DNA from: Streptomyces sp. ADI96-02
GTDB lineage: Bacteria > Actinomycetota > Actinomycetes > Streptomycetales > Streptomycetaceae
Direction of reading: 5' to 3'
Assembly: GCF_003846185.1 (NCBI RefSeq)
Contig: NZ_ML123034.1
Span: 423,788-487,787 of the forward strand
DNA: 64,000 bases
The translations under genes and the position numbers were made by a program. Shown in pieces: positions 1-64,000 of the stretch (the stretch's first letter is position 1; the number at the start of each line of letters is the position of its first letter). A model generated the notes under the pieces. It was not told the DNA's origin. It did not search any database and saw nothing but the letters and a program-made list of their open reading frames with translations.

Positions 1-234
1 CCTTTCGCTGAGGGCTGTCCCGCGCGTCCCCGGCGGGCGCGCGACGACAGCCACGGCACGACAAAGGCGCCGCGTGACCCGGAAGCGGCGTCGTCGCCGT
101 CCCGGCGCTGCGCAGCGCCCTCTACGGGCCAAGGTAAGCATCCGTGGGGCAGGTGGCTCAAATCGCGCGAGGAGTGCTGTGCCATTGGTACAGTTCACGC
201 CGGATCGGACGGACCATGAGGAGGCCAACGGACC
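1..234. other. window edge without a recognisable gene
   Basis: I see no convincing coding sequence here. It is the upstream region of the Lrp-type regulator and probably carries its promoter. Lrp-family genes are often autoregulated and divergent from a target, but any such target lies outside the window. Confidence 0.4.
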
Positions 235-717
235 ATGGCGGTGGACGCGCTCGACACCCGGATCCTGCGGCTGCTGATCGAACAGCCGCGCACCAGCGTG
301 CGCGAGTACGCGCGCGTCCTGGGAGTGGCCCGGGGCACGCTGCAGGCCCGGCTCGACCGCCTGGAGCGGGACGGCGTGATCACCGGGACCGGGCCCGCCC
401 TCTCGCCGGCCGCGCTCGGCCACCCGGTCCTCGCCTTCGTCCGCCTGGAGGTCACTCAGGGGTATCTGGTGGAGGTGGGCGAGGCGCTGGTGGCGGTCCC
501 CGAGATCATCGAGGCGTTCTCGACCACGGGCGGCGGTGATCTGCTGACCCGGGTCGTGGCCCGCGACAACGGTCATCTGGAGGACGTCATCCAGCGGCTG
601 ATCCAGTTGCCCGGCGTCGTCCGGACGCGGACGGACGTCGCGCTGCGCGAGCGGGTGGGCCACCGGGTGCTGCCGCTGGTGGAGGCCGTCGGCCGGGCGG
701 CGGGACACCGGGACTGA
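235..717 (+). CDS. Lrp/AsnC family transcriptional regulator
   Basis: A 160-aa DNA-binding regulator of the feast/famine family. Residues about 4-50 form the N-terminal winged helix-turn-helix (LDTRILRLLIEQPRTS followed by a GVARGTLQARLDRLE recognition helix). Residues about 65-150 form the RAM/AsnC ligand-binding and oligomerisation domain, with the typical VPEIIEAFSTTGGGDLL strand-helix. Length is normal for the family. The ATG at 235 begins directly at the first HTH helix. Members usually sense amino acids and control amino-acid metabolism; the ligand cannot be told from sequence. The gene is followed after 30 bp by a HAD phosphatase, with which it may be co-transcribed. Confidence 0.93.
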   Translation: MAVDALDTRILRLLIEQPRTSVREYARVLGVARGTLQARLDRLERDGVITGTGPALSPAALGHPVLAFVRLEVTQGYLVEVGEALVAVPEIIEAFSTTGGGDLLTRVVARDNGHLEDVIQRLIQLPGVVRTRTDVALRERVGHRVLPLVEAVGRAAGHRD

Positions 718-747
718 CCGGGCCCGGTCCCGGCACGGGGCTGCGGC

Positions 748-1449
748 ATGCTGGAGACCATGACGCCCCGACCCTCCCCCGCCGCCCCGCACGTCGTCTT
801 CGACCTCGACGGGACGCTGGTGGACAGCGAACCGAACTACTTCGAAGCGGGCCGCCGCCTGCTCGCCCGGTACGGAGTGCGGGACTTCGGCTGGGAGGAC
901 CACACCCGCTTCATCGGCATCGGCACCCGCGAGACGCTGAGCGCCCTGCGCGCCGAGTACGGGATCGAGGCGCCGGTCGACGAACTGCTGGCGGGCAAGA
1001 ACGCCCTGTACCTGGAGCTCGCGGGCGCCTCGACCCGGGTCTTCCCGCAGATGCGGATCTTCGTGGAGCGCCTGCACGCCGACGGGATCCCGATGGCGGT
1101 GGCCTCGGGCTCGTCCCGGGCGGCGATCGGCGCGGTGCTGGCGGTGACGGGGCTGGACGCGTACATCCCGCTGTACGTCTCGGCGGAGGAGGTCGCGCGC
1201 GGCAAACCGGAGCCCGACGTGTTCCTGGAGGCGGCCCGGCGGATGGGGGCGGAGCCGGCCGACTGCGTGGTGGTGGAGGACGCCGCGCCGGGGGCGGCGG
1301 CGGCCCGCGCGGCGGGCATGCGCTGCATCGCCGTGCCCTATGTGCCCGCGACGGCCTGCGACCCGGCGTTCACGGCCGCTGACCTGCTGTTCGCCGAGGG
1401 TCAGCCGGCGTTCTCGGCCGAGGCCGCCCGCACCTGGCTGCTGGGCTGA
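748..1449 (+). CDS. HAD family hydrolase, beta-phosphoglucomutase-like
   Basis: A 233-aa haloacid-dehalogenase phosphatase or phosphomutase. All four HAD motifs are visible: motif I DLDGTLVDSE near residue 16 (nucleophile and acid/base Asp), motif II ASGSS near 117, motif III Lys in GKPEPDVF near 153, and motif IV VVEDAAPG near 175. A helical cap (about residues 25-90) lies between motif I and the core, as in subfamily IA enzymes acting on sugar phosphates. Substrate is unknown. ATG 748 follows a GGGG stretch; an in-frame ATG at 760 is an alternative start and begins nearer the conserved domain. Confidence 0.92.
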   Translation: MLETMTPRPSPAAPHVVFDLDGTLVDSEPNYFEAGRRLLARYGVRDFGWEDHTRFIGIGTRETLSALRAEYGIEAPVDELLAGKNALYLELAGASTRVFPQMRIFVERLHADGIPMAVASGSSRAAIGAVLAVTGLDAYIPLYVSAEEVARGKPEPDVFLEAARRMGAEPADCVVVEDAAPGAAAARAAGMRCIAVPYVPATACDPAFTAADLLFAEGQPAFSAEAARTWLLG

Positions 1450-1654
1450 ACCGGCCCGCCTGCGGCGGCCTTTCACCGGCGGTCCGCCGGGCGCGGGGCG
1501 GAGCGCCGGGCCCGCGCGGCGAGGGGACGCCGGGACATCCGGGGTCCGCCGGACCGATATCCTGATCATGTCGTTCACCACCCCGGCTCCGGCTCCGCAG
1601 AGGGCCGTGGCGCGAGGTGGGCCGGCAGTCGCAACGGGCCACCCTTCGAGATAG

Positions 1655-2923
1655 GTGAAACAGGTGCTGGTAGCTGGTCGGTACCGGTTGATATCCCCCA
1701 TCGGCCGAGGCGGCATGGGCGAGGTGTGGCGCGCGGCCGACGAAGTGCTGGGCCGCGCCGTGGCGGTGAAGCTGCTGCTGGGGGACCAGGCGGACGCCTC
1801 CTCGACCGCCCGGTTCCGGCTGGAGGCGCAGACCGCCGCCCGGCTGAGCCACCCGCACCTGGTGGCCGTGTTCGACTTCGGGGCCTGGGAGGACCGCTTC
1901 TACCTCGTGATGGAGCTGGTCGAGGGGCAGAGCCTCGGCTCGCTGCTCGCCGCCCAGGAGCGGGTCCATCCCGAGCAGGTGGCGCAGATCGCCGGCCAGG
2001 CCGCGGCCGGTCTCACGGCGGCCCACCGCCAGGGCGTCGTCCACCGGGACATCAAGCCGGGCAACCTGATGCTGGACGCGGACGGCTCGGTGAAGATCGG
2101 CGACTTCGGGATCGCACAGTTCGTCGACGACCCGTCGACCGCGCTGACGACGGCCGGCCAGATCGTGGGCACGAGCCTCTACCTGGCTCCCGAACGCGCG
2201 CTGGGGCAGACGGCGGACTCCGCCTCGGACATCTACTCGCTCGGCTGCGTCGTCTACCAACTGCTGCTCGGGCAGCCCCCGTTCAAGTCGGACACGGCCA
2301 CCGCCACGCTGTACCAGCACGTCGACACCCCGCCGGTGCCGCTGCGGCAGCGGGGCGTGGAGATCTCGCCCGCCTTCGACTCCTACCTCCTGGGACTGCT
2401 GGCCAAGACTCCCGAGGAGCGGCCCACCGCGCAGCAGGTGTCGGACTGGTTCCGCACCGACGCCTGGCGGGGCCGCCCCGAGCCCCTGCCGATGCACTCC
2501 CCCGCGCGGCGCTCGGCCGCCGGGCCGGCCGCCGCCCCCGCGCCGTCGGCGCCGGCCGCTCCGGCGGGCCCGATGACGTACCGGCTGCCGCAGCCGACGG
2601 GGCGAAGACGCAGTACCGCGCCCCGGTCCGCTCCGGCCCGCCGCCGCAGCACCCGCGAGGCGATACGCCGCCGTCCCCGGGTGGCGAGCGCCATCGCGGG
2701 CACGGCGACGTTCCTGGCCGCCGTGTATCTGGGGATGATCCTGTTCTCGCCGGACTCCAGCTCGGCGGGCACGCCCGCTCCGGGCCCGTCCGGCACCCCG
2801 GTGCGGGACGCCTCCGTGCCGGGCGGCCAGGGCACGGGCGATCCGTCCGCAGGTCCGCCCGAGCAGGGCGGGGACGTGCGCCGGGGCGAGAGCGAGGACG
2901 CGGAGGACGGGCAGGACGACTGA
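1655..2923 (+). CDS. membrane-anchored serine/threonine protein kinase
   Basis: A 422-aa Hanks-type (PknB-like) kinase starting at GTG 1655. The N-terminal kinase domain (residues about 10-265) has the glycine loop GRGGMGEV, ATP-binding Lys39, catalytic HRD at 130-132 followed by IKPGN, and the metal-binding DFG at 150-152. After an Ala/Pro-rich, basic linker comes one transmembrane segment (about 348-368, SAIAGTATFLAAVYLGMILF) and a short extracytoplasmic tail rich in Pro, Gly, Ser and acidic residues. There is no PASTA repeat or other recognisable sensor domain, so the signal is unknown. The next gene is convergent, so this is probably monocistronic. Confidence 0.95.
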   Translation: MKQVLVAGRYRLISPIGRGGMGEVWRAADEVLGRAVAVKLLLGDQADASSTARFRLEAQTAARLSHPHLVAVFDFGAWEDRFYLVMELVEGQSLGSLLAAQERVHPEQVAQIAGQAAAGLTAAHRQGVVHRDIKPGNLMLDADGSVKIGDFGIAQFVDDPSTALTTAGQIVGTSLYLAPERALGQTADSASDIYSLGCVVYQLLLGQPPFKSDTATATLYQHVDTPPVPLRQRGVEISPAFDSYLLGLLAKTPEERPTAQQVSDWFRTDAWRGRPEPLPMHSPARRSAAGPAAAPAPSAPAAPAGPMTYRLPQPTGRRRSTAPRSAPARRRSTREAIRRRPRVASAIAGTATFLAAVYLGMILFSPDSSSAGTPAPGPSGTPVRDASVPGGQGTGDPSAGPPEQGGDVRRGESEDAEDGQDD

Positions 2924-2960
2924 CGTCCCGCCCGCGCTCCGCGCCCTGTGTTCCGCCGGG

Positions 2961-3953
2961 TCACCAGCGGTGGTGGACCTCCGCGCGGATCGACCGGTCG
3001 TACAGCTCGCGCACCGCGTCCAGCGTGCTCTGCGGCAGCGGCGGCAGCGAGGCCGCGGCGGCGTTGGCACGGGCCTGCTCCACCGACCGGGCGCCGGGGA
3101 TGACGCTGGTCACGCCGGGCTGCTGGATGATCCAGCGCAGCGCGGTCTGCGCGGGGGTGGCGCCCTCGGGGGCCAGCTCGGCGAACTCGGCGGCGGCGGC
3201 GACCCCGGTCGCGTAGTCGATGCCGGAGAACGTCTCGCCCTGGTCGAACGCCTCGCCGTGGCGGTTGTAGGAGCGGTGGTCCTCGGGGCCGAAGACGGTG
3301 TCCTTGGTGTACTTGCCGGAGAGCAGTCCGGAGGCCAGCGGGACGCGGGCGATGATCCCGACGCCCGCCGCGACCGCCGCCGTAAGGACCTCGTCCAGCG
3401 GCTTGAGGCGGAAGGGGTTGAGGATGATCTGCACGCTCGCCACTCCGGGGCGGGCGATCGCGGCCAGGGCCTCCGCGCAGGTCTCGACGCTCACCGCGTA
3501 GGCGGCGATGCGCTGTTCGGCGACCAGGGTGTCCAGGGCGTCGTAGACGGCGTCGGAGGAGTAGACGCTGGTGGGCGGGCAGTGCAGTTGGACGAGGTCG
3601 AGCGTGTCGGTGCCGAGGTTGGCCCGCGAACGGTCGTTCCAGGTCCGGAAGTTGTCCAGGACGTAGTTCTCCGGCACCTGGTCGGCGCGGCGGCCCATCT
3701 TGGTGGCGACGAAGACGTTCGCGTCGGGGCGGTTCTTGAGGTAGCGGCCGATGAGCTGTTCGCTGCGGCCGTCGCCGTAGACGTCGGCGGTGTCGAAGAA
3801 GGTGACGCCGGAGTCGACGGCCGCGTCGAGGACGCCGAAGGCGTCCGCCTCCGCGACCTCTCCCCAGTCGCCGCCGATCTGCCAGGTGCCCTGTCCGACG
3901 ACCGAGACGTCACGGCCGGTCCTGCCGAGTGTGCGCTGTTCCATGAGGATCAT
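2961..3953 (-). CDS. aldo/keto reductase
   Basis: A 330-aa NADPH-dependent oxidoreductase of the AKR superfamily (TIM barrel). The catalytic tetrad is intact: Asp54, Tyr59 (DTADVYG), Lys85 (ATKMG) and His124 (VQLHCP). The cofactor-binding end SVIPGARSVEQARANAAA is near the C terminus. ATG 3953 is preferred because an AAGAAGGGAAAG ribosome binding site lies about 10 nt upstream; ATG 3944 (MEQRTLG) is possible. It is divergent from the LigD-like gene and convergent with the kinase. The physiological substrate is not evident. Confidence 0.93.
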   Translation of the reverse strand: MILMEQRTLGRTGRDVSVVGQGTWQIGGDWGEVAEADAFGVLDAAVDSGVTFFDTADVYGDGRSEQLIGRYLKNRPDANVFVATKMGRRADQVPENYVLDNFRTWNDRSRANLGTDTLDLVQLHCPPTSVYSSDAVYDALDTLVAEQRIAAYAVSVETCAEALAAIARPGVASVQIILNPFRLKPLDEVLTAAVAAGVGIIARVPLASGLLSGKYTKDTVFGPEDHRSYNRHGEAFDQGETFSGIDYATGVAAAAEFAELAPEGATPAQTALRWIIQQPGVTSVIPGARSVEQARANAAAASLPPLPQSTLDAVRELYDRSIRAEVHHRW

Positions 3954-4187
3954 ATTATTCCGCTTTCCCTTCTTGATCTCAGGCAGCGCCGCACGTGCGT
4001 CACCGGCCTGTTCCGACCGGAGCGGGGAACGGACCGCGCCCCGGGCGTATGCGCCCGAACGCGACCGGGCCCGCCGTGCGGTCCGCTCCGGGCGGCGGCA
4101 GAGTGGAGAGAAGGACCGCGACACGGCTGTGCTGCGACGTTGGCGGCGCCGCCCGTGCGTGGACGGCGCGGGCGGAGGGAGTACGGC

Positions 4188-4796
4188 GTGAGGATCCACC
4201 GAGTGGCGCGACCCGGGGCCGACGGCCCTGCCCGACCTGCCGCCGACGGGGCCCCGCGGCCCCGTTTCGTCGTGCAGATCCACGACGCGCGACGCATGCA
4301 CTTCGACTTCCGCCTGGAGGTCGACGGCGTGCTCAAGTCCTGGGCGGTGCCCCGGGGGCCGTCGGAGAACCCGAGCGACCGGCGGCTGGCCGTCGAGACG
4401 GAGGACCATCCGCTGGCGTACCGCGAGTTCGAGGGTGTCATCCCGCAGGGCGAGTCGGGCAGCGGCACGGTCATCGTCTGGGATCAGGGGACCTACCGCC
4501 CGCTCGGCCACGACCGGCAGGGCGACCGCGTCTCCTTCGCCGACTCGCTGGCGCTCGGACACGCCACGTTCTGGCTGTACGGGACGAAGCTGCACGGCGA
4601 GTACGCCCTCATCCGCTTCCGGGTGGGCGACGAGCCGGACAGCGGCGGCCGGGAGGCGTGGCTGCTGATCAAGGCCAACGACCGCCTCGCCGTACGCGAC
4701 CGGCCCGGCTCCCCCGACCCCTACCACGCGCGGTCCGCGCGCACCGGGCGGACGCTGCACCAGGTCGCCTCGGCGGCCCGGGGGCGCAGGGGGTGA
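4188..4796 (+). CDS. stand-alone LigD-type 3'-phosphoesterase (DNA polymerase ligase N-terminal domain)
   Basis: A 202-aa protein consisting only of the phosphoesterase (PE) domain that forms one module of bacterial NHEJ ligase LigD. PE domains trim 3'-ribonucleotides and 3'-phosphates at broken ends. Metal and catalytic residues are visible: His32 in QIHDARRMHFDFRLE, then His38, Asp40 and Arg42, and His74 in TEDHPL, followed by the FEGVIPQGESGSGTVIVWD block. GTG 4188 is chosen because GGCGGAGGGA lies just upstream and no earlier start fits. No ligase or polymerase domain and no ku gene is adjacent, so it is either a helper of NHEJ components elsewhere or an independent end-cleaning enzyme. 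Confidence 0.9.
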   Translation: MRIHRVARPGADGPARPAADGAPRPRFVVQIHDARRMHFDFRLEVDGVLKSWAVPRGPSENPSDRRLAVETEDHPLAYREFEGVIPQGESGSGTVIVWDQGTYRPLGHDRQGDRVSFADSLALGHATFWLYGTKLHGEYALIRFRVGDEPDSGGREAWLLIKANDRLAVRDRPGSPDPYHARSARTGRTLHQVASAARGRRG

Positions 4797-4810
4797 TCCA
4801 CGCGGGCCCG

Positions 4811-4844
4811 GGGGCTCACGCGGGCGCGGGGCTCACGCGGGCGC
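4811..4844. repeat. perfect 17-bp tandem direct repeat (2 copies)
   Basis: The unit GGGGCTCACGCGGGCGC occurs twice head to tail (4811-4827, 4828-4844). It lies between the LigD-like gene and the start-less reductase remnant. It may be a duplication scar from the event that removed the reductase 5' end; no function is apparent. Confidence 0.8.
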
Positions 4845-4917
4845 GGGCGAAGGTCCGCACGCCGCCCGCGGCGCTACCCGAACGACCCCGCGCTCCGGCG
4901 AGGACGCCCAGGCGATC

Positions 4918-5472
4918 GTGGTGGGAGCGGGGCCGGCGGGCTCGTCCGCCGCCTACCACCTGGCCCGGGCCGGAGTGGACGTACTGCTGCTGGAGAAGTC
5001 GCGCTTCCCCCGCGAGAAGGTGTGCGGCGACGGCCTCACGCCGCGCGCGGTCCACCAGCTCATCCGGATGGGCGTCGACATCCGCGCGCCGGGCTGGACC
5101 CGCTCGCGCGGGATGCGCTGGGTGGCCGGCGAGCACCGGGTGCACATCGACTGGCCCGCGCTGGGCCGTTTTCCGGACTTCGGCCTCACCCGCACCCGGC
5201 ACGACTTCGACGACATCCTGGCCCGGCACGCCGAGGCCGCCGGGGCGCGGCTGCACACCGGGTGGAAGGCCGAGGGGCCGCTGACGGACCGGTCGGGCCG
5301 GACCGTGGACGTCACCGCGTCCGCCGGTTCCGCCGAACCGGTCGCCTTCCGCGCGCCGGTCGTCATCGCCGCCGACGGGGCCTCGGCACGGCTCGCCCTC
5401 CCCATGGGCCTGGAGCGTGACCCGAAGCGGCAGATCGCCACCGCCGCCCGCCGCTACTACCTGCCGGGGTGA
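4918..5472 (+). pseudogene. truncated geranylgeranyl reductase family FAD oxidoreductase
   Basis: Only about 184 codons remain of a flavoprotein family that is normally about 400-430 aa (GGR/digeranylgeranylglycerophospholipid reductase type). The N-terminal FAD-binding motif (VVGAGPAGSSAAYHLARAG), the EKSRFPREKVCGDGL block and the RTRHDFDDILARHA region are intact. The reading frame stops at TGA 5472 immediately after the RRYYLPG segment, which in full-length members is followed by the whole catalytic/lipid-binding half. The 5' end is also abnormal: codons upstream (GEDAQAI) look like genuine N-terminal sequence, but no start codon exists before GTG 4918 back to a stop at 4795. Not expected to be a functional reductase. 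Confidence 0.82.
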
Positions 5473-5524
5473 GGGCCGGCGACCAGCCCCGGTCCGGCGG
5501 AACCGGGCCCAGCGGGGCGGCCAC

Positions 5525-5653
5525 CCCGCTGGGTACGGGACCGGCGACGGCCGTCAGCAGGTGTGCGGCTCTGCGCGGGTGGAGGCGCTGTTCCGCCGGG
5601 CGCGCGATCGGCAGTGCGGTCAGGGGCAGGACGAGAGGCAGATAGACGAAGAC
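5525..5653 (-). pseudogene. N-terminal remnant of an M56 (BlaR1/MecR1-like) membrane peptidase
   Basis: Directly downstream of blaI on the same strand a frame encodes VFVYLPLVLPLTALPIARPA and then AEQRLHPRRAAHLLTAVAG. This resembles the first membrane helix and following basic segment of the M56 peptidases that typically sit after blaI in Streptomyces. Similarity fades after about 43 codons and no HExxH zinc motif or further helices follow. The remnant ends facing the truncated reductase, as if one deletion removed the 3' parts of two converging genes. The start would be near 5653, although the first codon seen is GTC. Confidence 0.5.
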
Positions 5654-5661
5654 GCCCGTCG

Positions 5662-6090
5662 TCAGCCCTTCGGCCGGTCCGCGGGCGGACCGGCGGCGTC
5701 GGGACCGCTCTCGGCGAGCAGGGACCGCAGCAGGTCCTCGTCGTCCGGCGACAGGACGGAGACGAAGCTGGAGAGCACCGCGTCCCGGTCGCTCTGCTTG
5801 TCCAGCAGCCGGCGCATGCGCAGAGCTGCGAGGCCGGCCTCGTCGGCGACGGGCTGCCACAGGACGGGGCGCCGGGGGCCGGTGCGCGCGACGGCCTGCT
5901 TGGCGTGCAGCCGCGTCAGGATCGTGATCACGGTGCTGTACGAGAGGCCGCCGCCGAGCCGTCGCAGCACCCAGGCCGCGGTGACCGGCTCGCTCGCCTC
6001 GCCGAGCACGGAGAGCACCGCGGCCTCCAGCTCGCCCTGGCCCCGCCTGCGGGGCGTCTCCCGTCCGCTCCCGGCTGCTTCGGCGTCCAC
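5662..6090 (-). CDS. blaI: BlaI/MecI/CopY family transcriptional repressor
   Basis: A 142-aa penicillinase-repressor family regulator. The N-terminal winged helix (about residues 18-85) shows the family pattern GQGELEAAVLSVL, then VTAAWVLRRL, then LSYSTVITILTRLHAK. The C-terminal dimerisation helix (about 100-130) has LLDKQSDRDAVLSSFVSVL and DEDLLRSLL. GTG 6090 is chosen because AGAGGGGG lies 7 nt upstream. In the usual system a partner M56 peptidase cleaves BlaI to lift repression; here that partner is only a remnant, so the repressor may be permanently active or controlled by another peptidase. Its likely operator is the palindrome at 6227-6248. Confidence 0.92.
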   Translation of the reverse strand: MDAEAAGSGRETPRRRGQGELEAAVLSVLGEASEPVTAAWVLRRLGGGLSYSTVITILTRLHAKQAVARTGPRRPVLWQPVADEAGLAALRMRRLLDKQSDRDAVLSSFVSVLSPDDEDLLRSLLAESGPDAAGPPADRPKG

Positions 6091-6226
6091 GGCCCGACCC
6101 CCTCTTCGTTCGTCCGCCCGGTCGCGGCCGTTCACCCGCCGGGCACCGGGAAAACGTATCCAGCCGCCGCGCGGGGGAGCCGTCCGGCGCTTCTCCGGCC
6201 GCTTTCCGCCCATCGCCCGGCCTTCT

Positions 6227-6248
6227 ACCTCTACAGTACTGTAGAGGT
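6227..6248. promoter_or_regulatory. 22-bp perfect palindrome, BlaI operator
   Basis: ACCTCTACAGT followed by its exact reverse complement ACTGTAGAGGT. The core CTACAGTACTGTAG matches the TACA-type dyad recognised by BlaI/MecI proteins. It lies between blaI (start 6090, leftward) and the TerD gene (start 6432, rightward), so it could control both. Confidence 0.85.
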
Positions 6249-6431
6249 GGAGCGTCGCACCGCGACGGCCGCGACGGTCTTCGGCGTGCCGTCCCGGCAC
6301 GGCACGGCGGGTGAGTTCCTCGCCGTCGGGCAGGGTTGCGCCTCGGGGCCGAGCGGCGTCGTCGTTGCCGGCGTCAGGCTCCGAACCGTCCGTGCCGGTC
6401 CCGGCGCGCACTCCCTACGGAAGGCGGCATC

Positions 6432-7013
6432 ATGACGATCAATCTCTCCAAGGGCCAGCAGGTCAGCCTCACCAAGTCCGACGGCGGTGAACTCGGCGTC
6501 GTCCGGATGGGCCTGGGCTGGAAGTCCGCGCCGCGCAAGGGCTTCCTGGCCCGGCTGACCGCCCGCGAGATCGACCTGGACGCCTCGGCCGTGCTGTTCG
6601 CCGGGGCCGAGCCGCAGGACGTGGTCTTCTTCCAGCATCTGACCAGCGACGACGGCTCGGTCCGGCACACCGGCGACAACCGGGTGGGCGGAGCCGGCGC
6701 GGGCGGCGACGACGAGTCCATCGTGGTGGACCTGCGCCGCGTGCCCGCCCAGGTGGACCAGATCGTCTTCACGGTGAACTCCTTCACCGGGCAGACCTTC
6801 GAGGAGGTCGACAACGCCTTCTGCCGCCTGGTCGACGAGAGCACCGGCCAGGAGCTGGCCCGCTACACGCTGACCGGCGGCGGACGGCACACCGCGCAGA
6901 TCATGGCCAAGGTGCGGCGCGGCGGCACGGGCTGGCAGATGACGGCCATCGGGGCGGCGGCCGACGGGCGGACCTTCCAGGACCTGCTGCCCGAGGTCGC
7001 GCGGCACCTGTAG
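6432..7013 (+). CDS. TerD family protein (calcium-binding stress protein)
   Basis: A 193-aa protein of the TerD/TerE superfamily, a calcium-binding beta-sandwich fold associated with tellurite resistance and stress responses. It begins with the classical MTINLSKGQQVSL strand and has MGLGWKS, the EIDLDASAVLFAG motif and an acidic loop (GDNRVGGAGAGGDDESI) that replaces the canonical Ca-binding DNLTG-EGDGDDE segment. ATG 6432 follows ACGGAAGGCGGCATC. It is a single copy away from any ter operon, and its promoter region contains a BlaI-type palindrome, which hints at unusual BlaI control. Confidence 0.92.
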   Translation: MTINLSKGQQVSLTKSDGGELGVVRMGLGWKSAPRKGFLARLTAREIDLDASAVLFAGAEPQDVVFFQHLTSDDGSVRHTGDNRVGGAGAGGDDESIVVDLRRVPAQVDQIVFTVNSFTGQTFEEVDNAFCRLVDESTGQELARYTLTGGGRHTAQIMAKVRRGGTGWQMTAIGAAADGRTFQDLLPEVARHL

Positions 7014-7061
7014 GACGCCCGCCGCGCGCCGCCCGGCGCGCCCGCGTCCGCGTGCCGCCGC

Positions 7062-7805
7062 TCAGGCGGGCAGGCGTACGGCCCGGCCGGAGCCGGGGCC
7101 GCCGCCCGGCAGGGCGCGGCGGGCTCGGGCCGCGTGGACGAGCGCCGTCATCACGCGGACGTCCTCGCCCATCTCCGGGTGCCACTGCACGGCGAGCACG
7201 AGGCCCTCGTGGTCGGCCATCTCCAGCGCCTCCACCGTTCCGTCCGGCGCGTGCGCCGAGGCGATCAGCCCGGCGCCCAGCCGGTCGACGGCCTGGTGGT
7301 GGTAGGCGGGCACCACGGTCTCCTCCGGAACGACCGCCGCGTACGCCGTGCCGGGCACCGGGAGGACCGGGTGGCCGCCGAAGACGCCGAGGCCGCCGGA
7401 GTGGCCGTCCAGGTGCTGGTGGAGCGTGCCGCCGAAGGCGACGTTCAGCAGCTGCATGCCCCGGCAGATGCCGAGGAGCGGGACGTTCTGCTCGACGGCG
7501 GCCTCGATCAGGGCCAGTTCCCAGCTGTCGCGTCCGCGGGCCGGCGGCCCGGTCCGGGGGTCGGGAGCGGCCCCGTAGCGGACGGGTTCCACATCCGCTC
7601 CCCCGGCGATCACCACGCCGTCGAGCGCGGCGACGGTCTCCCTCGCCGCGTCGGCGGTGTCGTCGGGCGGCAGCATCACGGCGAGACCGCCCGCCGCGCG
7701 GACCAGGCGCGGATACGCCTCGGGCAGGAGGACCGAGGGCATCTCCCACACGCCCCAGCGGGCGGGTTCCTGGTAGGTGCTGACGCCGATGACGGGCCGG
7801 GGCAT
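7062..7805 (-). CDS. gamma-glutamyl hydrolase, class I glutamine amidotransferase-like (PuuD type)
   Basis: A 247-aa peptidase C26 enzyme. The nucleophile Cys114 is in LLGICRGMQLLN and the His/Glu of the triad are in VQWHPEM near the C terminus. VIAGGADVEP and the YHHQAVDRLG loop are characteristic of gamma-glutamyl-gamma-aminobutyrate hydrolases. It would cleave a gamma-glutamyl-linked product to free glutamate plus the amine-derived acid. It lies in the same cluster as a gamma-glutamyl ligase, aldehyde dehydrogenase, SDR and permease, fitting the last step of a gamma-glutamylation pathway. It lies downstream of the permease on the same strand with a 96-bp gap, so they may be co-transcribed. 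Confidence 0.9.
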   Translation of the reverse strand: MPRPVIGVSTYQEPARWGVWEMPSVLLPEAYPRLVRAAGGLAVMLPPDDTADAARETVAALDGVVIAGGADVEPVRYGAAPDPRTGPPARGRDSWELALIEAAVEQNVPLLGICRGMQLLNVAFGGTLHQHLDGHSGGLGVFGGHPVLPVPGTAYAAVVPEETVVPAYHHQAVDRLGAGLIASAHAPDGTVEALEMADHEGLVLAVQWHPEMGEDVRVMTALVHAARARRALPGGGPGSGRAVRLPA

Positions 7806-7901
7806 GGAACGTCTCCTTCGGATGACGTGTGCGGTCGTGGTGCGCGCCGCCGCGCACGGAGCGGCGGCGGCGCGGGGCGGGTCGCCCGTTCGCGGGGCCG
7901 G

Positions 7902-9371
<1,470 letters not shown>

Positions 9372-9453
9372 GTGGCGCTCCAGTTCGTGTGTCGACGGCT
9401 CGATACCGAGGAAGGAGAGAGGCGAAGCGGGCCTGCGTCAAAGATTCGTCGAT

Positions 9454-9477
9454 CAAAGGTTCACCGCCACACCTTTG
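9454..9477. promoter_or_regulatory. GntR-type operator, copy A (upstream of permease)
   Basis: CAAAGGT-N10-ACCTTTG, a perfect 7-bp inverted repeat. It matches 18 of 24 positions of the site at 10380-10403, with identical half-site spacing. It lies 77 bp upstream of the permease start. GGT/ACC half-sites fit the FadR-type GntR consensus (TNGT-Nx-ACNA). Confidence 0.65.
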
Positions 9478-9576
9478 TGGAACGCTCAGGGAAAGCACAA
9501 GGGGCGTGCGTTAAAGAGCGGTTACGGATGCGCTCACGCGGACCACCGGAGTGCGCCGAGCGCGAGCCGGGGGCGC

Positions 9577-10359
9577 TCAGGCGAGGAAGCCGCGCAGGAG
9601 CGCGGCCGTGCCGCAGCAGTGCTCGCGCATCGTCTCGCGCGCCGCGTCCGCGTCCCGGTCCAGGACCGCCTCCACGACGGCCGCGTGCTGCCGCTGGGAG
9701 TGCTCCAGGTTGCGCACCAGCAGCGGGATGCAGTCCAGCAGTTCGTTCAGCGTGGCGCGGACGGCGGCGTACCGGGCGGCGAGGGAGGCGGAGCCGGAGA
9801 GTTCGGCGAGCGTGAGGTGGAGCAGGGTGTCCTGGCGGCGGTAGTCCTCCAGCCGCGCGCCCCGGGTGGCGTGGAGCGCTTCGCGCAGCCGGGCGGCGCC
9901 CTCCGGTTCCAGCCCGGCCGCGCACAGTCCGGCCGCCCCGGTCTCCAGCACCTCGCGGAAGCGCAGGGTGTCCTCCACGTCCACGGCGGCCACTCTGCGG
10001 CGCAGTTCGTCGCTGCCGTCGAGGACGCCGGAGCGCGGCAGGACGAACGTGCCGCCGTAGCGTCCGCGCCGGCTCTCCACCATGCCCTGCTCCTGGAGCA
10101 CCTTGAGCACGTCGCGCAGGGTCACCCTGCTGATGCGCAGGTGCTGGGCCAGCTCGCGTTCGGAGGGGAGCCGGCCGCCGGGCGGGACCAGGCCGAGGCG
10201 GAGCAGTTGCAGGACCTGTTCCAGCGTCTCCTCGAACCCGTTGCCCGCCCGCACGGGCCGCAGCACCGAGGCGAGCCGGCCGGCCCCGGTCCCGGCCCCG
10301 CTCGCGTCGGGCTCCGCTGCCGCCGGACGAGTGCCGTCGGCTCTTCTTCTGGCCACCAT
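9577..10359 (-). CDS. FadR/FCD subfamily GntR transcriptional regulator
   Basis: A 260-aa regulator. After an Ala/Gly-rich, low-complexity N-terminal 35 residues, the winged HTH spans about 38-105 (LVPPGGRLPSERELAQHL, then SRVTLRDVLKVLQEQGMV). The C-terminal FCD ligand domain (about 125-250) has RFREVLETGAAGLCA and the metal-ligand pattern D..H....H: LLHLTLAELSGS and HAAVVEAV plus a final REHC. It is divergent from the GlnA4-like ligase and upstream of the permease. Two copies of a matched operator flank it, making it the probable specific regulator of this cluster. Confidence 0.9.
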   Translation of the reverse strand: MVARRRADGTRPAAAEPDASGAGTGAGRLASVLRPVRAGNGFEETLEQVLQLLRLGLVPPGGRLPSERELAQHLRISRVTLRDVLKVLQEQGMVESRRGRYGGTFVLPRSGVLDGSDELRRRVAAVDVEDTLRFREVLETGAAGLCAAGLEPEGAARLREALHATRGARLEDYRRQDTLLHLTLAELSGSASLAARYAAVRATLNELLDCIPLLVRNLEHSQRQHAAVVEAVLDRDADAARETMREHCCGTAALLRGFLA

Positions 10360-10379
10360 GGGCGGATCCCCTTCCCAAG

Positions 10380-10403
10380 CAATGGTTCTCCGTCATACCT
10401 TAA
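10380..10403. promoter_or_regulatory. GntR-type operator, copy B (between regulator and ligase)
   Basis: CAATGGT-N10-ACCTTAA in the 73-bp gap between the divergent regulator and ligase genes. It aligns without gaps to the site at 9454-9477 (shared GGTTC-CCG-CA-ACCTT positions). Binding here would control both the regulator and the ligase operon. Confidence 0.62.
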
Positions 10404-10432
10404 GGCTCCCGGTTCACCCAAGGAGGAATCCC

Positions 10433-11797
10433 GTGGCAGACCGCACACCCCCGCTCTCCGTCGACGATCTCCGCTCCCGCGTCGTGGACGGCTCGATCGA
10501 CACCGTGGTGCTGGCGTTCCCCGACATGCAGGGCCGGCTCCAGGGGAAGCGGTTCGCCGCCGGGTTCTTCCTCGACGAGGTGCTGGAGCACGGTACCGAG
10601 GGCTGCAACTACCTGCTGGCCGTGGACACCGAGATGAGCACCGTCGAGGGCTACGCGATGTCCTCGTGGGAGAACGGCTACGGCGACTTCGGCATGGTCC
10701 CCGACGCCGCCACGCTGCGCCCGGTGCCGTGGCACGAGGGCACCGCCCTGCTGATCGCCGATCTCGCCTGGCACGACGGCAGCCCGGTCGTGGCGGCCCC
10801 GCGCCAGATCCTGCGCCGCCAGCTCGACCGGCTGGCGGCCCTGGGCCACCGCGCCCAGGTCGGCACGGAGTTGGAGTTCATCGTCTTCCGGGACAGCTAC
10901 GAGGAGGCGTGGGACCGCGACTACCGGGGGCTGACCCCGGCCAACCAGTACAACATCGACTACTCGATCCTCGGCACCGGACGCATCGAACCGCTGCTGC
11001 GCCGCATCCGCAACGAGATGCAGGCCGCCGGACTGACGGTGGAGTCCGCCAAGGGCGAGTGCAATCCGGGCCAGCACGAGATCGTCTTCCGCTACGACGA
11101 GGCGCTGACCACCTGCGACCAGCACGCCGTCTACAAGACGGGCGCCAAGGAGATCGCGTCCCAGGAGGGCGTCTCGCTGACCTTCATGGCCAAGTACGAC
11201 GAGCGCGAGGGCAACTCCTGCCACATCCACCTCTCGCTCACCGACGAGGACGGCGCGAACATGATGGCGGGCGACGGGCCGGACGGGATGTCGGAGCTGA
11301 TGCGGCACTTCCTGGCCGGCCAGCTCGCCGCGCTGCGGGACTTCTCCCTCCTGTACGCGCCCAACATCAACTCCTACAAGCGCTTCCAGCCCGGCTCGTT
11401 CGCGCCGACCGCGGTCGCCTGGGGCGTCGACAACCGCACCTGCGCCCTGCGGGTGGTCGGCCACGGCCCCTCGATGCGCTTCGAGAACCGGCTGCCCGGC
11501 GGCGACGTCAACCCGCACCTCGCGGTGGCCGGGCTCGTCGCCGCCGGCCTGTACGGGGTCGAGCACCGGCTGCCGCTGCCGCCCGCCTGCACGGGCAACG
11601 CGTACACCGCCGGTTACGAGCAGGTCCCGACGACGCTGCGCGAGGCCGCCGAGCTGTGGGCCGCCAGCCCCATCGCGAAGGAGGCGTTCGGCGAGGAGGT
11701 CGTCGCGCACTACCTGAACATGGCACGGGTCGAACTCGCCGCCTACGACTCCGCGGTCACCGACTGGGAGCTGCGCCGCTCCTTCGAACGCCTCTGA
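10433..11797 (+). CDS. glnA4: glutamine synthetase-like gamma-glutamylamine ligase (GlnA4 type)
   Basis: A 454-aa GS-fold ligase. GTG 10433 is preceded by AAGGAGGA. The N-terminal beta-grasp part (about 1-110) is followed by the catalytic barrel with metal ligands in VGTELEFIVF, the EMQAAGLTVESAKGECNPGQ block, the ATP/His segment GNSCHIHLSL and FENRLPGGDVNPHLA. True nitrogen-assimilating GlnA residues around the tyrosine adenylylation loop are absent. In S. coelicolor the related GlnA4 ligates glutamate to ethanolamine, and GlnA2/GlnA3 act on polyamines. The neighbouring ethanolamine-type permease favours ethanolamine here, but that is inference. First gene of a three-gene rightward operon. 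Confidence 0.88.
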   Translation: MADRTPPLSVDDLRSRVVDGSIDTVVLAFPDMQGRLQGKRFAAGFFLDEVLEHGTEGCNYLLAVDTEMSTVEGYAMSSWENGYGDFGMVPDAATLRPVPWHEGTALLIADLAWHDGSPVVAAPRQILRRQLDRLAALGHRAQVGTELEFIVFRDSYEEAWDRDYRGLTPANQYNIDYSILGTGRIEPLLRRIRNEMQAAGLTVESAKGECNPGQHEIVFRYDEALTTCDQHAVYKTGAKEIASQEGVSLTFMAKYDEREGNSCHIHLSLTDEDGANMMAGDGPDGMSELMRHFLAGQLAALRDFSLLYAPNINSYKRFQPGSFAPTAVAWGVDNRTCALRVVGHGPSMRFENRLPGGDVNPHLAVAGLVAAGLYGVEHRLPLPPACTGNAYTAGYEQVPTTLREAAELWAASPIAKEAFGEEVVAHYLNMARVELAAYDSAVTDWELRRSFERL

Positions 11798-11847
11798 CCC
11801 GCTCCGCCGCTCACCCGACCCGACCCCGACCCGATCGAGGCCCGTAC

Positions 11848-13242
11848 GTGTCCCACCACCCCGCACCGCACACCCTGGACGTCCTCAACCCGGCGACCGG
11901 CGAGGTCATCGCCACCGTCCCGGCCGCCTCCGCCGCCGATGTGGACGCCGCCGTCGGGCGCGCGAGCGCCGCCCAGCGGACCTGGGCGGCGGCGGCCCCC
12001 GCCGACCGGGCCAGGCTGCTGCGCCGCTTCGCCGCCGTCGTCGACGAACACGTCGAGGAACTGGCCCTGCTGGAGGTCGGCGAGGCCGGCCACACCATCG
12101 GCAACGCCCGCTGGGAGGCGGGCAACGTCCGCGATCTGCTCGACTACAGCGCGGGCGGAGCCGAACGGCTCCTGGGCCGGCAGATCCCGGTGGCCGGCGG
12201 CATCGACTTCACGATCCTGGAGCCGCTGGGCGTCGTCGGCGTCATCGTCCCGTGGAACTTCCCGATGCCGATCGCCGCGTGGGCGCTCGCTCCGGCGCTC
12301 GCCGCGGGCAACGCCGTCCTCCTCAAACCCGCCGAGACGACTCCGCTGACCGCGCTGCGGCTGGCCGAACTCGCCCTGGCCGCAGGTCTTCCCGACGGCC
12401 TGTTCCAGGTGCTGCCCGGCGAGGGCCCGGTGGCCGGCAGCGCCCTGGTGGAGCACCCGGGCGTCGCGAAGATCGTCTTCACCGGCTCCACCCGGACCGG
12501 GAAGCACATCATGTCGCGCTGCGCGGAACGCGTGAAGCGGCTGACCCTGGAGCTGGGCGGCAAGAGCCCCAACATCGTCTTCGCCGACGCCGACGTGGAG
12601 GCCGCGGCGGGCGCCGCCCCGATGTCCTTCCTGGACAACGCGGGCCAGGACTGCTGCGCGCGCACCCGCATCCTGGTCGAGCGGTCGGTCCACGACCGTT
12701 TCCTGGACCTGCTCGCCCCGGCCCTCTCCGCCGTCGTGGTGGGCGACCCGGCCGACGAGCGGACGCAGATGGGCCCGCTGATCTCGGCGGTCCAGCGGGA
12801 GCGGGTGCGGAGCTTCGTCGCCGGCGACGGGAACGGCCCCGGCGTACGGACCATCCTCGGTTCGGCGCCCGACGGGCCGGGCTTCTGGTACCCGCCGACC
12901 GTCCTCGCCGGGGTGGCGCCCGACGCGCCGGTGGCGGTCGAGGAGGTCTTCGGACCGGTCGCCGTGGTCCTGCCGTTCGACGACGAGGAGGACGCCGTAC
13001 GGCTGGCCAACGCCACCGAGTACGGCCTGGCCGGCTCGGTCTGGACCCGCGACGTCGGCCGGGCGCTGCGGGTCGGCCAGGGACTGCGGGCCGGCAACCT
13101 CTCCGTCAACTCGCACTCCAGCGTGCGCTATTCGACCCCCTTCGGCGGCTACAAGCAGTCGGGCCTGGGCCGTGAGCTCGGTCCCGACGCGGCGGTCGCC
13201 TTCACCGAGACCAAGAACGTCTTCATCAGCACGGAGGCCTGA
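11848..13242 (+). CDS. NAD(P)-dependent aldehyde dehydrogenase
   Basis: A 464-aa ALDH-superfamily enzyme starting at GTG 11848. Catalytic Cys269 lies in AGQDCCA, the general base Glu235 in LELGGKSP, the Asn in VPWNFPM, and the Rossmann pattern in FTGSTRTGKHI; the C-terminal EEVFGPV and NSHSSVRYSTPFGGYKQSG blocks are intact. In this cluster it would oxidise the gamma-glutamyl aldehyde formed from the ligated amino alcohol to a gamma-glutamyl acid. It lies 50 bp after the ligase and 5 bp before the SDR, indicating one operon. Confidence 0.93.
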   Translation: MSHHPAPHTLDVLNPATGEVIATVPAASAADVDAAVGRASAAQRTWAAAAPADRARLLRRFAAVVDEHVEELALLEVGEAGHTIGNARWEAGNVRDLLDYSAGGAERLLGRQIPVAGGIDFTILEPLGVVGVIVPWNFPMPIAAWALAPALAAGNAVLLKPAETTPLTALRLAELALAAGLPDGLFQVLPGEGPVAGSALVEHPGVAKIVFTGSTRTGKHIMSRCAERVKRLTLELGGKSPNIVFADADVEAAAGAAPMSFLDNAGQDCCARTRILVERSVHDRFLDLLAPALSAVVVGDPADERTQMGPLISAVQRERVRSFVAGDGNGPGVRTILGSAPDGPGFWYPPTVLAGVAPDAPVAVEEVFGPVAVVLPFDDEEDAVRLANATEYGLAGSVWTRDVGRALRVGQGLRAGNLSVNSHSSVRYSTPFGGYKQSGLGRELGPDAAVAFTETKNVFISTEA

Positions 13243-13247
13243 TCACC

Positions 13248-14033
13248 ATGACCGACACCCCTTCTGTCTGCCGCCGCCTGGTCGGCCGCACCGCCGTCGT
13301 CACCGGAGCCGGCAGCGGCATCGGACTGGCCACCGTCCGGCGACTGGCCGCCGAGGGCGCGCACGTCGTCTGCGCCGATGTGGACGAGGAGCGCGGCAAG
13401 GCCGCCGCCGAGGAGTCGGCCGGCCTGTTCGTCCGCACCGACGTCACCGACGCCGAACAGGTCGAGGCCCTGTTCAAGACGGCGTTCGACACCTACGGTT
13501 CGGTCGACGTCGCGTTCAACAACGCGGGCATCTCGCCGCCCGACGACGACTCGATCCTGGAGACCGGGCTGGAGGCGTGGCGCCGGGTGCAGGAGGTCAA
13601 CCTCACCTCCGTCTACCTCTGCTGCAAGGCCGCGATCCCCTACATGCGCCGCCAGGGCAAGGGCTCGGTCATCAACACCGCCTCGTTCGTGGCCCGGATG
13701 GGCGCGGCGACCTCGCAGATCTCGTACACCGCGTCCAAGGGCGGCGTCCTGGCGATGTCGCGCGAGCTGGGCGTTCAGTTCGCGCGCGACGGCATCCGCG
13801 TCAACGCGCTGTGCCCCGGTCCGGTCAACACCCCGCTGCTCCAGGAGCTGTTCGCCAAGGACCCGGAGCGGGCCGCGCGCAGGCTGGTGCACATCCCGGT
13901 CGGCCGGTTCGCCGAGCCGACCGAGATCGCCGCCGCCGTGGCCTTCCTGGCCAGCGACGACTCCTCGTTCGTCAACGCCACCGACTTCCTGGTGGACGGC
14001 GGGATCTCCGGCGCGTACGTCACCCCGGTCTGA
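13248..14033 (+). CDS. short-chain dehydrogenase/reductase
   Basis: A 261-aa classical SDR. The NAD(P)-binding TGAGSGIG motif is near residue 20, the acidic residue after beta-2 (CADVDE) suggests NAD preference, NNAGI is near residue 90, and the catalytic Ser-Tyr160-Lys164 triad is in TASF and SYTASKGG. The C terminus VNATDFLVDGGISG is typical. It starts 5 bp after the aldehyde dehydrogenase stop. In context it probably oxidises the alcohol of the gamma-glutamyl amino alcohol to the aldehyde used by the preceding enzyme. Confidence 0.93.
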   Translation: MTDTPSVCRRLVGRTAVVTGAGSGIGLATVRRLAAEGAHVVCADVDEERGKAAAEESAGLFVRTDVTDAEQVEALFKTAFDTYGSVDVAFNNAGISPPDDDSILETGLEAWRRVQEVNLTSVYLCCKAAIPYMRRQGKGSVINTASFVARMGAATSQISYTASKGGVLAMSRELGVQFARDGIRVNALCPGPVNTPLLQELFAKDPERAARRLVHIPVGRFAEPTEIAAAVAFLASDDSSFVNATDFLVDGGISGAYVTPV

Positions 14034-14041
14034 TCACCGCT

Positions 14042-14077
14042 CCGCGGCGGCGGTCGGGCTCCCGGCCGCCGCCGCGG
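14042..14077. terminator. strong bidirectional hairpin
   Basis: A perfect 12-bp stem CCGCGGCGGCGG / CCGCCGCCGCGG with a 12-nt loop between the convergent SDR and LtrA genes. No U-tract, as is usual in Streptomyces. Confidence 0.75.
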
Positions 14078-14101
14078 GACGCCGGTCCGCCGGATGGCCG
14101 G

Positions 14102-15283
14102 TCACCCGGCTCGGGCGTGCCGCCGGGTCCGGAAGGGCTCGGCCACGCACAGGATCTGCCAGCCGACCGCGAGGACCAGGAGCCAGATCAGCCACACCGG
14201 CCCGAAGCGCCCGGCGAACACCACCGGGGCGACGGCCAGCAGCAGACAGGGCGCCGCCCAGGCGGCGCTGCGCCCGAGCCGGGCGCCGGTGAACCGGGCG
14301 GCCAGCACCCCGACCGCGAAGTACACGGCGAGGCTGCCGCAGAGCAGCAGACGCACCGACTGCGGCGTGGAGCCGTGCGGGTGGGCGACGACCAGCCCCA
14401 GTCCGGTGGCCAGCGCGGCGATCGAGCAGGACGTCACCCAGTGGAGCGCCACGGCGAGGCGGACCGGCAGGTCGCGCGGGCCGGGGCGGGGCACGCCGCC
14501 GGAACCGTAGCGCAGCGACATCGTCCACACGCCGATGAGCAGGACGAAGGCTCCCGCACCGGCCCCGGCCAGGTCCATGTCCCATGGGGTGGAGCCGGCG
14601 GCGGAGGTGATCTGGATGACGCCCTCGCCGAGCACGATGATGACGAACAGGCCCAGCCGCTCGACCAGATGAGGCAGGTCGGGGTAGGCCGCCTCGACCG
14701 CCGGCACGTGCTCGCGGGCCCCGCGCAGCCTGACGAGGAGGGCGATCTGTTCCTGGGCGCGCCGCAGCAGGCGGCTGCCGGAGGCGGTGAGGATGATCAG
14801 CAGGTCGAACGCCAGGCCCGCGGCCCAGAGCCAGTACCGCAGCGGCGGGTCCGTCCACAGCGAGACGATCCAGGGCAGCGTGCCGCCGCCGAGGTGGACC
14901 AGGGGCCAGTCCACGACGACCCGGCCGGGCCGCCAGAGCCGGCCCGAGAGCCAGCGCAGGAACACGTACGCGAGCGCGAACGCCACCGCGTGATCGGTAC
15001 GGATACCGGGAACGGCGCTGACCATGACGCCCAGCCCCGGCATCGCCAGCAGGAACGTGTGCGTCGTCCACGCCTGTTCGCCCTCGACGTTGCCGTAGAC
15101 CGTGAAGCAGACCCAGGCGATCCAGAAGGCCAGGAACAGCACCGCGTACAGGCCGAGGTCGGCGAAGGTCGTGCCGTCGTGGAGCAGGTGCGAGAGCTGG
15201 AGGACGCCCGCGACGACGACCAGGTCGAAGAACAGCTCGATCCAGGAGGCGTGCCGTTCGACGGGCGGCCGGTGAGTGCTCAT
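14102..15283 (-). CDS. low temperature requirement protein LtrA family
   Basis: A 393-aa polytopic membrane protein. The start (HASWIELFFDLVVVAG) is the LtrA signature and about ten further hydrophobic helices follow to near residue 385. The central EAAYPDLPHLVERLGLFVII segment with LGEGVIQI is also conserved. The LtrA family is named from Listeria growth in the cold; the biochemical role is not known. ATG 15283 begins right before the conserved domain; TTG 15322 is an in-frame alternative and neither has a clear ribosome binding site. Confidence 0.9.
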   Translation of the reverse strand: MSTHRPPVERHASWIELFFDLVVVAGVLQLSHLLHDGTTFADLGLYAVLFLAFWIAWVCFTVYGNVEGEQAWTTHTFLLAMPGLGVMVSAVPGIRTDHAVAFALAYVFLRWLSGRLWRPGRVVVDWPLVHLGGGTLPWIVSLWTDPPLRYWLWAAGLAFDLLIILTASGSRLLRRAQEQIALLVRLRGAREHVPAVEAAYPDLPHLVERLGLFVIIVLGEGVIQITSAAGSTPWDMDLAGAGAGAFVLLIGVWTMSLRYGSGGVPRPGPRDLPVRLAVALHWVTSCSIAALATGLGLVVAHPHGSTPQSVRLLLCGSLAVYFAVGVLAARFTGARLGRSAAWAAPCLLLAVAPVVFAGRFGPVWLIWLLVLAVGWQILCVAEPFRTRRHARAG

Positions 15284-15432
15284 GAGGAGATCATGGGTCA
15301 GCCTCGGCCCCTGGCGGCGCAAGGACGCAGGGGCACTCCGGCGTCCGTTCCGCCGCTCCCGCCGGGCCGCGCCGTGTCCGGGCGGCCCGGGGCCGCTCCG
15401 CGTATCCTCGGCGGGGACGTGCCGAGCGGAGG

Positions 15433-16164
15433 ATGGCGTACGTGGCGGGCAGCAGCGCAGGACGTGACGGTACGCGGCCGGACGGCCTCCCGGAAGGCGG
15501 TGGGGCCGCCGCCGGGCGCACCTCGCTCAGCACCCGGGCGCGGGACGCGGTGCGGCAGCGGATCGCCGACCGCCGGTATCCGCAGGGCGCCCGCCTGGTG
15601 GAGCGCGAGATCGCCGAGGAACTGCGGATGTCCCGGGTGCCGGTGCGCGAGGCGCTGCGCGCGCTCGTCGCGGAGGGGCTGCTCGAACTGCTGCCGCACA
15701 GCGGGGTACGGGTGCGCCGGCTGGAGCGGGCGGACGTGGAGCACCTGTACGAGGTGTGGGAGCCGCTCGCGGTGCAGGCGTCGCGGCTCGCGGCGCGACG
15801 GGTGGCGTGCGCCGCACCGGAGCAGCCGGCGCACCTCAGGGCGTTGCGGACCTCTCTCGACCGGGCCGAGGAGGCGGCGTCCGACGACGAGGGCGCGCGC
15901 GAGGTCGCCGCCCACACCGCGTTCCACGAGGACATCGTGGCACTGAGCGGGAACCCGCTCCTCGCCAGGACGATGGAGCAGTTGGGCGGCCAGCTCCGGC
16001 TGCTGTTCGGGATGCGCGAGGAGCCCGCGCACATGCGGGCGCAGCATGCGTTGATGTTCCGGTACATCGCGGCGGGCGACGAGGAGTCGGCGGCGGCGAG
16101 CACGCTGCTGCACGTGCGCGACAGCCGGGCCGTGGCTCTGAGGTCCCTGTTCGACGACGTCTAG
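15433..16164 (+). CDS. GntR family transcriptional regulator (FCD domain)
   Basis: A 243-aa regulator. Winged HTH at about residues 32-98 (RARDAVRQRIADRRYPQGAR, then MSRVPVREALRALVAEGLLE). FCD ligand domain about 105-230 with VWEPLAVQASRLAA and the His-containing AHTAFHEDIVALSGN. It is followed by 205 bp carrying two inverted copies of a TTGTATACCA site and then two amidohydrolase genes on the same strand, which it probably controls. GTG 15442 is an alternative start. Confidence 0.9.
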   Translation: MAYVAGSSAGRDGTRPDGLPEGGGAAAGRTSLSTRARDAVRQRIADRRYPQGARLVEREIAEELRMSRVPVREALRALVAEGLLELLPHSGVRVRRLERADVEHLYEVWEPLAVQASRLAARRVACAAPEQPAHLRALRTSLDRAEEAASDDEGAREVAAHTAFHEDIVALSGNPLLARTMEQLGGQLRLLFGMREEPAHMRAQHALMFRYIAAGDEESAAASTLLHVRDSRAVALRSLFDDV

Positions 16165-16193
16165 TCCAACGGCACCCGACCCTGCGCTCCATC

Positions 16194-16214
16194 TTTGTAT
16201 ACCAAAGATCCTGG
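16194..16214 (+). promoter_or_regulatory. FCD-type GntR operator, copy 1
   Basis: TTTGTATACCAAAGATCCTGG. Core TTGTATACCA fits the TNGT-Nx-ACNA consensus of FadR-subfamily regulators. It lies 30 bp after the regulator stop and is repeated in inverted orientation at 16313-16333. Confidence 0.65.
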
Positions 16215-16312
16215 ACAGCTGAGATCCGCGCGCTCACCTTGCCTTACATCAGGATCATTCGCCGCATGACGCGCAGATGCGGGCGAGCGGAATCCCTTCT
16301 TCCCAGACACCC

Positions 16313-16333
16313 GAAGATCCTGGTATACAAAAG
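16313..16333 (-). promoter_or_regulatory. FCD-type GntR operator, copy 2
   Basis: On the minus strand it reads CTTTTGTATACCAGGATCTT, the same core as copy 1 but inverted, about 110 bp away and 37 bp before the amidohydrolase start. Two spaced inverted sites suggest repression by looping. Confidence 0.65.
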
Positions 16334-16369
16334 GCCCCCGTTCGCCTTCCGCGATCCAAGGAGCCCTCC

Positions 16370-17659
16370 ATGTGCGTCGAGTCCACTCCGCCCCCGCCGA
16401 GCCGGCTGACCCGGCGCGGCGTGCTCGCCGGGGCGGCGGCCCTGGCCGGCACCTCCGCGGTCCTGGCCGCGGCCTCTCCCCCGGCCTCCGCGGCGACCGG
16501 GGCCGCCGGCCACTCCCCCGCCCGCGGCGGCGACCTGGTGGTCGAGGGCGGCACACTGCTGGACCCGGCGACGGGCGAGGTCACCGAGGACGCGGTCGTC
16601 GTCATCGTCGGGGGCGTCGTACGGTCGGCCGGCCGGCGGGGTCGCACCGGGCCGGGAGCGCCCGCCGGGACTCCGGTGCTGCGAGCCCACGGCCGATGGA
16701 TCCTGCCCGGTCTCATCGACGCGCACATCCACCTCAACACGGCGGCGGAGGCGCGCGACGCGGTCCGCAAGGGCGCGACCAGCGCACGCAGCGGATCGAC
16801 CGGCTTCTACCAGGACATCGCGGTGCGGGAGCTGGCCCGCCAGGCCCCCGAGCGGGCGCCCCGTCTGCGTGCCGCGGGCGTCTTCGTCACTCCGGACCTC
16901 GGCGACACGATCCTGGCCGACCCGGACCTGGCGCCCCTGGCACGCCTGCGCGAGGGCGTGCGCTCGCCCGAGGCGCTGCGGCGCGTGGTGGAGGTGAACC
17001 TGGCGCGCGGCGTCGACACCGTCAAGACCCGGGTGAACGAGCGCGCCGGACTGCCGGAACAGGATCCGCTCGCCCAGGTCTACGACGTCGACCAGCTGTC
17101 GGAGATCGTGGCCGCCGCCCGCCGCGGCGGCAAGGGCGTGCTGTGCCACAGCTACAGCGAGCAGGGCTGCCACGACGCGGTCACGGCCGGGATCCGCTCG
17201 CTGGAGCACGGCGCGTTCGTCGGTGAGCGCACCCTGCACGCCATGCGCCGCAAGGGCACGTATTTCACCCCGACGCTCACCGCGATCGCCGGGCTCGCCG
17301 AGTCCTCGGACCCGATACTGGCGGAGCGCGGGCGTACCTACCTGCCGGTCCTCAAGCGGGCGGTGCTGGCCGCGCACGAGCTGGGCGTTCCGCTGGCGGC
17401 GGGCACGGACTCCTCCGGCGGCACGGTCGACCCGATCGGACGCGAGGTCGAACTCATGCGCTCGGCGGGGCTGTCCGCGCTCGACGCGATCCGCACGGCC
17501 ACCACCGGCGCGGCGCGGCTTCTCGGCCTGGACGGCTCGGTCGGCCGGCTCGCGCGCGGCTTCGCGGGCGACGTGCTCGTGGTGGACGGCGACCCGCTCG
17601 CCGACGTCACCGTGCTGGCGCGGCCGGTGCGCGTGGTGCGGGCCGGTCTCGCGGTCTGA
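16370..17659 (+). CDS. Tat-exported metal-dependent amidohydrolase
   Basis: A 429-aa enzyme with an N-terminal twin-arginine signal (LTRRGVLAGAAALAG, cleavage probably near ASA-AT at about residue 42). The amidohydrolase core has the metal motif DAHIHL near 119, a candidate carbamylated Lys in VDTVKTRVNE, His residues in LCHSYSEQG and SLEHGAFVG, and the final Asp in AGTDSSGG. The order resembles prolidase/imidazolonepropionase-like members of the superfamily. ATG 16370 has CAAGGAGCCC upstream. Export of an amidohydrolase beside a cytosolic one suggests stepwise use of an extracellular amide or cyclic compound; the substrate is unknown. Confidence 0.87.
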   Translation: MCVESTPPPPSRLTRRGVLAGAAALAGTSAVLAAASPPASAATGAAGHSPARGGDLVVEGGTLLDPATGEVTEDAVVVIVGGVVRSAGRRGRTGPGAPAGTPVLRAHGRWILPGLIDAHIHLNTAAEARDAVRKGATSARSGSTGFYQDIAVRELARQAPERAPRLRAAGVFVTPDLGDTILADPDLAPLARLREGVRSPEALRRVVEVNLARGVDTVKTRVNERAGLPEQDPLAQVYDVDQLSEIVAAARRGGKGVLCHSYSEQGCHDAVTAGIRSLEHGAFVGERTLHAMRRKGTYFTPTLTAIAGLAESSDPILAERGRTYLPVLKRAVLAAHELGVPLAAGTDSSGGTVDPIGREVELMRSAGLSALDAIRTATTGAARLLGLDGSVGRLARGFAGDVLVVDGDPLADVTVLARPVRVVRAGLAV

Positions 17660-17723
17660 GCCGTCCGTCCGCACGGACCGCGCTCCTCCCCCTCTCCGCC
17701 TTCCCCCGGTCAAGGAGCCTTCG

Positions 17724-19031
17724 ATGCACGAACCGTCCTCCGCCGCACAGTCCGTCTCCTCCGCTGCCGGCGCGGTCCCGTCCCCGGCGTCCGCCGCGTC
17801 CGCCGCCGACCGGGTCGCGGAGCAGCGGGACCGGGCGGGCGGGCAACCGCGTGCCACCGTCTTCCGCGACGTGCGGCCCTTCGGCGCGGAGCGGCCCGTC
17901 GACCTCACGGTCGTGGACGGCGTGGTCAGCGGCTCCCCCGCGCCGCGCGGAGCCGCGATCGTCGACTGCGCGGGCGGGATCGCGCTGCCCACGCTGGTCG
18001 ACGCCCATATCCACCCGGACAAGACGGCGTGGGGCGAGCCGTGGGTGGTCCGCGACCCGGCGGGCTCCCTCGCCGAGTACACCGCCGAGGACGTGAAGCT
18101 CCACCACGCGCTCCGCACGCCTCTTCACGAGCGCGCCCGGCGTCTGATGGGCCACGCCGTGGCACAGGGCACCCGGGCCATGCGCGCCCATGTCGACGTC
18201 GCGCCCGCCTTCGACCTGGTCGGCGTCGAAGGGGTCGGGGCCGCCCGCGGAGCGCTGCGGCATGCGCTGGACGTCGAGATCGTGGCGTTCCCGCAGCACG
18301 GGGTGGTCCGGACGCCGGGGACGCGGGAGCTGTTGGAGGAGGCCGCGCGCAGCGGCGCGGTCGACCGGGTCGGCGGCATCGACCCGATCGGCTTCGACGA
18401 GGCGCTGGACGAACAGCTCGACATCGTCTTCGGCATCGCCGACCGGCACGGCGTGGGCGTCGACATCCACCTGCACGAGCGGGCCGCGACCGGTCTTCGG
18501 TCCCTGCGCGCGATCATCGCCCGCACGAAGGCGCTGTCCCTCCAGGGCAAGGTCACCGTGAGCCATGTCTTCTGCGTGCCGGGCCTTCCCGAGCGTGAAC
18601 TCGACTCCCTGGCATCTGAGTTGGCGGAGGCCGGGATCTCGCTGACGACGGTGGCGCCTTCCTCGGACCTGGTACTGCCGATCGACCGGCTGCGTGAGCA
18701 CGGGGTCGAGGTGGGTCTCGGCTCCGACGGCGTACGGGACTCCTGGAGTCCGTTCGGCAACGCCGACATGCTGCACCGCTCGCATCTGCTGGCGTGGGTG
18801 CGCGCCGCCCGCCTCGACGAAGAGCTGGAGGCGGCCTTCCGGGCCGGCGCCGACGGCGGAGCGCGGCTCCTCGGCCTTCCGGTGGTCGACCTGAAGCCCG
18901 GTTCGCCGGCCGATTTCCTGCTGGTGCGCGGCGAGTGCCTGCCGCAGGTGGTGGTCGACCTGCCCCGGCGCGAGCTGGTCGTGCGCGCCGGACGGATCGT
19001 CGCCCGGGACGGGGAGCCGGCCGGCCACTGA
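17724..19031 (+). CDS. cytosine deaminase-like amidohydrolase
   Basis: A 435-aa cytosolic enzyme. Motifs parallel E. coli CodA in order: DAHIHPDKTAWG (metal HxH), AHVDVAP, VAFPQHGVV, DIHLHERAA, VSHVFC and SDGVRDSWSPFGNADML (metal Asp and substrate loop). The first 50 residues are a low-complexity Ala/Ser stretch not seen in CodA, so the true start may be downstream, although ATG 17724 has CAAGGAGCC just before it. CodA relatives also include enzymes acting on ring amides and N-substituted amino groups, so cytosine is only one option. It follows the exported amidohydrolase after 64 bp. Confidence 0.87.
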   Translation: MHEPSSAAQSVSSAAGAVPSPASAASAADRVAEQRDRAGGQPRATVFRDVRPFGAERPVDLTVVDGVVSGSPAPRGAAIVDCAGGIALPTLVDAHIHPDKTAWGEPWVVRDPAGSLAEYTAEDVKLHHALRTPLHERARRLMGHAVAQGTRAMRAHVDVAPAFDLVGVEGVGAARGALRHALDVEIVAFPQHGVVRTPGTRELLEEAARSGAVDRVGGIDPIGFDEALDEQLDIVFGIADRHGVGVDIHLHERAATGLRSLRAIIARTKALSLQGKVTVSHVFCVPGLPERELDSLASELAEAGISLTTVAPSSDLVLPIDRLREHGVEVGLGSDGVRDSWSPFGNADMLHRSHLLAWVRAARLDEELEAAFRAGADGGARLLGLPVVDLKPGSPADFLLVRGECLPQVVVDLPRRELVVRAGRIVARDGEPAGH

Positions 19032-19033
19032 CC

Positions 19034-19069
19034 CCGGCGGCCGGGTTCTGTGGGGGACCCGGCCGCCGG
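19034..19069. terminator. bidirectional hairpin terminator
   Basis: A perfect 13-bp stem CCGGCGGCCGGGT / ACCCGGCCGCCGG with a 10-nt loop, between the convergent deaminase-like and acyl-CoA dehydrogenase genes. Confidence 0.8.
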
Positions 19070-19142
19070 TCCCCGCCCCGGGCGGCAGGCGGCCCGGGGC
19101 GGCGGGCAAACGGCGAGGGGAGCCGCGCCGGGTGCGCGACGG

Positions 19143-20861
19143 TTACGGCGTCATCTCGTACGCTCCCGACAGTGCCTCGACCCGCTCCCAGACACGGGCC
19201 GACCGCGCCGCGTCGACGACCGGGCGCCGCACCGCGTCGAGCGCCCAGCGCTGCTGCTCGGCGGTGGCGGAGTCCTTGCCGTGCAGGTCGACAGCGTGTG
19301 CGGAGAAGTCCCGTACGAGCACGGCGAACAGCTCGTCCAGCAGCTCCTCGTCCAGGTCGGTCAGCCGGGCCTGTTCCAGGATCAGCTGGCCGTGGACGAC
19401 GAGCGCGAAGAGCTGGCCCACGGCGAGGAGCAGGTCGAGGTCGCGGCTCTGCTCCTCGTCGGGCGCCGCGGTCCGGACGAACTCGCAGAGCGCGTCCGCC
19501 TGTTCGCGGAAGCGGGCCACGTTCGGCACCTCGGCGTACGCGTCGTAGGCGGCGCGCCAGTCGTGGAACCGTACGGAGCCGAGGCCGCGGGCCGGTCCCT
19601 GCCGGAACAGGAAGGCGTCGTCGGCGGGGTCGAGGCGGGTCGGGACGGCCGGGTGGTCGACCGGGTCCAGCAGGTGGCTGCGCAGGAACTTGAGGATGAG
19701 GGCGAGGTTGACGTGGACCGTGCCCTCCAGCTTGGGCAGGCCCCGGATCTCGACGGCCGCCTGGGCGAAGTAGGTGTCCTTCTCGAAGCCCTTGGCGGCG
19801 ATCACGTCCCACATCAGGTCGATGACCTTCTCGCCCTCCGTGGTGACCTTCATCTTCGTCATCGGGTTGAACAGCAGATAACGGCGGTCGTCGGGGCCGG
19901 CCGACCGGAAGTAGTCGACGGCGCGGTCACTGAACAGCTTCATCCCGACCAACCGCACGTAGGCGTCGGTCAGTTCGCGGCGCACATGCGGGAAGGCGGT
20001 GACGGGCCGGCCGTAGAGGACGCGTCGGGAGGCGTGGGTGACGGCCTCGTACATCGCGTGCTCGCAGATGCCGATCGAGGCGGTGCAGAGGTTGAACTTG
20101 CCGACGTTGACGGTGTTGAGCGCGGCGTCGAAGGCGGCGCGGCCGGTGTGGAGGACGTCGGCGGGGGACACCGGGTAGTCGGCCAGCCGGAACTCGCTGA
20201 CGTACTTGGAGGAGTCGACGACGTTCCGCACGAGGTGGTACGCCGGGTGGCGGCTGTCCGCGGCGAAGAAGACGTAGCCGTCGGGGCCCTCGACGTCGGT
20301 GCGCCGGCCGAAGACGGAGACGAGTCCGGCCGCGTTGCCGTTGCCGATGTAGTACTTGGAACCGGTGGCCCGGAAGCCGCCGTCGCCGTCCGGCTCCAGC
20401 AGCATGTCGGTGGAGTAGATGTCGGCCCCGTGGGCCCTCTCCGACAGTCCGAAGGCGAACACCTCTCCCAGGGAGAGGAGTTGCGCGGCACGGGCGCGGG
20501 CGTCGGCGTTGTCGCTCTGCCAGACGGGCCCGAGGCCGAGGATGGTCACCTGCCAGGCGTACCAGTAGTCGAGGCCGTAGAACCCGAAGATCTCATTGAG
20601 GGCGGCGATCCGCGCGGTGTCCCAGCGCTGGTCGTCCCGCTCCCCGGCGGCGGCCGGGGTGAGGAAGGTGGCGAACAGGCCCTCCTTCGCGGAGAACTCC
20701 AGGAAGTCGCCCAGCCAGGCGCGGGAGCGGTAGTCCTCGATGATCCGCCGCTTGCCCCGCTCCTCGAACCAGTCGACGGTGGCGCGCAGCAGCCTGCGGG
20801 TCTCCGGGTCGAAGTGCCGCGGGTCGTAGGTGCGCGGGTTGAAGAGCAGGGAGTCGGCCAT
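19143..20861 (-). CDS. acyl-CoA dehydrogenase/oxidase family flavoprotein
   Basis: A 572-aa member of the acyl-CoA dehydrogenase/oxidase superfamily, longer than the 380-aa dehydrogenases and closer to acyl-CoA oxidases or the two-domain group. The FAD/substrate region has FAFGLSERAHGADIYST and GSKYYIGNGNAAGLVSVFGR (about 150-190); the C-terminal helical half has HASRRVLYGRPV and YYLLFN-type residues, then KVIDLMWDVIAAKGFEKDTY. The conserved acidic catalytic base cannot be placed with certainty. It lies 130 bp downstream of a PadR regulator on the same strand. Confidence 0.85.
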   Translation of the reverse strand: MADSLLFNPRTYDPRHFDPETRRLLRATVDWFEERGKRRIIEDYRSRAWLGDFLEFSAKEGLFATFLTPAAAGERDDQRWDTARIAALNEIFGFYGLDYWYAWQVTILGLGPVWQSDNADARARAAQLLSLGEVFAFGLSERAHGADIYSTDMLLEPDGDGGFRATGSKYYIGNGNAAGLVSVFGRRTDVEGPDGYVFFAADSRHPAYHLVRNVVDSSKYVSEFRLADYPVSPADVLHTGRAAFDAALNTVNVGKFNLCTASIGICEHAMYEAVTHASRRVLYGRPVTAFPHVRRELTDAYVRLVGMKLFSDRAVDYFRSAGPDDRRYLLFNPMTKMKVTTEGEKVIDLMWDVIAAKGFEKDTYFAQAAVEIRGLPKLEGTVHVNLALILKFLRSHLLDPVDHPAVPTRLDPADDAFLFRQGPARGLGSVRFHDWRAAYDAYAEVPNVARFREQADALCEFVRTAAPDEEQSRDLDLLLAVGQLFALVVHGQLILEQARLTDLDEELLDELFAVLVRDFSAHAVDLHGKDSATAEQQRWALDAVRRPVVDAARSARVWERVEALSGAYEMTP

Positions 20862-20991
20862 GAGGGGTGGAGGTGCCTTCCGTGAGTGAGGGTGTGGTGG
20901 CGCGGGGCTCGTCGCGGCGCCGGGACGGGGACCGGCGCGGGCGTTCCGACGACGCGTCGAGGGGCCGCGGCCGTCGTCGCGCGCGCCAGGG

Positions 20992-21564
20992 TTACGGGAC
21001 GGGCCCGGCCCGGAGCCGGTGGAGGGTGGCGAGGACGTCGTCGAGCCAGGCGATCGTCATGCGCTCGAAGGCGATACCGCCCCGCAGCACGACGTGCTGC
21101 AACTCCCTCCCGGCGTCCGGCGTTTCGGACGGGGCGGCCGGGTCCGACCCCGGGAAGTCGCGCCGCTCCCCGGCGAGGTAGCGGGCGAGCCGGTCCCGGT
21201 GTTCCTGGTGGTGGCGTTCGACCTCGCGGATCAGCGCCGCCGGGTCGTCGAAGGCCGCTCCGCGGATCTTCACGGCCAGGTCGTGCCGCAGGCTCTCCGG
21301 TTCGATGGGCTTGTGCAGCCATGCCGACAGGGCGGTGCGGCCCGGGGCCGCGACGGAGTACTCCTTCTTGTCCGGCCGGCCCTGCTGCCGCACCTCGCGG
21401 ACGATGAGCCTGCCATCGGCCTCCATCCGGCCCAGAACGCGGTAGATCTGCTGGTGGGTCGCGGTCCAGAAGTACCCGATGGACCGCTCGAACCGCCGGG
21501 CCAGCTCGTAGCCGGATCCCGGCTTCTCCAGCAGCGACACGAGGATCGCGTGTTCGAGCGCCAT
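20992..21564 (-). CDS. PadR family transcriptional regulator
   Basis: A 190-aa PadR-type repressor with the N-terminal winged helix (MALEHAILVSLLEKPGSG, ATHQQIYRVLGRMEADG, then KKEYSVAAPG) and a C-terminal Vir/PadR helical domain (about 95-185). A 16-bp palindrome lies 15 bp before the start codon, likely autoregulation. The closest same-strand neighbour is the acyl-CoA dehydrogenase, so both may form an operon under this operator. The inducer is unknown, although PadR members often sense phenolics or drugs. Confidence 0.92.
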   Translation of the reverse strand: MALEHAILVSLLEKPGSGYELARRFERSIGYFWTATHQQIYRVLGRMEADGRLIVREVRQQGRPDKKEYSVAAPGRTALSAWLHKPIEPESLRHDLAVKIRGAAFDDPAALIREVERHHQEHRDRLARYLAGERRDFPGSDPAAPSETPDAGRELQHVVLRGGIAFERMTIAWLDDVLATLHRLRAGPVP

Positions 21565-21578
21565 GCCGCGATCCTGCT

Positions 21579-21594
21579 ATGCAACTCGTTGCAT
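21579..21594. promoter_or_regulatory. PadR operator palindrome
   Basis: ATGCAAC-TC-GTTGCAT, perfect 7-bp arms, 15 bp upstream of the PadR start. It matches the ATGCAAC/GTTGCAT-type dyads known for PadR-family repressors. Confidence 0.8.
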
Positions 21595-21603
21595 GGACAA
21601 GCC

Positions 21604-21641
21604 GGGGCGGCCGGGTGAGACGCGGCTCACCCGGCCGCCCC
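21604..21641. terminator. hairpin terminator
   Basis: A perfect 16-bp stem GGGGCGGCCGGGTGAG / CTCACCCGGCCGCCCC with a 6-nt loop. It lies downstream of the PNPOx-type gene (which runs leftward) and upstream of padR, insulating the two. Confidence 0.85.
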
Positions 21642-21668
21642 TGGTGGGCGTCATCGGGCGTGCCGGCC

Positions 21669-22352
21669 TCAGGGCCAGAGAAGGCGTCGCTCCCAGCCCG
21701 TCGGCGTCCGGGCGAAGGACAGGCGGGTGTGGTTGCGTCCCGGGTCCGCCTGCCAGAACTCGACCTCGACCGGGGCCAGGGTGTACAGGGTCCACTCCTC
21801 CGCCACCAGGCCGGGCTCCCGCTCGACGCGCCCGAGTGACCGGGCCATGGCCGCGTCGCGCTCCGCCAGGTCGCCCACCGGCCCGCTCTGCCGCCCGAGC
21901 AGGGCCTCGGCCCGCGCCCCCGGCGAACGCGCCAGGAAGTCCTCGGCGCTCCGCTCGGCCGGTTCGGCGGTCACCGGACCGCGCACCCGGACCTGGCGGC
22001 CCTGCCGGGGCCAGTGGAAGGTCAGCGCCGCCTGCGGCCGGTCCGCGAGCTGCCGTCCCTTCGGGCTCAGGCCGTGGACGGCGAACTGCCATCCCGCCGC
22101 GTCCAGGTTCTTCAGGATCAGCACCCGCGCCCAGGGCCGGCCCTCGGCGTCGACCGTCGAGAGCGTCATCGCGTGCGGTTCCGGGACCCCGTCCTGGACC
22201 GCCCGCTGCAGCCAGGTGACGAACAGCTCCACCGGATCGTCCGGCGACTCCTCCGGGTCGAACGACGGCAGCGGCCCGGCGAAGACATCCAGTCCCCGCA
22301 GCCACGCGCGTACGTCGCCCGCCTTCCGTGCTCGTTCCTCTGCTCCGGCCAT
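21669..22352 (-). CDS. pyridoxamine 5'-phosphate oxidase-like FMN protein
   Basis: A 227-aa protein with the PdxH layout: VELFVTWLQRAVQDGVPEPH, then MTLSTVDAEGRPWARVLILKN (FMN phosphate binding), WQFAVHGLSPKGRQLADRPQ, LTFHWPRQGRQVRVRG, and the C-terminal dimer domain ending FARTPTGWERRLLWP. PdxH normally ends in a RLxP motif; here RLLWP retains it. Real PdxH converts PNP/PMP to PLP. Some Streptomyces paralogues act on other substrates, and an extra PdxH elsewhere cannot be excluded. Confidence 0.87.
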   Translation of the reverse strand: MAGAEERARKAGDVRAWLRGLDVFAGPLPSFDPEESPDDPVELFVTWLQRAVQDGVPEPHAMTLSTVDAEGRPWARVLILKNLDAAGWQFAVHGLSPKGRQLADRPQAALTFHWPRQGRQVRVRGPVTAEPAERSAEDFLARSPGARAEALLGRQSGPVGDLAERDAAMARSLGRVEREPGLVAEEWTLYTLAPVEVEFWQADPGRNHTRLSFARTPTGWERRLLWP

Positions 22353-22371
22353 CTCCGCCTCCGGTCGTCCG

Positions 22372-23088
22372 TCAGGGGTTCCCGTCCGGCTCCTCCTGGT
22401 GGGAGTAGCGCTGCTCCCGCCAGACGTCGCCGATCCGGTGGTATCCGCGCTCCTCCCAGAAGCCTCGCCGGTCCTCGGTCAGGTACTCCAGTGAGCGCAG
22501 CCACTTGGGACCCTTGTAGCCGTAGAGGTGGGGGACGACGAGGCGGAGGGGGGCGCCGTGCTCGGCCGTGAGCGGATCCCCCTGGTGGTGCGTGGCCAGC
22601 AGCGACCGGCGCGAGGTGAGGTCGCACAGGCGGAGGTTGGCGCCGTAGCCGTACTCCGCCCAGGCCATCACCTGCGTCACCCGGGGCGCGGGCGGCACCA
22701 GTTCGAGCATCAGCCGCGCGGGAACGCCGAACCACTCGTGCCCGGTGGAGGTCGGCCCGGTCGCGCAGTGCAGGTCGGCGACGACCGTGGTGTGCGGGAG
22801 CAGACTCAACTCCTCCAGGTTCCAGCGGTGTTCGTCGCCGTCGGCGGTGGCTCCGGTGATCCGCAGATCCCACCGTTCGGGGCGGAAGCGGGGCACCGGA
22901 CCGTAGTGCGAGACCGGCCATCCCCGGACCAGGTGCTGCCCCGGCGGGAGCAGCGCTCCCTCCTCGGTCCGGGTCCCTCGGTCACCGCCCGCCACGCCCC
23001 GCCTCCCGCTCTCCACCGCGCTCCCGCCCTCCACGCCCGGCGTCCTGGCAGGCGCATCTGCCGGGCGGTCCACCTCATCGCCTGACAC
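22372..23088 (-). CDS. molybdopterin-dependent oxidoreductase (sulfite oxidase family)
   Basis: About 238 aa with the sulfite-oxidase/YedY molybdopterin fold. The likely Mo-ligand Cys is in VADLHCATGP, preceded by LRITGAT and followed by STGHEWFGVPARL, GYGANLRL and LVVPHLYGYKGPKWL, which is the pterin-binding end. Start is uncertain: the frame opens at TTG 23112, GTG 23088 is used here, and GTGs further in are preceded by purine-rich sequence. There is no signal peptide, heme or membrane domain, so the electron partner is unknown. It lies immediately upstream of the PNPOx-type gene (19-bp gap), suggesting co-transcription. Confidence 0.85.
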   Translation of the reverse strand: MSGDEVDRPADAPARTPGVEGGSAVESGRRGVAGGDRGTRTEEGALLPPGQHLVRGWPVSHYGPVPRFRPERWDLRITGATADGDEHRWNLEELSLLPHTTVVADLHCATGPTSTGHEWFGVPARLMLELVPPAPRVTQVMAWAEYGYGANLRLCDLTSRRSLLATHHQGDPLTAEHGAPLRLVVPHLYGYKGPKWLRSLEYLTEDRRGFWEERGYHRIGDVWREQRYSHQEEPDGNP

Positions 23089-23229
23089 AGAGCGTCGCGA
23101 ACGATCGTACAACTCGCATCTGCGGGATCAGGCGGCGCGGCAGCGGCCGGCCGGCCGCTCCCGGTCATGCCTCGGGCGGGCCCCGGCCGGGCGGGTGCCG
23201 ACCGGATCAGCGCTCGCGAGCCGGTCTCG

Positions 23230-23919
23230 TCAGCCGAGGTCCAGCAGTTCCTCGTGGAAGCCGCCGAAGCCGCGGTCCGGGTCCACCAGGTGGATCTCCA
23301 GGATCCAGTGGCAGACGCGTCCGGCGCGGTCGAGGCGGCGCAGCGGGGTCTCGTTTCCGGGGGTGACGTAGGACTCGACGTCCGCACCGTCGATCTTCTC
23401 GTGCGGGAACTCGCCCACCGGGTGGCCGGCGTGCCAGCCGCCCAGCCGCCAGCCGCGTTCGACGGCGAGCCGGTCGACTTCCGCGTACAGCGCCGCCCCG
23501 GTGATGGCGGGATCGGCCTCGAAGGCGCGGCGGCCGGCCGCGAAGACCTCGGGGAGGTCGTCGCGCAGACGGTGTTTGACCGGGTCGTCACCGAGGACGA
23601 AGGTGCGGCCGTAGTCGGCCTCCCACTCCTCGAAGATCGGGCCGAAGTCGGCGAAGGCGATGTCGTCCTCGCCGATGGTCCGGTCCGGGGGGTTCTCCTT
23701 GTACGGGTGGAGGGTGTTCGGACCCGAGCGCACGATGCGCTTGTGCCAGTGGCGGGTGGGGCCGAACATCTCGTTCGCCAGATCCCGGACCGCGTCGCTC
23801 ACGGCCCGCTCCCCCCGGCCCGGCGCGACCAGTCCTCGTGTCTCGACCTCGGCGAAGAGCTCGGCGGCCTTGGCCTGGGCTTCCAGCAGGCTCCGGGTGC
23901 GGCCGACTTCGGTGGTCAT
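23230..23919 (-). CDS. M24 family metallopeptidase (Xaa-Pro aminopeptidase-like)
   Basis: A 229-aa pita-bread-fold protein lacking the N-terminal domain of full aminopeptidase P. The five dinuclear metal ligands can be placed: Asp in DIAFADFGP, Asp in EADYGRTFVLG, His in GWHAGHPVGEFPHE, Glu in CHWILEIHLVD, and Glu in FGGFHEELLDL at the extreme C terminus. ATG 23919 has GGGGGGACGC upstream. It may be a small dipeptidase or a non-peptidase M24 enzyme. Confidence 0.87.
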   Translation of the reverse strand: MTTEVGRTRSLLEAQAKAAELFAEVETRGLVAPGRGERAVSDAVRDLANEMFGPTRHWHKRIVRSGPNTLHPYKENPPDRTIGEDDIAFADFGPIFEEWEADYGRTFVLGDDPVKHRLRDDLPEVFAAGRRAFEADPAITGAALYAEVDRLAVERGWRLGGWHAGHPVGEFPHEKIDGADVESYVTPGNETPLRRLDRAGRVCHWILEIHLVDPDRGFGGFHEELLDLG

Positions 23920-24039
23920 GCGTCCCCCCATGGGTCGAAGGTCCGGTTCAGGGCGAAAGGCGGGACCGGACCGTGCCGACCGTAGGCGGCCCCTGCGGGC
24001 CGGGCAACCACGTCTCGGTCCGTGTCGCCGCACGACCAT

Positions 24040-24058
24040 CTATACACCTTACGTATAG
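24040..24058. promoter_or_regulatory. inverted repeat in divergent promoter region
   Basis: CTATAC-ACCTTAC-GTATAG, perfect 6-bp arms, in an AT-richer patch between the M24 peptidase and the DUF6518 gene. It could be a repressor site or overlap a -10 box; no regulator gene is adjacent. Confidence 0.45.
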
Positions 24059-24094
24059 TGCGTGGTCCGCCAGCAGGACGATCCCGGAGGCATC

Positions 24095-24766
24095 ATGACG
24101 ACCACCAGCACCAGCACCAGCACCAGCACCAGCACCACGATCGATTCCGTGGGGACACCGGGGTGGCAGCCCGCGGCCACCCCGGTCGCGGTGGCGCTGG
24201 CGTGCGGCCTGGCGCTCGGCGTCCTCACCAACCTGGGCCAGGGCGTCCTCCCGGGCGCCTGGAACCAGATCGCCAATTCCGCTGCCGCCTGGACCGTTGT
24301 CGCGTTCGCCGCCGGGGCGCTGCTGAAACGGTCGGGCTCTCCGCGCCGTGCCGCGATCGCCGGCCTGTGCGCGGAGGCCGGGCTGGTCGTCGGATACTAC
24401 GGCTACGCCGAATTCGGCCGCTCCGGCGCGGGTTCCCTCTTCTTCCCGCTCGTCTGGCTCGCCATGGCGTTCGTCGCGGGTCCCCTCTTCGGCGTCGCGG
24501 GCCTGTGGTGGCGCGGGGAGAGCCCGTGGCGACGCGTAACCGCCCTGGCCGCACTGGCCGGACTCTTCGGCATGGAGGGCATCATGTACGCCTGGACCCT
24601 CCACTACGCCCCGCAGGCGTGGGCCTGCCTCGCGGCCTTCCTGCTGGTTCCGCTGCTCATGGCCCGCAGCCATCGGGAGCGCGGCCTGGCCCTGCTGGCC
24701 GCCGTGCCCTGCGCCCTGCTCGCCCACGCGCTCGTGACGATACCCCTGAACTCCCTCTCCGTCTGA
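24095..24766 (+). CDS. DUF6518 family integral membrane protein
   Basis: A 223-aa membrane protein with six to seven hydrophobic helices from about residue 30 to 220. The pattern VLTNLGQGVLPGAWNQIANS and a charged GESPWRRV loop matches a family of unknown function common in actinomycetes. The N terminus is encoded by about six tandem ACCAGC hexamers giving alternating Thr-Ser residues, a potentially variable tract. ATG 24095 follows CCCGGAGGCATC. No function can be assigned. Confidence 0.85.
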   Translation: MTTTSTSTSTSTSTTIDSVGTPGWQPAATPVAVALACGLALGVLTNLGQGVLPGAWNQIANSAAAWTVVAFAAGALLKRSGSPRRAAIAGLCAEAGLVVGYYGYAEFGRSGAGSLFFPLVWLAMAFVAGPLFGVAGLWWRGESPWRRVTALAALAGLFGMEGIMYAWTLHYAPQAWACLAAFLLVPLLMARSHRERGLALLAAVPCALLAHALVTIPLNSLSV

Positions 24767-24913
24767 GCCGGACCACGCCGCCGCCTGGGCCCTGGCCCGC
24801 TCACCCGTCAACCATCGCCCCCTCACCCCCCTTTCGGGTGAACGTCGGCGCGGCGAGAGGATCACGCAGCGGGGTGGGCAGTCTCCGGGCGACCCATCGT
24901 GGAGGGGGAGGTC

Positions 24914-25981
24914 GTGGGAGTTTCGCGCGAGTACGGGCGTGCCATCAGCCAAGGTCCGACACCGGCCGACGTGGCGGGGGCGCCCGCCCTGCCGTATCCG
25001 AGCGGCTGGTCCGCGCTGGCCTTCTCTCACGAGCTGCGGCCGGGTGCGGTGCTGACCCGGCCGCTGGCGGGACAGGACGTCGTGCTCTACCGGCTCGGTA
25101 CCGGAGCGCTGCGCGCCGTACGGCCGTACTGCCCGCACCTGGGCGCCCATCTCGGCCTGGCGAAGGTGGAGGGGGAGGATCTCACCTGCCCGTTCCACTT
25201 CTTCTCGTTCGGCCCGGACGGCACGTGCGTGCGCACCGGATACGGCACTCCGCCGCCGCGCTCCCCGCTGACGCAGTTGCCCGTACTGGAGGTGAACGGC
25301 GCGGTGTTCGTCTGGCGGCACCACGACGGCCGGGAGCCGGACTGGTCGATTCCCGCGTGGCACGAGATCGGCCACCGGCCCGCCCGTACCGCCGCCTGGG
25401 AGCTCGCGGGAAACGTCCAGGAGGTCATCGAGAACTCGGTCGACCTCGGGCACTTCGCCACCCTGCACGGTTGGGCCAAGGCCGAGATCGGCGGACCGGT
25501 GGCCTATGACGACGCCGCGTTCCACGTGTCCATGCGCGCCCACGAGACGGCCCCGATGGTGGGCGACTTCACCGTCGACGTTCGGGTGGACGGCTACGGG
25601 CTCGCCTGCCTGCACGCCGATGTGCACACCCCGCGCTTCGGACTGCGGATGTGCACGATGGTGATGCCGACGGCGATCGCGCCCAACCGTATGCAGTTCC
25701 GTCAGTTGAACCGCATCGCCTTCGCCGAACCCGCCCGGCTGCCGCCTCCGCTCGCCCGGGCGGTCAGCAGGAGCGCGGCCCGTCTTCTGGACCGGGCCGT
25801 CTTCCGGTCGAGTTGCGAGTTCACCGCCGCCGATTTCCCCATCTGGCACCACAAGCAGTACCAGCAGCCGCCCCGGCTCGCTCCCGGCGACGGCCCGATC
25901 GGCCCGTTCCGGCGCTGGGCCCGACGGTTCTATCCCGGGCCGGCCGCCAGGAGCGGCGCTGAGGCCGCCCCGCCGGCGTGA
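24914..25981 (+). CDS. Rieske [2Fe-2S] non-heme iron oxygenase
   Basis: A 355-aa ring-hydroxylating-type oxygenase. The Rieske cluster motif C-x-H...C-x-x-H is in PYCPHLGAHL and CPFHFFSF (about residues 77-105). The mononuclear iron site is in ENSVDLGHFATLHG (about 180-192, Asp/His/His). The overall layout recalls KshA/cholesterol-7-desaturase-like (DAF-36/Neverland) steroid oxygenases. GTG 24914 is preferred over GTG 24899 because GGAGGGGGAGG lies 3-13 nt upstream. No reductase or ferredoxin gene is adjacent, so electrons must come from elsewhere. Confidence 0.9.
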   Translation: MGVSREYGRAISQGPTPADVAGAPALPYPSGWSALAFSHELRPGAVLTRPLAGQDVVLYRLGTGALRAVRPYCPHLGAHLGLAKVEGEDLTCPFHFFSFGPDGTCVRTGYGTPPPRSPLTQLPVLEVNGAVFVWRHHDGREPDWSIPAWHEIGHRPARTAAWELAGNVQEVIENSVDLGHFATLHGWAKAEIGGPVAYDDAAFHVSMRAHETAPMVGDFTVDVRVDGYGLACLHADVHTPRFGLRMCTMVMPTAIAPNRMQFRQLNRIAFAEPARLPPPLARAVSRSAARLLDRAVFRSSCEFTAADFPIWHHKQYQQPPRLAPGDGPIGPFRRWARRFYPGPAARSGAEAAPPA

Positions 25982-26445
25982 CGGCGGCGGCCCTCCGCCG
26001 GACCGGTGGCCGAGGGGTCGCACTCCCGAATCCGCCGGGCACGCCGGGCACGCCGGGCACGCCGGGCACGCGACGGTACGTGCACTCACCACGTAGGCGC
26101 GGACCGATGCGACCGCGGCGGGCACCCGCTCCCCCGGTTGCGGCCCTCCCGGCGGCGGGTTTGAGTGTGAGTGTCCCTCCCGCACCGGGAGCGCCGTGTC
26201 CAGAAGGCTCCCCGGCGACGGGACTAGCCGACACGATCGCGGCCGACGGCCCCCGGAGAGCGGCGGGCACGCCACGCGCACAGGTCCGTCCGTCGGGCAG
26301 CGACGGTGTCGACGGCGAGGCGCCGGTGTCGAGCGCACGGCCATCCGCCTTTCCCCTCCGCTCAAGCGGTCGGGTCCAGGACAGCGGTCGGGCCGACAAG
26401 GCATCCGCTCCACGATGGCGTCCGCATGGCCTTGAGGAGAAGGCG
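25982..26445. other. 464-bp intergenic region with 9-bp tandem repeat
   Basis: No convincing gene. GCCGGGCAC occurs four times in tandem at 26034-26069. The rest shows no clear hairpin terminator. An open frame crossing it would encode a Pro-Gly-Thr repeat but has non-genic codon structure. Confidence 0.5.
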
Positions 26446-26628
26446 ATGGCTCATCACCACAAGTCCAACCAAGCGGTCGAAGGGGATCCGGAGCACGGTC
26501 ACAGCCGCGGCATGCCACGCCGCCCCGACGCCGAGGAGCTCGACCGGCGCACCGAGGAGGAACGGCAGGAGGCGCGCTGGCCCGTGGATCCCGGTGCGGC
26601 CGACGACGGCGACGGGAAGCGGCGCTGA
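26446..26628 (+). CDS. small hydrophilic protein of unknown function
   Basis: A 60-aa, very charged protein (His-rich start MAHHHKSNQ, middle PRRPDAEELDRRTEEERQEA). ATG 26446 has a good GAGGAGAAGGCG ribosome binding site. Disordered and highly hydrophilic, like small osmotic or stress-induced Streptomyces proteins. The next gene, an ion antiporter, is convergent. Function not recognised. Confidence 0.7.
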   Translation: MAHHHKSNQAVEGDPEHGHSRGMPRRPDAEELDRRTEEERQEARWPVDPGAADDGDGKRR

Positions 26629-26700
26629 GGGACGAAGCGGCGCTGAGACACGAAGCGGCACCCGGGAACCGGACCCGGCCCGCCGACGCACCGAGGAAGG

Positions 26701-27966
26701 TCAGGCAGGTCGCCGGTCGTCGCCCGACAGCCGGTCCAGGTAGGAGGTCACCGGGGTCGCGGCGATGCCGTGCAGGACGACGGATATCAGCACGGTGAAG
26801 ACCACGACCGCCCACATCTCCCGTTCGTACGGTCCGAAATCTCCCTCGCCGCAGGCGTAGGCCAGGTAGAAGAGCGAGCCGATCCCCCGGATGCCGAAGA
26901 ACGCGGTCGCCGCCCGCTCCTTGGGCGCTCCCGGACCGCGAAGCTGCGCGAGCCACCCGGTGACGGGGCGTATGAGGAGGTGCAGCAGCACGCCGATCGC
27001 CGCGCCCCGCCAGGTCAGCGACGCCAGGCCGCCGGTGGCCACGAACGCGCCGACGCCGAAGAGGAGCAGCGCCATGAGCAGGCGTTCGATCTGCTCGACG
27101 AAGCCGTGCATCACCTTGTGGTAGCCGTGGCTCCGCTCGGACCGGCGCAGCGCGCACGCCGTCGCGAAGACGGCGAGGAAGCCGTACCCGTGCAGCGCCT
27201 CGGTGACGCCGTACGACAGGAACGTCGCCGCGAGCGCGACGAAGCCCTCGCCGTGTTCGGCGAGGCGGAGCGACCTGGCGCGGGACTGGAAGAGCACCTG
27301 GCCCAGCAGGACGCCGATGCCCGCGCCGACCGCCACGCCGACGACGACGCGGACGAGCACGTCGCTCCACGCCCAGTGCACCAGCCAGTCGGCGGACCAG
27401 ACGTCGCCCGCCGCGGCGAGGGCGACGGCCGCCAGGACGAACGGGAAGGCGAGCCCGTCGTTGAGCCCCGCCTCGCTCGTCAGGGCGAAGCGGACCTCGT
27501 CCTCGTCGTACTCCGCGGCGGACGGTTCTCCCACCCGTACCTCGGAGGCCAGTACGGGGTCGGTGGGGGCGAGCGCGGCGGCGACCAGGAGCGCGGCGGA
27601 CGGCGGCCAGTCGAGCAGCCACCAGGCGGCGAGCGCCGTCGCGCCGATGGTGAGGGGCATCGCCAGGCCGAGGAGCCGCCAGGTGGCCGCCCAGGACCGC
27701 CACCCGAAGGGGCGGTTGATGGCCAGTCCCGCCCCCATCAAGGAGGTGATCACGCAGAGTTCGGCGAGGTGCCGCACCCAGGGGCCGTCCGCGACCGGGT
27801 CGACCCGGGGCAGCGGCAGCGGCAGCAGGTAGAGCGCCACTCCGGCCGCCAGGAACACGATCGGTACGGAGACCGGGAGGCGGGAGAGCAGGCGCGGCAG
27901 TGCGGCGGCGAGGAGGGCTCCGATGCCGAGGCAGCCGTACACCGCGCCCGTGGTGGTGATCGACAC
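26701..27966 (-). CDS. CPA1-type cation:proton antiporter (NhaP-like)
   Basis: A 421-aa membrane protein with about 12 helices. The transport core contains AALAPTDPVLASEV (the TDP-type unwound helix) and TSEAGLNDGLAFPFV, where the conserved ND pair of electroneutral Na+/H+ antiporters resides; AFFGIRGIGSLFYLAYA near residue 365 is also characteristic. There is no cytosolic regulatory tail. It probably exports Na+ or K+ for pH/osmotic balance. It sits among small stress-type proteins. Confidence 0.93.
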   Translation of the reverse strand: MSITTTGAVYGCLGIGALLAAALPRLLSRLPVSVPIVFLAAGVALYLLPLPLPRVDPVADGPWVRHLAELCVITSLMGAGLAINRPFGWRSWAATWRLLGLAMPLTIGATALAAWWLLDWPPSAALLVAAALAPTDPVLASEVRVGEPSAAEYDEDEVRFALTSEAGLNDGLAFPFVLAAVALAAAGDVWSADWLVHWAWSDVLVRVVVGVAVGAGIGVLLGQVLFQSRARSLRLAEHGEGFVALAATFLSYGVTEALHGYGFLAVFATACALRRSERSHGYHKVMHGFVEQIERLLMALLLFGVGAFVATGGLASLTWRGAAIGVLLHLLIRPVTGWLAQLRGPGAPKERAATAFFGIRGIGSLFYLAYACGEGDFGPYEREMWAVVVFTVLISVVLHGIAATPVTSYLDRLSGDDRRPA

Positions 27967-28612
27967 GTGGTGCCGCTCCCTTCTGTCGTGTCCGTCCGTG
28001 CCGCCGCGGCTCTCCGCCGGACGCGTACGGACGCGGGTCCCGCCTCGGCCGGCTGCCGGCCGGCGACCGGCGGACCGGTCGCCGCGCCGCCTACCCCTGC
28101 GTCCGGTTTCGAACCGGCTTGCGGGCGGGTGGGCCCGCCGCCCGCTCCCGTACGGCTTCCGTCCCCTCGCCGCGTGCGGGCACGGACACCCGGTCCCGCC
28201 GCGTGCGGGCGCGCAGCCCGTCTCTCGTCTCCGCCGTGCTCCGGCACGCGCAGCACCTCGCGGGCTCGCGTCCGAGCCCTGTCACTCCAGTGGACCCGCC
28301 ACGCGCGCCGCATGACCGCTCCGCGATGCGTCGGGCGTCGGCTCTCCCGTGCGCCGGGCGTCGGCGGGCCGCGCATGCGGCGCTCGGCTCGGAATTCGCC
28401 CCCGCGCGCCGGTGGCGGGCGCGCCGGGCGCATCCACCTGCCGGAGCCGGATGGACGGGCGCGGAACCCGGTCGCGTATGCCGCCGCCGGGTCGGCGTTG
28501 TTTAGTGGGGCGTGCAGGGGAAACGCGGGTGAGCGTCCATCCGGAAGTGACTCGACCTCGCCGACGAACGACCTCGCGCCCTCCGGGCGGCGGGTCGGAG
28601 AAGGAGAACGTC
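27967..28612. other. 646-bp region without a recognisable gene
   Basis: Open frames exist on both strands but have Arg/Pro/Ala-rich shadow composition and no family resemblance. The segment around 28495-28530 (GTTGTTTAGTGGGG, GGGAAACGCGGGTGA) is less GC-rich and probably holds the promoter of the gene at 28613, possibly of stress-sigma type. Confidence 0.5.
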
Positions 28613-28939
28613 ATGCCTGCTGGATCCAGCGCCAAGCGCGAACGCCAGTACGAACACATCAAGGAGAGCCAGGAGGAGCGGGGCACGTCCGAACGCCGCG
28701 CGAAGGAGATCGCCGCCCGGACCGTGAACAAGGAACGGGCCCGGTCCGGCGAGTCGCGGACGGCGAGCGGAACGTCCACGCGGGACGGGAAGTCCGCCTA
28801 CGCCCGCGGTGGCGAGAGGTCCCACCGGGGCGCGCAGGGCCCCACCAGGGACCAGTTGTACGCGGAGGCGAGGAAGAAGAACATCGAGGGGCGCTCCGCC
28901 ATGAACAAGGACGAGCTGCGCAGGGCGCTGGGACGCTGA
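28613..28939 (+). CDS. small basic protein with Rho-N/SAP-like C terminus
   Basis: A 108-aa protein annotated in many actinomycetes as a plasmid-stabilisation or Rho-termination-factor-like protein. The N-terminal half is lysine/arginine/glutamate-rich (KRERQYEHIKESQEERG); the middle is disordered; the end (TRDQLYAEARKKNIEGRSAM, then KDELRRALGR) fits a helix-extended-helix nucleic-acid-binding motif. ATG 28613 has GGAGAAGGAGAACGTC upstream. Probably nucleoid- or RNA-associated and stress-induced, but untested. Confidence 0.8.
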   Translation: MPAGSSAKRERQYEHIKESQEERGTSERRAKEIAARTVNKERARSGESRTASGTSTRDGKSAYARGGERSHRGAQGPTRDQLYAEARKKNIEGRSAMNKDELRRALGR

Positions 28940-29031
28940 CCGCTCCGAAGCTCCCGCCCGGGGCGGGCACACGGCGACGACGCGACCGGCCCCCGGGCAG
29001 GCGGCCGGACCGAAGAGCAGAGGAGCAGGTC

Positions 29032-29505
29032 ATGCCCGCAGACGCACGCGGCGACGACGTCTACCAGCCGCAGGACGACGGCCAGGACGCGCCGAACGAC
29101 GAGCTGGACATGGAGAACACCCTCGGCGAACGCGATCTGGACGATCAGCTGGAAGAGGGCTACTCGCCGCCCGAACGCCCCCTGGCCGTGGACAAGTTCG
29201 GCACGACGGGCGCGGAGGAGAGCCGTGGCGAGTCCCTGGACCAGCGGCTCGCCCAGGAGGTCGAGGACGTGGAACCGCCCGGCGGCGACGGCATCGGCGA
29301 CCTCGCCGAGGGCGAGGGCGAACCGCGGGAGCGGACCGGCGACGAGGAGCGCGCCGGACGGCTCAGCGCCGCGGAGGACCCCGACGGACGTCACACGGAC
29401 GGCTTCGCCGAGGACGTCGGCATCGACGGCGGAGCGGCATCGGCCGAGGAGGCCGCCGTGCACGTCGTCGACGAACCGGACGACGAGAGGCCCCGCGGCG
29501 CGTGA
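29032..29505 (+). CDS. DUF5709 family acidic protein
   Basis: A 157-aa, strongly acidic protein (DELDMENTLGERDLDDQLEEG, near the N terminus, and SPPERPLAVDKFGTTGAEE) matching the actinobacterial DUF5709 family. Predicted largely disordered. ATG 29032 has AGAGGAGCAGGTC upstream. It follows the Rho-N-like gene by 92 bp and may share its control. Function unknown. Confidence 0.85.
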   Translation: MPADARGDDVYQPQDDGQDAPNDELDMENTLGERDLDDQLEEGYSPPERPLAVDKFGTTGAEESRGESLDQRLAQEVEDVEPPGGDGIGDLAEGEGEPRERTGDEERAGRLSAAEDPDGRHTDGFAEDVGIDGGAASAEEAAVHVVDEPDDERPRGA

Positions 29506-29578
29506 CGGACGGGGACCGACCGGCCGGACGCACCGATGGCTCACCGGCCCGGCGGGCGGAAGCCGTCCGGCCCCGCGC

Positions 29579-30547
29579 CTACGGGTGCGAGCCGCCGCCC
29601 CCTCCCTCATAGCCTCCGGAGGCCGGGCCGGGGCCGGGCAGCGCGGCGTGGTCGGCGGCCTCCCGGAGGAGGTCCCGCAGCACCAGAGCCGCCGGCACCG
29701 GGGCGGCGGGCAGGGCTGTGTGCACGGTCCGCTGCGGCGGGAGGCGGCCGAGTCGGCACAGCGCGAGTCCGGCCGGCACGGCCCGGATCGCCAGCGAGGG
29801 GACCAGGGCGACCCCCAGTCCGGCTGCGGCGTAGCCGAACTTCCCCGCCCACTCGGCGATCCTGATGACCCTCCTCGGTGTGAAGCCCGCGCGGGCCCAC
29901 GCGTCGGCCAGCATGCCGGGGCTGTCCGCGGAGGCGTTCTGGAGCCAGACCTCGTCGCGCAGGTCCCTCAGGTCGACGGTTCCGGAGCCGGCCAGCGGAT
30001 GGTCGCGGTGGAGCGCGACGAGCAACTCGTCCCGCAGCAGAGCCGCCATCGTGACACCGTCGGCCGGCGGCAGACCGGACGGGTAGTCGCTGACGACCGC
30101 CAGGTCGAGTTCGCCCTCCAGCAGACGCGCCACCAGAGCGCTGCTCCGGCCCTCCACCGCGGTGACCTCGACGTCGGGCCTGAGCCGCCGCAGCGCGCGG
30201 AGCGCGGTGGGCACCAGGGAGATGTTGGCGGTGGCGAACGCGCCGACGCGCAGCAGTCCGCCGCGGCCCGCGTGCAGCGCGGCGAGTTCGCGTTCCGCTC
30301 CGGCCAGGCTCTCCAGTACGTCCACGGCGTGGCGGTGCAACGCGCGTCCGGCGGAGTTCAGCCGCACCCCGCGCGGAAGCCGGTCGAACAGGGGCCCGCC
30401 CGCGTGCTGTTCGAGCGAGGCGATACGCCGTGAAACCGCGGACTGCGTGTAACTGAGCTTCAGGGCCGCCTTGGTGAACGACCCGGTCTCGGCCACGGTC
30501 ACCAGCAGACGCAGTGCCTCGGTGTCGAACACGTTCCCTCCCGGCAT
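29579..30547 (-). CDS. LysR family transcriptional regulator (DgdR-like position)
   Basis: A 322-aa LTTR. HTH at about residues 8-66 (DTEALRLLVTVAETGSFTKAA, then SYTQSAVSRRIASLEQHAG), then the periplasmic-binding-like effector domain (about 95-300) starting LLRVGAFATANISLVP. Divergent from a gene that closely resembles 2,2-dialkylglycine decarboxylase; in Burkholderia the dgdA gene is likewise paired with a divergent LysR regulator, DgdR. ATG 30547 is listed; GTG 30532 with GGGAGGG close upstream is an alternative. Confidence 0.92.
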   Translation of the reverse strand: MPGGNVFDTEALRLLVTVAETGSFTKAALKLSYTQSAVSRRIASLEQHAGGPLFDRLPRGVRLNSAGRALHRHAVDVLESLAGAERELAALHAGRGGLLRVGAFATANISLVPTALRALRRLRPDVEVTAVEGRSSALVARLLEGELDLAVVSDYPSGLPPADGVTMAALLRDELLVALHRDHPLAGSGTVDLRDLRDEVWLQNASADSPGMLADAWARAGFTPRRVIRIAEWAGKFGYAAAGLGVALVPSLAIRAVPAGLALCRLGRLPPQRTVHTALPAAPVPAALVLRDLLREAADHAALPGPGPASGGYEGGGGGSHP

Positions 30548-30586
30548 GGCTGCGACGCGATCCCGTCGCCCGGTCGCGGCGGTGGT

Positions 30587-30600
30587 GACGCCCTGGCGTC
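30587..30600. promoter_or_regulatory. inverted repeat between LysR gene and aminotransferase
   Basis: GACGCC-CT-GGCGTC, perfect 6-bp arms, 40 bp upstream of the LysR gene in the 219-bp divergent region. Candidate LTTR binding site, although it lacks the classical T-N11-A form. Confidence 0.45.
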
Positions 30601-30604
30601 GTGA

Positions 30605-32089
<1,485 letters not shown>

Positions 32090-32095
32090 CGGGGT

Positions 32096-33280
32096 TCAGC
32101 CGGCCGCGGCGGCGAACGGGCCGTCCGGGCGGAAGGCCGCCCGCGCGAACCGTTCGCCGATGAGGCGGTGCGTGGCGGCGTCCGGGTGGAGGTCGTCCGG
32201 CAGGGGCAGCTCCGCGTGGTCGGCCCGGCCGTACAGGTCGAGGCCGTCGAGGTAGTGCAGGTGCGGGTCGTCGGCGGCCCGCTCCCGGACGATGCGGGCC
32301 AGTTGCTCCCGGATGACGCCGAGCGTCAGCTTGCCGGCGGCGGTCTCCGCGGGGTCGCCCATCGCCGCGAAGCGCAGCCGTCCTTCGCTCATCGCGCTGA
32401 GGTCGGGAGCGCTGGGGCCCGGGGTGTCCTCGTGGATGGGGCAGTGGATCGGCGAGACGACCAGCAGCGGAGTGGTGGGACGCCCCTCGCGGATGGTGTC
32501 GAGGAAGCCGTGCACGGCCGGCCCGAACACGCGCAGCCGCATCGCGTCGGCGTTGACGATGTTGATGCCGATCTTGACGCTGATGAGGTCGGCCGGGGTG
32601 TCGCGCAGGGTGCGGGCGGTAAAGGGGTCCAGCAGGGCGCTGCCGCCGAATCCGAGGTTGACCAGCTCGACCTCGCCCTGCGCGGCGGCGAGCGCCGGCC
32701 AGATGGCGGACGGCGCGGTGGCGTTGGATCCGTGGCTGATGGAGCTGCCGTGGTGCAGCCAGATCCTGCGGCCGGTACGCGGCGACGGGTGGGCGGGGGC
32801 GTTCGTCCGCAGGGCGACCAGCTCGGTCGTCTCGTCGTGCGGCAGCCAGATCTCCACCTCCTTGTCGTGGCCCGGCAGCTCCTCGAAGCGCAGCGTCCGC
32901 ACCGGGCCGGGCCGGGTTTCCGAGGTACCGGCCGTCATGTCGATGGTGACGGTGTCCCCTTCGGCGACGCTCCCCCGACCCGCGAGCCGCCCGTCGACGA
33001 TCAGGTCGTACACGCCGTCGGGACGTCGGGGCGCTCCCCGGTAGACCCGCTTGGTCGCGACGACGTCGAGTTCGACGGCGGTGGCCCGCGAGCGGAAGGC
33101 GAGCCGTACGCCCGAGGGCTGGGACTCGGCCATGGCCAGCTGGCCGTCGGGGATCTGCCGCCGGGCCCAGCCAGGCAGCCGGTGCGGCAGCACACCGCGC
33201 TCGGTGGCCTCCAGATCGAGGGCGCCGCGCACCAGCTCGTCGGTGAAGGGGACGGTGAACCAGTCGCGTCCGGTGGGCAT
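32096..33280 (-). CDS. SGNH/GDSL-type hydrolase with N-terminal beta domain
   Basis: A 394-aa esterase-type enzyme. The N-terminal 170 residues form a carbohydrate-esterase-like beta domain. The SGNH core follows: nucleophile Ser in LHHGSSISHGS (block I), Gly in NLGFGGSALLD (block II), Asn in KIGINIVNAD (block III), and Asp/His in LPDDLHPDAATH (block V). Layout resembles CE-type sugar deacetylases with jelly roll plus SGNH. No signal peptide, so probably intracellular. It is followed upstream by a TetR gene on the same strand. Confidence 0.87.
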   Translation of the reverse strand: MPTGRDWFTVPFTDELVRGALDLEATERGVLPHRLPGWARRQIPDGQLAMAESQPSGVRLAFRSRATAVELDVVATKRVYRGAPRRPDGVYDLIVDGRLAGRGSVAEGDTVTIDMTAGTSETRPGPVRTLRFEELPGHDKEVEIWLPHDETTELVALRTNAPAHPSPRTGRRIWLHHGSSISHGSNATAPSAIWPALAAAQGEVELVNLGFGGSALLDPFTARTLRDTPADLISVKIGINIVNADAMRLRVFGPAVHGFLDTIREGRPTTPLLVVSPIHCPIHEDTPGPSAPDLSAMSEGRLRFAAMGDPAETAAGKLTLGVIREQLARIVRERAADDPHLHYLDGLDLYGRADHAELPLPDDLHPDAATHRLIGERFARAAFRPDGPFAAAAG

Positions 33281-33361
33281 GTCGATCGCTCTTTTCCAGG
33301 GAAGGGGCCGCCGGGGGCCGTGCGGACGGGAACGCGCGTGCGGGAAGTCGCGGAGTCCGGG

Positions 33362-33934
33362 TCAGGGAGCGGGCCAGGTGCGCAGCAGGATGTCCAGCGC
33401 GCCGAGGATCTCGGTCCAGCTCTCCTCGGAGGCCGGGGCGCTGTGGTCGAAGCCGCCCGCGGACTCCAGCCCGACGAACCCGCTGAAGACGCTGCCCAGC
33501 AGCCGCACCGCGTGCGTCTGCGCCGGCTCGTCCAGGTCGTAGCCGCGCAGGATCGCCCGCGTCATCGCCGCGTGCCGGCCTCCGGCACTGGCAGCCGCCG
33601 CCGCGGGGTCGAGCGGATAGCGGGCGGCGACGAATCGACCGGGGTGCCGGCGGGCGTAGTCCCGGTAGGCGTTCGCGAAGGCCGTGAGCGCGTCCTTGCC
33701 GGCCCGGCCCGCGATGGCGGCGCCGACCCGGTCGGCCAGTTCCTCCAGGGCGAGCAGGGCGATTCCGGTCTTGAGGTCGTGGACGCCGCGCACGTGCGAG
33801 TAGAGGCTGGCCGTCCTGACGCCGAGCCGGCGGGCCAGCGCGGCCGGCGTCGTCTGCTCGAAGCCGATCTCGTCGGCGAGATCCGCCCCGGCGCGCACGA
33901 CGCGCTCCGCGCTCAGCCCCGCGCGCTGTGCCAT
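33362..33934 (-). CDS. TetR/AcrR family transcriptional regulator (WHG domain)
   Basis: A 190-aa regulator. HTH about residues 8-55 (LSAERVVRAGADLADEIG, then TTPAALARRLGVRTASLYSHV), and a C-terminal WHG-type ligand domain with ANAYRDYARRHPGRFVA. ATG 33934 has a GGAGGACGGAC ribosome binding site. A perfect 17-bp palindrome lies 59 bp upstream. It is likely autoregulated and may also control the SGNH hydrolase downstream and the DJ-1/PfpI gene upstream. Confidence 0.92.
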   Translation of the reverse strand: MAQRAGLSAERVVRAGADLADEIGFEQTTPAALARRLGVRTASLYSHVRGVHDLKTGIALLALEELADRVGAAIAGRAGKDALTAFANAYRDYARRHPGRFVAARYPLDPAAAAASAGGRHAAMTRAILRGYDLDEPAQTHAVRLLGSVFSGFVGLESAGGFDHSAPASEESWTEILGALDILLRTWPAP

Positions 33935-33992
33935 GTCCGTCCTCCGCGATGCTCGCCCCACGGCAACCTCAGCCTGATGCCAGTCTGCATCC

Positions 33993-34009
33993 GCCTAATG
34001 TCATTAGGC
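33993..34009. promoter_or_regulatory. TetR operator palindrome
   Basis: GCCTAATG-T-CATTAGGC, perfect 8-bp arms, in the 107-bp gap between the TetR gene and the DJ-1/PfpI gene end. Typical length and symmetry for TetR-family operators. Confidence 0.8.
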
Positions 34010-34041
34010 AAATCCCGACCATGATCAGGCCCGCGTTGCCG

Positions 34042-34815
34042 CTACGTGTTCTCCGGGGCGGACCGCGGTGCGCGCTCCTCCACCAGTGCCAGGTAGTCCG
34101 CGGCGAGGCGGTGGCAGTCGCCGGGCCAGCGGGCGGAGACGTAGTTGCCGTCCCGCACGGTGAAGCCGCGCAGCGGACGTGCGGCCGTGTCCCGGACCGG
34201 CAGCACCGGGCCGGCTTCGAAGTGGTGCGGGTCGGCGAGGGCCGCGGTCACCTCCTGCTGGACCGTGGTCGGATACGTCCGGTAGTAGCGGCCGAGCTTG
34301 AGGCGGGTGAGGTTCCAGGCCGTCAGCTCCAGCAGTGACGTGAGCGCGGTGGTCCGGCGTCCGTACAGCACGGAACGCCCGGTCCCGGGGTCCTTCGCGC
34401 GGGCCGCGAGGAGGACGCCGTGGCATACGGCGCCGACCGGGAGCTCACGGGCGAACGCGTCGGCGACCAGGCCCTGGGCCGTGACGCTGTCCAGCATCGT
34501 CCGCATGCCCGGGGCGTGACCGCCGGCTATGAACAGTCCGGTGACGGCGGACCCGTCCACCTCCTCGTACGAGAACGGCGAACGGAACCAGGGATCGTCG
34601 GTGAGACGGCGGTAGGCGGCCAGATCCTGGGAACGGGTCATCAGCCACGGGGAGAGCCAGGAGAATCCGGTGTCGGTGAGCCGCTCGTCGGCCAGGGCGA
34701 TGCGCCCGTGCGGCGTCGCGAAACGCACCTCGCGCCCGGCGGAGGCGAGCGCCGCCCAGGGGATCGCCACTTCCGTGGGGTCGTAGTCGCACTCGGGCAG
34801 AAGGAAAAGGATCAT
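34042..34815 (-). CDS. DJ-1/PfpI family protein (class I GAT-like)
   Basis: A 257-aa protein of the DJ-1/PfpI/Hsp31 superfamily. The nucleophile-elbow Cys is in VGAVCHGVLLAAR (about residue 130), FIAGGHAPGM precedes it, and the start LFLLPECDYDPTEVAIPW gives the conserved Glu/Asp region. An extended C-terminal part and NYVSARWPGD match the large, glyoxalase III-like or unknown subgroup. Candidate activities are methylglyoxal detoxification or an isonitrile-hydratase-like reaction. Start ATG 34815 is preceded by GAGGAGGCCGCG. Confidence 0.85.
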   Translation of the reverse strand: MILFLLPECDYDPTEVAIPWAALASAGREVRFATPHGRIALADERLTDTGFSWLSPWLMTRSQDLAAYRRLTDDPWFRSPFSYEEVDGSAVTGLFIAGGHAPGMRTMLDSVTAQGLVADAFARELPVGAVCHGVLLAARAKDPGTGRSVLYGRRTTALTSLLELTAWNLTRLKLGRYYRTYPTTVQQEVTAALADPHHFEAGPVLPVRDTAARPLRGFTVRDGNYVSARWPGDCHRLAADYLALVEERAPRSAPENT

Positions 34816-34858
34816 CGCGGCCTCCTCGCAGTGGTGTCCTCACGCCGGCCACACGCGG

Positions 34859-34874
34859 GTTACTGACGCGTAAC
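34859..34874. promoter_or_regulatory. inverted repeat upstream of DJ-1/PfpI gene
   Basis: GTTAC-TGACGC-GTAAC, 44 bp upstream of the start codon in the divergent region. Similar to sites of small MarR/HxlR regulators; no such gene is adjacent. Confidence 0.45.
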
Positions 34875-35066
34875 ACCGGCTCCCGGAGTGTACGAGCCGA
34901 ACGCGCGCGGCGCCTCTCCCCTTCAGGAATGCGAAGGCTCGGTGATCATTCCGGACGCCCTGTCCATCGACGACGGACGCGTGCTGACGGCCGCCGACGC
35001 GCCGGAACCGGCCCGTACCCGGCGTTCTCCGCCCGGCCGGGGCCGCGATCGCGCAGAGTGGACCGC

Positions 35067-35822
35067 ATGGACCGTATGACGACACCCGCGGAACTGCTCC
35101 GCGCCTTCGCCCGCACCCGCGCCTCGCTCGACGGCGAGCAGGTCACGTACTGGTGGTCGGGGGACGTGTACTCCTGGGCGCCCGACGAGCCCTACCAGCG
35201 TGTCTTCGGCTTCGAAGGGCTCAATGCCGCGCGGCTGGTCGAGGACCCCGGGCAGGGTCCGGACGGGTATCGGCTGCTGACCCGGGAAGCCGCCTTCTAC
35301 CTGGACCCGGTCACCCGCGAGATCCTGGAGACCTGGCAGGACCTGCCGGTGGTGCACGTCTGGAACGATCCGGCCAACCAGAAGTGGCGGCCCTTCCCCG
35401 TTCCCACCACCGACCTCGGCGGTCAGGTCTGCTTCAGTCTGGAGATCCCGCTGTCCTATCCCTCGCCGCTGCCGGTGGCGCAGTACCCCCTGCACTCGGC
35501 CGGCGACACCTACCGGGCCCTGGAGCTCTTCCAGTTCTTCGCCGACCGCGCCGACCTGGCCGGCCACGCGCCGAGCGTCCCGGCCACCATGTCGTGGAGC
35601 CGGATGTCCCCGTGGCTGCCGTGGATGGCCCGCGGACAGCGTCCCGGCGGCCTCGCCTTCCACTGCCGGGGCCGCAAGCTCGGCTCGTACGCCGAGGTCC
35701 CCGAGCGCACGCGCGCCTATGTCGCCGACCGGCACCCGGAGTTCGCCCGTGCCCCGGAGACGTGGAGCGAGCCGAACGAGACCAGTTGGACGTACTTCCG
35801 CAGGCTCGACCCGCCGGTGTAG
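35067..35822 (+). CDS. DUF1838 family protein
   Basis: A 251-aa protein with the DUF1838 pattern: VTYWWSGDVYSWAPDEP, FGFEGLNAARLVEDPG, then LLTREAAFYLDPVTREILETW and VVHVWNDPANQKW. No catalytic motif is known. It has no signal peptide and no membrane segment. ATG 35067 is used; ATG 35076 is also possible and neither has a strong ribosome binding site. Neighbouring genes give no functional clue. Confidence 0.82.
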   Translation: MDRMTTPAELLRAFARTRASLDGEQVTYWWSGDVYSWAPDEPYQRVFGFEGLNAARLVEDPGQGPDGYRLLTREAAFYLDPVTREILETWQDLPVVHVWNDPANQKWRPFPVPTTDLGGQVCFSLEIPLSYPSPLPVAQYPLHSAGDTYRALELFQFFADRADLAGHAPSVPATMSWSRMSPWLPWMARGQRPGGLAFHCRGRKLGSYAEVPERTRAYVADRHPEFARAPETWSEPNETSWTYFRRLDPPV

Positions 35823-35919
35823 CCGGTCCGCCGGGCAGCGGTACGTGCCGGCCCGCCGGGGCGGACCGTCGAGCCCCGCCCCGGGTGAGAGGCCGGGCCA
35901 CCGCTCCGGCCGACCGGCC

Positions 35920-36357
35920 TCAGCGGATGTCCTCCGCCAGTTCGACGATGATGCCCTCCGGGCCTCGGACGTAGCAGAGGCGGTAGGCGTCCGCGTACTG
36001 CCGCACCTCGCCGACGAACTCGGCACCGCTTTCGCGCAGGGCGGCGACCATCGCGTCGAGGTCGTCCACCTCGAACGCGATGTGGCGGATGCCCGGCGCG
36101 TTCGCCGGGGCGTTCCGGTCGCCCTGCGGGGCTGCGGGGGTGTGGACCTTCGAGAGTTCGATCCGCCCGCGGCCGTCGGGGGTCCGGACGACCGCGATCT
36201 GCGCCCTGACGCCTTCGAGCCCCAGGACGCGGTCCACCCAGCGCCCCTCCACCTGCCCCTCGCCTTCGAGTTCCAGTCCCAGCGCGACGAAGAACGCCGT
36301 CGCGGCTGTCAGGTCGTCGACGACGACCCCTACGTGGTCCAGCCGTTGGATCGCCAT
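35920..36357 (-). CDS. VOC/glyoxalase superfamily protein
   Basis: A 145-aa vicinal-oxygen-chelate fold protein with two beta-alpha-beta-beta-beta modules. Metal ligand candidates are His in RLDHVGVVVDDL, Glu in RIELSKVHTP, His in GIRHIAFEVDDL and Glu in GIIVELAEDI. It could be a dioxygenase, methylmalonyl-CoA-epimerase-like or resistance protein. ATG 36357 is directly at the first strand. Confidence 0.88.
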   Translation of the reverse strand: MAIQRLDHVGVVVDDLTAATAFFVALGLELEGEGQVEGRWVDRVLGLEGVRAQIAVVRTPDGRGRIELSKVHTPAAPQGDRNAPANAPGIRHIAFEVDDLDAMVAALRESGAEFVGEVRQYADAYRLCYVRGPEGIIVELAEDIR

Positions 36358-36780
36358 GCGCCCGATGGTAGGGGCCGGTCCGCGCATCGCCGCCGAGGCG
36401 CCTCTCGCCGGTGGCGCCGCCGCCCCGACATCGCTCACCGCTCGTGAGCACCGCGTCGAGTACGTCGGCCACGGCCGGAACCCGCGAGGCACAGGCCCGT
36501 GCGGGCCCCTGCGGGCCGGGTGCGTGATCGCGGGATTGATCGATTCGGAAATCTATTTCACGGCGGGGTCAGATGACCGAGATGCATGATAATTCTTTGC
36601 GGCAACAGAGTTGACCGTTGCCTGCGGAGAACCACGTGCCTCGACTCCGAGCCGCGCGACGTTCCCCCCTCCCGACCGGTGCCGCCACCCCGGGCTCCAC
36701 AGCGCCCACCAGCGCCGTGCCACAGCCGGAGCACCCGCCGGCCCGTGCGGGACAGGCCACCAGTCGAGTGGAGGGATTTG
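36358..36780. other. 423-bp divergent promoter region
   Basis: No gene. The segment 36535-36620 is notably AT-rich for this genome (for example TTGATCGATTCGGAAATC and ATGATAATTCTTTG) and is the likely promoter zone of the GH30 gene; it contains the inverted repeat at 36601-36622. Confidence 0.6.
36601..36622. promoter_or_regulatory. inverted repeat upstream of the glycosidase genes
   Basis: GGCAAC-N10-GTTGCC, perfect 6-bp arms, 159 bp before the GH30 start at the edge of the AT-rich promoter segment. Candidate carbohydrate-responsive operator; no regulator gene is adjacent. Confidence 0.5.
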
Positions 36781-38292
36781 ATGATCGGACGCCGGACGCT
36801 CCTCGCCGCGACAGGAGCGGCGCTGCTCAGCGGCGCGTTCACGGCCGGGACGGCACGGGCCGATTCGACGATCGTGGTCGATCCGTCGAAGAGCTACGGC
36901 ACATGGGAAGGCTGGGGTACATCGCTCGCCTGGTGGGCGAAGGTGTTCGGAGGCGACCCCGTCCACGCGGACCTGTTCGCCGACCTCTTCTTCACCGACA
37001 AGTCCGTGACGTACAGGGGGAAGACGCTCCCCGGCCTCGGCCTCACCCTGGCCCGCTACAACCTCGGGGCCTGCGGCTGGAACACCGTACGGCTGGCGGA
37101 CGGCCGCACGGTCCGGATGGACCCCGGCCGCATCCCGTGGCACAAGCAGATCGGCGGCTACTGGCTGGACCCCGGAGACACGGGTTCGCCGGTCTGGGAC
37201 TGGAACGCCGACCCGGCCCAGCGGGCCATGCTGCTCAGGGCGACCCAACGCGGCGCGCGCAGCGAGCTGTTCGCCAACTCGCCCATGTGGTGGATGACCG
37301 ACAGTCTCAACCCTTCGGGCGCCACAGCGTCGAAGAAGAACAACCTCGGCCCCGCCCACTACCGGAGCCACGCGTCCGGCATGGCCGCGGTGGCGCTCCA
37401 CGCCCGGGAGAACTGGGGTGTGGACTTCGCCTCGGTGGAGCCCTTCAACGAGCCCAGCTCCGGGAACTGGTGGACCGGATTCGCCGGGGCCCAGGAGGGC
37501 TGCTTCATGACTCCGCAGGTGCAGGAGGGGGTACTCCCGCTGCTCCGCGAGGAGTTGGACTCGCGCGGTCTGACGACGACGAAGATCTCCGCCTCCGACG
37601 AGGCGACCGTCGACACCGCCATCAGTACGTGGCAGGCGCTCGGCAGCGAGGCCAGGGCCCTGGTCGACCGGGTGAACGTGCACGGCTACCAGGGCGCGGG
37701 AGGCGACCGCGCCGAGCTCCACCGACTGGTGGTCGCCGACGCGGGCAAGGGGCTGTGGAACTCGGAGACGGGGACGGCCGCGGCGGACGGCTTCACGATG
37801 GCCCAGTTCCTGCTGAACGATCTCCACGCCCTGCATCCGACGGGCTGGGCCTACTGGCAGCCGCTGGACACGCACCGCGAATGGGCCATGATCCAGTACA
37901 CCGTCAACGACCCGGCGGACCCCTCCAAGGGCGTGACCCTGTCCGACACCGTGAACCCCAAATACCACGTCATGGCGCAGTTCAGCCGGCACATCCGCCC
38001 CGGGATGACGATGCTGCACACCGGCGTTCCGCACGCCGCCGCGGCCCTGGACGAGGAGACGGGCCGGCTCGTCATCGTCGTCGCGAACAACGGTCCCCGG
38101 ACGGACATGACGTTCGACCTCTCCCGCTTCACCACCGCGGCCGGCGGCGCGAACGGCGCGGTGCCCCGCTGGAACACGGGCGTCGGCGAGGCCTACGTAC
38201 GCCGCGAGGCGACCGTGCGCGAGAAGAAGGTGACCATCCCCATCAACGCGAAGTGCGTGCAGACGCTCGAAGTCCAGGGCGTCGCCGTCTGA
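36781..38292 (+). CDS. secreted GH30-type glycosidase (endo-beta-1,6-galactanase-like)
   Basis: A 503-aa exported enzyme. The N-terminal signal (MIGRRTLLAATGAALLSGAF, end ARA near 28) has a twin arginine. The mature part begins with YGTWEGWGTSLAWWAKVFGG, typical of GH30 subfamily 5 endo-beta-1,6-galactanases. Predicted acid/base Glu224 is in EPFNEPSSGNWW and nucleophile Glu329 in LWNSETGTA. The barrel is followed by a GH30 side beta-domain (about 410-503). It would cut beta-1,6-galactan side chains of plant arabinogalactan proteins. It is followed by a GH2 gene after 123 bp. Confidence 0.88.
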   Translation: MIGRRTLLAATGAALLSGAFTAGTARADSTIVVDPSKSYGTWEGWGTSLAWWAKVFGGDPVHADLFADLFFTDKSVTYRGKTLPGLGLTLARYNLGACGWNTVRLADGRTVRMDPGRIPWHKQIGGYWLDPGDTGSPVWDWNADPAQRAMLLRATQRGARSELFANSPMWWMTDSLNPSGATASKKNNLGPAHYRSHASGMAAVALHARENWGVDFASVEPFNEPSSGNWWTGFAGAQEGCFMTPQVQEGVLPLLREELDSRGLTTTKISASDEATVDTAISTWQALGSEARALVDRVNVHGYQGAGGDRAELHRLVVADAGKGLWNSETGTAAADGFTMAQFLLNDLHALHPTGWAYWQPLDTHREWAMIQYTVNDPADPSKGVTLSDTVNPKYHVMAQFSRHIRPGMTMLHTGVPHAAAALDEETGRLVIVVANNGPRTDMTFDLSRFTTAAGGANGAVPRWNTGVGEAYVRREATVREKKVTIPINAKCVQTLEVQGVAV

Positions 38293-38415
38293 GCGTGGCC
38301 GCCTGCGCCGTCCCGCCGCCGGGCCCGCCGCCGCTCACCGGCCACCCGGCCCACACGCGGGGCGCGGTTCGGCCCCGCGTCCCTCCCCCATCGCTTCTGT
38401 CAGGAGGCACCCGTC

Positions 38416-41400
38416 ATGTATTCCCCGCTGAGACGCCCAGCCGCCGGCGCCTGTGCCGCGCTGCTGGCGCTGGTCGTCGGTTTCGCTTCGCCGCCGGCGC
38501 TCGCCGCCCCGGCGGCGACGTCCACCGCGCCCGCCGCTTCGAGCGCCGCCGCGGACACCCTGTTCAGTGACGACTTCTCCGCCGGCCTGGCCGAGTGGAC
38601 CAGGACCGGGTCCCCGGCCGGGGGCCCCGCCTGGACCGCGCGGGACGGCTCGGCGTCCGTCGACACCTCGGCCGGCGCGGCCGGAAGCTACCTGCGGCCG
38701 GCCGCCGCGCTCACCCTGCCCGGATCCTACGAACTCACCACCCGGGTACGGATCGAGACGATCGGGTCGGAGGGCACCGTGTCCCTCGCCCTGGACATGC
38801 AGGACGCCGACAACCCGGTCACCAAGGACCTGGGGTTCCAGATCACCGGCGTCCAGCCGGACGGCCGGGCCGGCGTCCGGGTCGGCAGGCCGCTCTCCGC
38901 GCCGGCCGCGTGCTCGGGCCAGTCACCCGTCACCCTCGGCGACTGGCTGGACGTGCGCGTCGTCCGCGCGGGCGGAGTCACCGCGCTCCACCTGGGCGGA
39001 CGCCTCACGGCGAGCACGGCCTCGCCCGCCGCCGGAGGCACCTTCGCTCTCGGCTCCTTCCGCAGCAAGGTGTCGATCGGCGCCGTCGACGTCCGTACGC
39101 TCACCGACACTCCGGCCGGCCACCCCGCGACGGCGGGCGGCTGCACCTGGAAGGCCCCCGACCAGGACGCCCCCGGCCACCAGGTGACCCAGGGCGACCC
39201 GGCACAGAGCCTGAACGGCTCCTGGCGCTTCACCACGACGGACCGGGGCGAGACCGACAAGTACCAGGACCCGGCCACCAGCACCGACAGCTGGGACACC
39301 CTGCCGGTGCCCGGCAACTGGGACACCCGGGACAGGTACTCCACGTACACGGGCGACGGCTGGTACCGCCGCACCTTCACCGTCGCCCACCCCGGCGGCG
39401 CGGATTCCCGCTACCGGCTCGACATCGGCGCCTGCTACTGGTCCTGCAAGGTGTGGGTCAACGGCGCCCTGGTCCTGAGCCCCTCGCTCACGGACAGGTC
39501 ACCGGAGGGCCAGGACGGGAGCGACCTCACCTGGACCGGGAGCGACACGCACCGGGGCGGCTACACCCCCTTCCAGCTCGACGTCACCTCCGCCATCAGG
39601 ACGAGCGGTACCAACACCATCGCCGTCAAGGCCAACAACAACAAGAAGATAGGCGGCTGGTGGAACTGGGGCGGCCTGTCCCGCGACGTCACCCTCACCA
39701 CCACCGAGCCGCTGTCCATCACCCGGCAGGAGATCACCGCGACGCCCGACCTCACCGCCGGTTCCGCCTCGGTCGCCTCCCGGGTGTTCGTGCGCAACGA
39801 CGGCGGCACCGACCGGCAGGTCACCGTGCGGGGCGCCATCACCTCGGCGTCCACCGGCGCGGACGTCCCCGACGGCACCGGCCTCACCGGAACCGCCACC
39901 GTCCCCGCGGGCAGAACCGTCCCCGTCACCCTGCGGGCCGACCTGGGCCGGGACGCCTACTCGCTCTGGCAGCTCGACGATCCGCGGCTCTACCGCCTCG
40001 GCGTCTCCCTGGCCGCGGCCTCCGCGCCGGGCGCCGTCATCGACGGGATCAGCGACACCTTCGGCATCCGCTCCGTCAAGGTCAGCGGCGCCGACATGCT
40101 CCTCAACGGCACGAAGCTCAAGGCGGCCGGAGCCAACCGCGTCTCCGACGACCCGGTGAACGGGAACACCGAGCCCCTGGCCGAGGTCCGCAAGGACCTG
40201 GACATGATGAAGTCGGCCGGCATGAACATCATGCGGATCGGCCACTACGCCCAGGCTCCCGGCCTGCTCGACTACGCCGACCGCATCGGCATGCTGCTCA
40301 TCGCCGAGACACCGGTGTGGGGTGAGTACTCCAAGCTCCAGGAGGAACTGCCCCTCTACAAGCAGCAGATGGCCGAAATGGTCGAGCGGGACTTCAACCA
40401 CCCCAGCATCTTCGCCTGGTCCGTCGCCAACGAGATCCAGTCGAACACCCCCGAGGGCGTCGCCTACGCCGAGCGGATGGCGGCCTTCTCGAAGAACATC
40501 GACCCCACCCGCCTCGTCACGATGGTCAACTTCTTCATCGACGACTCGACGCCGGAGACGAAACCGGAGTCGGACGGCCAGTACTACATGGACTTCGCCG
40601 CCATCAACCGGTACCGGGACTCCTACGACGACGCGGTGGAGAACACCCATCGCCTCTACCCGGACAAGCCGATCTTCGTCTCCGAGTTCAGCAGCGACGC
40701 CCCCGCCGCCGGAAAGCCGTGGGACAGGGCCGCCGAGAGCACCGACTTCAGGACCGGGTCGGACACGAAGGTGGGCGCGTTCGCCGACAAGGACTACGTC
40801 TTCGGCTGGTCCCAGTGGACCTACGGCGACTACCGCAGCACCATCGCCGACACGTCGAGCCCCAACAAGCTGCGCGGTTACGGTGTCGTGGACGCCTGGG
40901 ACCGGCCCAAGGCGTCCTACGGGGCGATGCGGTCGGCCAACGCGCCGATCGCCTCGCTGGACATCTCCGCGCCGGCCGAGGCGAACGGCACCGACCGGGC
41001 CACCGCCACCGTGGTCCCGCGCGGTCCGCTCGCCACCGACGGCCCGTCCTGGACGCTGAAGGGCTACCGGCTCGCCGTCCGGGTCACCGACACCAGCGGC
41101 GCGGTCGTCGGCGGGTCCGTCGTCGACCTGCCCAGGACCGACCCGGGCGGCGGGGCGGTGAAGGCGCCGATGTCCTGGAAGCACAGCGCCTCCGCCGCCT
41201 CGGTCCGCGTCTCCCTGCTCTCCCCGCAGGGCTTCCAGGAGGAGGCCACGACCCTCGACCTCAGGGCTCCCGCCCCGTCGAAGATCACCGCCACCGCCAC
41301 CGCCTCCGGGTCCGTGCGCGTACGGTTCGCCAACGCGGTCGACGGCCTGAAGCACACCGTCACGGCCACCGCCCCCGACGGCACCGTCGTCACGGCGAAG

Positions 41401-42075
41401 CCCGGGAGCACCGCCGAACCCTTCGCCGACCTCACCGGACTGGCCAACGGCACCGCGTACAAGATCGCCGTGACGGCGGTCAACGGCGCGGGCGGCAGCA
41501 CACCGGCGACCACCACCCTCACCCCGACCGGCACCCTCCCCGCCGCCCCGAACATCGTGAAGGTCACCCCCGTCGAGAACGGACTGGTCCTCGGATACAC
41601 CGACGGCGAGAGCGGTTCCCGCTACCAGGTCTCCCACACCGATGCCTCCGGGACCGAGAAGACCTACACCACCACCGCCCGGCCGGGCACGCGGATCGAG
41701 GGGCTCGCCCCGGGCGCGACGTACGCGGTGCGCGTCCGGCGGCTGAAGGCCGACCTCACGGCCGCCACCGCGTGGAGCGAGAAGGTGGAGGCCACCGTGC
41801 CGGCCGCCGGGGCCCCGCCCGCGCTCCGTGTGCGCGGGACCATCGGCGGCGTCACCTCGGGCGGCGTCGCCGTCGATCCCGCACCCGGAACCGTCCGCTA
41901 CGAGGTCACGGTGGGCGACGGCAAGCCGTTCACCGTGCCCCGCTCGGGCGTCGACCTCCTCCGGATCGACCACCTGAAGCCCGGCGCCTCCACCCCGGTC
42001 AGCGTCAAGGCCGTCGGACCGCACGGCGCTTCACCCGCCTGGTCCGGCGCGATCACCACCGCCGCGGCCGGCTGA
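38416..42075 (+). CDS. large secreted GH2 family glycosidase with C-terminal FnIII-like domains
   Basis: A 1219-aa exported enzyme. Signal peptide about 1-31; an N-terminal jelly-roll (LamG/concanavalin-like) domain at about 48-230; then the GH2 sugar-binding (LNGSWRF..., GDGWYRRTFTVAH), immunoglobulin-like and TIM-barrel domains. Acid/base Glu673 is in SVANEIQS and nucleophile Glu757 in IFVSEFSSD, in good positions for GH2. After about residue 950 come Thr/Val-rich Fn3-like repeats. Activity could be beta-glucuronidase, beta-galactosidase or beta-galacturonidase. ATG 38416 has TCAGGAGGCACC. With the GH30 enzyme it suggests arabinogalactan side-chain breakdown. Confidence 0.88.
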   Translation: MYSPLRRPAAGACAALLALVVGFASPPALAAPAATSTAPAASSAAADTLFSDDFSAGLAEWTRTGSPAGGPAWTARDGSASVDTSAGAAGSYLRPAAALTLPGSYELTTRVRIETIGSEGTVSLALDMQDADNPVTKDLGFQITGVQPDGRAGVRVGRPLSAPAACSGQSPVTLGDWLDVRVVRAGGVTALHLGGRLTASTASPAAGGTFALGSFRSKVSIGAVDVRTLTDTPAGHPATAGGCTWKAPDQDAPGHQVTQGDPAQSLNGSWRFTTTDRGETDKYQDPATSTDSWDTLPVPGNWDTRDRYSTYTGDGWYRRTFTVAHPGGADSRYRLDIGACYWSCKVWVNGALVLSPSLTDRSPEGQDGSDLTWTGSDTHRGGYTPFQLDVTSAIRTSGTNTIAVKANNNKKIGGWWNWGGLSRDVTLTTTEPLSITRQEITATPDLTAGSASVASRVFVRNDGGTDRQVTVRGAITSASTGADVPDGTGLTGTATVPAGRTVPVTLRADLGRDAYSLWQLDDPRLYRLGVSLAAASAPGAVIDGISDTFGIRSVKVSGADMLLNGTKLKAAGANRVSDDPVNGNTEPLAEVRKDLDMMKSAGMNIMRIGHYAQAPGLLDYADRIGMLLIAETPVWGEYSKLQEELPLYKQQMAEMVERDFNHPSIFAWSVANEIQSNTPEGVAYAERMAAFSKNIDPTRLVTMVNFFIDDSTPETKPESDGQYYMDFAAINRYRDSYDDAVENTHRLYPDKPIFVSEFSSDAPAAGKPWDRAAESTDFRTGSDTKVGAFADKDYVFGWSQWTYGDYRSTIADTSSPNKLRGYGVVDAWDRPKASYGAMRSANAPIASLDISAPAEANGTDRATATVVPRGPLATDGPSWTLKGYRLAVRVTDTSGAVVGGSVVDLPRTDPGGGAVKAPMSWKHSASAASVRVSLLSPQGFQEEATTLDLRAPAPSKITATATASGSVRVRFANAVDGLKHTVTATAPDGTVVTAKPGSTAEPFADLTGLANGTAYKIAVTAVNGAGGSTPATTTLTPTGTLPAAPNIVKVTPVENGLVLGYTDGESGSRYQVSHTDASGTEKTYTTTARPGTRIEGLAPGATYAVRVRRLKADLTAATAWSEKVEATVPAAGAPPALRVRGTIGGVTSGGVAVDPAPGTVRYEVTVGDGKPFTVPRSGVDLLRIDHLKPGASTPVSVKAVGPHGASPAWSGAITTAAAG

Positions 42076-42098
42076 CCGCGCACCCCGCACGTGCACGG

Positions 42099-42142
42099 CG
42101 ACGGCCGCGGTCTCCCCCCGCACGGGGAGGCGGCGGCCGTCG
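42099..42142. terminator. bidirectional hairpin terminator
   Basis: A 10-bp perfect stem CGACGGCCGC / GCGGCCGTCG enclosing a nested CTCCCC/GGGGAG hairpin, between the convergent GH2 and histidine kinase genes. Confidence 0.75.
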
Positions 42143-42210
42143 TCGTGGGGCCGCAGGCCGGCGAGGGCTCCCGCCTCCGGCAGGCAGCCGGTCCCAGGAA
42201 CGACCGCGCG

Positions 42211-43749
42211 TCACCTGTGAGCGCATCCCGGACCCGCCGGCGCACCGGCCGCCCGGCCCGGCGGCTCCGCGGCCCGGTCGGCGGACGGACACGTGCCGGG
42301 CAGGTCCACCGACACCTCCAGCCCGTCGGGAGCGAGCGGCGCGGCCGTCAGCGAGCCGTCGTGGGCGCGGACGATGGACTGGACGATGGCGAGCCCGAGT
42401 CCGTACCCGGACGGCCGCCCGTCCACCGCGCCCTCCCTCCGCACCTCCAGGCGGTGGAAGGGCTCGAAGGCGCGGTCGACCGACTCCTGGTCGAGTCGCG
42501 GGCCGGAGTTGCGTACGGAGAGGGACACCCCGCCGTCGTCACGGCGGCACACGGCGACACGCGCCGTGCCGCCCCGGTGGTTGTGCCGGAGCGCGTTGTC
42601 GACGAGATTGCCGACGAGCTGACGCAGCAGCACCGGGTCCCCCCGCACCCAGGCCGCGTCCGCCGCCCCGGTCGGCCCGGCTCCGTCCGCGTCCGCCGCC
42701 CCGGTCAGCTCCACTCCGGCGGCGCGCGCCTGCGGCTGCCTCTGGACGCACAGCTCCCGGGCGAGCCGCCCGAGGTCGACCGGCTCCTGGGTGATCGCTC
42801 CGTGATCGGCGCGGGCCAGGGCCAGCAGGGCCTGGGTGGTGTCGGTGGAGCGCTTGTTGAGGACGAGCAGTTCGGATCCGGCGGCCCGCAGTTCCTCCGG
42901 GTCGGGCGAGGCGAGCGCCACCTGGAGGATGGTCCGCATGCTCGCCAGCGGGGTGCGCAGTTCGTGCGAGGCGTTCGCCGCGAACCGGCGCTGCGCCTCG
43001 AAGGCCCGCTCCAGGCGGCGGAGCATGGCGTTGAACGTGTCGGCCAGCTCCCTGATCTCGTCCTTCGGCCCGGCGAGGGCGATGCGCTCGTGCAGCGTGG
43101 AGTCGGCGATGCCGCGGGCGGTGGCGGTGATCTTCTGGAGCGGGGCCAGCATCCGGCCGGCGACGAACCAGCCGACGATCACGGACGCCACCAGCAGCAG
43201 CAGGAAGACGACGGCGCTGAAGACCAGGAGCGCCTGGAGGAAGTCGGCCTTGTCCGACACCTCCAGCGACAGCAGGCCCTGGCCGGACCCGCTGTCGCTG
43301 GTGTCCGGCTCCGTCGTGGGTCCGGCGCTCGGGGTGAGTTCCCCGCTCGGGATGAGTTCGCCGCTCGGCGTGGGGCGCTTCGCCAGCACCTCCCCGCCGT
43401 CCGAGGGCGGGGTCGGGCGGCCGGCCTCGGGGGACACGCCGCTCGCGGCCGGGGCGACGCCCTGTTCCGGGCTTCCGGGACTGTCGCCGCCGTCCGGGGC
43501 CGCGCCGCCGTCCCGCGAGGGCGCGGCGCCCTCCGTCGGTGCCCTGCCCGGTTCCTCGCCCGCCGGTGTGCTGCTGGACGGCGTCGGTATGCCGACCCGG
43601 GTCAGGGTGGGGGCGTAGCTCGGGCCGTAGCTCATGAAGAGGTACAGGAGTACGGCCATAGCGGCGCCCGACGCCCCGAACAGGGCCGCGTAGGTGAAGG
43701 TGAGCCGGCCGCGGAGGGTCAGCCGGGTGCGGCGTTCGGCGGCGCTCAC
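42211..43749 (-). CDS. sensor histidine kinase
   Basis: A 512-aa membrane kinase. TM1 about 14-40 (TYAALFGASGAAMAVLLYLF), a long extracellular Pro/Ser/Glu/Gly low-complexity segment (about 45-160, with a repeat-like SGELIPSGELTPS), TM2 about 167-195 (VFSAVVFLLLLVASVIVGWF), HAMP, then H-box NASHELRTPLASM and the N/G boxes (GNLVDNALRHN, GYGLGLAIVQSI). GTG 43749 overlaps the TGA of the response regulator by 4 bp, so the pair is translationally coupled. The disordered sensor gives no ligand clue; the adjacent MacB-like efflux operon suggests an envelope-stress or antibiotic signal. Confidence 0.93.
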   Translation of the reverse strand: MSAAERRTRLTLRGRLTFTYAALFGASGAAMAVLLYLFMSYGPSYAPTLTRVGIPTPSSSTPAGEEPGRAPTEGAAPSRDGGAAPDGGDSPGSPEQGVAPAASGVSPEAGRPTPPSDGGEVLAKRPTPSGELIPSGELTPSAGPTTEPDTSDSGSGQGLLSLEVSDKADFLQALLVFSAVVFLLLLVASVIVGWFVAGRMLAPLQKITATARGIADSTLHERIALAGPKDEIRELADTFNAMLRRLERAFEAQRRFAANASHELRTPLASMRTILQVALASPDPEELRAAGSELLVLNKRSTDTTQALLALARADHGAITQEPVDLGRLARELCVQRQPQARAAGVELTGAADADGAGPTGAADAAWVRGDPVLLRQLVGNLVDNALRHNHRGGTARVAVCRRDDGGVSLSVRNSGPRLDQESVDRAFEPFHRLEVRREGAVDGRPSGYGLGLAIVQSIVRAHDGSLTAAPLAPDGLEVSVDLPGTCPSADRAAEPPGRAAGAPAGPGCAHR

Positions 43750-44411
43750 GGTCTCGGTCCCAGGTAGTAGCCGGCCCCGGTACGGGTGTGCAGGAGGGCG
43801 GGCTCGCCGAGTTTGCGGCGCAGGGTGGAGACGGTCACGCGCACGGCCTGGGTGAAGGGGTCGGTGTGCTGGTCCCACGCCTTCTCCAGCAGCGTCTCGG
43901 CGCTGACCACGCCGCCCTGCGCCGTCATCAGGACGTGCAGGACGGCGAACTCCTTGCGGGTCAGCCGCAGGTACCGGTCCTCGCGGTACGCCTCGCGGCG
44001 GAAGGGGTCCAGCCGTACTCCGGCCCACTCCAGGACGGGTGGCGGCGGGCTCCCCGACCTGCGGTGCAGGGCGTGCAGCCGGGCGACGAGTTCCGGGAAG
44101 TCGAACGGTTTGGGCAGGTAGTCGTCCGCGCCGAGCCGCAGTCCGTCGACGCGGTCGTCGAGCGAGGCCGCGGCGGTGAGCATCAGCACCCGCATCGAGC
44201 TGTGCCGCTCGGTGATGCGCCGGCACACGTCGTCGCCGTGGACGCCCGGCAGGTCGCGGTCGAGGACCACCACGTCGTAGTCGTGGCAGGCGACCTGCTC
44301 CAGGGCGCTGTGCCCGTCGGGGGCGTGGTCGGCCGCGATGGCCTCCCGGCGGAGGCCGTTCACCAGGGCCCGCGCCATGAACGGCTCGTCTTCGACAATC
44401 AGCACGCGCAC
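43746..44411 (-). CDS. OmpR family response regulator
   Basis: A 221-aa response regulator. Receiver about 1-115 with the acidic pocket EDE at 7-9, phospho-acceptor Asp51 (VVVLDRDLPG), Thr in MLTAAAS and Lys in LPKPFDF. C-terminal winged helix about 125-218 (RYLRLTRKEFAVLHVLM and DPFTQAVRVTVSTLRRKLG). GTG 44411 has GGGAGGAGAAGCGC upstream. It is followed directly by its kinase and preceded by the ABC operon 122 bp away, a common arrangement for self-sensing export systems. Confidence 0.95.
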   Translation of the reverse strand: MRVLIVEDEPFMARALVNGLRREAIAADHAPDGHSALEQVACHDYDVVVLDRDLPGVHGDDVCRRITERHSSMRVLMLTAAASLDDRVDGLRLGADDYLPKPFDFPELVARLHALHRRSGSPPPPVLEWAGVRLDPFRREAYREDRYLRLTRKEFAVLHVLMTAQGGVVSAETLLEKAWDQHTDPFTQAVRVTVSTLRRKLGEPALLHTRTGAGYYLGPRP

Positions 44412-44532
44412 GCGCTTCTCCTCCCTGCCCCGGCGCGGTGGACGCGGATCCGGGGTACGGCGTGGTGGACTGCGGCGCCCCGGTCCGCCCGATCCCGCCC
44501 GGGAGAGCGTGAGGCGGCGGACGGGGCACCGG

Positions 44533-45735
44533 CTACGGTGCGGCGAGGGCCACCGTCGGAGGGGTGCGGGCGGCGCGCAGGGCCGGATACAGTCCGGCGA
44601 TCGCGCCGATCACGACCGTCGCGGCGACGCCCGCGCACAGGGCGGTGAGGGGCACCGCGACGGGCCAGCCCCGGCTCAGAGCATAACCGGCGCTCACGGC
44701 CGCCCCCAGGCCCGCTCCGGCCAGGCCGCCGAGGCAGGACAGCAGCAGGGCCTCCATGAGGAACTGCCGGGAGATGTGCCGCCGGGCCGCGCCCAGCGCA
44801 CGCCGCAGACCGATCTCGCCACGCCGTTCCATGACCGCGATGACCATGGTGTTGGCCACACCGATCCCGCCGACGAGCAGGGCCACCGAGCCCAGGCCGA
44901 CCAGCAGCCCGGTGAACGACGCGTCGGCGGCCTGCCGGGCCTTCAGGGCGTCCGAGGGCCGGCTCACGGCGACGTACTGCGGCTTCTCCGGGTTGGCGGC
45001 GCGGGGCAGCATGGCCCGGACCGTCTCGACGAGCGCGTCCGCGGAGCGCTCGTAGACCTTGGTGGGGCGGCCGTCGTGCCCCAGGTACCGCTTCGCCGCG
45101 TCGCCGTTGACGAGTACGGCGGTGTCGATCTCGGGGGCGAGCGGCACGGCGTCGAGGACGCCGAGGACGGTGAAGTAGCGGTCGCCGATCCAGACCTCCT
45201 CGCCCACGTCCGTGATGCCCAGCCGGTCCGCCGCGCGACGGCCGAGGACGGTGGTGGGGTAGCGCTCGGGAGCACGGTCCAGCCAGGTCCCCAGGGCGAT
45301 CCTCGCCTCCAGGGTCCCGAGCAGCCGGTCGTCGGTGGCGAAGACGGTCAGCGCGTTGGACTCGGCCGGGTCGACGCGGGCGTTGCGGTAGGCGCTCACG
45401 CGTTCCAGCTTCCCCGTGCCGCTCACGGTGTCCACGCCCTCGACGCGGGCGATGGTCTGCACCGTGCTCACGGGCAGGGGGGCGGGCTCGCCGGTATCCG
45501 GGTCGGTCCCCGGCTCGACGGTCAGCAGGTTGGTGCCCAGTTTGTCCAGTTCGGCGTTGAGGCCGGCCTGGCTGGAGGCGGAGATGCCGAGTACGGAGAT
45601 CATCGCGGCGATGCCGATAGCGATGCCGGCGGCGGACAGGACGGCGCGCAGCGGCCGGGTGCGCAGTCCGCCCGCGCCGAGCCGCAGCAGGTCTCCGGCC
45701 CGCAGGCGCGAACTCTTCGTGGCGTCGCGGTTCAT
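44533..45735 (-). CDS. MacB/FtsX-like ABC transporter permease
   Basis: A 400-aa permease: N-terminal helix (about 28-50), a large extracytoplasmic MacB-PCD domain (about 60-240), and three C-terminal helices (about 275-390) with the FtsX core [35 protein letters not shown] split over residues 280-315. ATG 45735 overlaps the ATPase stop (ATGA), giving tight coupling. With its ATPase and periplasmic HlyD-like partner it forms a MacAB-type mechanotransmission exporter adapted to Gram-positive cells, probably exporting peptides, lipids or antibiotics. Confidence 0.93.
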
Positions 45736-46499
45736 GTGTGCTCCAGCACCGGTGGCGGTGCGGTCGAGGGGCCTCCGGTGTCCTGGACGAGCCGTCCGTC
45801 GCGCATGACCAGGCGGCGCGGCAGGCTCGCGGCCAGTTCGGTGTCGTGGGTGATGACCACGACGGTGGTGCCGGATTCGTGCAGCTCGCGCAGGAGCCGC
45901 ACGACCATGGCGCCGGAGCGGGTGTCCAGGGCCCCGGTGGGCTCGTCGGCGAGCAGCAGCGCGGGATCGCCGACGACCGCGCGGGCGATGGCCACCCGCT
46001 GCCGCTCGCCGCCGGACAGCTCGTGCGGCCGGTGGCCCAGGCGGTGGCCGAGGCCGACCCGGTGCAGGGCCTCGGTGGCCCTCTCGCGTCGTACGCGCCG
46101 GGAGAGGCCGGTGTACAGCAGGCCGTCGGCGACGTTGTCCACGGCGCGGGTGCCGCCGGAGAGGTGGAACTGCTGGAAGACGAAACCGATGCGGTGGGCG
46201 CGCAGGCCGGACAGCTTCCGGTCGTCGAGCCGGTCCACCCGCAGCCCGTCCACCACGACCTCACCGGTGGTGGGCCGGTCGAGGGTGCCGATGAGATGGA
46301 GCAGGGTGGACTTGCCGGAGCCGGAGGGGCCGACGACGGCGACGAGCTCGCCCGGCCCGATGGCCGTCGTCACGTCGGCCAGCGCGTGGACGCGTTGCGC
46401 TCCCCGCCCGTACGAGCGGCCGACGCCGGTGAGGCTCACGACGGGCTCGGCGGGCCCGGATCCGGTCCGCCCGGCGTCGTCGTCGAGGTGACCGGTCAC
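45732..46499 (-). CDS. ABC transporter ATP-binding protein (LolD/MacB type)
   Basis: A 255-aa ATPase. Walker [10 protein letters not shown] near residue 60, Q-loop FVFQQFHL, signature [14 protein letters not shown], Walker [13 protein letters not shown], and the H-loop VITHDTELA. The GALDTRSG pattern belongs to the lipoprotein/MacB export branch. GTG 46499 overlaps the upstream stop by 4 bp and its own stop overlaps the permease start. Confidence 0.96.
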
Positions 46500-47644
46500 A
46501 GTGTGGGCACCCCCACGAACGCGCCTTCGCCGAGGCCCGCACCGGTGACTTCCGCCCGTCCGTCGGCGAACGCCCCGGTCTTCACCCGGACCCCGTAGGC
46601 CTTGCCGTTCTCGACCAGTTGCACCGCGTATCCGCCGCCCCGCGCCGGGAGGAGCGCGGTGACGGGAACGGAGAGCACGTCCCTCGCCTCCGTGCGCTTG
46701 AGCACGACGACGACCTCGGCGCTCTGGAGCGCGTCGAGCTTCGGCGAGGCGTCCGGCCGCACGGTGATCGGCACGACCTTCTTGGCGTCCTGCGTGGCCT
46801 TCTCGGCGGCGACGGAGGTGACGGCCCCGCCGATGCGCTCGCCGTCCGGGAACTCGATCTCCACCTTCGCGCCCTCGACGGCGAGTTCCTGGTCCTCCGC
46901 GGGGACCCGCGCCGACACGTTGTGCCGGAAGCCGGTGACCCGCAGGACGTCCTGGGCGGCGGCGACCGGGTCGCCGACGCGCACGTCGGCGCGGGCGACG
47001 CGCAGGGAGCCGGAGGCGAACACGACCCGGCCCAGTTCGATCCTGCCGTTCGCCGCCAGGCCGTTGTTCTTCTGCCAGCGCTTGACGGCGGCCCGGGTCT
47101 TCTCGGAGAACTCGTCGTCCGCGGTGAAGCCGGTGTAGCCGAGTTCCGCCAGGTTCCGCTCCAGCTGCCGGACGTCCTCGCCGTCGGACATGCCCAGTTT
47201 GAACTCCCGCCAGGCGGGGAGCGATCCGCGCAGCAGGAGGACCGGTGCGTTGTCGACGGCGTAGAGCCGCTTGCCCTGGCTGACGACGGAGTTCGCGCCG
47301 GGCGCCCAGGTGACGATGCCGTCCAGGTGGTTCTTGACCGTCCGCGCGCCGGAGTACTTCATCGCCCCGGTGGCGAACACCTCGGTCACCAGGTCGCCCC
47401 GGGTGACCCGCTCGGTGCCGGGCGGCAGCTTCTCGCGCGCGGCCGGCTCCGGGGGCTCGGTGCCGCCCACGTACACCGTGGCGGCGAGGGCCGTGGCGAG
47501 TACGGCGCCGGCGGCGACGGCGACGAGGGCGGCCCGGCGCCAACCGATGCGGCGTTTGCGGGGCGTGGGCTCCGGGGGTGCTTCGTCCGCCTCGTCGGCG
47601 GAGACCCGCGGTGAGACGACCGTCTCCGGTTCGTCCTGCGTCAC
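46496..47644 (-). CDS. HlyD/MacA-like membrane fusion protein with peptidoglycan-binding domain
   Basis: A 382-aa protein: cytosolic N terminus, one TM helix about 36-58 ([20 protein letters not shown]), a barrel-sandwich/lipoyl part, and a PG_binding_1 module (about 130-175, [20 protein letters not shown] and [15 protein letters not shown]) inserted before the adaptor body. In Gram-positive MacAB-like exporters this protein links the permease to the wall. GTG 47644 overlaps the preceding stop by 4 bp. Confidence 0.9.
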
Positions 47645-48246
47645 TTCGTCCCCAGCTTCTGGTCGAGGTAGTCGGAGAGCGCGTCGCCGGCCGCCTTGCA
47701 CGCCTTCTGCGCCCGGTCGAGTACGGGGTTCTCGCCCGGCCGGGACGGCTGCATCTCGCCCTTCGACTCCGGCATCTCGTAGCCGTTCTCCCGCAGGCAC
47801 TTCTGGTTGGCGAGCGACAGGGCCTCCAGCCGCGGGTCGCCCGAGAGACCTCCACTGCCGGCCATTCGCGAGCCCGGCGTGTCCCCGCACTCCTTCTCGG
47901 CCTTGTCCAGCAGGGCCTGTGCGACGTCCTTCGGCAGCCGGGGGCTCTCACCCGCGGCCGGGTCGGGAACGTCGACGCCGTTCGCGCGCATGCACGCCGC
48001 GTACGCGACGCCCTCGCCGTCGGCCGATCCGCCGCCGGTGCCGGTGTCCTCGGACCCGCCGCCGCTGGCGCCGGTGTCCCGCGACCCGTCGTCACCGGCA
48101 CCGGCACCGGCACCGGTGTCCACCGACGTGGACTCCTTCGCGGCGGGCTTGTCGTCACCGCCGCAGGCGACCGCTCCCGTCCCCAGGAGCAGTACGGCGG
48201 CGGTGGCGGCAAGGCCCCGGCGCCAGACGTGGACAGACGAATTCAT
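47641..48246 (-). CDS. predicted lipoprotein of unknown function in the efflux operon
   Basis: A 201-aa exported protein. Signal peptide ending [12 protein letters not shown] gives a probable lipidated Cys28, then an Asp/Gly/Ser-rich linker (to about 75) and a compact Cys-containing domain ([18 protein letters not shown], ..[15 protein letters not shown], ..AQKACKAAG). The repeated x-C-MRxNG-type pattern suggests two related halves. First gene of the leftward four-gene ABC operon (GGGAGGCACTC before ATG 48246). It may be a sensor or substrate-binding partner of the exporter. Confidence 0.82.
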
Positions 48247-48584
48247 GAGTGCCTCCCGTACAGGGCTCCGCGTGGAGAGCCCACTGCCATACGTGTGCGA
48301 CCGGCACCGGCCCCAGGAGGGGTTCAGCTCGTCCTGTCTCCGGCAGCCGGTCGCGGTCGCTATTGCACAGGAGAGGGTGTTGCGCGCCGGTGAGCGGATT
48401 TCCTTACCTTTTCGCAAGGTGCGGTCGTTCGGCCGCGGGCGGCTCCGCCCCGGCGACTCCGCGCGAGCCGCCGGGCTCCGGGCGGAGGGAGGGCGCGGTC
48501 CCGGTGGTGTACGCGCTCCTCCCGCGCTCCGCCGTTACGGGGCCCGCCCGTGTCCGCGCCGCCGCGCGCGCGGTTGGAGAGGGC
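48247..48584. other. 338-bp divergent promoter region
   Basis: No gene seen. It separates the leftward efflux operon from the rightward ribonuclease gene. ACCTT-N5-AAGGT (48406-48420) is a small inverted repeat in a less GC-rich patch and may be a regulator site or promoter element. Confidence 0.5.
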
Positions 48585-49055
48585 ATGACGATTCCGCGCA
48601 CCCTGCGCTCCGTGGCCGCCGCGGCCCTGTTCCTGGCGGCGCTCGCCACTCCAGCAGCTTCCTCCGCCGCCTCCACTCAGCCGACGCCCGCCTTCCCGTA
48701 CGCCTCGGTTCGGCCCGTCGACATCATCGACCCTCCGCTGCCCGTAGAGGAGTTCCCCGGGCACGTCGAGGAAGCCTGCGCCATCTGGAAGGAGCTGGAA
48801 TGGCCGCAGGCCACAAGGCCGACCGACTACCCGGTGGTGAACACGCCTCTGGTCATCCGGGGAAGCAACGTCTACCGCAACCGCTCGGGCGACCTGCCCC
48901 GGGAGGGCCGCTACCGGGAGTACGACGTCAACCCCCGCAACCCCGGTGAGCACCGCGACGCCGAACGGCTCGTGCGCGACCCCGGCACCCGGACCGTCTG
49001 GTACACGGGCGACCACTACGACAACTTCCAGGAGATCTCCTCCGGCTGCGAGTGA
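48585..49055 (+). CDS. secreted guanyl-specific ribonuclease (RNase Sa/N1/T1 family)
   Basis: A 156-aa exported RNase. Signal peptide about 1-30 (SVAAAALFLAALATPAASS), a 35-residue proline-rich segment, then the catalytic domain. It follows RNase Sa closely: NVYRNRSGDLPREGRYREYDV carries the catalytic Glu (REYDV) and a substrate-site Asn/Arg; the Arg pair is in HRDAERLVRD; the catalytic His is in WYTGDHYDNF. Two Cys (EEACAIW and the C-terminal SSGCE) can form the family disulfide. ATG 48585 has TTGGAGAGGGC. No barstar-like inhibitor gene is next to it. Confidence 0.92.
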   Translation: MTIPRTLRSVAAAALFLAALATPAASSAASTQPTPAFPYASVRPVDIIDPPLPVEEFPGHVEEACAIWKELEWPQATRPTDYPVVNTPLVIRGSNVYRNRSGDLPREGRYREYDVNPRNPGEHRDAERLVRDPGTRTVWYTGDHYDNFQEISSGCE

Positions 49056-49079
49056 GCCCGGCGCGCCGGGCGACGCGGC

Positions 49080-49919
49080 TCAGCCGGTCCGCGGTTCCGG
49101 GGACGTGTCCTCGTTCCCGCGGGACGGGGAGACGAATCGCACCGGCGCCTGGAAGCGGGCCTTGCGGGCGGCGCGGCGGAAGACCGTCAGTACCGCGGGG
49201 CCGGCGAGGGTGACGCAGACGAAGTTGGTGACGGCGCGGCCGGTGTCCCAGCCGAGGGAGGTGGCCAGGTCGAAGGCGAGGTACCGCTGGAACTGCTCGG
49301 TGAACGGGAGGCCGGGAAGGTAGGCGATGGAGCTGTTCGGGTCGAGGGAGAACGGCCAGAAGGAGAGGTTCAGGAGAAAGCCGAAAAGGTAACCGGAGAG
49401 CGATCCGTACACCGCGAGCAGGGCGACTTCCCCGCGTCCCGTGGCTTTCGGCAGAAGGCCGGCGAGCATGCCGACGAAGGCGCAGCCGAACATCTGGTAA
49501 GGCATCCAGGGACCGACGCCGCCCGTGATGAGGGCCGAGGCGAAGAGCGAGGTACAGCCCAGGGTGAAGCCGAATCCGGGACCGTAGACCCGGCCCGCGA
49601 GCACGAGGATGAAGAACACCGTCTCGATCCCGGCCGTACCGGCTCCGAGGGGCCGGATGGCGGCGTTGACGGCGGAGAGGACGCCCAGCATCGCCAGGGC
49701 CTTGGAGTTGATGCCGCCTTCGGCGATCTCCGATATCACCACGCAGAGCACGACGACGAGCAGGACGCCGAAGATCAGCGGCGGCGCGTAGTTCGAGCCG
49801 AATGTGCCGGGTGCCACGAGGAACGGCCAGAAGAAGGCGACGACGCCGAGGAAGGCCGCCAGGGCGATGACGATTCCGGCGCGGGCGCGGATGCGGATGG
49901 CGGCGGTGTACGTGCTCAC
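49080..49919 (-). CDS. ECF transporter S component (predicted cobalamin-specific)
   Basis: A 279-aa membrane protein with about six helices, including FGVLLVVVLCVVISEIAEGG, ALAMLGVLSAVNAAIRPLG, IETVFFILVLAGRVYGPGFG and a long C-terminal pair. The arrangement matches the substrate-binding S components of energy-coupling factor importers. GTG 49919 overlaps the ATPase stop by 4 bp. The operon is preceded by a cobalamin riboswitch and transcobalamin-like proteins, so vitamin B12 or cobinamide is the likely ligand; the protein itself does not resemble the classical BtuM or CbrT signatures enough to prove it. Confidence 0.83.
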   Translation of the reverse strand: MSTYTAAIRIRARAGIVIALAAFLGVVAFFWPFLVAPGTFGSNYAPPLIFGVLLVVVLCVVISEIAEGGINSKALAMLGVLSAVNAAIRPLGAGTAGIETVFFILVLAGRVYGPGFGFTLGCTSLFASALITGGVGPWMPYQMFGCAFVGMLAGLLPKATGRGEVALLAVYGSLSGYLFGFLLNLSFWPFSLDPNSSIAYLPGLPFTEQFQRYLAFDLATSLGWDTGRAVTNFVCVTLAGPAVLTVFRRAARKARFQAPVRFVSPSRGNEDTSPEPRTG

Positions 49920-51592
49920 GAGACCGGGTCCGTTCCGGCGTTGGCGTCGGCGTCGGCGTCGGCGTCGAGGACCGCTGCCAGTTGGTCCACCGTGAGGAAG
50001 GGCAGCGGGGCCAGGATCTTCGCGGTCTGGGGGGCGAAGACGGGCGAGGCGACGATGACCTCGGCGGTGGGTCCGTCGGCGACGACGTCCCCCTCCGCCA
50101 TGACGACGACGCGGTCGGCGGCGCGGGCGACGAACTCCACGTCGTGGGTGGAGATGACGACGGACCGGCCCTCGGCGGCGAGGCCGTCCACGATGTCGAT
50201 CAGCCGCCCCTTGGCCTGGTAGTCGAGGCCGCGCGTGGGTTCGTCGAGGAGGAGCACCCGTGGAGCCGCGGCGAGCTGGATCGCCAGGACGAGGGCCAGT
50301 TTCTGGCCCTCGGACAGGTCGCGCGGGTGAGTGGTGCCGGGGATGCCGGGCGCCAGCCGGTCCAGCAGGGTACGGGCCGGAACCCGGTCGGCCACGGCAC
50401 CGGACTCGGCGTCGGCCTGGTCGAGTTCCTGCTTGACGCTCTCCAGGTAGAGCAGGTCGGTGGGGGTCTGCGGCACCAGGCCGACGAGCTGCCGGGCCTC
50501 GGCCGCCGGGACCTTCCGGGGATCGGGCGCCCGCGGATCGCCGGGCTCCCCGACAAAGACGGATCCGGCCTTGCGGGGCCCGGAGCCCTGCAGGGCCCAG
50601 AGCAGGGAGGACTTGCCGGACCCGTTGCGGCCCATCAGGGCCGTGATCTCCCCGCCGCGCAGATCGAGGTCGACCTCGCGGACGGCCGGTACACCCTGGT
50701 ACGTCACGGTGATGCCGCGGGCGGTGAGGAGGACGGGCCGGCCGGTGCCGGGGGCCGGCCGGGCCGGTGGCGGGGTCACGCCGCCCAACCGGGCGCGGAG
50801 CGGGGCCGCCGCCCGTCGGGCGTCCCGGATGGAGAGCGGCAGCGGCGACCAGGCGGCGGCGCGGGCGAGTTCGACGATGGGCGGCGCGATGGACGACGTG
50901 CGGAAGACCTCCGCGGCCGGTCCGGAGACCACCCGCCCGTCGCCGGGGAGGTGGATGACGCGGTCGGCGTACTGGACGACGCGTTCCAGCCGGTGTTCGG
51001 CGAGCAGCACGGTGACGCCGAGGTCGTGGACGAGCCGGGTGACGGCGGCCAGCACCTCCTCGGCGGCGGTCGGATCGAGTGCGGAGGTGGGCTCGTCCAG
51101 GACGAGGACGCGGGGGTGGGCGGTGAGGACGGAGCCGATGGCGACGCGCTGCTGCTGTCCACCGGAGAGCTCGTGCAGCGCGCGGTGCCGCAGATCGGCC
51201 AGGCCGAGCAGGTCGAGCGTCTCCTCGACCCGCTTGCGCATGGTGGAGGGCGCGACCGCCAGTTGCTCCATGGCGTAGGCGAGTTCTTCCTCGACGGTGT
51301 CGGTGACGAAGCCGTCGAGGGGGTCCTGGCCGACGACGCCGACGACGTCGGCCAGCTCGCGCGGCGGGTGGTCGGCGGTGTCCCGGCCGTCCACGGTCAC
51401 GCGCCCGTACAGGGTGCCGCCGGTGAAGTGCGGTACGAGCCCGTTGACGGAGCCCAGGAGTGTGGACTTGCCGACGCCGGTGTGGCCGACGACGAGGCAG
51501 AGTTCGCCCTCCTCCACGGTGAGGTCCACGTCGCGCAGGACGGGTTCGGCCGTGTCCTCGTACTGGATGGTGACCTGGTCGAAGGTGATCAC
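49916..51592 (-). CDS. ECF transporter double ATPase (EcfA-A' fusion)
   Basis: A 558-aa fusion of two ABC ATPases. First half: Walker A GHTGVGKST at 36-44, signature LSGGQQQR, Walker B VLVLDEPTSALD, H-loop AEHRLER. Second half (from about 300): Walker A GRNGSGKSS, Q-loop PQTPTDLLYL, a degenerate signature LSEGQKLAL, Walker B VLLLDEPTRGLD, H-loop THDVEFVA. The C terminus has an Asp-Ala repeat DADADADANA from GACGCC-type codon repeats. Fused EcfA subunits are frequent in actinobacteria. GTG 51592 overlaps the T-component stop. Confidence 0.94.
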   Translation of the reverse strand: MITFDQVTIQYEDTAEPVLRDVDLTVEEGELCLVVGHTGVGKSTLLGSVNGLVPHFTGGTLYGRVTVDGRDTADHPPRELADVVGVVGQDPLDGFVTDTVEEELAYAMEQLAVAPSTMRKRVEETLDLLGLADLRHRALHELSGGQQQRVAIGSVLTAHPRVLVLDEPTSALDPTAAEEVLAAVTRLVHDLGVTVLLAEHRLERVVQYADRVIHLPGDGRVVSGPAAEVFRTSSIAPPIVELARAAAWSPLPLSIRDARRAAAPLRARLGGVTPPPARPAPGTGRPVLLTARGITVTYQGVPAVREVDLDLRGGEITALMGRNGSGKSSLLWALQGSGPRKAGSVFVGEPGDPRAPDPRKVPAAEARQLVGLVPQTPTDLLYLESVKQELDQADAESGAVADRVPARTLLDRLAPGIPGTTHPRDLSEGQKLALVLAIQLAAAPRVLLLDEPTRGLDYQAKGRLIDIVDGLAAEGRSVVISTHDVEFVARAADRVVVMAEGDVVADGPTAEVIVASPVFAPQTAKILAPLPFLTVDQLAAVLDADADADANAGTDPVS

Positions 51593-52773
51593 GTGGGTTC
51601 CTCGGTGCGCTGCGCGGGGACGGCCGGACGGATGGGCCTGCTCGGGGGCGGGGACAGGAACCCCGCGGCCCCGGCGAGGAGGATCGCGGCGGCCGGCACC
51701 GGCGGAAGGGTGGGCCAGCTCAACGGGTAGATGGAGGGGTTGAGTTCGGCCGCGTCGAATCCGGCGTTGCTGAAGAGGAGCACCGCGGAGAGGACCCCGC
51801 ATCCGGCGACGGCCCACTCGGCGGCCCGCCAGGGGTCGGGCCGGTAGGTGGTACGGGTGACGCGGCGCCCGCCGAGACGGAGCCCGGCCACGCACAGCAG
51901 ACCGCCGGCGGCGAGCGCGGGGAAGCCGAGCAGCGGGGGCGCGGTGGCGTCGAGGAGCCCGTACGCGCCCGCGCACAGGCCGCACATGCCGAGCAGCATG
52001 AGGGCGCCGGTCGCGCGGCGGGAGCGGCGGGTGGCCGTTCCCGCGCGCCCGTAGCCGCGGGAGTCCATGGCGGCGGCCAGCCGCAGGGAGCGTTCCAGGG
52101 CGTCCTCCAGGACGGGGACGACGATGCCGCGCAGGGCGCGCAGTCCCTTGGACCGTCCGGCGCGCAGCCGTCGTGCCCGGTGTACGCGCTGGACGCTCTG
52201 GACCAGTTGGGGCGCCACGCTGATGGAGACGGTGACGGCCACGCCGAGTTCGTACAGGGCGCCAGGCAGCACGCGCAGGGCCCGTTTGGGGTTGGCGAGG
52301 GTGTTGGCGGCGCCGATGCAGCAGAGCATGCAGGCGAGCCGGAGCCCGTCCGTGGCGGCGGAGAGCAGTGCCTCCAGGGAGACCGGTCCGCCGATCTGGA
52401 TGCCCGCGTACCAGTCGGGGGTGGGGATGTGCGGGAGGGAGAAGAGGAAGTGGTCGCGGGGGGTGATGCCGGTGGCGAAGACCGCGCGGAAGACCACCCG
52501 GATCGCCACGACGGTGAGCGCGAGGTAGAGGTAGTAGCTGAAGCCGCGCGCCCAGGGAGCCTCGGTGCGGCGCGTGGTGATGACGTAACCGAGGACGGCG
52601 AGGACGAGGAACAGCAGCAGCGGGTTGTTGGTGCGGCTGACCGCGGTGGCGAGGGCCAGGGCCCAGACCCACCAGGCAACGGGGTGCAGGGTGCGGGGCA
52701 GCCGGCGGCCGTCCGCGGCCGGCGCGGGGCCGGGCGCGGACGGCGGTGCCGTCGTCGGGGCGGAGCGGGGCAC
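51589..52773 (-). CDS. ECF transporter T component (EcfT/CbiQ-like)
   Basis: A 394-aa membrane coupling protein: helices near the N terminus (about 33-75), the long cytosolic coupling region with Ala-Arg motifs (ARRLRAGRSKGLRALRG and RLAAAMDSRGYGRAG, about residues 200-245), then a C-terminal membrane domain of several helices (about 260-380), which is longer than in typical EcfT (about 265 aa). It starts 5 bp after the SCO2322-like gene stop and overlaps the ATPase by 4 bp. Confidence 0.92.
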   Translation of the reverse strand: MPRSAPTTAPPSAPGPAPAADGRRLPRTLHPVAWWVWALALATAVSRTNNPLLLFLVLAVLGYVITTRRTEAPWARGFSYYLYLALTVVAIRVVFRAVFATGITPRDHFLFSLPHIPTPDWYAGIQIGGPVSLEALLSAATDGLRLACMLCCIGAANTLANPKRALRVLPGALYELGVAVTVSISVAPQLVQSVQRVHRARRLRAGRSKGLRALRGIVVPVLEDALERSLRLAAAMDSRGYGRAGTATRRSRRATGALMLLGMCGLCAGAYGLLDATAPPLLGFPALAAGGLLCVAGLRLGGRRVTRTTYRPDPWRAAEWAVAGCGVLSAVLLFSNAGFDAAELNPSIYPLSWPTLPPVPAAAILLAGAAGFLSPPPSRPIRPAVPAQRTEEPT

Positions 52774-52777
52774 GCGG

Positions 52778-53728
52778 CTACTCCGTACGACGGCGGCGCT
52801 TGGCGGCGAACACGGCGGCGGCCCCGATCAGCAGGCCGAGGACTCCCGTGATGACGGCGGGCGCGTACGTGCCGGTGTCGTGGGCGGCGTCGGCGGCGGG
52901 TGCCGCGTCGACCACCTGGGGTCCGGAGGCGGTCGCGGCCGGAGCGCGGGTCGTGGTGGAGGGCGCGGGAGTTGCGCCGGTCGACGACGGGCTCGGCGAT
53001 GAACTCCGTGAAACGGTGGGGCTCTTGGAGGTCGAGGTGCTGGTCGGCGTGCCGGGCGCGGGCGGCGGCGGTTCGGTGTCCGGTGCGTCCTCAGGGGCCG
53101 GGCCGGTGTCGACGCCCGGCGGGAGCGCGGGCGCGGTCCGGGTGTCCTTCGGAGCGGGTCTGCCACCGCCCGTGGGCCGGGTGTTGTGGGCGCGCAGTTG
53201 GTCGGGGGTGATGGTCGGACGGCCCCGGGCGCCCTCGACGTCGGTGCCGCCGAAGATCCACAGGTCGACGCTGCCCGGCTTCGGCTTGTAGAGCATCGCG
53301 CCGAGCTGGCTGTACTCCCACGTGTTCCGGCCCGGGTCGGCGTGCCAGTACGACCAGTACGCGGAGGCCGGCGGGGTGAGGACGCAGTCGTCCTGCTGCG
53401 GCGTCGGGTACTGCTTGCCGCCCCGGTGGCCGCTGTAGCCGATCCGGCAGATGAACGCGGGACCGTCGTGGCCCGTGCCGGTGGTGGTCCAGCCGCCCTG
53501 GTTGAGCAGTTCGTAGCCGGTGGTGGGCGTCGTGCCGCACGAGCGGTAGACGGGTCCGCCCCAGCGGCTGAAGTCGACCGCGAGGACCACCCCGGAGGAG
53601 GTGGTGCACCGTCCCATCGGCTGCGGGTCGGCCTCGGCCGGGGCCGCGGTGGCGGCGAAGGCCGCCACTGTCATCGCCAGCGCGGCCGTCGTACGGGTGA
53701 GGGCGCGGGCGAGTCGGCGGGCTCTCAT
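52778..53728 (-). CDS. SCO2322-family exported protein with DUF4430-like domain and C-terminal anchor
   Basis: A 316-aa protein. Signal peptide about 1-33; a Cys-containing beta domain about 40-175 (RCTTSSGVVLAVDFSRWGGP, TTPTTGYELLNQGGW, FICRIGYSG, YWSYWHADPGRNTWEYS, then KPGSVDLWIFGGTD); a Pro/Thr/Ser-rich stalk (about 180-280); and a TM helix with RRRR tail. The beta domain is about two-thirds identical by eye to the N-terminal domain of the upstream 952-aa protein and shows the YW..G....Y....G pattern of DUF4430, the beta domain of transcobalamin-type B12 binders. ATG 53728 overlaps the preceding stop. Likely a membrane-tethered B12-binding or handover module. Confidence 0.82.
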   Translation of the reverse strand: MRARRLARALTRTTAALAMTVAAFAATAAPAEADPQPMGRCTTSSGVVLAVDFSRWGGPVYRSCGTTPTTGYELLNQGGWTTTGTGHDGPAFICRIGYSGHRGGKQYPTPQQDDCVLTPPASAYWSYWHADPGRNTWEYSQLGAMLYKPKPGSVDLWIFGGTDVEGARGRPTITPDQLRAHNTRPTGGGRPAPKDTRTAPALPPGVDTGPAPEDAPDTEPPPPAPGTPTSTSTSKSPTVSRSSSPSPSSTGATPAPSTTTRAPAATASGPQVVDAAPAADAAHDTGTYAPAVITGVLGLLIGAAAVFAAKRRRRTE

Positions 53729-56583
53729 GCCTGGCCTCCGGTGGTGTCGCGGCGTCGGCGGGCCGTGCGGATCGCGCCCCAGCCGCCGAGCACGAGCGCC
53801 GCCGCCGCGGCGGCCAGGGCGGCGACCCGGGCTCCGGTGGCGGCGAGGCTGCCGCCCGTACCGCCGGCCGGGCCCCCGGGGGAACCGGTGCCGCCTCTGT
53901 CCTCACCTGTGGTGATGATGGTGGGGGCGGAGGGAGGTCCGCCCGGCTTCGCGGAAGGGCTCGGGATCGGCTCGGGCGAAGTGCCGCTCAGATCGCGGGT
54001 CAGCACGCCGAAGGAGATTCCGGTGGCCCCGCCGACGGCCTGGGCGGAGGCGCGGACGTCGGATCCGGGTTGGCCGCCCTTGACCACGTTGAAGCCGCCG
54101 TCCTTGTTCTGCTGGGAGGCCAGGAACTTCCGGGCCTTCGCGAGGTGGCCCCTGTATTTCGCGGAGTCCAGCGACAGGCCCTGGATCGCGAGGGCCGCGG
54201 AGTTGACGGAGTTGCCGGAGGCCCCGGGGAATCCGCCGTCGGGGAGCTGCTGGGCGGCCAGCCAGGCGAGGGCCTTGTCCACGGCCGCCTGCGAGGCGGG
54301 ATCGGGGAGGAGGTCCACGGTCATCGCGGCCATGGCGGTGGAGTCGACGTCGGGATCGCTCTTCTCGCCGGTCAGGCTGGGCCAGGATCCGGTCGAGGGG
54401 TCCTGGAGGCTCTTGAGGTAGGTGATCGGTTCGGTCGCGGCTGCGCTCTCGCCGGCCCGGATCTGGGCGATGACGCCGAGGGACTGGGAGAAGACGGAGT
54501 TCGCGTAGGCGTAGTTGCCCTTGGCGGCGCACTTCCTGGGGTCGGCCGGGGTCGCCGCCGGGCAGACGCCCCTGGCGAGTGCGGCGATCAGGTCCTGTCC
54601 GCCGAAGTCGCGGGGGTCGCGGCCGACGGCCTCGGCGAGCACCGCCGCCTTGCCGATGAAGCCGCCGCCCGCGTGCTTGGTCCCGATCCGGGTCCACGCG
54701 TCGAGGTCGCGGCCCGTACCGTCCTCGCCGCCCTCGTCGAGGAAGTCGACGATGTTGCGCAGGGTGGCGTTGTCGTGGCCGGTGGCGGCGAGGGCGTAGG
54801 CGCCGTCGATGGTCATGCCGAAGTCCGCGAAGCGCGGGCTGGACTCGTAGTAGCGGCCTTGGGCGAGGCGGGAGGCGAGGTAGGCCGAACCCTTCTTGAG
54901 ATCCGGTCCTTCACCGGCCGGGGGCCCGGTCGGCGGGGTCGTCGTGGGAGGGTCGGTGGGCGGTGTGGTCGGTGGCTCGGGCTCCTCGGTGGTCAGCAGC
55001 ACCAGGTCGCTCTTCGCGCCCGCCATGACGGCCGTGGTGGTGGCGTACAGCAGCGGGTCCAAGGTGCCCTCCTCGAAGGCGAAGCCGCCACCGGGGAGTT
55101 GCTGCCGGGAGAGCCAGGAGACACCCGCGTCGGCGTGGCCCCGGTCGCCCAGGGCGCGCAGGGTCTGGGCGACCCAGCCGGTGGCGTGGGCGCTGCCCGG
55201 TGTGCTGTAGGAGGCGGCGGGCCAGGCGCCCGTCGGGAACTGGGACTTCTTGAGCGAGGACCGGGCCCTGGTCACCACGGAGGTGTGGCCGCCGGCCTGC
55301 TGGAGGGCGAGGGCGACGAGCGCGGTGGTTCCCGGCTCGCTCTCGCACACCTGGCCGTCGAGGAGCAGGAAGCTGGGGAACCCGCCGTCGTCGCACTGGA
55401 GTTGGGCCAGGCGTTGGACGGAGTACGCCGGCGGCGTCACGCCGCCGCTCAACAGGGCGATGACGGCCAGGGCCTGGCCCTCGGTCTGCCCGGTCGTACG
55501 GAAGTCTCCCTCGGTCGCGCAGCCGGGGACGGGCTGCGGTGCGTCGGAGCCGCTGCGGCAGACGTTCGCCAGGAGGTCGCCGAGCAGGTCGTGTCCGCCG
55601 AAGGAACGGGGATCGCCGTCCGTGGCCTCGGCGAGGAGCGCGAGGCGGGCGGCGGCGGTGGCGTCCGGCGCCTCGTCCTTCCCGGACCGGTAGGCGTACG
55701 CCTCGGTGTGTTCGGGTCGGGCGAGGAAGCGGGCGATCCGGCGGGCGGTGGGGTCCTCCCGGTCGAACGAGGCCAGTGCGTAGGCGACTTCGGTGGTGGC
55801 GGGGTAGTTAGGCTCGGTGGCGCCTTCGTCGACGACGCGCTGACCGTTCGTCAGCCGATCGGCGAGCCAGCGGGTCGCGGCGGGCAGATCGACCGACCCG
55901 GCGGGCACGTTCGGTGCGGCCGGGTCGCTCGGGTCCGGCGGGTCGCCGCCCTCCGCGCGGACGTCGTCGGGCGTGAACGTGGGCCTGCCCTTGGTGCCGC
56001 CGATGTCCGTACCGCCGTAGACCCAGGCGTCCACGTCACCGGGCTTGAGGGTGCGCGACACCGCGCCCAGTGGACTGTAGGTCCACTTCCGCCGGCCGGG
56101 CGAGGCGGTCCAGTACGACCAGTAGGCGGTGGCCCGCGGGGTGAGGACGCAGTCCTCCTCGGCCGGAGTGGGGTACTTCCCGCCCTCGGCGAAGCCGCCG
56201 CTGCCTATGCGGCAGATGAAGGCGGGACCGTCGTGGCCCGTTCCCTCGGTGGTGAACCCGCCGGTGTGCAGCAGTTCGTAGCCGGTCGTGGGGGTGGTGT
56301 CGCAGCCGCGTACCACCGGGCCGCCCCAGGGTCCGAAGTCCACGGCGACGATGGCGCCCGTCGTGCGTGTGCACCGCTCGACCGGGTCGGCCTCGACCGG
56401 CGGGGCTGCTGTGAGGAGCACCGCTGCCGCGCCGAGTGTCACCAAGGAGGCGGTCAGGAGGGACAGCAGCCGCCGTCCTGCTCCCGCCCCCCGTCTCGCC
56501 CGCTGTTCGGTCCCCACCGCGGCCCTCGTCTCTGCCGGGCGGCTGCGTGCGTGGCGATACGCCCCGCACGGCTGGGAGGCCAT
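53725..56583 (-). CDS. cell-wall-anchored transcobalamin-like protein with two alpha/alpha-toroid domains
   Basis: A 952-aa exported protein. Basic signal region about 23-65; DUF4430-like beta domain about 68-205; first alpha/alpha toroid (prenyltransferase/squalene-cyclase-type repeats such as QCDDGGFPSF and QQLPGGGFAF) about 228-515; a Pro/Thr linker; second toroid about 540-850 (LQDPSTGSWPS, QQLPDGGFPG, QQNKDGGFNV); then a Pro-rich stalk and SLAATG followed by a hydrophobic helix and RRRR, which is a class E sortase LAXTG sorting signal. ATG 56583 has no ribosome binding site; GTG 56517 with GAGGG upstream is a real alternative. A cobalamin riboswitch lies 57 bp upstream. Predicted surface B12 receptor. 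Confidence 0.85.
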   Translation of the reverse strand: MASQPCGAYRHARSRPAETRAAVGTEQRARRGAGAGRRLLSLLTASLVTLGAAAVLLTAAPPVEADPVERCTRTTGAIVAVDFGPWGGPVVRGCDTTPTTGYELLHTGGFTTEGTGHDGPAFICRIGSGGFAEGGKYPTPAEEDCVLTPRATAYWSYWTASPGRRKWTYSPLGAVSRTLKPGDVDAWVYGGTDIGGTKGRPTFTPDDVRAEGGDPPDPSDPAAPNVPAGSVDLPAATRWLADRLTNGQRVVDEGATEPNYPATTEVAYALASFDREDPTARRIARFLARPEHTEAYAYRSGKDEAPDATAAARLALLAEATDGDPRSFGGHDLLGDLLANVCRSGSDAPQPVPGCATEGDFRTTGQTEGQALAVIALLSGGVTPPAYSVQRLAQLQCDDGGFPSFLLLDGQVCESEPGTTALVALALQQAGGHTSVVTRARSSLKKSQFPTGAWPAASYSTPGSAHATGWVAQTLRALGDRGHADAGVSWLSRQQLPGGGFAFEEGTLDPLLYATTTAVMAGAKSDLVLLTTEEPEPPTTPPTDPPTTTPPTGPPAGEGPDLKKGSAYLASRLAQGRYYESSPRFADFGMTIDGAYALAATGHDNATLRNIVDFLDEGGEDGTGRDLDAWTRIGTKHAGGGFIGKAAVLAEAVGRDPRDFGGQDLIAALARGVCPAATPADPRKCAAKGNYAYANSVFSQSLGVIAQIRAGESAAATEPITYLKSLQDPSTGSWPSLTGEKSDPDVDSTAMAAMTVDLLPDPASQAAVDKALAWLAAQQLPDGGFPGASGNSVNSAALAIQGLSLDSAKYRGHLAKARKFLASQQNKDGGFNVVKGGQPGSDVRASAQAVGGATGISFGVLTRDLSGTSPEPIPSPSAKPGGPPSAPTIITTGEDRGGTGSPGGPAGGTGGSLAATGARVAALAAAAAALVLGGWGAIRTARRRRDTTGGQA

Positions 56584-56640
56584 GGGGAAGCGGTGACGAC
56601 CACGCCGTAGTCCGCGACGGCGTTCCTTCGTGCTGAGTGC

Positions 56641-56727
56641 CAGCCCCAGGCATTCCGACTCACCCGGACGAACCGGGCCTACGGTTGCGGGTCAGTGCCG
56701 GAATTCGACCGGCTTCCCCTGGTGCTG
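56641..56727 (-). promoter_or_regulatory. cobalamin riboswitch (compact Cbl-II-like), leftward operon
   Basis: Minus-strand reading contains the core GGGAAGCCGGTCGAATTCCGG, ACTGACCCGCAACCGTAGG, a CCCGG/CCGGG hairpin and the B12 box GAGTCGGAATGCCTGG. P1 is CAGCACCAGG (56727-56718) paired with CCTGGGGCTG (56650-56641), with one mismatch. The element is 87 nt with no P2 or long accessory arm, like the short env8/Cbl-II class. It lies 57 bp before the 952-aa gene start. Confidence 0.9.
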
Positions 56728-56872
56728 ATTGCTTATCAGGCGGAGTGCAACACGGATCCGATCGGGCCGTCAAGATGGTGTTCGTCTCACCCGGGAGTCC
56801 GCGGCGGCGCGCGGCCGGCACCGCCTCCGGACGGCTGGCGGACCCTGGTTCCCTCGGGTAGCGTCCTGGGCT

Positions 56873-56963
56873 GCCACATGGGGGAATCCGGTGAGAGGCC
56901 GGAGCTGACGCGCAGCGGTATGGGGCGGCGGGGGCCGTCTCCGAGCCCGAATGCCCATACGGC
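56873..56963 (+). promoter_or_regulatory. cobalamin riboswitch (compact Cbl-II-like), rightward gene
   Basis: Plus-strand core GGGGAATCCGGTGAGAGGCC, then GGAGCTGACGCGCAGCGGTA and B12 box GAGCCCGAATGCCC. P1 is GCCACATGGG (56873-56882) with CCCATACGGC (56954-56963), a stem with one 2x2 internal loop. A GGCGGC/GCCGTC hairpin forms the third arm. 91 nt; it lies 131 nt before the 470-aa gene start. Confidence 0.92.
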
Positions 56964-57022
56964 GACGCAGTACAGGAAGCCGTACCCCGCGTTCCGGACG
57001 GCGGCTCCCCCGGCCATGCCCG

Positions 57023-57040
57023 GCCGTGCTCGCGCACGGC
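57023..57040 (+). promoter_or_regulatory. hairpin in riboswitch leader, possible expression platform
   Basis: GCCGTGC-TCGC-GCACGGC, perfect 7-bp stem, between the riboswitch and the ribosome binding site of the 470-aa gene. No U-tract; translational control by sequestration is more likely than termination. Confidence 0.5.
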
Positions 57041-57093
57041 GACATCCGGCTTGCACGGGAGCAGCCGGCGTTCGCCGATTCCAGGAGCAGGCC

Positions 57094-58506
57094 ATGTCCC
57101 GTCCTCGCACTTCACGCCGCCTCGCGTTCGCGGTGCCCGCAGCGTTCGGCGCCTTCGCCCTCACCACGCTGCCCGCTTTCGCGACGTCCACCCCGGCGCA
57201 GACAGCCACCTCCAGAACCAACGGCGTCGCCTACCTCAAGTCCCTCCAGGCTGCGGACGGTTCCTATGCGGGGTCCGGGCTGTCCAGCGAGTGGGCGTTC
57301 AGCGCCTTCGCGGCCTCCGGCACCGCCGTCGTCGACGTCGCCCCGGGCGGCGATGCCACCAAGAACGCCCGGAGCGTGTACCGCGACCTGCTGTCCACGG
57401 CGAGTTGGCCGTCCACCTCCCCGGTCGTCACCGACTACGAGCGCGGCACGCTCAACGCCTACGCGGCGGGCATCGACCCGGCGCGCGTCTCGGCGTCGCG
57501 CAACCTGGTCGCGGACATCTACGCGTACTGGCAGACAGCCGAGCCGGGCTACTTCGGCCCGTCCGGGAACTTCAACGGCACCATCTTCGCGACCCTCGCG
57601 CTGAGCGGCGCCAGGACCCAGGCCGGCGGCGCCCGCGTCCCCCAGTCGCTCACCGACGCGCTGGTCGCCCGCATCCGCGCCAACCAGCACAACGACGGCG
57701 GCTGGACGTACCAGAAGGTCGAGGGCAGCCCCACCGGCCTGAACTCTCCGGGCGATGTGGACATGACCGGCGCCGCGATGGCCGCGCTCTGCGTGTCGGG
57801 CGTTCCGCAGACCGACTCGGACGTCGTCCAGGCCAAGAACTTCCTCAAGGGCAAGCTGGTCAACGCCTCCGGCGCCTTCAACTCCCTCTACGGCATCAAC
57901 ACCAGCTCCAACGGCTGGGGCGTCTCCGGCCTCAACGCCTGCGGCATCAACCCGCAGACCGGCGACTTCCTCACCGGTCTCGGCAAGACCCCGATCGACT
58001 TCCTGATCGCCAACCAGTACAACCCGGGCGGCGGCTTCAAGTACAAGCCCGCCGACTCCTCGCCGTCCTCCTACTCCTCGGTCGACGCCCTGCGCGCGGT
58101 GGCCGGCGGCGGCTTCACGGCGACCCCGCCGGTCCCGGTCACCCCCGGGGCCACGCGGTGGGTCGCCCAGCCCTCGTTCACGGCGGGCACCGCGACCGAG
58201 CTCGCGCTGTCCGTCGACGACGGCGCCGGCAACCTCAAGGTGTGCTCGGTGGCCTTCACGCCGACGGGCACGACCACGACCCTGGGCGACGTCCTGAGCG
58301 CCGCGACGAGCGGCGCCACTCCGTCCGGCTGCGTCACGAGCGCGACCCCCGCGTCCGGCACCGGCGCGATCACGGCCGTGGGCGGCAAGGCCAACAGCGA
58401 TGCGAACACGTGGAAGGTCAGCGTCGACGGCTCCTCCTTCGCCGGCGCCCTCCGCGAGAAGGTGATCAACGTGGGCGACACGATCGCCCTGCGCTGGGGG
58501 GCCTGA
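57094..58506 (+). CDS. secreted transcobalamin-like protein (alpha/alpha toroid plus DUF4430-like domain)
   Basis: A 470-aa exported protein without membrane anchor. Signal peptide about 1-32 (AVPAAFGAFALTTLPAFA). Alpha/alpha toroid about 40-350 with repeats (YLKSLQAADGSYAG, NQHNDGGWTYQK, NQYNPGGGFKYKP). C-terminal beta domain about 355-470 (TLGDVLSAATSG, ITAVGGKANSDANTWKVSVD, VINVGDTIALRWGA) with the DUF4430 signature. The order toroid then beta domain is that of human transcobalamin and intrinsic factor. ATG 57094 has AGGAGCAGGCC. A cobalamin riboswitch lies upstream. Predicted free extracellular B12 carrier. Confidence 0.88.
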   Translation: MSRPRTSRRLAFAVPAAFGAFALTTLPAFATSTPAQTATSRTNGVAYLKSLQAADGSYAGSGLSSEWAFSAFAASGTAVVDVAPGGDATKNARSVYRDLLSTASWPSTSPVVTDYERGTLNAYAAGIDPARVSASRNLVADIYAYWQTAEPGYFGPSGNFNGTIFATLALSGARTQAGGARVPQSLTDALVARIRANQHNDGGWTYQKVEGSPTGLNSPGDVDMTGAAMAALCVSGVPQTDSDVVQAKNFLKGKLVNASGAFNSLYGINTSSNGWGVSGLNACGINPQTGDFLTGLGKTPIDFLIANQYNPGGGFKYKPADSSPSSYSSVDALRAVAGGGFTATPPVPVTPGATRWVAQPSFTAGTATELALSVDDGAGNLKVCSVAFTPTGTTTTLGDVLSAATSGATPSGCVTSATPASGTGAITAVGGKANSDANTWKVSVDGSSFAGALREKVINVGDTIALRWGA

Positions 58507-58529
58507 CCTCGCGTGGACTGACTCCCCGT

Positions 58530-58559
58530 GGGTGGGGGCCCGGCGGCGGGCCCCCACCC
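58530..58559 (+). terminator. strong hairpin terminator
   Basis: A perfect 13-bp stem GGGTGGGGGCCCG / CGGGCCCCCACCC with GCGG loop, 23 bp after the 470-aa gene stop. Confidence 0.85.
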
Positions 58560-59039
58560 GGGCGGGCCGGGTCACCCGCCGGCCCGCCTGCCGCCGGCGG
58601 GCCCAGAGGTACGCCTCGCCAGGCTGGACGCCGCCGTGCGGGTCGCGGCGCGCGGCTCACCTGGTCAGTCTCTCTCGGCGAGATTCGCACACAGCTGACG
58701 GCCTCTCAACGGGCCGGAGGGCGATCTGGGCCGGCCTCGCCTTCAAACCGGCTGGTGTTGGTGTTCGCAGCCTCACCGTTCCCTCTCGGCCATCGCGGTC
58801 GAACCGTGGACACCGTCCCGGGCCAGAGTGTCGGAGGCCGCCGGAGTCCGTCAGTCAGCCACTCTGCCTCGGAGGCGGCGACTTCGTCGGAGTGGCGGGC
58901 GCGGTCGGTGAGTTTCGGCTGAAACGGAGGAAGGCTCTTCCCGTCCGCCACAGAGTGATCTTTGAACGCGTTTACCACGAATACTCGAGGCAGCGCGGGA
59001 ACCACGTCACCCGGCTCCACAGTCGTGACCGCCTCGGAC
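58560..59039. other. 480-bp region, no confident gene
   Basis: A minus-strand frame at 58706-59020 (104 codons) reads NAFKDHSVADGKSLPPFQPK and further residues of unusually normal composition for a shadow frame, but I recognise no family and see no ribosome binding site. Base composition is lower in G+C than surroundings. It could be a small unknown gene or the remnant of a lost one. Confidence 0.35.
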
Positions 59040-59462
59040 CTACCCGAGGAACGACAACCGCACCTGACGCCGCGGATTGTCCCTGTTCGTGTCCACCAGG
59101 CACACCGACTGCCACGTCCCCAGCTCCAGCCGTCCGCCGATCACCGGCAGGGTGGCGTGCGGCGGGACCAGGGCCGGGAGTACGTGGTCGCGGCCGTGGC
59201 CCGGGGCGCCGTGGCGGTGTTGCCAGCGGTCGTCCGCCGGGAGCAGGTGGTGGAGGGTGGCGAGGAGGTCGTCGTCGCTGCCCGCGCCCGTCTCCAGGAT
59301 CGCGATGCCGGCGGTGGCGTGGGGCACGAAGATGTTGAGCAGGCCGTCCCGGCCGGAAGCCGTGCGGGTGAGGAACTGCTCGCACTCCCCTGTCAGGTCG
59401 ACGACGCGCTCGGTCGCGCCGGTGGTGATGTCGAGGACGTCTGTGGCGAAGGAATCGGACAT
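59040..59462 (-). CDS. YjbQ/UPF0047 family protein (secondary thiamine-phosphate synthase type)
   Basis: A 140-aa single-domain protein. The family signature is present: DLTGECEQFLTRTASGRDGLLNIFVPH (split over residues 23-49), ATAGIAILE, then LLPADDRWQHRHG, GHGRDHVLPALV, and the C-terminal LGTWQSVCLVDTNRDNPRRQV. Some members have weak thiamine-phosphate synthase activity in E. coli; true role is uncertain. ATG 59462 is directly at the domain start. Confidence 0.9.
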   Translation of the reverse strand: MSDSFATDVLDITTGATERVVDLTGECEQFLTRTASGRDGLLNIFVPHATAGIAILETGAGSDDDLLATLHHLLPADDRWQHRHGAPGHGRDHVLPALVPPHATLPVIGGRLELGTWQSVCLVDTNRDNPRRQVRLSFLG

Positions 59463-59553
59463 GCCGCCATCTTCTCTTCCGAAAGTCGAGATGGCACGTC
59501 CACGCTCCGAGACACCATTGCCCTTTCGCGACTTGATCGCTACGTTCATCGCC

Positions 59554-59637
59554 ATGTTCCGATCAGCTCTGCTCACCTCGCGCGGTCACATCGACCTGCT
59601 GCGGGTGGCGTCCGCCGCGTGTCGCCGCGGCTGCTGA
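59554..59637 (+). CDS. 27-aa cysteine-containing leader peptide
   Basis: MFRSALLTSRGHIDLLRVAS, then AACRRGC and TGA. It matches the short putative leader peptides that recur upstream of sulfur-assimilation and sulfonate genes in Streptomyces (conserved R-G-H-I-D-L-L-R-V core with Cys codons near the end). It lies 285 bp upstream of the sulfonate transporter operon on the same strand. Ribosome pausing at the Cys codons when cysteine is scarce could modulate the downstream genes. Start ATG 59554. Confidence 0.85.
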   Translation: MFRSALLTSRGHIDLLRVASAACRRGC

Positions 59638-59922
59638 CGTTCTACCGACGCCCTTCGCGCCCGTTCTGACCGGGTTTGCCGCCCTGTGCGGCCCGTTGGT
59701 CGCCTGTCGCCTTTCCCACGCGCTCGAACGCGCTGTTCGCCTCCACTGAGGTCTCACCTCGCCGTCGCTTCTGACCTCTCGGGTCGAGGGAACGCCGGTC
59801 GAGGTATCCGGGACTGTGGGGCGGCGCGCCTCGACGCCTCGTCTCCGCCCTCGCTCTCCCCCTCCCCGTACTCCGCCGTACGCCCCCTCGTACTCCGGCG
59901 TACGCCCTCCCGTGGAGCCTTC

Positions 59923-60810
59923 GTGACCATCAGCCATGCCCCACCCCCCGATCTGTCCACCGCCCTGGAGAAACCGGCCGACCGGCAGCGCCTGCCGCTC
60001 GAACTGGAGCCCGTCGTCCCGGCATCCGTCCGTCGCGCGCGCCCGCTCTCGTTGCCGCGGTGGTTGCGGCGCACGGCGGGTCCCCTGCTGCTGCTCGCCC
60101 TCTGGCAGGTGCTCAGCGCCACCGGTGTCCTCCATCCGGACGTGCTCGCCTCACCGGGGACCATCGCACGCGCCGGGGCCGATCTCATCGCCGACGGCAC
60201 GCTTCCGGCCGCCATGGGGGTGTCGCTCCAGCGGGTCGCCGTCGGGCTGGTTCTCGGTGTGGTCGTGGGGACCACGCTCGCGCTCGTCTCGGGGCTCTCG
60301 CGGCTCGGCGAGGATCTCGTCGACGCGAGCGTGCAGATGCTGCGCACCGTTCCCTGGGTCGGCCTGATCCCGCTCTTCATCATCTGGCTCGGCATCGGCG
60401 AAGCGCCCAAGGTCGCGCTGATCGCGCTCGGGGTGGCCTTCCATCTGTATCTCAACGTGTACGCCGGAATCCGCGGCGTCGACGCCCAACTCATCGAGGC
60501 AGGTGAGTCGTTGGGGCTCAAGAGGTGGGGGCTGGTGCGCCACGTCGTGCTGCCCGGCGCGCTTCCCGGAGCCATGACCGGCCTGCGCTACTCGCTCGCC
60601 ACCGCCTGGCTGGCGCTCGTCTTCGGCGAATCGATCAACGCCGACGCCGGGATCGGGTTCCTGATGAACCAGGCGCGGGAGTTCTTCCGCACCGATGTGA
60701 TCGTCGTCTGCCTGGTCGTGTACGCCTTCCTCGGCCTCACCGCCGACATGATCGTCCGGACCCTCGAAAGGCTGCTGCTGCAATGGCGACCGACCTTCAC
60801 CGGCCAGTGA
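59923..60810 (+). CDS. ssuC: aliphatic sulfonate ABC transporter permease (SsuC-like)
   Basis: A 295-aa BPD_transp_1 permease with a helix at about 45-65 and five further TM helices (about 95-285). The EAA loop EAGESLGLKRWGLVRHVVLPGA (split) near residues 190-210 contacts the ATPase. The segment LRTVPWVGLIPLFIIWLGIG is typical of sulfonate/nitrate/taurine permeases. GTG 59923 has GTGGAGCC upstream. The stop overlaps the ATPase gene by 28 bp. Confidence 0.92.
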   Translation: MTISHAPPPDLSTALEKPADRQRLPLELEPVVPASVRRARPLSLPRWLRRTAGPLLLLALWQVLSATGVLHPDVLASPGTIARAGADLIADGTLPAAMGVSLQRVAVGLVLGVVVGTTLALVSGLSRLGEDLVDASVQMLRTVPWVGLIPLFIIWLGIGEAPKVALIALGVAFHLYLNVYAGIRGVDAQLIEAGESLGLKRWGLVRHVVLPGALPGAMTGLRYSLATAWLALVFGESINADAGIGFLMNQAREFFRTDVIVVCLVVYAFLGLTADMIVRTLERLLLQWRPTFTGQ

Positions 60811-61622
60811 CCCGCACGGGGCCGCCGGAACCCTCGGACGCCCGGGAGCCGGGAGCCGCCGTACGGGTCGAAGGGCTCACCCGCGCCTTCGACGGGCGCT
60901 CCGTGATCGACGGCCTTGATCTCACCCTGCGGACAGGTGAGTTCACCGCGCTCCTGGGGCGCAGCGGATGCGGGAAGTCGACACTGCTGCGCGTGCTCGC
61001 CGGGCTGGACCGTGAGATATCGGGCACCGTCCTGGTGCCACGGCGGCGAGCCGTCGCCTTCCAGTCGCCGCGACTGATGCCCTGGAAGCGGGTCTGGCGC
61101 AACGTTCTGCTGGGGCTGCCTGGAAAGCCCGAACGCGCTCTGGCCGAGAGGGCGTTGGCGGAGGTCGGGTTGACCGAACGGGCCGGGGCCTGGCCCCGGA
61201 CGCTGTCCGGCGGCGAGGCTCAGCGCGCCTCGCTGGCCAGGGCCCTGGTGCGGGAGCCGGACCTGCTGCTGCTCGACGAGCCGTTCGGGGCGCTGGACGC
61301 CCTCACCCGGATCAGGGCGCAGCAGCTGGTGGCCGAGCTCTGGCAGCGGCGCGGGTGCGCCGTTCTCCTGGTCACGCACGACGTGGACGAGGCGCTGCTG
61401 CTGGCCGACCGGGTCCTGGTGATGCGGGACGGGGGCATCGCGTACGACACGCCCGTCGCCCTGGACCGGCCGCGCGGCGTCGGCGCTCCCGGTTTCGCCG
61501 GGCTGCGCTCGCGGCTGCTGACCGAACTGGGCGTCGACGTACCCGAGTCGGCGGCACCGGGGGCGCGGCCGGATCCGGTCGCGCCCCCGGTGGCGGCGGC
61601 CGTCGACCGCAAAGCCCCCTGA
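60783..61622 (+). CDS. ssuB: sulfonate ABC transporter ATP-binding protein (SsuB-like)
   Basis: A 279-aa ATPase. Walker A GRSGCGKST near residue 60, Q-loop AVAFQSPRLMPWKRV, signature LSGGEAQRASLARAL, Walker B LLLLDEPFGALD, H-loop VTHDVDEAL. The FQSPRLMPW motif is typical of nitrate/sulfonate/taurine ATPases. ATG 60783 lies inside the end of the permease gene, so translation is coupled. Confidence 0.94.
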   Translation: MATDLHRPVTRTGPPEPSDAREPGAAVRVEGLTRAFDGRSVIDGLDLTLRTGEFTALLGRSGCGKSTLLRVLAGLDREISGTVLVPRRRAVAFQSPRLMPWKRVWRNVLLGLPGKPERALAERALAEVGLTERAGAWPRTLSGGEAQRASLARALVREPDLLLLDEPFGALDALTRIRAQQLVAELWQRRGCAVLLVTHDVDEALLLADRVLVMRDGGIAYDTPVALDRPRGVGAPGFAGLRSRLLTELGVDVPESAAPGARPDPVAPPVAAAVDRKAP

Positions 61623-61758
61623 GATCACGACCGGCCCCCGGCCTCCCACGAGCTCTTCCCGCCCGTACGAAACTCCCGTGCACCCGATCCCCCGTGCGGC
61701 ACCCCGTACATCCATCACCCTCTACGGCACCGCCCGTGCACCTCTGACGGAGACCCTC

Positions 61759-62787
61759 ATGAAACGCCGAACCCTGCCGGCCCTCCTGCTCCCCCTCACC
61801 CTCCTGCTCGCCGCATGCGGCGGCGCCACCTCCGCGAACTCCGCCGGCGACACCGACGGGAAGGGCAGCGTCACGCTCAACGTCGGTGACCAGAAGGGTG
61901 GTTACGAAGCGATCCTGCGCGCCTCCGGAGAGCTCGACGACCTCGACTACCGCGTCAGGTGGTCCACCTTCACCTCCGGGCCGCCGATGCTGGAGGCCGT
62001 GAGCGCCGGAGCTGTGGACATCGGAGGCGTGGGCAACACGCCTCCCGTCTTCGCCGCGGGCTCGGACTCCGACATCGTCGTCGTAGGGGCCAACCACGGT
62101 TCGTCGGCCGGGGAGGCGATCATCGTGCCGAAGGACTCCCCGCTGCGCAAGCCCGCCCAGCTCAGGGGAAAATCCATCGCCGTCGCTCAGGGCAGTTCGG
62201 CCCACTTCCAACTCGTCGCCTCACTTGAGGCGGCCGGTCTCTCCATCAAGGACGTGAAGCTGAACTACCTCCAACCCGCCGACGCCCTGGCGGCGTTCAG
62301 CCGGGGGAAGGTCGACGCCTGGGCCATCTGGGACCCGTACACCTCCCAGGTCCTGCGCGCCGGGACGGCACGGGTGCTGACGACGGGTGAGGGAGTCGTC
62401 AACGGGCTCGGGTTCCAGGTCGCCTCGCCCGCCTCGCTCAAGGACCGGCGGAAGTCCAAGGCGATGGGCGACCTCCTGGTCCGGCTGGAGCGCGCCCAGA
62501 AGTGGGTCTTCGAGCATCCCGAGGAGTGGGCGAAGGTCTGGTCGAAGGAGACCGGAATCCCCTACGACGTGGCGGTGGACGCCGTGAAGCGCACCTACGG
62601 CACCCGGGTCCCCGTCGCGATCGACGACGCGGTGATCGCCTCGGAGCAGAAGATCGCCGACACCTTCGCCGAACTCAAGCTGATTCCACGAAGGTTCGAC
62701 TTCGCCGACTACGTCGACACCCGCTTCAACCGGGACCTCCCCGCCTCCTCCACCGCACCCCGCTCGTACGGAAAGGCCTCCTCATGA
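61759..62787 (+). CDS. ssuA: sulfonate ABC transporter substrate-binding lipoprotein (SsuA-like)
   Basis: A 342-aa lipoprotein. Signal LPLTLLLAACGG with lipidated Cys near residue 19, then the periplasmic-binding fold with FTSGPPMLEAVSAGAVDIGG, NTPPVFAAG, VGANHGSSAGEAIIVPKDS and VDAWAIWDPYTSQV, the pattern of aliphatic sulfonate binding proteins. ATG 61759 has GACGGAGACCC. The stop overlaps the monooxygenase start (ATGA). Confidence 0.93.
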   Translation: MKRRTLPALLLPLTLLLAACGGATSANSAGDTDGKGSVTLNVGDQKGGYEAILRASGELDDLDYRVRWSTFTSGPPMLEAVSAGAVDIGGVGNTPPVFAAGSDSDIVVVGANHGSSAGEAIIVPKDSPLRKPAQLRGKSIAVAQGSSAHFQLVASLEAAGLSIKDVKLNYLQPADALAAFSRGKVDAWAIWDPYTSQVLRAGTARVLTTGEGVVNGLGFQVASPASLKDRRKSKAMGDLLVRLERAQKWVFEHPEEWAKVWSKETGIPYDVAVDAVKRTYGTRVPVAIDDAVIASEQKIADTFAELKLIPRRFDFADYVDTRFNRDLPASSTAPRSYGKASS

Positions 62788-63986
62788 ACGTTCGTCTGCA
62801 CTGGTTCCTGCCCACCGGCGGCGACGGGCGCACGCTCGTCGACCGGCACGCCTACACCGACAGCGGCGTCAAACGCGACCGGGTCACCCCGGTGAGCGGG
62901 GTGCGGGCTCCGGACATCGAGTACCTGGCGCAGATCGCCAAGGCGGCCGAACAGCTCGGGTTCGAGGCCGTACTGACGCCCACCGGCACGTGGTGCGAGG
63001 ACGCGTGGCTGACCACCGTCGCGCTCGCGCAGCACACCGAGCGGCTGAAGTTCCTGGTGGCGTTCCGGCCGGGGGTCATCTCGCCGGTGCTCGCCGCGCA
63101 GATGGCCTCCACGTACCAGCGGATCACCCGGGGGCGGCTGCTGCTCAACGTCGTGACCGGCGGCGACTCGGCCGAACAGCGGCGGTTCGGCGACCACCTC
63201 GACCACGACCAGCGCTACGCGCGGACCGCCGAGTTCCTGTCGGTGGTCCGGGGCGCCTGGAGCGGGCAGCCGTACGACTTCGACGGCGAGCACTACCAGG
63301 TGGAGGGCGGGCTGACGGCGCTGCCGCCGGATCCGCTGCCGGAGATCTTCTTCGGCGGGTCCTCGGCGGCGGCGGGGCCGGTGGCCGCCGCGCACGCGGA
63401 CGTCTATCTCACGTGGGGCGAGCCGCCGGCCGCCGTGAAGGAGAAGATCGACTGGATTCGGAAGCTGGCCGAGGAGCAGGGCCGCACCGTCCGCTTCGGC
63501 ATCCGGCTGCACACCATTTCGCGTGACTCCGCGCGGGAGGCGTGGGCCACGGCGGACCGGCTGCTGGGCGACCTCGATCCGGCGACGATCGCCGCGGCGC
63601 AGCAGGCACTGGGGAAGCACGAGTCGGTCGGGCAGCAGCGGATGCTGGCGTTGCACGGCGGTTCCCGCGACAAGCTGGAGATCTCGCCGAACCTCTGGGC
63701 CGGCGTCGGACTGGTGCGGAGCGGGGCGGGTACGGCGCTGGTGGGGAGCCACGCGGATGTCGCGGACCGGATCGAGGAGTACCACGCTCTGGGCGTGGAG
63801 CACTTCGTGCTCTCCGGATATCCGCATCTGGAGGAGGCCTACTGGTTCGGTGAGGGCGTCACTCCGGAGCTGGCCCGGCGCGGGCTGCTCGGGACCGTCC
63901 CGGCGTCGCCCCTGCTGGGAGCGCCGGCACAGGAGCCGGTCCCGGCGTCGGGCGGTGCGCCGCTGCTGCACGCCGGGGGCCGCTGA
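62784..63986 (+). CDS. ssuD: LLM-class alkanesulfonate monooxygenase (SsuD-like)
   Basis: A 400-aa FMNH2-dependent luciferase-family monooxygenase. Motifs are SsuD-like: MNVRLHWFLPTGGDGR, GFEAVLTPTGTWCEDAW (active-site Cys), KFLVAFRPGVISPVLAAQM, LLLNVVTGGDS, GDHLDHDQRYAR and FGIRLHTISRD. It releases sulfite and an aldehyde from imported sulfonates. No flavin reductase (SsuE) is within the window. Translationally coupled to the binding protein. Confidence 0.93.
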   Translation: MNVRLHWFLPTGGDGRTLVDRHAYTDSGVKRDRVTPVSGVRAPDIEYLAQIAKAAEQLGFEAVLTPTGTWCEDAWLTTVALAQHTERLKFLVAFRPGVISPVLAAQMASTYQRITRGRLLLNVVTGGDSAEQRRFGDHLDHDQRYARTAEFLSVVRGAWSGQPYDFDGEHYQVEGGLTALPPDPLPEIFFGGSSAAAGPVAAAHADVYLTWGEPPAAVKEKIDWIRKLAEEQGRTVRFGIRLHTISRDSAREAWATADRLLGDLDPATIAAAQQALGKHESVGQQRMLALHGGSRDKLEISPNLWAGVGLVRSGAGTALVGSHADVADRIEEYHALGVEHFVLSGYPHLEEAYWFGEGVTPELARRGLLGTVPASPLLGAPAQEPVPASGGAPLLHAGGR

Positions 63987-64000
63987 GGTCCCGGCCGATG

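Follow-up and report, generated by a model that had tools for sequence, protein, structure and literature searches.

The locus occupies positions 49080 to 58506 of the window, the 64,000-nt stretch of Streptomyces DNA analyzed here, and all coordinates below are window positions. The coordinates of the open reading frames confirmed a leftward operon of five overlapping or abutting genes and, divergent from it, a gene for a secreted protein, as the initial annotation had claimed. On the minus strand, the operon encodes a 952-aa protein predicted to be wall anchored (53725 to 56583), a 316-aa exported protein with a beta-rich domain, a C-terminal membrane helix, and a basic tail (52778 to 53728), the transmembrane subunit EcfT (51589 to 52773), a fused EcfA ATPase with two ABC domains (49916 to 51607), and a 279-aa S component, the predicted corrinoid-specific membrane subunit (49080 to 49919). 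The 316-aa and 952-aa genes overlap by 4 nt, as do the S component and EcfA genes. The fused EcfA frame ends at 49916; its start was placed by inference near 51607, and the frame stays open further upstream. The database form of the 952-aa protein has 930 aa and starts 22 codons later. The divergent gene (57094 to 58506, plus strand) encodes a 470-aa protein, here SEC, with a predicted transcobalamin architecture, in which a signal peptide, evident from its sequence, precedes a toroid and a C-terminal beta domain. Its ATG at 57094 lies inside a longer, mechanically called open reading frame that opens at 56695.

Each transcript had also been proposed to follow its own cobalamin riboswitch. Upstream of SEC, RF00174 matched positions 56841 to 56977 (plus strand) with 37.6 bits, above the Rfam gathering score of 31.5 bits. 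Upstream of the operon, a riboswitch core at 56649 to 56718 (minus strand) scored 27.1 bits (E value of 9.1e-5 in a 1-kb scan). The SEC-side switch is thus formally called, whereas the operon-side switch is subthreshold in the window. Both were found in all 19 Streptomyces loci scanned for conservation (L089 to L107; L108 was left out), reaching the gathering score at 17 of 19 loci on the SEC side and at 5 of 19 on the operon side. Conservation of B12-type riboswitches extends from this locus to its paralogs, although the paralogous operon in the same genome (L127) gave no switch at an E value of ≤2.

The claimed ECF module proved to be real. EcfT matched PF02361 (CbiQ) with 43.6 bits (cutoff, 25), and the fused EcfA matched PF00005 in two stretches of one chain (165.2 bits); its best NCBIfam matches were the ECF_ATPase models, below their cutoffs. 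The S component itself reached 29.6 bits with PF12822 (ECF_trnsprt), slightly below the cutoff of 30.7, and 14 of 17 aligned relatives matched this family at an E value of ≤0.01. A profile of these 17 rows (A4), searched against solved structures, retrieved no S component at an E value of ≤10. Because the S component has no sequence relative detectable among solved S components, B12 as its substrate rests on the riboswitches and the neighborhood, and its specificity for B12 or another corrinoid is a prediction. Cobalt transporters can also be under B12 switches. The operon might import cobalt, with the switch acting through cobalt need and the surface proteins chelating the metal; the CbiQ match of EcfT and a locus with adjoining CbiM/N/Q/O-like genes (L132) would fit such a role. 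However, neither CbiM nor CbiN was matched among the operon genes, the S-component family matches PF12822, and the model of SEC resembles a B12 carrier, so that we regard cobalt import as highly improbable.

SEC had been described as a transcobalamin-like secreted protein, and comparison of its predicted structure supports this. A Foldseek search with the SEC model returned only transcobalamins at an E value of ≤0.001 (12 of 12), and the best 14 rows from VIA-align were all transcobalamin, intrinsic factor, or haptocorrin. The model also places a toroid before the C-terminal beta domain (residues 360 to 470; 58171 to 58503, plus strand), the order found in transcobalamin, with the toroid modeled at low confidence. 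Whole-chain TM-scores against transcobalamin were low (0.17 to 0.25), full-length superpositions in VIA-align had an rmsd of about 14, and the model had an overall pLDDT of 50.6, with residues 1 to 163 and other stretches below 50. PF01122, the animal cobalamin carrier family, matched none of 53 SEC relatives at an E value of ≤0.1, and SEC is therefore not filed as a member of that family. The DUF4430 profile matched 30 of the 53 relatives at the same threshold (best E value, 5.9e-4), the SEC of the window not being listed among them. Alignment of SEC with the free DUF4430 proteins of L131 to L133 by hhalign gave 31.3% (E value, 5e-4) over 44 columns.

The model of the 952-aa protein contains two toroids and has a pLDDT of 86.1. 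In the numbering of the 930-aa form, and all on the minus strand, the helices and strands in the model delimit a putative N-terminal beta domain at residues 45 to 190 (55948 to 56385), toroid 1 spans residues 205 to 505 (55003 to 55905), and toroid 2 spans residues 533 to 834 (54016 to 54921). The toroids are related to each other (100% by hhalign), as are the N-terminal beta domain and the domain of the 316-aa protein (100%). Behind the second toroid stands LAATG, a class E sortase signal (53833 to 53847, minus strand). LAXTG has been reported as the SrtE signal in Streptomyces coelicolor (PMC5148588). The class E sortase pattern of LAXTG, hydrophobic stretch, and basic tail is present here, and the model has a C-terminal helix at residues 895 to 925. 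L891, A892, T894, and G895 do not vary in any of 24 aligned relatives, all of which carry LAXTG, but the motif does not extend to every row of an 89-row alignment, in which T894 and G895 remain invariant, L891 is conserved in at least 90%, and A892 no longer is; the Micromonospora protein has MPVTG at this position. The earlier view of a wall-anchored toroid protein is upheld by the two modeled toroids and the sorting signal, and, judged from its sequence, the 952-aa protein is probably wall anchored.

Whereas the best structural matches of the SEC model are B12 carriers, the toroids of the 952-aa protein retrieved no B12 carrier among the 50 fold matches listed. Their best matches were terpene cyclases and glycosidases (GH76), and Pfam names squalene cyclase domains in the protein. 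These matches would suit secreted terpenoid- or glycan-type enzymes that lie near B12 switches incidentally. We give that explanation hardly any credence, as the ECF module shares its operon, repeatedly under B12 switches, with exported proteins that carry sorting or membrane tails, and the SEC model matches transcobalamin.

The description of the 316-aa protein as DUF4430-like found no support in sequence. DUF4430 matched none of 22 aligned family members at an E value of ≤10 and none of 7 further relatives of the 316-aa and 952-aa beta domains at an E value of ≤1, and hhalign of these beta domains against SEC and DUF4430 domains gave 0.1 to 1.4%. No Pfam family matched the 316-aa protein at an E value of ≤0.1. 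Instead, profile comparison linked its domain to SCO2322 (95.5% over 47 columns). The protein scored 24.5 bits with NF040672 (SCO2322_fam; cutoff, 85), and the 952-aa protein scored 138.3 bits against a SCO2321 cutoff of 300; by sequence, the two are relatives, not members, of the NCBIfam SCO2322 and SCO2321 families. The hydrophobic C terminus of the 316-aa protein was read from its sequence and from alignment A5.

Members of the S-component family were found in 129 of 246 Actinomycete genomes, representing 58 of 103 genera, and 188 of 199 Streptomyces genomes have a relative. At 12 S loci picked across the class, a SCO2322/316-type domain protein was present in every case, a B12-clan riboswitch was found at 10 (none at the other 2), and a toroid was present at 7, whereas SEC occurs in only 21 of 199 Streptomyces genomes and, in a single-protein search, in 1 of 148 genomes of the class. 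Among 62 named S loci, the small 316-type domain lies beside the S gene at 57; it is absent at L032, L035, L041, L088, and L077, the first four of which also lack a toroid (4 of 62). From this distribution, the class-wide core looks like the small domain with EcfT, EcfA, and the S component, to which the toroid was added; a second toroid and a free transcobalamin-like protein look like features of the version in the window. The disparity between S component and SEC, together with SEC having its own switch and direction of transcription, raises the alternative that SEC acts outside import, denying B12 to neighbors or storing it, while the ECF transporter takes up free B12 alone. In the Streptomyces sample, however, SEC was never found without the close S component (21 of 21) and lay within 9 kb of it in 20 of 21 cases, and we judge this alternative unlikely.

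Taken together, the B12-switch matches, one of them weak, and the genes for a predicted secreted carrier, likely surface-anchored partners, and an importer indicate that the bacterium likely captures external B12 and passes it into the cell. The reading that we favor, and consider probable, is a cell-surface scavenging system that binds B12 or a related corrinoid through SEC and its probable anchored partners and imports it through the ECF transporter of the operon. Low intracellular B12 would lead the riboswitches to permit expression of both transcripts, and a corrinoid would be enclosed between the toroid and the beta domain of SEC. The ligand would then be received or concentrated by the wall-anchored 952-aa protein and delivered to the S component by the membrane-held 316-aa domain, and import would be powered by the fused EcfA through ATP hydrolysis. 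The true cargo could be another corrinoid or a precursor, such as cobinamide or a nonstandard cobamide, handled by the same machinery. The riboswitch targets of the host include CobN and CobD/CbiB; the host thus probably also makes B12, and it would gain more from salvaging other corrinoids. ECF-CbrT of Lactobacillus takes both cobalamin and cobinamide (PMC5997447), and the title of PMC9600662 describes cobalamin riboswitches as broadly sensitive to corrinoid cofactors. Nothing in the sequences tells these ligands apart, and we hold a cargo other than B12 to be rather unlikely.

More tentatively, scavenging by SEC and its partners could take the form of a three-tier actinomycete relay, from free SEC to the double-toroid protein in the wall and on to the membrane beta-domain protein, which as a fifth subunit would load the S component. 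The tiers may have been added stepwise to the class-wide core, in parallel to the carrier-receptor route of animals. If the scavenging reading holds, Actinomycetes including Streptomyces would have an animal-like B12 capture system of free carrier, surface partners, and dedicated importer. With the class-wide S family, one can study the transfer of cargo from exported proteins to an ECF transporter, for which the versions that have or lack a toroid or a free carrier offer a natural series.

The animal carriers transcobalamin, intrinsic factor, and haptocorrin resemble SEC in being secreted, in the domain order predicted for it, and as its best fold matches, but they enter cells by receptor endocytosis, whereas ECF uptake is predicted for SEC, whose 53 relatives gave no sequence match to PF01122. 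Among bacteria, Burroughs et al. (2007; PMC1796856) described secreted or wall-anchored proteins with a toroid and a transcobalamin-type beta-grasp domain, encoded with CbiO/CbiQ-like genes and sometimes as two extracellular paralogs per operon; they predicted B12 scavenging and suggested that such proteins may form surface complexes. That clade shares with the present system its exported or wall-anchored toroid proteins and CbiQ/CbiO-type module. The novelty first claimed is therefore narrower, since the general idea dates from 2007; the riboswitch pair, double toroid, LAXTG signal, SCO2322-type domain, and S family were not found in the portions of that paper available. Its hosts are given as low-GC Gram-positives, planctomycetes, and less often euryarchaea, usually without B12 synthesis, whereas the host here is a Streptomyces that probably has it; the word Streptomyces does not occur in the paper's text. 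With the present system, the 2007 prediction can be tested in laboratory bacteria that are genetically tractable.

ECF-CbrT of Lactobacillus delbrueckii is likewise an ECF-type cobalamin importer, but there a single ECF module is predicted to serve eight S components, CbrT among them (PMC5997447), unlike the module here, which is encoded in the same operon as its S component. An exported helper of such a transporter already exists as an annotation: a table entry for Lacticaseibacillus reads "Additional lipoprotein component of putative cobalamin ECF transporter" (PMC9963975), with no domain given and no toroid mentioned in that entry. Another related system is the SCO2321/SCO2322-type operon of Streptomyces, which shares the toroid, SCO2322-type domain, EcfT, EcfA, and S component. 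Its toroid protein is shorter (about 455 aa) and has no fused beta domain, and tblastn found no SEC at the four loci of this type searched (L127 to L130). NF053823 scored above its cutoff for this operon in 189 of 199 Streptomyces genomes, and all 12 other genomes scanned have a B12 switch with it.

ORF coordinates and Pfam matches bore out the five-gene leftward operon and the divergent secreted-protein gene that had been proposed from the sequence. In the direction of transcription, the operon comprises genes for a 952-aa exported protein (53725 to 56583) and a 316-aa exported protein (52778 to 53728), the EcfT gene (51589 to 52773; CbiQ, 43.6 bits against a cutoff of 25), a fused EcfA gene that extends to 49916 and encodes two ABC domains, and the S-component gene (49080 to 49919), whose match to PF12822 is marginal (29.6 bits versus a cutoff of 30.7). 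Three of the joints are 4-nt overlaps or gaps, and EcfT and EcfA overlap by an inferred amount. The divergent gene, at 57094 to 58506, encodes a 470-aa secreted protein (referred to here as SEC). A Barnase-type secreted ribonuclease gene (48360 to 49055, + strand; PF00545, 46.5 bits) is convergent with the S-component gene.

The initial annotation had assigned each of these units its own cobalamin riboswitch. In the window, this assignment stood for the SEC side (37.6 bits against a gathering threshold of 31.5), whereas the match on the operon side was below gathering (27.1 bits; E = 9.1e-5 in a 1-kb scan). Both riboswitches were present in all 19 loci of Streptomyces relatives that we scanned (L089 to L107; L108 was left out). 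Scores ranged from 27.6 to 41.4 bits on the SEC side, where 17 of the 19 reached gathering, and from 24.9 to 40.1 bits on the operon side, where 5 did. When 49 intergenic regions were scanned with a simple riboswitch core pattern, which is cruder than the Rfam model, 46 had a match oriented towards SEC and 33 had one oriented towards the 952-aa gene.

We then consider the folds of the exported proteins. The 316-aa protein had been described as DUF4430-like, which found no support at the sequence level; indeed, profile searches and profile comparison ruled out a DUF4430 identity at that level both for this protein and for the β domain of the 952-aa protein. In the model of the 952-aa protein, the β domain is predicted to run as two strands, a helix, and five strands, which would be the order expected of a β-grasp with a hairpin inserted after the helix. 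No B12 carrier was among the 50 fold matches listed for this model, a result that excludes nothing. The SEC model reached a pLDDT of 50.6 from an alignment that was too uniform, with rows 76 to 88% identical to the query, and a sequence-only search of solved structures returned no B12-carrier match to SEC. We also looked for a sequence link between the S component and CbrT and found none. The Actinacidiphila homologs of the 952-aa protein (L071, 2376 to 6107; L060, 2250 to 5945) read as 1,231 to 1,243 aa, about 300 aa longer.

Among the matches listed, the named close relatives were from Streptomyces, with one Kitasatospora record, and more distant ones were from other actinomycetes. An S-component scan of named genomes yielded 112 relatives, from which we retained 80 loci; the SEC and 952-aa genes were divergent in 49 of these 80, including loci from Kitasatospora, Actinacidiphila, and Micromonospora. 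We searched with profiles the 62 loci in which the sequence extended 9 kb or more upstream of the S gene. EcfA was recovered in 61 of them and SEC in 51, and the counts for EcfT, a toroid, and a small β domain (the SCO2322 or 316-aa type) were 59, 58, and 57, respectively. The 57 of 62 contradicts a small domain beside every S gene, and four loci (L032, L035, L041, and L088) lacked both toroid and small domain. At L032 (Streptomyces sp. DvalAA-43), the S-component gene (87% identity) is apparently an orphan: none of EcfA, EcfT, the toroid, and the small domain was found inside the 20.8-kb locus.

Across 199 Streptomyces genomes, a profile search found SEC in 21. A close S component (at least 75% identity) was present in 24, including all 21 with SEC, and an S-component relative of some kind was present in 188. 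SEC and the close S component lay within 9 kb of each other in 20 of the 21 genomes. In the sole exception (G181; L092 and L114), roughly 2.6 Mb separates the close S component from SEC and both riboswitches, and L092 also carries a cobalamin riboswitch (85.6 bits) past the SEC 3' end. A single-protein search of 148 genomes of the class had returned SEC from the host genome only; after the profile search, we read this as low sensitivity or patchiness rather than confinement to that genome.

The S family itself was found in 129 of 246 genomes of the class and 58 of 103 genera (E ≤ 1e-20). In 12 loci picked from these matches, the small domain and EcfA occurred in 12, EcfT in 11, and a toroid in 7. 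A B12-clan riboswitch stood at the operon start in 10 of the 12, of which 4 were above gathering and the weakest two scored 24.2 bits (E about 0.04); none was detected there in L142 and L143. Two of the 12, from single-contig genomes of 1.3 to 1.4 Mb (L134 and L135), show just riboswitch, small domain, EcfT, EcfA, and S component. Second cobalamin riboswitches lie past the S gene in L139 (7173 to 7313, − strand; 37.3 bits) and L144 (7137 to 7250, − strand; 41.1 bits), the latter ahead of another small β-domain gene. In a third Streptomyces clade (L131 to L133), the DUF4430 protein is free and secreted (two proteins tested, scoring 35.4 and 35.7 bits; cutoff, 23.8) and the toroid is located after the S component. 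At L132, putative CbiM-, CbiN-, CbiQ-, and CbiO-like genes and a secreted DUF4430 protein, together at 1569 to 5149, adjoin the ECF/toroid operon of this clade.

A SCO2321-family protein exceeded the cutoff in 189 of the 199 Streptomyces genomes and, in the loci read, sits in a paralogous operon. An upstream B12-clan riboswitch was present in 12 of 12 such loci scanned (10 RF00174 and 2 AdoCbl-II), a nonrandom sample because these were chosen as the best-scoring 12 of 198 genomes with a match. The second SCO2321/2322-type ECF operon of the host (G000:C1:1756000-1772000) had no B12 riboswitch at E ≤ 2. Another ligand for the paralog, suggested by this copy, was abandoned because all 12 of the other copies scanned carry the switch.

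Burroughs et al. 2007 (PMC1796856) describe bacterial proteins, secreted or anchored to the wall, in which a transcobalamin-clade β-grasp domain is joined to a toroid and which are encoded alongside CbiO- and CbiQ-like genes. They list the clade for low-GC Gram-positives, planctomycetes, and more rarely euryarchaea, and propose B12 scavenging and surface complexes. A table entry elsewhere reads "Additional lipoprotein component of putative cobalamin ECF transporter" (PMC9963975), and ECF-CbrT is a characterized B12 importer (PMC5997447). We recognized no description of the actinomycete system in a search of the open literature, outside which most subscription papers fall. Given the 2007 proposal, the lipoprotein annotation, ECF-CbrT, and this literature result, we regard the system as a variant of something known.

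In the mechanism we propose, low B12 would open both riboswitches, and SEC would capture a corrinoid present in the medium. The double toroid held in the wall would take over or store this ligand, the β domain held at the membrane would load it onto the S component, and EcfT and EcfA would power import. The evidence comprises only gene content, riboswitch matches as the sign of regulation, and predicted folds; the contacts among the exported proteins and their order are what we infer.

Burroughs et al. remark that such bacteria usually lack B12 synthesis (PMC1796856), whereas the host here is likely a B12 maker, and the system described here would serve salvage. The 6.99-Mb host genome contains seven cobalamin riboswitch matches, including the two at this locus. 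Four of the other five (the fifth being L003) precede MetE, CobD/CbiB, CobN, and a periplasmic-binding-type lipoprotein gene; it is these genes that point to synthesis and to an additional B12 uptake system that the host may have. The riboswitch at L004 (G000:C1:2323063-2326179) adjoins the lipoprotein gene (Peripla_BP_2, PF01497; 106.7 bits), which possibly gives the host a BtuF-type ABC importer for B12 as well.
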